From: a virus
Virus record (IMG/VR): IMGVR_UViG_3300047300_000798
Span: 1-20,782 of that record
DNA: 20,782 nt
Direction: 5' to 3' (one strand)
Shown in pieces: positions 1 to 20,782 of the stretch. The position numbers and the translations under genes are program-made. Numbering within the stretch: position 1 is the first letter of the stretch; each line of letters opens with the position of its first letter. The notes below the pieces were generated by a model. The model did not search any database. It saw only the letters and a list, made by a program, of their open reading frames with translations, and was not told where the DNA came from.

Positions 1-341
1 AATTTATTCTTATCATCAAAGTTAGCACGTGCTGTATTAAAGATAACATGGTTATGAGGATTGGCAGTCACTTTCTTTAGGTGATTGACCATGTTCGGCA
101 TTGGTTTAGATTCTTTATTAAATTTCTCAGCATTTCTAAACTCACCAAAGTCATAGCTATGACCATGAGGTAGCTTATGATTGTTAAACTCTTGATTGCT
201 CAAAGTCTTTACAACCTTACCATGTGGATCCTTTACATGGATCTGAGCCGTAGTATGCATCAGTGTATCATCAATATCAAATACATGGAGTGACTTCTTC
301 TGAGATACACCTTCGGTAATGAATTCTTTAAAGCTGATCAT
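1..341 (-). CDS. HAD-superfamily phosphatase-like protein with capsid-targeting-like N-terminus (partial, C-terminus outside window)
   Basis: The first 113 residues are present; the rest lies beyond position 1. The start ATG shares one base with the TAA stop of the upstream gene, so the two are probably translationally coupled. HAD motif I is clear: FDIDDT at residues 21-26, with D22 and D24 as expected nucleophile and acid/base and T26 following. Residues 99-104 (VIFNTA) fit HAD motif II with T103. Known HAD phage enzymes of this type include polynucleotide 3'-phosphatases and nucleotidases; the substrate here cannot be read. The N-terminus MISFKEFITE followed by G matches the T4 gp21 prohead-protease cleavage rule [L/I]-x-E|[A/G/S] at residues 8-11. 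I infer that the first ten residues are a capsid-targeting peptide removed during head maturation. Sure of the HAD fold, moderately sure of the targeting. Confidence 0.8.
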   Translation of the reverse strand, partial: MISFKEFITEGVSQKKSLHVFDIDDTLMHTTAQIHVKDPHGKVVKTLSNQEFNNHKLPHGHSYDFGEFRNAEKFNKESKPMPNMVNHLKKVTANPHNHVIFNTARANFDDKNK

Positions 342-1531
342 TATTGTCTCGCTGCAAAGTTCTGTTTGCTAAATTCTGCTCTATCAACAATCTTTGTTGG
401 TCTATTATTTACCACAGCAACATATCCCTCTGGCTTTGATTCTTGACCGTTGATAGTTGTTTTAAATGTTGGACTTGCTGCCATTGCATGGTTTTGAATA
501 TCTTTAGCCTGCTGAAGTTCGTGATGAATCTGAAACACTTTATCAATTGTATCTGAGTGAGCTCTTAAAGTACCAAGTTGGTTATTCATTGCCTGAGTCT
601 TGCGATCAATCGCAGCTGGTGTTTTAACTTTAGCTATCTCTTTTTGATGCTGAGCCTGAACGTGATCATAAAGATCAGCTGAATTAGGGGTTGTACCTTC
701 TCTTACAGTCTTATTGATATATGTTTTAATATGATCTAAGTGAGGCTCTATCTTCTTATACTCTTCTGGTTTCATACTTCTATGAACCTCATCAGCCTGA
801 GCCATGTGCTCTTGAAAATCTGCTTGACGTGCAGGAGTATAGTCGGATTTAGATGGATCGTATTTGTTATTAATTAGATGCACATCTGGGTGCTGGTTGA
901 AATGTGAAAGATCTGGATCGTAATCAGCTTTCATAGTTTCAAAGTTACCACCTTTATAACCAGTATGCACAGCAATACCAAACTGAGACTGAGCAATCTT
1001 CTGACCTTCTTCTGAATTAGCAGGTGCGTGATACTCAACTAGATTTGGTTTAAAGCTATGTACTTTTCCATTTGTTGTCACATCACCGTGAGGATTGGTG
1101 TCTGAATGAATACCAGAATGCATTACATCACCTTGATATATGCCTGTTGGAGGAGCTATCTTAGGTAGATGGTACAATGCTAAATTTAGTTTATTAACTA
1201 GGCCAGGAGCATGACCATGATTCTTTTGAACATCGTCATAGTCGTAATTTAGTTTAGGATCTTTATTGAATGCTGACTTAGTTGCAACAAAGAACTGGCC
1301 AGTAGCTGGATGGTGACCAAATACAATTGAAGGACTTCCATCCATCTTTTCATATAAAGCAGCACCACCTTTTTGACCTGTCAACGTCTTATGAACTGCA
1401 TTGAGAGTATTCTTAGCATGCTGGTACCCCTCAGCACCAGCATTAAGTACATGGTCTTCTGCATGCTCAAGATGAGTCAACTTTTCTTCATTGGCTGCAG
1501 ACTCTCTTAGCAGAGTAAATATGTGACGCAT
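341..1531 (-). CDS. KxDG nucleotidyltransferase-like (ligase-fold) protein with capsid-targeting-like N-terminus
   Basis: A 396-aa protein. Residues 61-65 read EKMDG, the KxDG motif I of ATP-dependent DNA/RNA ligases and capping enzymes, where K62 would be the adenylated lysine. Further ligase-like blocks are FVATKS (81-86), GIYQGDVM (130-137, in the place of motif III) and FGIAVHTGY (184-192, in the place of motif IIIa). The C-terminal half (about 230-350) is helical and charged, unlike a standard OB-fold ligase tail, so ligation itself is unproven. I recall similar proteins in marine T4-like phages under a DUF label (probably DUF6267), from memory only. The first ten residues, MRHIFTLLRE then S, fit the gp21 cleavage rule. 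The start follows an AGGAC ribosome site embedded in the last codons of the preceding gene. It sits between a nuclease-like and a phosphatase-like gene, which suggests nucleic-acid end processing. Confidence 0.75.
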   Translation of the reverse strand: MRHIFTLLRESAANEEKLTHLEHAEDHVLNAGAEGYQHAKNTLNAVHKTLTGQKGGAALYEKMDGSPSIVFGHHPATGQFFVATKSAFNKDPKLNYDYDDVQKNHGHAPGLVNKLNLALYHLPKIAPPTGIYQGDVMHSGIHSDTNPHGDVTTNGKVHSFKPNLVEYHAPANSEEGQKIAQSQFGIAVHTGYKGGNFETMKADYDPDLSHFNQHPDVHLINNKYDPSKSDYTPARQADFQEHMAQADEVHRSMKPEEYKKIEPHLDHIKTYINKTVREGTTPNSADLYDHVQAQHQKEIAKVKTPAAIDRKTQAMNNQLGTLRAHSDTIDKVFQIHHELQQAKDIQNHAMAASPTFKTTINGQESKPEGYVAVVNNRPTKIVDRAEFSKQNFAARQ

Positions 1532-1532
1532 T

Positions 1533-2537
1533 TTAATGTCCTAGTGTTTTCTTTAGTTTCATTGCACCTTCATCTGTGCCAATATTAGTATGTGATTTAT
1601 CTAGCTTAGTAAGACTAAATTGAACAGTACGCTTATCAGGGTTATCTGTTTTTTGACGAGTACGGAAACGGCCTTCACCATGCAACACTGGTAGTCCAAG
1701 TTTATGCATATCCTTATGTTCACTCATACCAGCTCTAAAAGTACCATGTGTATCGATGTGAGCAACATCAACATGGTGATCACGCATATACGCATGAGCA
1801 GGTGCTGCGCTGGTATGGTCAGAGTAGAAACCACCCTTGTTAGTAGTTCCAGGTGGTTCAGTATCGTTAAGATGTTGTAATAGAGATTTTGTTTTACCGT
1901 TTACTGTAACATTAGCGCTTTCAACATGCTGAGCATATTCAGGACGCTTTGCACGTGCTTTTGCATCAATATGCCAGTGTCCAGTTTCAGGATGACGAGA
2001 AAGAGTTATTTGACCAAATGCAGTACTCTTAATATCAGACTTATGCTCACCTTGGATTGCTCCCTTGGCACCCTCGGTACCACCAATACGTTTTTCTTTG
2101 AAGCCGCGTTTATCAATTAAATGGAAGTCGTTGTCGCCAGTGAAGCCAGCACCACTTCCCCTCATTAAACCATGTTTATTGAGATGCTGGGCTAGTTGTC
2201 CTTCTTGTTCCAAGCCTTTATTCTTTCGTGCAGAGGATGCTGGCTTTAATAACTTATTAGTAGGTACAGAGTGAGAATGATCCGATCCTTGAACCTGAAC
2301 GATGGCATGGTGCACATCTTTGCCGCTTGGATTTTGTTTTACTTCATGGCCAACAACCGTCACTTTTTGACCAGCCTTTAATGGTCCATGTTCAGTAGCC
2401 ATTTCATGACTGTCGACAGCATGTTTACTACCGCCTGGCAAGTAAGGTGTTATATATTGTTTAGTATGACGAGCAGCACTCATGCCTGATGCTTGCATGG
2501 CTTTTTGCTCGAATAAGTAATTTTTGAATGATTTCAT
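1533..2537 (-). CDS. PD-(D/E)xK nuclease-like protein with SH3-like N-terminal part and capsid-targeting-like N-terminus
   Basis: A 334-aa protein starting at the ATG at 2537. The open frame extends 26 codons further, but that stretch crosses a terminator and the late promoter, and the ATG at 2537 has a good AGGAG site 5-9 bases upstream. Residues 1-10 (MKSFKNYLFE) match the T4 internal-protein targeting pattern. Residues 51-99 look like a small beta-barrel (GQKVTVVGHE then AIVQVQG and KLLKP). Residues 108-180 carry a candidate restriction-endonuclease core: E110, D137 in NDFHL, E164-H-K166, and Q176 in FGQITL. That is a D...ExK...Q arrangement typical of PD-(D/E)xK enzymes; this assignment is inference from spacing. 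The protein is basic and rich in His and Lys, like T4 internal proteins. It is the first gene of a three-gene late cassette. Confidence 0.7.
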   Translation of the reverse strand: MKSFKNYLFEQKAMQASGMSAARHTKQYITPYLPGGSKHAVDSHEMATEHGPLKAGQKVTVVGHEVKQNPSGKDVHHAIVQVQGSDHSHSVPTNKLLKPASSARKNKGLEQEGQLAQHLNKHGLMRGSGAGFTGDNDFHLIDKRGFKEKRIGGTEGAKGAIQGEHKSDIKSTAFGQITLSRHPETGHWHIDAKARAKRPEYAQHVESANVTVNGKTKSLLQHLNDTEPPGTTNKGGFYSDHTSAAPAHAYMRDHHVDVAHIDTHGTFRAGMSEHKDMHKLGLPVLHGEGRFRTRQKTDNPDKRTVQFSLTKLDKSHTNIGTDEGAMKLKKTLGH

Positions 2538-2540
2538 AAC

Positions 2541-2561
2541 AGCTCCTAGTTTACTAGAGCT
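2541..2561 (-). promoter_or_regulatory. Ribosome-site-sequestering hairpin overlapping the late promoter start region
   Basis: The minus-strand RNA from 2561 to 2541 forms an imperfect inverted repeat. AGCUC (2561-2557) pairs with GAGCU (2545-2541) and UAG (2556-2554) pairs with CUA (2549-2547), with G2546 bulged and a UAAA loop. The AGGAG ribosome site (2547-2543) lies wholly in the 3' arm. The late promoter predicts a start near 2555, which would remove most of the 5' arm. Read-through RNA should therefore be closed and late-initiated RNA open for translation. Confidence 0.55.
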
Positions 2562-2568
2562 ATTTATA
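2561..2568 (-). promoter_or_regulatory. T4-type late promoter (TATAAATA)
   Basis: An exact TATAAATA on the minus strand, the T4 gp55/gp33-dependent late consensus, lies 23 bases upstream of the ATG at 2537 and just after the terminator of the previous unit. No matching -35 hexamer is seen 17 bases upstream (CACTTC), so it looks late-specific rather than sigma70. Predicted RNA start is about 2555. It would drive the three genes with capsid-targeting-like N-termini. Confidence 0.75.
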
Positions 2569-2571
2569 TCA

Positions 2572-2595
2572 TAAAAAAACCCACCGAAGTGGGTT
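2572..2595 (-). terminator. Intrinsic terminator with UUCG tetraloop
   Basis: On the minus strand AACCCAC (2595-2589), loop TTCG, GTGGGTT (2584-2578), then a run of T to about 2573. The C(UUCG)G loop is extra stable. It starts four bases after the ClpP-like stop codon and ends the metalloprotease/ClpP unit. Confidence 0.9.
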
Positions 2596-2598
2596 AAT

Positions 2599-3156
2599 TT
2601 AGCTGAAAATGGCATCTGCTACACCCAAATCTACACATTCCTGCGCAGTAAGCCAAACATCTGATGGAGGTAGTAATTTACGCTTAATCACTTTCTCATC
2701 CATAGAACAGCTTTCTTTCACAATATCAAGCATACGCTGTTTGATATACTTCGTCTCTTTTTCGTATGCTTTTGCGTCGTGTTCTTTACCTTCGTAATAA
2801 GTTGAGAACTGATGACACATAACGCTTGTGTTTCTGGTAACTCTACGACGACCTTTTGCACCAGTAATGAATATCAGAAACGCTGCACTCATTAGCGAAC
2901 CAACCCCAATAGTTGCAATTGGTATCTTACTGGATTGAATCATATCAATCAAACCAAAAGCACTATACAAATCTCCACCAGGACTATTAATCACTAGTGT
3001 AAGTTCTTTGTGTGTTGGATTTATGTTCTCTGACATAATCCATCTAATACAATCACCTATATTTTGTTCATTAATTTCACCAGATAGGTAGAAAGTACCG
3101 CTTTCATACAATATCCAGTCTATATTATCAAATACATTAGTTGCTTCATTATTCAT
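2599..3156 (-). CDS. ClpP-like serine protease (Clp/crotonase fold)
   Basis: A 185-aa protein with the ClpP layout throughout. The oxyanion/strand motif INSPGGD is at 56-62. S90 in MSAAF and H115 in MCHQ are 25 residues apart, exactly as S97 and H122 are in E. coli ClpP. D166 in SDVWLTAQE stands where D171 is, followed by LGVADAIF matching the family's GLVDxI end. GAKGRRR (99-105) matches the GAKGKR stretch of ClpP, so the full Ser-His-Asp triad is kept. Bacterial ClpP works as a tetradecamer with an unfoldase; no ATPase partner gene is seen here. Possible roles are host or phage protein turnover or head processing, neither of which the sequence proves. AGGAA lies before the start. It follows a secreted metalloprotease gene by 10 bases and ends at a terminator. 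Confidence 0.9.
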   Translation of the reverse strand: MNNEATNVFDNIDWILYESGTFYLSGEINEQNIGDCIRWIMSENINPTHKELTLVINSPGGDLYSAFGLIDMIQSSKIPIATIGVGSLMSAAFLIFITGAKGRRRVTRNTSVMCHQFSTYYEGKEHDAKAYEKETKYIKQRMLDIVKESCSMDEKVIKRKLLPPSDVWLTAQECVDLGVADAIFS

Positions 3157-3166
3157 ATAATTCCTA

Positions 3167-3646
3167 TCAAGGGCAGGTTACTTTATCAGCAACGTCAGTC
3201 ACAACTTTATCGCTGGCACCTTGCTTGCGAAGGTACGTGGCTTGTAAGTTATAAGCTTCGCGTTCTTTTTTATACCACACATCACAGGTCTTTGTATTGC
3301 CCTGCTTCATATACTGAACATGGTGAACCATCTCATGAAACAAGATGGATCTCCACACGGGATGCTTAGCATCATAGTCTTCATCAAAATATATAGCACC
3401 GTCATCGTACACGGCAGTTACTACATCGCACTTCTTACTGTTACCACAATACAATGCCTGAAGATCTTTCTCGTTAAGAGAGTACATCCTAGGCATAGGA
3501 ACTGGACCATCATACTTCATCATCTTCTTGGCTTCTTCAAGTAGTGACACCATCGCAGGGGAAGGTGTAATTGTACGCTGCGTCTTAGGAGCAGCATTTG
3601 CTAGGGTTGATACGCATAATAAAATAGCAACAAAAAGGCGTGACAT
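3167..3646 (-). CDS. Exported HExxH zinc metalloprotease-like protein
   Basis: A 159-aa protein starting at 3646. The frame is open 25 codons further upstream, but that region contains the promoter, and the ATG at 3646 begins a classic signal peptide: MSR, then the hydrophobic stretch LFVAILLCVSTL, then ANA before the predicted cut. The mature part has HEMVH at 104-108 (zinc ligands H104 and H108, catalytic E105) and KEREAYNLQATYL around 127-140, whose E128 or E130 may be the third ligand. Four cysteines (67, 73, 121, 158) in the mature part would allow two disulfides in the periplasm. It resembles small conserved HExxH proteins of unknown substrate. It leads the ClpP unit behind a near-consensus sigma70 promoter, so early expression is likely. 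A cell-envelope or superinfection role is possible but unproven. Confidence 0.8.
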   Translation of the reverse strand: MSRLFVAILLCVSTLANAAPKTQRTITPSPAMVSLLEEAKKMMKYDGPVPMPRMYSLNEKDLQALYCGNSKKCDVVTAVYDDGAIYFDEDYDAKHPVWRSILFHEMVHHVQYMKQGNTKTCDVWYKKEREAYNLQATYLRKQGASDKVVTDVADKVTCP

Positions 3647-3676
3647 GAATATTCCCAATGAGTTGTTAGTATTATA

Positions 3677-3705
3677 ATTATACGGGAACTGTGAAAAAAG
3701 GTCAA
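3677..3705 (-). promoter_or_regulatory. Near-consensus sigma70 promoter for the secreted metalloprotease / ClpP unit
   Basis: Minus strand: TTGACC (3705-3700), 17-bp spacer, TATAAT (3682-3677), 11 of 12 consensus bases. Predicted start near 3670 leaves a 24-base leader before the ATG at 3646 and excludes the longer upstream start. It lies in a 93-base intergenic gap (3647-3739) that holds nothing else obvious. Confidence 0.85.
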
Positions 3706-3739
3706 CGGTTAAACACCGCATAGAACGTGGTATTTAGTA

Positions 3740-4189
3740 TTATTCGAATTGCAACTTTCCGGTTGCATAGCATTCAGAAAGGAAGTCGTAGTACAGGTCC
3801 TCATCCATGCTGAATGCCTCCTGCTCCCACGGCTGATCTATGTACTCGACGTTCCTATACCTCTTTCCTTTCCACACATCAACAAGATCATCTTTCACAT
3901 ATATCACTTTGAGTTCTTTAAGAGCATACTGCTTTACATGGACAATTTCATGAGCTAATGTGATGAGAGATAACTCTAACGGCATTCCATTTTTAAGCTC
4001 AATAATGTATCGATTTTTATCACTGGGTTCGCACGATCCTTCAGAATCGATAACATCACGCCCAATAACATCAATTAGTATTTTAGAATACTTAGAAGGT
4101 GGAAGCAGTCGTTGCAAGTAGAATTCAGTAGCTTCACGAATGAATTTACTCAGTGTCCTGTTTTTGAACTTTCTTGTTTTTACTTTCAT
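3740..4189 (-). CDS. Cytosolic HExxH (SprT-like?) zinc metalloprotease-like protein
   Basis: A 149-aa protein without a signal peptide. LAHEIVHVKQY contains the zinc-binding HExxH (H80, E81, H84), and PWEQEAF supplies E122 or E124 as a candidate third ligand about 40 residues later, as in SprT-like and other gluzincin-type families. The N-terminal 25 residues are basic and the C-terminus is acidic. It lacks the zinc-ribbon of full SprT, so the family name is tentative. It overlaps the 3' end of the small membrane-protein gene by 44 bases and is the last gene of the gp43-UvsX-gp41 run. Substrate unknown. It is one of three different small HExxH proteins in the window. Confidence 0.75.
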   Translation of the reverse strand: MKVKTRKFKNRTLSKFIREATEFYLQRLLPPSKYSKILIDVIGRDVIDSEGSCEPSDKNRYIIELKNGMPLELSLITLAHEIVHVKQYALKELKVIYVKDDLVDVWKGKRYRNVEYIDQPWEQEAFSMDEDLYYDFLSECYATGKLQFE

Positions 4190-4358
4190 CTTGAGCTTTA
4201 ATCTCTCTCATTGCTAGGATAACATCAACAGGAAGATCGAACATCTTTTTTACATACATGAATATTGTCTTCAGTGTTAGAAGGACAACTGATAGAAAAA
4301 ATATCCATGTGAAGTTTATAATGAAGCCGATCATATTAGCTAAAGTCGTTAAATGCAT
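4146..4358 (-). CDS. Small single-span membrane protein
   Basis: A 70-aa protein, or 62 aa from the second ATG at 4334. Residues 9-36 are strongly hydrophobic (MIGFIINFTWIFF then LSVVLLTL) and predict one transmembrane helix; the rest is a charged Lys/Glu/Asp-rich tail probably facing the cytoplasm. The longer start overlaps the end of gene 41 by 23 bases with a weak AAGAG upstream. The shorter start lies one base past the gene 41 stop (TAA-T-ATG), which would suit coupled translation. I cannot decide between them. It overlaps the next gene by 44 bases. No family recognised; a role in membrane attachment or lysis timing would be guesswork. Confidence 0.6.
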   Translation of the reverse strand: MHLTTLANMIGFIINFTWIFFLSVVLLTLKTIFMYVKKMFDLPVDVILAMREIKAQDESKNKKVQKQDTE

Positions 4359-5724
4359 CTTTGAATTTACTCTTTTCAGATTTTAGTCGAATACCTGTAT
4401 CCGATTTATCAAACACAGGACCATCATCAACTACATCTTCTTGAGCGCTTTGTTCTACATCATACAACCTCATCTTAGACCTGTCAACACCAATTACGAA
4501 TCTTCTATGAATACCTGGATCACCAAAACGGTTCTTTAACTGCTTAACCATAAACTGATTTAGATCCTGAAGCTCTTCTGAACTTATCAGTGCAACCATG
4601 AAATCTGCAGTAGCTGGTAAACCAAAAGATTCTGATGTATCTTCCAACCCTAGATCACTACTCGTAAAGCCACTTCTGGTAGTCTGAGTAGCTGTAACGA
4701 TGGGTACATCAAACTCAACAGCAAGACCACGAAGTTCCTCTGCAATAGCCTTGATGTATGTGTATGAGTTTACATTTGCACCATACTTCAATCTTGAAGA
4801 TACACAAATATTTAGATAGTCAATATAAATGATGTCTGGTTTGAAGTTCCTCTTCAACTTCAACTCATTTAATAAATGACGCATGTGACCAGCACCAGCT
4901 GATGCTGTTGGATATTCTTTGATGATTAGCTTACCATTAGTCTTTTCACGAACACGATCAATCTTCTTCTGATATGAATCACGTGGTAGTAAAGATAATT
5001 CATCTACTGTTACATTGAGCATATTGGCATCAATACGTTCTGCAATACGTTCTTCTGCCATCTCCATCGTTACATAAAGAACATTGAGACCTTTGGAAAG
5101 GTTAGATGCAGCACAATGACACATGAAGAGAGACTTACCAACACCAGTACCAGCAAGCACCACATTAAGAGTTTTGTTTGGTAACCCACCCTTGGTAATC
5201 TTGTTAAAGTACTCCAAATCAAATGGTACACGTTTTTCTTTCTTGTGATAAAAATCATATCGGGAATCATAGTCTTCTAAGAAGTCATGACCAATATGTG
5301 AATCAAACGAAACAGCAAGAGCATCAGATAATAACTGAGGTATTGCTCCCTTACTATGTGCATCCTTATCACCATCAAGAATCTGAATAGATTTCATGAC
5401 AGCGTTATAGATTGCTTTATCTTGACAGAACTTCTCTGTCTGGTTTACTAACCACTCCATGTTAGTGTTTGGAGTATCTTCCAATTCACCAACCATGGTT
5501 TCCAACTCGCTAAAGTAACCAGCTATCTCTCTATTATTATCCAATTCAATAATCAGAGCTTCTTTAGTTGGAAACTTATTATACTCTTTTACAAACCCAT
5601 CAATACCTTCATACAGGGCTCTTACAGTTTTATCTTGAAAGTACTCAGACTTCAAAAAAGGAATGGCCTTACGGCCATACTCCTCATTATTTAATAGGCT
5701 GGAAAGTATTAGTTTCTCTATCAT
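4336..5724 (-). CDS. 41: Replicative DNA helicase, T4 gp41 / DnaB type
   Basis: A 462-aa protein (T4 gp41 is 475). The N-terminal 100 residues form the helical DnaB-like domain. The RecA-like motor has Walker A AGTGVGKS (191-198), the H1a-type acidic segment MEMAEERIAERI (220-231), Walker B PDIIYIDYLN (296-305), and the H4 region TATQTTRSG (344-352). KNRFGDPG (398-405) is the DnaB-family segment with the arginine finger. It forms the hexameric ring that unwinds DNA 5' to 3' on the lagging strand with primase gp61 and loader gp59, which are not in this window. The GGAA site sits just before the ATG at 5724. It follows uvsX, with a small overlapping gene between, a T4-like neighbourhood. A candidate internal promoter lies in its 3' part. 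Confidence 0.95.
   Translation of the reverse strand: MIEKLILSSLLNNEEYGRKAIPFLKSEYFQDKTVRALYEGIDGFVKEYNKFPTKEALIIELDNNREIAGYFSELETMVGELEDTPNTNMEWLVNQTEKFCQDKAIYNAVMKSIQILDGDKDAHSKGAIPQLLSDALAVSFDSHIGHDFLEDYDSRYDFYHKKEKRVPFDLEYFNKITKGGLPNKTLNVVLAGTGVGKSLFMCHCAASNLSKGLNVLYVTMEMAEERIAERIDANMLNVTVDELSLLPRDSYQKKIDRVREKTNGKLIIKEYPTASAGAGHMRHLLNELKLKRNFKPDIIYIDYLNICVSSRLKYGANVNSYTYIKAIAEELRGLAVEFDVPIVTATQTTRSGFTSSDLGLEDTSESFGLPATADFMVALISSEELQDLNQFMVKQLKNRFGDPGIHRRFVIGVDRSKMRLYDVEQSAQEDVVDDGPVFDKSDTGIRLKSEKSKFKDAFNDFS
4459..4487 (-). promoter_or_regulatory. Candidate sigma70 promoter inside gene 41
   Basis: Minus strand: perfect TTGACA (4487-4482), 17-bp spacer, TATGAT (4464-4459), 11 of 12 consensus bases. 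It would give a start near 4452, about 95-120 bases upstream of the small membrane-protein gene. It lies in coding sequence, so chance is a real alternative. Confidence 0.4.
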
Positions 5725-5869
5725 ATTGTTCCAATTTAATTACACGAGCACCGTTAGGTCTTTTTCCAAGGTAGTCAAGTAGTTCTCTATCATTAAAGAA
5801 ATACCTGAAACCTATCTCACTCTTCAGATTCTGAAACGTGATCTTGTACTGCTCCGACTTGGGATCCAT
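5687..5869 (-). CDS. Small protein overlapping both uvsX and gene 41
   Basis: A 60-aa frame starting at the ATG at 5869, which has AAAAGGA about 10 bases upstream; an earlier ATG at 5890 would add 7 residues. It overlaps the last 53 bases of uvsX and the first 38 of gene 41 and is the only open reading through the otherwise 92-base gap 5725-5816, unusually long for this packed run. The product (KRPNGARVIKLEQ, then DRETNTF) looks like a normal small globular protein rather than a random shadow frame. No family recognised. The overlaps at both ends keep confidence moderate. Confidence 0.5.
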   Translation of the reverse strand: MDPKSEQYKITFQNLKSEIGFRYFFNDRELLDYLGKRPNGARVIKLEQYDRETNTFQPIK

Positions 5870-6875
5870 AACTATATTTTCCTTTTGCATATTGCTCTAG
5901 CTGCTCCAATACCGTTTCGGTAAAGTATTGTTCAGGATTATTGTTGATCTCTTTACCAAATACCTTACGGCCATCTGGTAATTCAAAACGTGTAGATACT
6001 TTCTTAAAGATACCAGATTCTTCTGCCAGATCCAATAAACCAAAGTACCTATCTAGTCCTTTATCGTAAGTAAGTAACACAGTTGCGTCTTGGTTCTCTT
6101 TTGAGAGTCTCGACTTGTATGTTTTGATCTTGATTTGGTTACCAATGATGTCGCCGTCTCCATCTTTTTCTTTCTTTTTGGAGAGCATAGCAATAGTGCT
6201 AGCCGCGTATTTGAGACCTGTTCCGCCTCCGAGCTCTTTTGTGGGTACATAGGATCCGATCACCTCATAGACATGGTTAGTAACAAGCATTGGTACTTTC
6301 ACCTTTGCCAGCTTTAATGTCAGAACACGGAAAGCAGCTTTAATAACTTGCGACTTTGTCATGTCCCTGACATCTTTACCATCAAGAGAATCTTCCATCT
6401 CTTTTGATGTTGACAGTAATCCTAAGCTATCCAATACAAACATCATCTTTGGACGTGTATCTTCAGGCTGCTTCTCATATGCTTCTAGTAGCTTTAGAGC
6501 ATGAGTTTTAAACTTTTGAATTGTATCTGGTTCAGCAATAATGACACGTGTTGTATCAATACCGCGTGATTCCATCATTGCTTTCGTGACCGCCGCTTCG
6601 GTGTCGTAGTAGACGACGGCAGCGTTTGGGTTCTTGTCAAGGAAGGCTCTAACGATACCAAGTACGAAGAAAGTTTTACCAGTAGCGGACTCTCCTGCAA
6701 AAGCAGTAATCTTGTTATCAGGTACGCCGCCATAGATGCTACCAGAGAGAAGAGCGTTGAGAATATAGCTGCCAGTATCAATACAACCAGAGTACTCAGC
6801 ACTACCACCGCCGTCACTGGCCAAATAAGTGTCCTCATCACCAATCTCCTTAATTAAACTTTTCAAAAAACTCAT
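5817..6875 (-). CDS. uvsX: UvsX, RecA-like recombinase
   Basis: A 352-aa strand-exchange protein (T4 UvsX is 391). Walker A is GESATGKT at 61-68, the Walker B strand MMFVLDSLG at 144-152, and the L2-type DNA-binding segment ELGGGTGLKYAAS at 214-226. VVYYDTEAA (87-95) supplies the catalytic-glutamate strand. UvsX polymerises on single-stranded DNA and starts recombination-dependent replication together with UvsY and gp32, which are not in this window. The start has AAGGAAG and overlaps the upstream gene by an ATGA. The acidic tail SESEE resembles the acidic C-terminus of RecA-type proteins. Confidence 0.95.
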   Translation of the reverse strand: MSFLKSLIKEIGDEDTYLASDGGGSAEYSGCIDTGSYILNALLSGSIYGGVPDNKITAFAGESATGKTFFVLGIVRAFLDKNPNAAVVYYDTEAAVTKAMMESRGIDTTRVIIAEPDTIQKFKTHALKLLEAYEKQPEDTRPKMMFVLDSLGLLSTSKEMEDSLDGKDVRDMTKSQVIKAAFRVLTLKLAKVKVPMLVTNHVYEVIGSYVPTKELGGGTGLKYAASTIAMLSKKKEKDGDGDIIGNQIKIKTYKSRLSKENQDATVLLTYDKGLDRYFGLLDLAEESGIFKKVSTRFELPDGRKVFGKEINNNPEQYFTETVLEQLEQYAKGKYSYGSQVGAVQDHVSESEE

Positions 6876-7774
6876 GTTATCTTCCTTATCTGATTTTTAT
6901 CAATCGTAACCTTACTACGGTTAATCTTTCCAGTCAACTCTTGTAACTTTTTATGGCGAATCTCAGCAGCCTTGTCAATACCATGTTCAAGATTATACTG
7001 TCTAGTTCTATTCATCTTATTAATACGACGTTGTCTAATCAATCCATTATTAGCTGCAATCAATAACAATACTGCTAATGGATCAAATACAGTTACAATG
7101 ATAATGATTACCCACCGTACTGTTTTCTCCAGAAACGAATCATCAGCCCTGTCAACAAATAGCTCTGCGATGTACTTGATAGGACCGACTTCTTTCTCAA
7201 CATTCTTAACCTGCGATACAAGGGGAGCCTTCTCAACGTTAAGCTTCCCGACTTGAGCTTGTAGAGTTGAAATCTCTTCCATGATTCGGCTACGTTCCTT
7301 CTGTTGGGAGCGTCTGATCGCAACTGCTCTTTCAGCCCCTTTCGAGTCTTCCGTCCGTGCCATGACCTGCTCGACCGCCTGGTCAAACTGTTTAAGAAGT
7401 GTGCGGTTGGCTTCAATATTTTCATTTATAGCCTTTATCTTCTCTTCGTAGATACCTAACTTAGCAGACACATCACTTACAGATGCAGCTTGTTCAAGAT
7501 GTGCTTTCGAAAGATATCCAAAAGTTCCCATTGATGTGATGATCATCAATATAATAATGGATGCAACCAAATAATATCTAATAACAGCTGGCGCTGCTTT
7601 CCAATTCCTATATGTCCATGACGTAGCAATAACCTTAGCTGCTTCCAGCATTGAACCCATAACAACAACGGGCCAAAACGAAGCAGCAAAGATGGCTGTC
7701 AGTCCTAATATAGAGAAATAAGCTGCTACAGATGATAAACCTACAGCAACCAAAAGTGCTAAGTAATTAATCAT
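6872..7774 (-). CDS. Membrane protein with four predicted helices and a central coiled coil
   Basis: A 300-aa protein. Hydrophobic segments at about 3-20, 22-40, 66-86 and 219-242 predict four membrane helices. Between the third and fourth, residues 92-200 are a long charged coiled coil. The C-terminal 55 residues are basic (RQRRINKMNR and following), so probably cytoplasmic, which would place the coiled coil in the periplasm if four helices are right. Similar proteins (TM helices with a TSWTYRNWK-like stretch, here 51-59) are common in marine T4-like phages and are sometimes called structural; I know of no proven function. It lies between the 98-aa gene and uvsX with 8- and 4-base overlaps, so it is made together with replication proteins. 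A link between replisome and membrane, or a lysis/envelope role, are both open. Confidence 0.75.
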   Translation of the reverse strand: MINYLALLVAVGLSSVAAYFSILGLTAIFAASFWPVVVMGSMLEAAKVIATSWTYRNWKAAPAVIRYYLVASIIILMIITSMGTFGYLSKAHLEQAASVSDVSAKLGIYEEKIKAINENIEANRTLLKQFDQAVEQVMARTEDSKGAERAVAIRRSQQKERSRIMEEISTLQAQVGKLNVEKAPLVSQVKNVEKEVGPIKYIAELFVDRADDSFLEKTVRWVIIIIVTVFDPLAVLLLIAANNGLIRQRRINKMNRTRQYNLEHGIDKAAEIRHKKLQELTGKINRSKVTIDKNQIRKIT

Positions 7775-8063
7775 TTTCGACTATCTTGTTTACCTTTGCA
7801 ATGAATGTGGTCATCTTCTTTGTTCTATCTGGCCAGTAAATGTATTCCTTAGAATCATCTTTCTGCAAGTTCACCAACAAAGGCATAATTAGTTTATAAA
7901 GAGCTTCCAGTTTATCTTTATATTCCTTAGAAGTCAACGATAATTCTTCTTCCTTTTGTTGAACCTGTTGTTGAAGCTGACGTTCCATTGATTTGAGTTC
8001 ATCTTCACTAACAGCAGAGAATCCGAAATCATGATCTTCCAGATCGATATTAATTTTTGCCAT
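7767..8063 (-). CDS. Conserved 98-aa coiled-coil protein next to gp43
   Basis: A 98-aa acidic-to-neutral protein. Residues 18-58 are a heptad-rich coiled coil (ERQLQQQVQQKEEE and on), followed by ALYKLIMPLLVNLQKD and then EYIYWPDRTKKM. The MPLL-NL-K / I-WP-R pattern is familiar from small proteins of marine T4-like phages, recalled from memory; function unknown. AGGAA precedes the start, 8 bases after the gp43 stop. The position, directly after DNA polymerase, suggests an accessory role in replication, which is inference. Confidence 0.75.
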   Translation of the reverse strand: MAKINIDLEDHDFGFSAVSEDELKSMERQLQQQVQQKEEELSLTSKEYKDKLEALYKLIMPLLVNLQKDDSKEYIYWPDRTKKMTTFIAKVNKIVEND

Positions 8064-8071
8064 GGTTATTC

Positions 8072-10600
8072 CTATCCAAAGAATTGTTCTAGTGTTGCTT
8101 TACGTTCTTCAATACTCCAACCAATAACATCAAGGATACCTTTAATTGGATCTAAGAATGATTTCTCAAACTGTATATCATAATCGATATAAGGTTCTAT
8201 GTTGAACTCTTTGGGAATTGATGCAGCACAAGATATAACAGAATCCCTTGCTGGGTTTGGAGTCTTTAAGTAAATGAATTTGATCTTATCACCATCTCTT
8301 ATGGTCTGATATTTATTCTCCAGTTTACGCTCCTTCAGTAGGTTGTTGTATATTAGAGAACCTTTAACGTGAATCGGTGTAGACTTTTTGTATATCAAAG
8401 AACTATCTCTCCATTTAGATAGATCTTTAACAGATCGTGGGAAAGCAATCTCTTCGAAAGGTAAGGTCATGTACTCACGTTTAAAATCTTTAACGAACTT
8501 CTTCATCGACTGTTCATCTTCATTCATGATAACATCCAATGCCTTCTTGAAGTTCTTTCGGCATATGGATGGCGTTGATGAACGAACAGCTTCGATACCT
8601 TGCATCTTTAACTTAGGCTGAGCATACGCCACACCTTCGTTGTTGTATACATTAAGAATGTAATGCTTCTTTCCTGTCCATATACCTTTGTTAGCAATTG
8701 CTTCACGCTTCATGATCATCTTCTGCTTCATGACGAGCATGTAGTCAGCTAACTCGGTAAATGTTTGATCAATGAACGGTTGCAACTTCTTCTCACATAC
8801 ATCATCCAAGAACTTGACGATCTTTTGATGATCACTCTGATCTTCGAAAGACATCTTAACTAGATTTTCAAGACGAATGTACATTGAGTCTGTATCACAA
8901 GCAATAACATAATCTTCATTATCTGTTTTGAATATCTTGTTCAGATACTGATTAATATGTTTCTCCATCCAGCGAATTGATAGTTGGCCAGACATTGTGA
9001 TTGCTTCTGCAAGATTTCGTTGATACCATCTAAAGTAAACATTACCAAGAGCACCATAAGCAGAGTTTAGTTGAATCTTCTTAGCCATCTGCATATTGTT
9101 ACAACGTGCTATCTCATTCTCTAGTTCTCGTGTTGGTGTTACTTCATATTTCTTTTTAGCTTCAATCATTCGCTTCTTCCAAGCGGAACGATCGTTGTAC
9201 ATTGTCTCCATCAGCTCAGCTAGGAATCCAACATCCTTCTTACTAAAGATAGCACCGTTAGGAGTCATAGTGGCGTTCATTTCTTTTAACTCCTGCTCTA
9301 TCTCATCTCCCATACCACGATCAAGCATTCGTTCAATGGTGATGTCATCACGCATGGTAACAAAAGTATCAGGACTAATGTTGTACTGCATAATTAGATG
9401 AGGGTAGAGAGAGTTCAAGTCAAATGAACAAACCCAGTTGTGTAATCCATTCTGTGGATCTTTAACATAAGCACCTACAATAGGACCAAGTTCTCTATCA
9501 ACACTACTACGCTCATCAAGTTCTGCTCTTTCGATGTGTGGAACAACATAACCACGATCCATCAAGTAGTTGGTAATAATAACATCCCAAATACGAACAG
9601 TAGTAAATGTATCAGTGTAGTTTACTTTGGCGTCATATGTGATAGCAAATACTTGTTCGATGAACTTTAACTTCTCTTCTAGCTTATCGACAAGAACAAC
9701 GTCATGAATGTTATAATCTACAAACTTTTCAAAGTCTTGCATGTAGAATTCATGCATAGTTTCATATTCAGAGTAGTCTAGCTTTCTTTCACCAAGCTCG
9801 TACTCAGCAATATGATCCAGTTTATAAGATTCTTGTGGGGTGTATGAGAACTTCTTATAGAGTGCAAGATAGTCGAGTACGGAAATACCATTCAAGTCAT
9901 ATACGATAGCAGATCCTTCACCACCAACTTGACGCTCTCTAACCATTCTCCAAGGTGATAACTTGCTTGCTTCTTTCTTACCAAGCATATTGGTAATTCT
10001 ACGATAGAGATAAGGTATATCGAAATACTCTACATTCCAACCTGTAACCACATCTGGTTTCCACTTAGGTGAATTCCATACAAGTAGAAACTTGGTTAGT
10101 AGATCAATCTCATTCTTACATTGAATGTATGTAACATCTTCTGACTTAGGAGTGTATGGTCTAGTACCAAGAACAACTACTTTACCTTTCTTACGAATAG
10201 ATAATGTAATTACTTCTTTATCAGCTAGCTCGTGATTAGGGAAACCACCCTGTGTTGATGTTTCAATATCAAGTGATACAACAGATATAGTATCAACATC
10301 ATAGTTAATCTCACCTTTGTAGAAATCGGAGATTGCTTGATACGTGAAGAGTGTCGATCCATGTATTTGAAAACCATCCACACCAGAATAGTTTTCCATG
10401 AAGTCTTTAGATGCTTTCACATCTTCAAAGTCAACGCGAGATACATGCTTTCCATCTAGCGTCTTATATTTTGTTGGTTTATTGGAATTAACAAAGAGAT
10501 ATGGGTGGTAAGGAGCTTTCAATTCAAAGCGCTCACCGTTGTTATACCCAATCGTATAAACATTATCACCTGCAACAAAGACATTAGTATAGAAACGCAT
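8072..10600 (-). CDS. 43: DNA polymerase, T4 gp43 (family B)
   Basis: An 842-aa replicative polymerase with proofreading exonuclease (T4 gp43 is 898). Exo I is DIETS at 111-115 (D111, E113), Exo II is NVEYFDIPYL with D194, and Exo III is YNIHD ending at D300. Polymerase motif A is DLNSLYP (394-400), motif B KIQLNSAYG (508-516), motif C DTDS (569-572) holding the two catalytic aspartates, and the KKHY thumb motif is at 645-648. The C-terminus LEQFFG fits a sliding-clamp-binding peptide for gp45, like the tail of T4/RB69 polymerase. All catalytic residues are kept, with no intein or split. It has its own promoter with a very short leader, and a GAGG site 6-9 bases before the ATG. Confidence 0.98.
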   Translation of the reverse strand: MRFYTNVFVAGDNVYTIGYNNGERFELKAPYHPYLFVNSNKPTKYKTLDGKHVSRVDFEDVKASKDFMENYSGVDGFQIHGSTLFTYQAISDFYKGEINYDVDTISVVSLDIETSTQGGFPNHELADKEVITLSIRKKGKVVVLGTRPYTPKSEDVTYIQCKNEIDLLTKFLLVWNSPKWKPDVVTGWNVEYFDIPYLYRRITNMLGKKEASKLSPWRMVRERQVGGEGSAIVYDLNGISVLDYLALYKKFSYTPQESYKLDHIAEYELGERKLDYSEYETMHEFYMQDFEKFVDYNIHDVVLVDKLEEKLKFIEQVFAITYDAKVNYTDTFTTVRIWDVIITNYLMDRGYVVPHIERAELDERSSVDRELGPIVGAYVKDPQNGLHNWVCSFDLNSLYPHLIMQYNISPDTFVTMRDDITIERMLDRGMGDEIEQELKEMNATMTPNGAIFSKKDVGFLAELMETMYNDRSAWKKRMIEAKKKYEVTPTRELENEIARCNNMQMAKKIQLNSAYGALGNVYFRWYQRNLAEAITMSGQLSIRWMEKHINQYLNKIFKTDNEDYVIACDTDSMYIRLENLVKMSFEDQSDHQKIVKFLDDVCEKKLQPFIDQTFTELADYMLVMKQKMIMKREAIANKGIWTGKKHYILNVYNNEGVAYAQPKLKMQGIEAVRSSTPSICRKNFKKALDVIMNEDEQSMKKFVKDFKREYMTLPFEEIAFPRSVKDLSKWRDSSLIYKKSTPIHVKGSLIYNNLLKERKLENKYQTIRDGDKIKFIYLKTPNPARDSVISCAASIPKEFNIEPYIDYDIQFEKSFLDPIKGILDVIGWSIEERKATLEQFFG

Positions 10601-10622
10601 GTAACCTCACATTAAAACAACC

Positions 10623-10651
10623 ATTATACAGAAAAGAATATATTACTTCAA
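10623..10651 (-). promoter_or_regulatory. Sigma70-type promoter for gene 43
   Basis: Minus strand: TTGAAG (10651-10646), 17-bp spacer, perfect TATAAT (10628-10623). The -35 box lies in the last codons of the upstream gene. Predicted start near 10616 leaves only about 16 bases before the gp43 ATG, just enough for the ribosome site. Confidence 0.8.
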
Positions 10652-10933
10652 CACTCCGGCTGATGCAATTTGAATTCCAGAACCAAACATCTTGTTATAG
10701 TTATTACGAAGATCCACAGATGGTTCGAAAGAAGTGATAATGTGTTCATTCTTGAATGAGAATACACTTTCCTCTGCATACGGTGCAAAAGGATATAATG
10801 ACATACCAACACCAGTCTGAGTAGGTACCAACTGTACAACACCTACATTGGTCAGTGTAACATGGGTTGGCTGAATATCGATCTCACCAATGATTTCTTC
10901 ACCAGTGATTAATTTGATTACTGCGATGGTCAT
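10643..10933 (-). CDS. Small beta-rich (Sm-like?) conserved phage protein
   Basis: A 96-aa protein. The first half reads as a short beta barrel (VIKLITGEEIIGEI, then HVTLTNVGVVQLV). This LxTGEExxxE pattern is seen in small Sm-like proteins of marine T4-like phages, recalled from memory. It then has a loop SLYPFAPYAEE and a C-terminal NNYNKMFGSGIQ segment. If Sm-like it could be an oligomeric RNA-binding protein; that is inference. AAGGAAC stands before the start, directly after the terminator hairpin of the previous unit. It lies upstream of gene 43, and its last codons carry the -35 box of the gp43 promoter. Confidence 0.7.
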   Translation of the reverse strand: MTIAVIKLITGEEIIGEIDIQPTHVTLTNVGVVQLVPTQTGVGMSLYPFAPYAEESVFSFKNEHIITSFEPSVDLRNNYNKMFGSGIQIASAGVLK

Positions 10934-10950
10934 AACAGTTCCTTAAATAA

Positions 10951-10971
10951 GAGGGGACACGAAGTCCCCTC
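10951..10971 (-). terminator. Terminator-like hairpin after the hsp20 unit
   Basis: Minus strand GAGGGGAC (10971-10964), loop TTCGT, GTCCCCTC (10958-10951), then TTATTT. The 8-bp GC-rich stem is perfect, but the U tract is interrupted and the AAGGAAC ribosome site of the next gene follows at once. Partial termination is likely. Confidence 0.7.
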
Positions 10972-10977
10972 GTTCAA

Positions 10978-11133
10978 TTAAATCATTCCTCTGCGTTGCA
11001 GAAGTGTGATACGTCTTTCAACATCATATTGATCTGTAGACTCTGCTAAGTAGTCTTCGATCTCTTTCCTATATTGTGGAGTGAATGTTTTCTTGACCCA
11101 TGACCAAAAATCGTCAATGGATTTAGAATTCAT
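10978..11133 (-). CDS. 51-aa conserved small protein coupled to hsp20
   Basis: A 51-aa gene. Its ATG overlaps the hsp20 TGA (ATGA at 11133-11130), showing coupled translation. The product begins MNSKSIDDFWSWVKKTF, continues with TPQYRKEIEDYL, and ends ERRITLLQRRGMI. It is amphipathic and helical. Similar short WVKK/YRKEIE/L-RRGM proteins occur in marine T4-like phages to my recollection (possibly DUF3563); function unknown. A terminator follows 7 bases after the stop, so hsp20 and this gene form one short unit. Confidence 0.75.
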   Translation of the reverse strand: MNSKSIDDFWSWVKKTFTPQYRKEIEDYLAESTDQYDVERRITLLQRRGMI

Positions 11134-11657
11134 TTATCCTCCGCAAGGAACTCTTTTGAAGTGGGAGTCTTTTCGTTGATTGGAATTGACTTAGGCTTTT
11201 TGTGCTCAGGAATAATCCTTTCCAAGAATACTTTAAGCATACCGTTCAACAGTTCAGCATTCTTAACTTCAACTTGATCGTTGAGAACAAATGTACGAGT
11301 GAACGCACGATTTGCAATACCCTTCCAAAGATACATTGCATCATCTTTCTTCTCATCTTGAACACCATCAGTCAATCCAGTAACGACTAGTTTATCGTCT
11401 TCCAGATCAATTTTAATATTCTGTTTTGCGAAGCCAGCAACAGCAAGTTCAATCTCGTAAGAAGTCTCACTAGTTTTCTTGATGTTGTATGGTGGGTAGT
11501 TAGGAATGTTTTTTGTTACTTCGTCGTGCAATTTAGCCATCTTATTGAAAGACTCGTCGAAACCAACGAAGAACTTATCAATATCTTTAGTACCAAGTTT
11601 GAAACCAGGACCGAAAGCAAAAGTATCGGCTAATGCAGAAAATGCGTCTTTAGTCAT
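11130..11657 (-). CDS. Small heat shock protein, Hsp20 / alpha-crystallin family
   Basis: A 175-aa protein. The alpha-crystallin domain runs from about residue 53 to 148: YPPYNIKKTSETSYEIELAVAGF at the start resembles bacterial IbpA. It continues with DDKLVVTG, then YLWKGIANRAFTRTFVL, and ends near LLNGMLKVFLE. The C-terminal SIPIN gives the I-x-I motif that docks sHsp subunits together. It should act as an ATP-independent holdase in the infected cell; Hsp20 genes are common in marine cyanophages. AGGAGG lies before the ATG. It has its own promoter, which matches both sigma70 and late consensus, and a 5'-end hairpin in the leader. Confidence 0.95.
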   Translation of the reverse strand: MTKDAFSALADTFAFGPGFKLGTKDIDKFFVGFDESFNKMAKLHDEVTKNIPNYPPYNIKKTSETSYEIELAVAGFAKQNIKIDLEDDKLVVTGLTDGVQDEKKDDAMYLWKGIANRAFTRTFVLNDQVEVKNAELLNGMLKVFLERIIPEHKKPKSIPINEKTPTSKEFLAEDK

Positions 11658-11694
11658 GAAGACCTCCTATTAAGCAAGGTTAAAATAAATTGAA

Positions 11695-11717
11695 GTGTAC
11701 CCCCGAAGGCAGTACAC
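11695..11717 (-). promoter_or_regulatory. 5'-end stem-loop of the hsp20 mRNA
   Basis: Minus-strand RNA GUGUAC (11717-11712) pairs with GUACAC (11700-11695), extended by CC/GG closing a UUCG tetraloop. Predicted starts from the overlapping promoter fall at 11715-11716, so the hairpin sits at or within two bases of the 5' end, a position known to protect mRNA from decay. No U run follows, so it is not a normal terminator. Confidence 0.55.
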
Positions 11718-11720
11718 CCC

Positions 11721-11751
11721 TATTTATACATCAGACACGACTAGAAGTCAA
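11721..11751 (-). promoter_or_regulatory. Dual-type promoter for hsp20 (sigma70-like and late TATAAATA)
   Basis: Minus strand: TTGACT (11751-11746), 17-bp spacer, TATAAA (11728-11723), which is also the first part of an exact T4 late box TATAAATA (11728-11721). The -35 overlaps the TGA stop of the PhoH gene. Either host sigma70 or the phage late sigma could use it, giving starts at 11715-11716. It fills most of the 90-base gap 11658-11747. Confidence 0.8.
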
Positions 11752-12488
11752 CTTTTTATTGATTGAATATGTAAATTTGCTACAATAAACTCCTTTACAA
11801 GGGCACTACGCACGATATCTTCAACATCAAATTCTACATTTCTGAATGACGGCATTCTATTAATAACTTCTACAAAGTCCCTAAGACCAGATTGGTCATG
11901 CTTTTTGCACAAGTCGGTTTGCTTGAAATCACCACAGAATATAATTTTAGATCCTTCACCTACCCTGGTCATAATTGAGCTCAGTTCTTGGAAGTTCATA
12001 TTCTGGCATTCATCTACAATTATAACTGAGTTATCGATTGTGATGCCACGAACAAAAGATGTTATCATGAATTCGATATTCTTTTGTTCAACTAGTCTTT
12101 CATATGCTTGTTCTGTTTGAAATAGATCTTGGCAAATTGCTTTGTAGGGTGCAAGATAAACATCTGTCTTTTCTTTTTCATCTCCTGGTAGATGTCCAAT
12201 ATCTCTTGAAGGTACTACAGATCGTACTAATACTACCTTGTCGAAAGTGTTACTTTTATCCATTACTTCCTCTAATGCTTTGTAGAGTGCAATGAATGTT
12301 TTACCCGTACCAGCTGCACCATGCAACATGATTGCCTGATTGCCTTGCTTATAGAGGTCAAAGAATTTGGATTGGTTTTTTGTTAGTGGTTGAAAGGTCA
12401 GAAGATCATCGATTCTAAGTTTGAGTTTTCTTCTTGGTTGATCAGGGAGATGGTGAATAGAGGCTTCAGCAAGTCTTGCTTTTTTCAT
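11748..12488 (-). CDS. phoH: PhoH-like P-loop ATPase
   Basis: A 246-aa protein. Walker A is GAAGTGKT (57-64), Walker B VIIVDECQN (155-163), with the PhoH-type VRSVVPSRDIGHLPGDEKEK at 88-107 and a CGDFKQTD motif near 195-202. The fold is that of PhoH and of the motor half of superfamily 1 RNA helicases. Phage PhoH proteins are very common in marine phages and their role is still unclear; phosphate-stress control is not shown by this sequence and no pho box is seen. AAGGA precedes the start, 22 bases after the end of a strong terminator. Expression must come by read-through or from the TATAAATA at 12612-12619. Confidence 0.9.
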   Translation of the reverse strand: MKKARLAEASIHHLPDQPRRKLKLRIDDLLTFQPLTKNQSKFFDLYKQGNQAIMLHGAAGTGKTFIALYKALEEVMDKSNTFDKVVLVRSVVPSRDIGHLPGDEKEKTDVYLAPYKAICQDLFQTEQAYERLVEQKNIEFMITSFVRGITIDNSVIIVDECQNMNFQELSSIMTRVGEGSKIIFCGDFKQTDLCKKHDQSGLRDFVEVINRMPSFRNVEFDVEDIVRSALVKEFIVANLHIQSIKS

Positions 12489-12510
12489 GCGCTGTCCTTC
12501 TTGTTAGAGT

Positions 12511-12551
12511 TAAAAACAAAAAAGGCGCATAGACTTTCGCCTGTGCGCCTT
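12511..12551 (-). terminator. Strong intrinsic terminator between the 73-aa gene and phoH
   Basis: Minus strand AAGGCGCA (12551-12544) pairs with TGCGCCTT (12529-12522). The stem continues, past a C/A mismatch, with AGGC and GUCU around a GAAA loop. TTTTTTG then TTTTT follow. The end of the long replication-gene run lies 64 bases upstream. The remaining gap 12552-12614 holds only the candidate leader ORF. Confidence 0.9.
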
Positions 12552-12560
12552 CTCCTACTA

Positions 12561-12587
12561 CTACAATGCTACTTCTTTATAGTGCAT
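12561..12587 (-). CDS. Candidate 8-codon leader peptide (MHYKEVAL) upstream of terminator and phoH
   Basis: ATG at 12587 with AGGA seven bases upstream, eight sense codons, then TAG, ten bases before the terminator stem. A late-type TATAAATA at 12612-12619 would start RNA near 12606. The order promoter, mini-ORF, terminator, structural gene resembles a transcription attenuator, but so short an ORF can arise by chance. Confidence 0.2.
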   Translation of the reverse strand: MHYKEVAL

Positions 12588-12611
12588 GCAATAATCCTGT
12601 GATGTTTAGAT

Positions 12612-12619
12612 TATTTATA
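12612..12619 (-). promoter_or_regulatory. T4-type late promoter motif upstream of phoH
   Basis: Exact TATAAATA on the minus strand, overlapping the TAA stop of the 73-aa gene. The hexamer 17 bases upstream (TTTCAA) is a poor -35, so it looks late-type. RNA started near 12606 would meet the terminator at 12551-12511 after about 55-95 bases, before phoH. Confidence 0.6.
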
Positions 12620-12836
12620 ATCCAATCACTCCCGGCTTGAAATGTAAGCCCTTAGATGGAGTAAATTCTTGCTGGAGGTATTCTCTAATACACTCGAAGC
12701 GGAATGCCTCGTCTTCCTGACCTCTGGCACTTAAAGCTAACTCACAGTTTAGAATGAACTCTGTTAATGCACCTAGAGGAATGCGGACGTTATCGTCAAG
12801 TGCAGCTGGTTTCATATTGGCTTTACGCTGGTACAT
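12615..12836 (-). CDS. 73-aa conserved hypothetical protein
   Basis: Start chosen at the ATG at 12836, which has GGAGAAC just upstream; the frame is open nine codons further but without a ribosome site. The product is a small helical protein with IPLGALTEFILNCELAL in the middle and FECIREYLQQEF near the end. No family recognised. It overlaps the SH3-like gene by 14 bases and is the last gene of the run that begins with the QueD/DpdA genes, ending before the terminator. Confidence 0.65.
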   Translation of the reverse strand: MYQRKANMKPAALDDNVRIPLGALTEFILNCELALSARGQEDEAFRFECIREYLQQEFTPSKGLHFKPGVIGL

Positions 12837-13101
12837 TGTTGTTCTCCATATTAACGTGAACACCTATTATACTATCAACTCGAAAAGATCTCCACGCATT
12901 TTTCTCACAATCCCAAACTGCCAGAACTTCTTCATTAACTTCTTTAACACGATCAGTAGTCTTCTCGTGTGGAACTACAATATCTTCACGTAGTGTGCAT
13001 ACCATTTCGCGAAGATCACCATTCTTCTTGGTGAATACAACTTTACATATGTTCGACTTTAGGGTCGAGCGGATCGAATCCACGGATATCACTTGGGTCA
13101 T
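12823..13101 (-). CDS. SH3-like beta-barrel phage protein (DUF2693-like)
   Basis: A 92-aa protein starting at the ATG at 13101, which has AAGGTGG seven bases upstream; the 16 upstream codons are rejected. The pattern KVVFTKKNGDLREMVCTLRE (20-39) followed by VLAVWDCEKNAWRSFRVDSI (59-78) is that of small phage proteins annotated as SH3-fold / DUF2693, known to me from T4-like phages. Function unknown; the fold suggests binding to nucleic acid or protein. The first 59 bases overlap the 3' end of the dCMP deaminase gene in another frame, an unusually long overlap for this genome. Confidence 0.7.
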   Translation of the reverse strand: MTQVISVDSIRSTLKSNICKVVFTKKNGDLREMVCTLREDIVVPHEKTTDRVKEVNEEVLAVWDCEKNAWRSFRVDSIIGVHVNMENNNVPA

Positions 13102-13555
13102 TTTTCCACCTTTCATATAATATAGGAGCCAGCTGATGAAGCTGTACACCAGCCTCTTTAAGCATTATATACGAAAACTCATGATTAAACAACAGGCTTT
13201 TTCCAGGCGGGGGAACAAAAGTTACTACTTTCTTAACACCCCTCTGGATAATACTTTTAACACACTCGTTGCAGGGGAAGAATGTTGCATACAAAGTAGC
13301 ACCTTCAACACTACCAGGAGCGTTATCTAGTGCATTTCGTTCTGCGTGGCATACCAGCTTTAACTTTAGCTCACGGTCTTCGTATCGATAATAATCATCC
13401 ATTACCCCACGAGGAAATCCATTATAACCAAGTCCAATTACCCTACGATTAGTATCAACAATGACACTACCTACCTTGGTAGAAGGATCCTTAGACCATG
13501 TAGCTACTGTTTCAGCTAGTTGTAGAAATCGATAATCCCATAATAAAGAATTCAT
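13043..13555 (-). CDS. cd: Deoxycytidylate (dCMP) deaminase
   Basis: A 170-aa zinc enzyme (T4 Cd is 193 aa). It converts dCMP to dUMP, feeding dTMP synthesis. Zinc and catalytic residues are all present: H70-A-E72 in CHAERNAL and C95 and C98 in PCNEC. The N-terminal SKDPSTKVGSVIVD and GYNGFPRGV (43-51) are typical of dCMP deaminases rather than cytidine deaminases. The T4 enzyme is activated by dCTP and inhibited by dTTP; the regulatory site cannot be judged here. It follows regA by 3 bases with only a weak ribosome site (AAAAGA). The dUTPase-fold gene in this window could act in the same pathway. Confidence 0.93.
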   Translation of the reverse strand: MNSLLWDYRFLQLAETVATWSKDPSTKVGSVIVDTNRRVIGLGYNGFPRGVMDDYYRYEDRELKLKLVCHAERNALDNAPGSVEGATLYATFFPCNECVKSIIQRGVKKVVTFVPPPGKSLLFNHEFSYIMLKEAGVQLHQLAPILYERWKNDPSDIRGFDPLDPKVEHM

Positions 13556-13558
13556 ATA

Positions 13559-13954
13559 TTATCTTTTCTTGCCTATATTATATTTGGCAACCAGTTCCCA
13601 CTCATCTTTCTCTTTGTGAGTAATAACTTTTACTTGAGAGAATGGAGCTACTGGAGCACTGGACTTTTGTGGATTAATTAGCTTGATCAATCCCCACTCT
13701 GCAATAAGGTTAATGATTGTGTTGCGGCGGGCTTTATCATCATCTGAGAAATTAGATGGTTTACCGTCTAAGGCAAACAACTCTTTGAAATGCACAATAT
13801 AGTACCTACCTTGCTTGTGCAAGATATGGCATGATTGGAATAGTTTTTTATCTTTACGCGAAGCAACACCGATACGTGTTAGCGTTTCTTTAATTTTAAG
13901 GAAATCTTCTTCGGAAGCTAATGCAACCTCAACAAGACTGTCAATGATATTCAT
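13559..13954 (-). CDS. regA: RegA translational repressor
   Basis: A 131-aa protein (T4 RegA is 122). It matches the family from the start (SLVEVALASEEDFLKIKETLTRIGV) through FKELFALDGK and NTIINLIAEWGLI. In T4, RegA binds ribosome-site regions of early mRNAs, including those of genes 44, 45 and regA itself, and blocks translation. The start has AGGTGG and overlaps gene 62 by ATGA, as in the T4 order 45-44-62-regA-43. In this phage seven gene positions separate regA from gene 43. The C-terminal ten residues are basic. Confidence 0.92.
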   Translation of the reverse strand: MNIIDSLVEVALASEEDFLKIKETLTRIGVASRKDKKLFQSCHILHKQGRYYIVHFKELFALDGKPSNFSDDDKARRNTIINLIAEWGLIKLINPQKSSAPVAPFSQVKVITHKEKDEWELVAKYNIGKKR

Positions 13955-14328
13955 ATTCGTCCACCTTTTTCTAATTTTTGTTTTATAGTGATCAGTTGAT
14001 CTGAAGAAAGGATGGATAATGCGCTTTTTGCTTTTTCTGGACCGAAACCATAGTATTCCATGATAGCGGCAAGGTCATTATCTTCTTGTTTCTTCACCCA
14101 CTTTGCAAAGCGCTTTGCAGGTCTTATACTATTTAGAAAAAAGTAAAATTGGAGCTTTCCATCTAGGTGATGGTGCCGATTCATCTCATTTGCGTAGAGC
14201 AGCGTATCTGGAAAATAGGATAGCGCCTTGTTTACCATATACGCTGGGTAATGCTTTTCTGCTTCGGGCTCTTTCAAAAGGTCTTGCTTAGAACTATTAA
14301 TCGCATTCACATAATCAAAAGGATTCAT
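13951..14328 (-). CDS. 62: Clamp-loader small subunit, T4 gp62
   Basis: A 125-aa protein, clearly shorter than T4 gp62 (187 aa) but similar in size to the marine T4-like version as I recall it. The start MNPFDYVNAINSSKQDLL and the middle ANEMNRHHHLDGKLQFYFFLNSIRPAKRFAKW are diagnostic. With four gp44 subunits it forms the clamp loader that opens gp45. No clear ribosome site precedes the ATG (upstream TATTTTAATAAC), so translation may depend on the preceding gene, whose stop is 4 bases away. Three small genes lie between gene 44 and this one. Confidence 0.9.
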   Translation of the reverse strand: MNPFDYVNAINSSKQDLLKEPEAEKHYPAYMVNKALSYFPDTLLYANEMNRHHHLDGKLQFYFFLNSIRPAKRFAKWVKKQEDNDLAAIMEYYGFGPEKAKSALSILSSDQLITIKQKLEKGGRI

Positions 14329-14332
14329 GTTA

Positions 14333-14596
14333 TTAAAATACTAACTCTGGATTATCAGTAGAAAGACCAATTAAGGCATGGGTTAAGTGGACTACTTGAT
14401 TCTCTGTCAGACCAAGTCCATAGGTACTATCTAGGATGTGCAACGTTTCATGCAACTTTGCAATACGTTGGGTTTGTAGAGTGTGGTCTCTATTAATCAT
14501 AATTCGCTGTCTATTAAAATCAGCAAGACCAATATTACCTTTCATTTCATCGTCACTCAGGTAATCAACCTGATATAATATTCCTGAGATTCTCAT
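14333..14596 (-). CDS. Small ImmA/IrrE-like HExxH metallopeptidase-like protein
   Basis: An 87-aa protein. IAKLHETLHILD gives zinc motif H49-E50-x-x-H53, and E65 in GLTENQVVHLTHAL stands where ImmA/IrrE-type minimal peptidases have the third ligand. The short N-terminal part (GLADFNRQRIMINRD) is the usual beta strand before the helix. ImmA/IrrE proteins cleave repressors or regulators; the substrate here is unknown, and at 87 aa it is a bare catalytic core. It overlaps its upstream neighbour by ATGA and lies inside the clamp-loader gene pair. Confidence 0.75.
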   Translation of the reverse strand: MRISGILYQVDYLSDDEMKGNIGLADFNRQRIMINRDHTLQTQRIAKLHETLHILDSTYGLGLTENQVVHLTHALIGLSTDNPELVF

Positions 14597-14817
14597 TCTA
14601 TATCTACCTTACCTTCAGTTTCAATCCAAACCCTAGCACCACAGCTGAGTGGTTTATCAGGTGAATATACCACCTTACTAGGTCCATGTATAATTGCTGT
14701 ATTAGCGTATCTATTGTCTTTGTAAGTCTTAACAGTGAGAACCGGCTCTCTGTTTTCCTTTTCAGCTCTAATATTAGCTCGAATGTGAGCTTGGTTAACG
14801 TGAATAATTGTTTTCAT
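14593..14817 (-). CDS. 74-aa conserved phage protein
   Basis: A 74-aa protein with EPVLTVKTYKDNRYANTAII in the middle and a C-terminal block containing GPSKVVYSPDKPLSCGARVWIET. The GPS-VVYSPDKPLSCGARVWIE block is strongly conserved in small proteins from many phages as I recall; function unknown. It looks like a compact beta-rich domain. Both ends overlap neighbours by ATGA, so it is translated as part of the gene 44 to gene 62 chain. Confidence 0.7.
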   Translation of the reverse strand: MKTIIHVNQAHIRANIRAEKENREPVLTVKTYKDNRYANTAIIHGPSKVVYSPDKPLSCGARVWIETEGKVDIE

Positions 14818-15002
14818 CCGTTTAGCTGCTGCTGTGTAGAACTTTCAGCATACCTATTGGCCTCTGCGTAACTTCCAAAGAACTTAGCTAGCTCTTGACC
14901 ACTTTTTAGATTAAATACAAGAACTTGAAATGTATCATCATGTAGCTTCATTACTCTTGCATTAACTCCCGCATTTTCATATTCACTCAATAATTGCGTC
15001 AT
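14814..15002 (-). CDS. 62-aa conserved hypothetical protein
   Basis: A 62-aa protein, LSEYENAGVNARVMKLHDDTFQVLVFN then AEANRYAE near the end. It reads as three strands plus a helix. Not assigned to a family; short Y-E-A/AE-Y-A proteins at this position are seen in marine T4-like phages, from memory. Its ATG overlaps the gene 44 stop (ATGA at 15002-14999) and its stop overlaps the next start. Confidence 0.65.
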   Translation of the reverse strand: MTQLLSEYENAGVNARVMKLHDDTFQVLVFNLKSGQELAKFFGSYAEANRYAESSTQQQLNG

Positions 15003-15940
15003 TTAAAATCTCCTTCAGCCATAATTTCTGTTAGACAAGCTAAGATATTTATCTCATGATCAGCAACAAAAGCAGCCTTGTATTGATAGTCAGCAATAGT
15101 CATCACGAGCATTGGTATTGAGTTGGGTTTGAGATACTCAGATGCAGTATCATACAGCTTACGAAAAAACGTAGTATGATCTAAATCATTATTCTCACCA
15201 ACCCATTTACGAACCTCACTAAAACTTTTTGCCTTCAATAAGGCAACAAGGTTCTTGAGATTCTCTTCTGATATATTAACTAGAATGCCTGTATCAATCC
15301 GACCAGTCGCAGAGTATCTCTGTAACTCATTTAATACTCTACGCCAGTCTGGAAAGAACTTCTTGATAACTTCTATAACAGCTTTGGTATCATACTCAAT
15401 TGATTCCTTGTCTAAGATACCACAAACACGCTTGTAGAATTGTTTAGCCATCTCTGGCTTATCTTCTTTCTCGATCTTGAATTCTACGACAGAACATCTA
15501 CTATGGAGAGGATCAATAATGCGATTCCTAAAATTAGCTGTAAGGATAAACCCACAATTCCTCGAGTATTCTTCCATAAAGTTACGGAGAGCAGGTTGAG
15601 TACTGTTAGGGTTAAGATAGTCAGCTTCATCCAAGATAACATATTTACGACCTCCAGAAAAGGAAATAGTGGATGCAAACTCTCGTATTTCATTACGAAG
15701 AGTATCAATGTTACCACTCATTGAACCATTGATAATAATATAGTCGCAACCTAACTGCTCAAGCATAGCACGTGCAATAGTTGTTTTACCAACACCTGCA
15801 CGGCCAGCTAAGAGTAGATTGGGAATATTGCCTTGATCAACAAATTGCTGAAAGGTCTTTTTAAGACTATCCGGAAGGATAGTATCGGCCACAGTCCTAG
15901 GTCTATACTTCTCGACCCAAAGAAAATCATCACGAATCAT
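14999..15940 (-). CDS. 44: Clamp-loader large subunit, T4 gp44 (AAA+ ATPase)
   Basis: A 313-aa AAA+ protein (T4 gp44 is 319). WVEKYRPRTVADTILP (8-23) is the typical clamp-loader start. Walker A GRAGVGKT is at 46-53, Walker B DEAD at 104-107, sensor 1 ILTANFRNRI near 132-141, and the SRC motif with arginine finger at 147-149. Four copies with one gp62 load gp45 onto primer ends. AGGGT precedes the start, 5 bases after gene 45. Confidence 0.96.
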   Translation of the reverse strand: MIRDDFLWVEKYRPRTVADTILPDSLKKTFQQFVDQGNIPNLLLAGRAGVGKTTIARAMLEQLGCDYIIINGSMSGNIDTLRNEIREFASTISFSGGRKYVILDEADYLNPNSTQPALRNFMEEYSRNCGFILTANFRNRIIDPLHSRCSVVEFKIEKEDKPEMAKQFYKRVCGILDKESIEYDTKAVIEVIKKFFPDWRRVLNELQRYSATGRIDTGILVNISEENLKNLVALLKAKSFSEVRKWVGENNDLDHTTFFRKLYDTASEYLKPNSIPMLVMTIADYQYKAAFVADHEINILACLTEIMAEGDFK

Positions 15941-15945
15941 TTAAT

Positions 15946-16623
15946 TTACCCTGTAAAAGTTGAACTATCTTCACACGCTATCCAGTATTCTACATCAGAA
16001 CCTTTAAAATGGCAAAGGCCTTGTGGAGATATTTTTAGAGTGTACTCTTCGTTCATGATCTTTAAGTTCTCAGCTTTAATGATCATCTTAAAGGTCTTTA
16101 CAGTCTCACCAACAGTTATTGCAAAGCTGTTGCTGAGTGTTCCTTCATTGGGGTTCTTTGGTTTAGTATCTAACGCTTCAATGGTGAAGTTACCATCTTT
16201 ACCAACAAAAGCAATATCTGGTAGTTGTAAAACACCAACAGCTTTCATAAGTGATTGTAATGTAGCAGAAGGTAATAACTTCTCTACAGAGTCAGGTGAC
16301 ATCTCAACCATTTTCTTTGGTGGTTGAGCTACCATTTCAGGTAAGCAGTAAACGTAGTTCAGTTTTGATTTACCACTCATGATTGTAATGAACTTCTCGT
16401 TAATCTCTAACTCAGGGTCGTCGAAAAGAGACAATACACCGAGAAACTTTGACAGGTCCCATATCGCAAACTGCTGCGATATGGTTTCTGTAATGGTAGC
16501 CTTAGCCACCATCGTTTTCATAGGGGATATTGTTTTCAACTCGTTACCAGGAGCAAAGATCAAAGAAGGATTAATCTGAGCAAAACTCTTCAAAATCTGG
16601 ATTGTTCTTGCACTTAGTTTCAT
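15946..16623 (-). CDS. 45: Sliding clamp, T4 gp45
   Basis: A 225-aa protein (T4 gp45 is 228). The start MKLSARTIQILKSFAQINPSL and the middle FAIWDLSKFLGVLSLFDDPEL match the gp45 family, with the closing SPQGLCHFKGSDVEYWIACE segment. It forms a trimeric ring that tethers gp43 and, in T4, also activates late transcription by contacting gp33 and gp55. That is relevant here because exact TATAAATA late boxes occur in this window. AAGGGAT lies before the ATG. It is followed directly by gene 44. Confidence 0.95.
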   Translation of the reverse strand: MKLSARTIQILKSFAQINPSLIFAPGNELKTISPMKTMVAKATITETISQQFAIWDLSKFLGVLSLFDDPELEINEKFITIMSGKSKLNYVYCLPEMVAQPPKKMVEMSPDSVEKLLPSATLQSLMKAVGVLQLPDIAFVGKDGNFTIEALDTKPKNPNEGTLSNSFAITVGETVKTFKMIIKAENLKIMNEEYTLKISPQGLCHFKGSDVEYWIACEDSSTFTG

Positions 16624-16640
16624 AATATAGATCCCTTAGA

Positions 16641-17504
16641 TTACTTCTTCTTTTTATGCTTCAACTGGTTAGTGTCTGCAGTAGCTGATGCTCCGATAGA
16701 AGCAAGGTCAGCTAATGAACCACCAAACACATAACTACCTACATGCTGTAACTGCATCCATGGACAGAAGAATACTTTACCACCCATCTTCTGCACATTA
16801 TAGCAGAACATATAATCTTCAGATAAGTAACGCTTAGACTCTGGATCAATGATACAATCAAAGTAAGCCATGATCTCACGTGTACCGTCAAAATGCTCAG
16901 TACGAACGTGATCTGGTTTGTACCATTGATGTGGGAATGCTTTTTGATAGTCTTCGAATGTCTTGCGACGAATCATCATAAAGCCTGTACCAATCTCAAG
17001 AACTTCGATTGGCTGGTTGAGAGGAATCTCACGCTGAGTAGTCTTTGGATTAAACACATAGTCACCAACATACTTCTCTAAGTTGTTTGGATTATCGTCT
17101 GCCATACCCTTATCAACTGCTTGCTTGATCTTTTCCCAAGAGATACACTTCTTAGGATATGGACCACCGATAACATCGTACGGGCTAGCGTCGTCTTGCA
17201 TGGCGAGCATTGCGATAACGTCTTGAGGATTAAAACCGATATCACTATCGATGAACATTAAGTGAGTTGCACCTGAACGCAAGAACTCATCAACACAGTA
17301 GTTACGAGCACGTGTGATTAATGATTCATTAAACAAGAAAAACAACTGGAGTGGAATACCATGTTTAGTACACACCGCAGATAAGTCAGCAACAGATCTG
17401 GTAAACATACCAGCACACTGACCACCGTACATAGGAACAGCTAAGAATAGCTTACGTTTCTGTAGCTCTTCAATACTGACCTGTAATTTAAAACCTTCAG
17501 CCAT
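16641..17504 (-). CDS. Putative GT-A glycosyltransferase
   Basis: A 287-aa protein. LFLAVPMYGGQ (19-29) is the nucleotide-sugar strand, FNESLITRARNYCVDEF (58-74) is common to this phage family, and FIDSDIGF (84-91) holds the metal-binding DxD (D86, D88). GTGFMMIRR (172-180), YLSEDYMFC (226-234, candidate base E229 or D230) and LQHVG (252-256) complete a GT-A pattern. The tail ends in KHKKKK. Acceptor and sugar are unknown; DNA, protein and cell-envelope targets are all possible. AAGGAG precedes the start. It lies directly upstream of gene 45. Confidence 0.75.
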   Translation of the reverse strand: MAEGFKLQVSIEELQKRKLFLAVPMYGGQCAGMFTRSVADLSAVCTKHGIPLQLFFLFNESLITRARNYCVDEFLRSGATHLMFIDSDIGFNPQDVIAMLAMQDDASPYDVIGGPYPKKCISWEKIKQAVDKGMADDNPNNLEKYVGDYVFNPKTTQREIPLNQPIEVLEIGTGFMMIRRKTFEDYQKAFPHQWYKPDHVRTEHFDGTREIMAYFDCIIDPESKRYLSEDYMFCYNVQKMGGKVFFCPWMQLQHVGSYVFGGSLADLASIGASATADTNQLKHKKKK

Positions 17505-17515
17505 TATAAAACTCC

Positions 17516-18007
17516 TTATTTGTATTTTTTGTCATGCTCACTGGCTAAGCCGTAAGAGCCGTTGTATTCAGAAAGTGCTTCTGATTTGAAAAGTAAGAAC
17601 TGTGCTACACGTGTTCCTTTCTTTATTCTTGCTGGACCACCATTTACATGCAATGCACCTGCCATTACACCATGATAGCCTGAATCATATAAGCCTGATG
17701 TAATGAATATTCCATTACGATTAAGCGTAGAGCGAGTAATAACCCATCCAGCTTCATCAGGTCCTACTCGAATAATATTCTCCATTACTACTTCGTACGT
17801 GCCTTCTGGTAGAATAAACCACCCATCGGATGTTGGTATTTCTTCTACAGTACCTCTATGAGTCTTATTTTCATTATCGATAATAAACTCATTGTGCTTC
17901 ATACGATAGACCTTGTCAAGTCTAAGATCTATTGCATTTGGTTGAGAGTCCCCTTGCTGAACATTCGTCAGCGTTGAGTGACTATTGTTTCCTAATATAT
18001 GAATCAT
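17516..18007 (-). CDS. dUTPase / dCTP-deaminase-fold nucleotide enzyme
   Basis: A 163-aa protein of the trimeric dUTPase/Dcd superfamily. Motif 1 is AIDLRL (25-30), motif 2 TRSTLNRNG (91-99), motif 3 GLYDSGYHG (105-113), with D108 in the catalytic position of dUTPases, motif 4 GTRVAQ (131-136), and a final YNGSYG (148-153). Both dUTP hydrolysis and dCTP deamination produce or clear deoxyuridine nucleotides; I cannot separate them by eye, though motif 3 favours dUTPase. T4 itself uses an unrelated enzyme (gp56). GAGG lies about 9 bases upstream. It overlaps the DUF3310-like gene by 26 bases. Confidence 0.82.
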   Translation of the reverse strand: MIHILGNNSHSTLTNVQQGDSQPNAIDLRLDKVYRMKHNEFIIDNENKTHRGTVEEIPTSDGWFILPEGTYEVVMENIIRVGPDEAGWVITRSTLNRNGIFITSGLYDSGYHGVMAGALHVNGGPARIKKGTRVAQFLLFKSEALSEYNGSYGLASEHDKKYK

Positions 18008-18461
18008 GTTTTTCTACCTCTTCATATGCGTCATTTAAAGTTTGATGGGTGTGCAGTGTACCAACCGATCCCCTTGTGGTATAGGTTTGCTCACTGACGT
18101 TCAATATTCCTTGTGGGTTACTCTTCAGTATAATACCAGTTTTATTCTTGAGTATCTCATCAAGTGCACTCTCAGAAGGAATATAGTTGTGCTCCGCACT
18201 AGCTTTATCAACAGCATACATCATAAGAACGATGTAGTGAATAGCTTTCAGTAAATCCTTTCTATTCTTTCCACCCTTCTTACCATAACGGCAAAGATAT
18301 TTAATAGCAGTATCTCTTGCTGTTGTTTCAAGACTATCAAGTGATTCCCAAATATCAACTACTTGGATATCTTTAGCAACATAATGCTCACCGTAAGTAC
18401 CATCCAAATACTTTTGAATATCTGCTATGTACTTGTCTTCATTATATTTGTAGTTAGGCAT
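17982..18461 (-). CDS. DUF3310-like protein (phage nucleotide-kinase-annotated family)
   Basis: A 159-aa protein starting at the ATG at 18461, six bases after GAGG; two in-frame ATGs further upstream lack a site. The first half carries the DUF3310 signature: EHYV, then VVDIWESL, then TAIKYLCRYGKKGGKNRKDLLKAIHYI in two short blocks (about 53-79). Such proteins are often labelled nucleotide kinase, but a P-loop is absent, so that label is doubtful. The second half (95-159) is less conserved and probably flexible. It overlaps the transglycosylase gene by 8 bases and the dUTPase gene by 26. A near-consensus promoter lies just upstream. Confidence 0.75.
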   Translation of the reverse strand: MPNYKYNEDKYIADIQKYLDGTYGEHYVAKDIQVVDIWESLDSLETTARDTAIKYLCRYGKKGGKNRKDLLKAIHYIVLMMYAVDKASAEHNYIPSESALDEILKNKTGIILKSNPQGILNVSEQTYTTRGSVGTLHTHQTLNDAYEEVEKHDSYIRKQ

Positions 18462-19305
18462 ACTCATCCTCATTCAGATACATTGAAATATAGTTGTTGA
18501 TTATACTCTTGTTAATCACTGCAGTCAACACATTGGCATTATTCTCATAATTAAAATTAACTTCTTCTTCATACTTTCCATTTAGTAGACCTGTTGGAGA
18601 TCTATCAAAATGTGCACCTGCGTGAAGTCCTAACCAGATAGCAGCACTACTGTCCCATGTGTCGATGTATTTTCTAAAGGGTGTCATTAGGCGAATCTCA
18701 CCAGGACCATCCAACATACCTAGCATGTGAAGCTTCTGTCCGTTAGACTTAATCACATCCAATGTACCGGCAGTATGTAACTCTTGTAAGAACATGAAAC
18801 GACTAACAAAACGCTGTAGCTTGTTATCTCGTTCTACTCCGTAAGCATTAGGTATAGCAAGGATAGAAACGCCAATATAATCCACAAGGTCTGACTCGGC
18901 AGCCCAGTCAAAGCAGTCATGAAGGTCATCAATGTCTCCGATCTTTGATTGTGGGCAGAAGAATGTACCAAAGCCCTTATCTCTTAATTGAGGCGCTAGT
19001 TCTTTAGCAGCGTTAATAGTCCTGGATGAGTAATCGTTAGGATAGTCTGACATTACAACGTAATCAGCTTTAACCTTCTCAGCCATACCAATTAACTTGT
19101 TAATATCATACATGGGCTTCTTCTGCTTGTACATTTCGAAAGCAGAGTTATCAAGAATAATAGTACTACCTTCTTCCTTCTCTTTAAGATAGAAGTTTAC
19201 ATAATCTGGGCTAGTCTCAACCAAGTGAGCTAGTAATAGATGGGTCTTGGCTCCTTTAACTATCTCCAGATGTGGAATTGGAGCAATGTGGCAAAAGTCG
19301 GTCAT
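18454..19305 (-). CDS. tRNA-guanine-transglycosylase-like enzyme, DpdA-like
   Basis: A 283-aa protein starting at the ATG at 19305 (GGAAA upstream). The TIM-barrel TGT pattern can be followed: ILDNSAFE with D52 where TGT has its general acid/base (TDSGGFQ), VVMSDYPND with D87 where TGT has its base-recognition Asp, YIGVS (143-147) for the GL-GE loop, and IDTWDSSAA (214-222) with D215/D218 where TGT has the nucleophile (VDMFDCVMPTR). The CxCxxC zinc site and C-terminal part of tRNA TGTs are absent. Phage paralogs of this kind (DpdA) exchange guanine for 7-deazaguanines in DNA. It follows a QueD-like gene and is close to folE, which supports that role. The exact DpdA subtype is not determined. 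Confidence 0.65.
   Translation of the reverse strand: MTDFCHIAPIPHLEIVKGAKTHLLLAHLVETSPDYVNFYLKEKEEGSTIILDNSAFEMYKQKKPMYDINKLIGMAEKVKADYVVMSDYPNDYSSRTINAAKELAPQLRDKGFGTFFCPQSKIGDIDDLHDCFDWAAESDLVDYIGVSILAIPNAYGVERDNKLQRFVSRFMFLQELHTAGTLDVIKSNGQKLHMLGMLDGPGEIRLMTPFRKYIDTWDSSAAIWLGLHAGAHFDRSPTGLLNGKYEEEVNFNYENNANVLTAVINKSIINNYISMYLNEDEYA
18500..18528 (-). promoter_or_regulatory. Near-consensus sigma70 promoter inside the dpdA-like gene
   Basis: Minus strand TTGACT (18528-18523), 17-bp spacer, perfect TATAAT (18505-18500), 11 of 12 consensus bases. Predicted start near 18493, about 31 bases before the DUF3310-like ATG. It would allow early expression of the nucleotide and clamp genes apart from the modification genes. 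Confidence 0.65.
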
Positions 19306-19307
19306 TA

Positions 19308-19700
19308 TTATTTCCAATCAGCTTTAATAACAGGTGTTGTTGGATGAGTATGCCGCAACGTTGCTCCATTCTCACCATCCTCACTAACATCAATACAACA
19401 ATCACGGTGAGGATACATCTGTTGAATATATTCAAAAAGTTCTCGGGCAATCATCTCACAGGACATGAAATTTAATTGAAGAGTGCCTGTATTATATAGG
19501 CCTTCTAGCTCACGTTTCAACATAATAAATTCAACATCGCGATCATCATGAGTTACTTCTAACTCAATACGAAAATGGAACATATGTCTATGAGGATGTC
19601 CTAAGAAAGATACAGATTCCAATTTAGGATCAGTAGCAGCTGCTGGATAACAATGAATACCTTCCTTTTGAAATGTTACCCATATACTAGTTTTGGTCAT
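19308..19700 (-). CDS. QueD / 6-pyruvoyl-tetrahydropterin-synthase-like protein
   Basis: A 130-aa T-fold protein. GIHCYPAA (14-21) gives the first zinc His (H16), and GHPHRHMFHFRIELEV (34-49) aligns with the QueD block HGHSFxVxLEI, giving H37 and H39 as the other two ligands. SCEMIARELFEYI (80-92) fits the PTAENIAxYI helix, and VSEDGENG (105-112) the closing strand with Glu. QueD turns dihydroneopterin triphosphate, the product of FolE, into 6-carboxytetrahydropterin on the way to preQ0. The usual catalytic Cys just before HxH is missing; C17 beside H16 is the nearest candidate. The strong site GGAGTGGGG stands before the ATG. It overlaps the upstream gene by 14 bases. Confidence 0.6.
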   Translation of the reverse strand: MTKTSIWVTFQKEGIHCYPAAATDPKLESVSFLGHPHRHMFHFRIELEVTHDDRDVEFIMLKRELEGLYNTGTLQLNFMSCEMIARELFEYIQQMYPHRDCCIDVSEDGENGATLRHTHPTTPVIKADWK

Positions 19701-20073
19701 TACCCCACTCCCTTCTAAGATTATACATATACTTTCTCGCCTCTATCATCTGGTCATTAGTCAGACTAACACACTCAGTAACACCAGAGAACTTATAGTT
19801 CTTGTCTGTTGCACCGACATACTCTTCTACCCATATATTCTTAGGGTACTTTTGTAATAGAATCTTTTCTTGTTCTGCTACTTTATCAAAGTCATTCCAA
19901 GCACTGGCAATAACTCTGATACTAAAATCTTCATACTGGTTTGGATCATTGCCAAACTTAACACTCTCTTCTTTAGAGAATCGCTTCATGACATCACCAT
20001 ATTTGGTAATACCAAACTTATAGAACTTCTTTCTGGATTCTTTATGTGTAAATTCTACGAAGTATATTTTCAT
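19687..20073 (-). CDS. GIY-YIG / T5orf172-like domain protein
   Basis: A 128-aa protein. IYFVEF (3-8), then FYKFGITKYGDVMKRF (17-32), fits the Y...KxGIT....R core of T5orf172-type GIY-YIG proteins. K19, G21 and R31 are in the expected places, and E69 (VAEQEKILL) is a candidate metal-binding Glu. It could be a free-standing nuclease, perhaps a homing enzyme, or a non-catalytic relative. It starts only one base after the U run of a strong terminator with no proper ribosome site, so expression is probably low or conditional. Confidence 0.6.
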   Translation of the reverse strand: MKIYFVEFTHKESRKKFYKFGITKYGDVMKRFSKEESVKFGNDPNQYEDFSIRVIASAWNDFDKVAEQEKILLQKYPKNIWVEEYVGATDKNYKFSGVTECVSLTNDQMIEARKYMYNLRREWGNDQN

Positions 20074-20104
20074 AATAAAAACCCGCTGTTTATTAGACAG
20101 CGGG
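20074..20104 (-). terminator. Intrinsic terminator after the HTH gene
   Basis: Minus strand CCCGCTGT (20104-20097), 7-base loop CTAATAA, ACAGCGGG (20089-20082), then TTTTTATT. The 8-bp stem is perfect. The ATG of the next gene follows immediately at 20073. The small gap 20105-20122 shows no clear promoter. Confidence 0.9.
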
Positions 20105-20122
20105 CTAAAAGTTCAACAGCGA

Positions 20123-20374
20123 TTAGGCATGTCGGGTAAAAGCATCATTACCAACCATAGAGTAAGCCAATGCTACCATACGACGTGAAGGGGTGCCAAG
20201 ACGATAAGCTGTCTTACCATTCTTCAGTTTGTTTGCGTAGATTGAATAACCCTGTGCACGCAACTCAGATACACGAGCTGATAGGTTAGTTACTTTGAAC
20301 AAACCAGCTGCCTGCTTAGCAGTGATCTCTTTACCGGACTTAAAAAAACCCAACAATTTTTCATGTTGATTCAT
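20123..20374 (-). CDS. Small helix-turn-helix protein
   Basis: An 83-aa protein with the winged-HTH pattern ITAKQAAGLFKVTNLSARVSELRAQG in two helices (17-42) followed by the wing IYANK, then GKTAYRLGTPSR. This is the small phage HTH family commonly listed as HTH_39. It probably binds DNA as a regulator or accessory factor; targets unknown. Its start has a very strong AAGGAGAAG, suggesting high expression. It is the last gene before the terminator, following folE and the 70-aa gene. Confidence 0.8.
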   Translation of the reverse strand: MNQHEKLLGFFKSGKEITAKQAAGLFKVTNLSARVSELRAQGYSIYANKLKNGKTAYRLGTPSRRMVALAYSMVGNDAFTRHA

Positions 20375-20406
20375 ACTTTACTTCTCCTTAGTTTCATGTT
20401 AAAAAA

Positions 20407-20619
20407 TCATTTAATTACAGGGTCACCGTCTCTCAAGACAAGATTAGCAGCCATGAAGTCGAGACGTGTAGATGAAGTAGTGGTTTCTACTTCTTCTGTG
20501 AACTGCTGCATCTTCTGCTTGTGTTGAAGCTGCCCCAATAAGATGAGCATTGCACTCTTCTTAGCTTCAATACTTTTTGCATTCCACACTTCCTTGGCGA
20601 GGTTTGATAAATCGTTCAT
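20407..20619 (-). CDS. 70-aa conserved hypothetical protein
   Basis: Start chosen at the ATG at 20619, which shares one base with the folE stop (TAATG); a GTG two codons earlier is less likely. The product is helical in the first half (LAKEVWNAKSIEAKKSAMLILLG) and ends in STRLDFMAANLVL then RDGDPVIK. The MAANL-L-GD-VIK ending occurs in small proteins of T4-like phages to my recollection; function unknown. It appears translationally coupled to folE. Confidence 0.65.
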   Translation of the reverse strand: MNDLSNLAKEVWNAKSIEAKKSAMLILLGQLQHKQKMQQFTEEVETTTSSTRLDFMAANLVLRDGDPVIK

Positions 20620-20782
20620 TAGCACTTAGATGATTGCATCTTAATGTTATCAAAGAATTCTTGTTTGACGCTACTGTTATGGAATAGACCATGTACAGCA
20701 GATGTTTGAGTTAAAGAGGAGTGAGCCATTACACCACGGTTATCCATACAACCATGAGTAGCCTCAATATAGACAGCAACAT
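20619..20782 (-). CDS. folE: GTP cyclohydrolase I (FolE), C-terminal part, start outside window
   Basis: The last 53 residues are present. VYIEATHGCMDNRGV matches the conserved FolE block in which Cys (here residue 11 of the fragment) is a zinc ligand, and SLTQTSAVHGLF and VKQEFFDNI match the closing strand and helix. FolE opens GTP to dihydroneopterin triphosphate, the first step to both folate and 7-deazaguanine (preQ0). In this phage, with QueD-like and TGT-like genes close by on the same strand, the second route is more likely. The N-terminal two thirds lie beyond 20782. Confidence 0.88.
   Translation of the reverse strand, partial: VAVYIEATHGCMDNRGVMAHSSLTQTSAVHGLFHNSSVKQEFFDNIKMQSSKC

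Follow-up and report, generated by a model that had tools for sequence, protein, structure and literature searches.

We found that the left edge of the DNA analysed here, a 20,782-base IMG/VR fragment from a T4-like freshwater phage (the window), carries three genes lying almost end to end as one tight operon, and that this operon very probably encodes internal head proteins: enzymes that would be targeted to the head by a ten-residue leader, cut by the prohead protease gp21, packaged and injected. The minus strand carries nearly every gene of the window, and on it the operon runs from a nuclease-like 334-aa protein through DUF6267 to a HAD protein (Table 1). Upstream, the minus-strand order is a ClpP-like gene, a terminator hairpin, the sequence TATAAATA, an AGGAG ribosome site and the nuclease-like start codon, the hairpin marking the boundary between the leader operon and the gene cluster preceding it. 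The nuclease-like reading frame holds a further in-frame ATG upstream (to 2615); the start at 2537 is the one served by the AGGAG site, and homologs begin at the same start. A search for a near DNA match between the window and named phages found none, and tblastn with the nuclease-like and HAD proteins gave no relatives among named phages.

Table 1. Features of the leader operon and its upstream region (slash, predicted cleavage position)
Feature	Position	Strand	Basis
Intrinsic-terminator-like hairpin AACCCACTTCGGTGGGTT + T run	2573..2597	-	sequence; 3' of ClpP-like gene
T4-type late promoter -10 element TATAAATA (putative)	2561..2568	-	consensus match; 23 nt 5' of nuclease-like start codon
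Leader MKSFKNYLFE/Q of nuclease-like protein	2508..2537	-	sequence, alignment (E10 invariant in 17 sequences), residues 1-10 pLDDT <50
Nuclease-like 334-aa protein	1533..2537	-	model, alignment
Leader MRHIFTLLRE/S of DUF6267	1502..1531	-	sequence, alignment, residues 1-15 pLDDT <50
DUF6267 (PF19782), predicted RNA/DNA-ligase-like covalent nucleotidyltransferase	341..1531	-	profile, alignment, model
Leader MISFKEFITE/G of HAD protein	312..341	-	sequence, homolog N-termini
Putative HAD-superfamily phosphatase, DIDDT motif, N-terminal 113 aa in window	3..341	-	motif, profile; ORF runs off window edge

The sequence-only reading of this DNA had pointed to [L/I]-x-E at residues 8-10 of the three proteins, which is exact in the sequence. 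Three adjacent genes with this motif would arise with a probability of ~4e-5 (background ~1.1% per position), and 4 such genes among the 32 of the window with ~4e-4. In a sample of 875 proteins from related loci (non-redundant at 60%, centred on these families, with gene starts called by script), 57 proteins have an [LI]xE that begins at residue 8; at positions 16-60 the motif begins in 9.5 proteins on average and in 16 at most, whereas [LI]xD and [LI]xK show no position-specific peak. The full leader pattern was found 49 times in the related loci against 0.77 expected, although these counts are inflated and not independent because homologs share descent. Position 4 is aromatic in 77% of the 57 and in 14% of the rest, and position 7 in 74% and 13%, respectively. 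The window leaders have F4/F7 (HAD), F4/Y7 (nuclease-like) and I4/L7 (DUF6267), the last being typical of DUF6267 in the window clade, which lacks the aromatics. When the pattern was run on T4 as a control, it gave seven hits, the presumed gene identities of which include IPII, IPIII, Alt and gp24, all known gp21 substrates; with four known substrates among seven hits, the pattern is therefore informative, albeit not perfectly specific. The window leaders also agree with the signal mapped by mutagenesis of T4 IPIII, where residues 4 and 7 serve targeting and residues 8 and 10 serve processing (PMC9026906).

The claim that no other gene of the window begins in this way did not hold, since UvsX (5817-6875, minus strand) starts with MSFLKSLIKE and thus also has [LI]xE at residues 8-10. 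This match is probably a matter of chance, because other UvsX homologs are without the motif, and UvsX was ruled out as a fourth cargo protein on the same ground; it serves as a warning about the specificity of a short motif. By showing that such a motif can arise by accident, UvsX also lends something to the idea that all the [LI]xE N-termini reflect chance or a generic amphipathic bias at the starts of genes. We consider that idea extremely improbable in view of the position-specific excess described above, the strict retention of L and E around a free middle residue, and the association of the leader with virion proteins detected by mass spectrometry (MS), the latter two being described below.

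Whether homologs lack the leader had been named as a check on the sequence-only reading, and in both families it is kept: a leader ending in hydrophobic-x-E is present in 41 of 41 non-redundant DUF6267 homologs, down to ~22% identity (families together), and in 16 of 16 nuclease-family homologs, with homolog starts picked with some preference for leader-like ones. Alignment of 42 DUF6267 sequences gives at least 90% conservation of L8 and E10, and overall identity is low in this family as in the nuclease family. A simpler count of distinct N-termini with a leader gave 32/33 for DUF6267, 14/14 for the nuclease family, 35/45 for the HAD family (about 10 of the 45 being without an N-terminal leader) and 15/22 for a cytidylyltransferase family that accompanies the operon in relatives. 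Thirteen distinct N-termini of the cyanophage cytidylyltransferase GC190 all keep L and E, with N, T, I, S or V at the position in between. In HTVC008M the strict pattern picked out no protein with a full-length leader, but a short version is present in its DUF6267; in HTVC008M-like marine DUF6267 proteins the leader is reduced to sequences such as MELLNE or MLLVE directly before DKNTHLEH with [LI]xE retained. Bodies that we take to belong to the DUF6321 family follow [LIVM]xE at the end of a leader in three loci (L107, L010, L021) and at the end of other sequence in four (L011, L025, L062, L015). The constant L and E, the short marine forms and these junctions are, at the level of sequence, marks of a protease site. 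The DUF6267 proteins of S-SM1 (GC71) and P-RSM6 have no leader, and therefore not every member of the family is packaged in this way.

Published MS data on related phages link the leader to the virion. S-SM1 virions contain the cytidylyltransferase T4-GC190 (PMC3037559), whose gene lies directly after that of DUF6267 and starts with MKKFSAFLNE/A. In S-CREM2, where 52 virion proteins were detected (PMC10665884), five bear a leader: a SAM hydrolase (MKDFDSFLEE), an APH-like kinase (VKRFDAFLTE), the cytidylyltransferase gp154 (MKNFSSFLTE), gp13 (MKDLHSFLTE) and gp136 (MQTFSMFFSE). No leader occurs among the 178 called genes whose products were undetected (0/178 vs 5/52, p 5e-4); by annotation, there is one among 167, the 55-aa ORF gp175 (p 0.003). 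A virion Cas9-like nuclease of S-CREM2 (OR473000 7704-10313, minus strand, locus L370) has RFASFMAE/A at residues 18-25, possibly a leader behind a longer N-terminus or behind a misannotated start. The S-CREM2 authors proposed that enzymes of this kind travel in the virion and enter the host (PMC10665884), and the passages on the virion cytidylyltransferase in PMC3037559 and PMC10665884 name no packaging signal. In the open-access literature we found no paper in which DUF6267 or the cyanophage cytidylyltransferase is connected with a capsid-targeting leader, and an earlier description is possible. The proposal that the window N-termini are T4-like capsid-targeting leaders is thus supported: they fit the IPIII signal, such leaders are conserved in the three families and in several others, and leaders of this kind mark virion enzymes in S-CREM2 and S-SM1.

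The gene for gp21 lies outside the 20.8-kb fragment. The complete relative G001 (162 kb, with a HAD protein 82% identical) encodes a Peptidase_S77 gp21 (PF03420), and its gp23 has QTLTE/T near the position of FLTE/A in T4 gp23. The gp23 proteins of G003, HTVC008M, G015 and S-SM1 have LFE, LGE, LNE and LTE, respectively, at or near the T4 propeptide site, so that complete or near-complete relatives have gp21 and [LI]xE sites in gp23 alongside the leader. A different protease has to be considered, namely the ClpP-like, head-maturation-like serine protease encoded just upstream (2599-3156, minus strand), which might process the leaders in place of gp21. Its gene is the operon's immediate neighbour, in the window as in G001, and hits 'head maturation protease' PHROGs. 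However, it sits beyond the terminator and the putative late promoter, leader operons in L012, L131 and L155 have no adjacent ClpP-like gene, and the motif corresponds to that cut by T4 gp21; complete relatives encode gp21, and their gp23 has the same kind of site. We therefore regard processing by the ClpP-like protease as very unlikely and favor gp21. The ClpP-like protease is itself without a leader. Also on the minus strand, 3167-3646 and 3740-4189 encode two small proteins in tandem that carry HExVH-type motifs and are putative metallopeptidases; the N-terminus of the first resembles a signal peptide.

The sequence TATAAATA is the late promoter element of T4. Its number in the window is not above chance (3 copies vs 1.9 expected), but the homologous operons of G001, L130, L012 and L013 have it upstream at a comparable spacing, with CATAAATA before the operon in L009, L118 and others. 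In G001, TATAAATA is also found before the tail sheath and scaffold genes. Across the related loci, [TC]ATAAATA lies 15-60 nt upstream of 17 of 54 leader genes as compared to 55 of 815 others (p 2.7e-7). In L121 (2727-3122) and L003 (4222-4644), another gene with a putative late promoter lies just before the operon and encodes the N-terminus MSIDKYSQYISIHE or MAVRKFSSFISLHE, respectively, perhaps a longer variant of the leader.

The bodies behind the leaders were predicted to be enzymes. The model of the 334-aa protein (pLDDT 86) consists of a chromo/SH3-like barrel (~15-103) followed by an HhaI-like PD-(D/E)xK domain (~106-334). VIA-align matched residues 106-334 to HhaI endonuclease (6uke_X) with Z 11.1 and rmsd 3.9 over 180 aligned residues, the next match scoring 6.2, and Foldseek alone gave no significant match for this model. 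The putative catalytic residues E112 (17/17), D137 (15/17), E164 (13/17) and K166 (14/17), the last two forming ExK, are conserved. For DUF6267 (AlphaFold2, mean pLDDT 91), VIA-align placed Naegleria RNA ligase (6vt9) first, with Z 10.3 and rmsd 3.6 over 185 aligned residues, and the matches listed were nucleic-acid ligases; Foldseek alone found no significant match to the model, and a sequence search against PDB returned nothing useful. K62, D64 and G65 (motif I, KxDG), E368 and G369 (motif IV) and K380 (motif V) are present in 41-42 of 42 sequences. These results support the prediction that DUF6267 is an RNA-ligase-like nucleotidyltransferase. The HAD protein contains FDIDDTL; its Pfam matches are weak and below curated cut-offs, and the related full-length protein of G001 hits PHROG 415 'polynucleotide kinase' at 4e-9. 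The three assignments made from sequence, a PD-(D/E)xK-like protein, a KxDG nucleotidyltransferase-like protein and a HAD phosphatase, are thus supported by predicted folds and conserved motifs in the first two cases, and the third is a putative HAD phosphatase from its DIDDT motif and the match of the relative. Two variants were seen in related loci: a DUF6267 homolog (L088:4206-5279) in which K and D of motif I appear to be replaced by H and N and the leader is kept, perhaps a packaged but catalytically dead protein, and a HAD domain of the same family (L066:4657-6948) that lies between nucleotidyltransferase-like and Nudix domains and has no leader.

The order of the operon is conserved in relatives, and in the close relatives L003 and L121 it goes on with a leader-bearing cytidylyltransferase, so that all four genes have leaders. 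DUF6267 is fused to a cytidylyltransferase-like domain in leader-bearing proteins of three loci (L155:4834-6597, L062:8080-9930, L154:4804-6585), and in two others a cytidylyltransferase-like domain is joined to a P-loop kinase (L140:6001-7893, L150:5983-7851), the L140 protein having a weak Zeta_toxin match. The fusions in L140 and L150 recall NadR-type or end-repair fusions. Both kinds of fusion suggest that the parts work together.

In the favored scenario, the T4-type late promoter would drive the operon late in infection, and the first ten residues, with aromatic or hydrophobic residues at positions 4 and 7 followed by [L/I]-x-E, would bind the prohead core. After cleavage by gp21 behind E10, the mature enzymes would remain with the DNA in the head and enter the next host along with it. 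Core binding, cleavage, retention in the head and injection are inferred by analogy with IPIII and Alt; packaging in the head of this phage appears highly probable, and injection into the host probable, though slightly less so. Once inside, the enzymes may work on nucleic acid and nucleotides already at time zero: phosphatase and ligase would repair ends left by host nucleases, the cytidylyltransferase of relatives would replenish NAD or some other nucleotide, and the nuclease would turn on host DNA or on competing DNA. In T4, Pnkp and Rnl1 repair host-cut tRNA, and the pair of phosphatase and ligase recalls that repair. We regard such a role in nucleic-acid repair or attack as a guess with roughly even chances.

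Alternatively, the leader may target the proteins to the prohead core and be cut there, and the enzymes may act in assembly or stay in the head without being injected. T4 IPIII also affects head morphogenesis (PMC9026906), and the leader data do not separate injection from retention. However, predicted nuclease, ligase-like and phosphatase folds with conserved catalytic residues are not those of scaffold proteins, and T4 Alt and the internal proteins with such leaders are injected, which makes a core or maturation role without injection unlikely and leaves injection of the enzymes as the preferred reading. More broadly, we lean, with some reserve, towards the view that in freshwater and marine T4-like phages the gp21 leader serves generally to tag proteins for export, giving a pre-packed enzyme kit that would act in the host before phage gene expression, and that the contents of this kit may be read from genomes through the leader alone. 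The kit would comprise a restriction-type nuclease, an RNA-ligase-like enzyme, an end-phosphatase and a cytidylyltransferase/NMNAT, to which cyanophages would add a SAM hydrolase, a kinase and perhaps a Cas9-like nuclease. Injected phage proteins are normally learned only through virion proteomics; a leader readable in sequence would yield candidate time-zero enzymes for counter-defence or host takeover in abundant uncultured phages. It would also give a reason for enzymes reported in virions and so far unexplained there, the cyanophage cytidylyltransferase among them, and would hint at what DUF6267 and an orphan nuclease family do.

The nuclease-like protein shares with HhaI restriction endonuclease the predicted fold of residues 106-334 and the D..ExK pattern, whereas it has an extra N-terminal barrel, and no partner methyltransferase was noted in the window. 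DUF6267 resembles RNA ligases such as Naegleria RNA ligase and T4 Rnl2 and Rnl1 in its predicted fold and in motifs I, IV and V, but it carries a large helical insertion before motif IV and has no detectable sequence similarity to them. The virion cytidylyltransferase of cyanophages (T4-GC190; S-CREM2 gp154) is leader-bearing and MS-detected and in S-SM1 lies downstream of DUF6267, although the DUF6267 of S-SM1, unlike that of the window, is without a leader. Like T4 IPI-IPIII and Alt, the operon combines a ten-residue leader, hydrophobic or aromatic residues at positions 4 and 7, [LI]xE at 8-10 and a putative late promoter with diverse bodies behind one leader. The T4 internal proteins are small, with IPI-III acting as inhibitors of type IV restriction, and Alt is an ADP-ribosyltransferase, whereas the bodies here are predicted to be an HhaI-like nuclease, an RNA-ligase-like enzyme and a HAD phosphatase, joined by a cytidylyltransferase in relatives, within one operon. 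The polyvalent injected proteins of phages and conjugative elements (PMC5512222) embody the same idea of several enzymes delivered with invading DNA; here, in contrast, the enzymes are separate polypeptides each with a gp21-type leader, fused versions being found in L155, L062 and L140.
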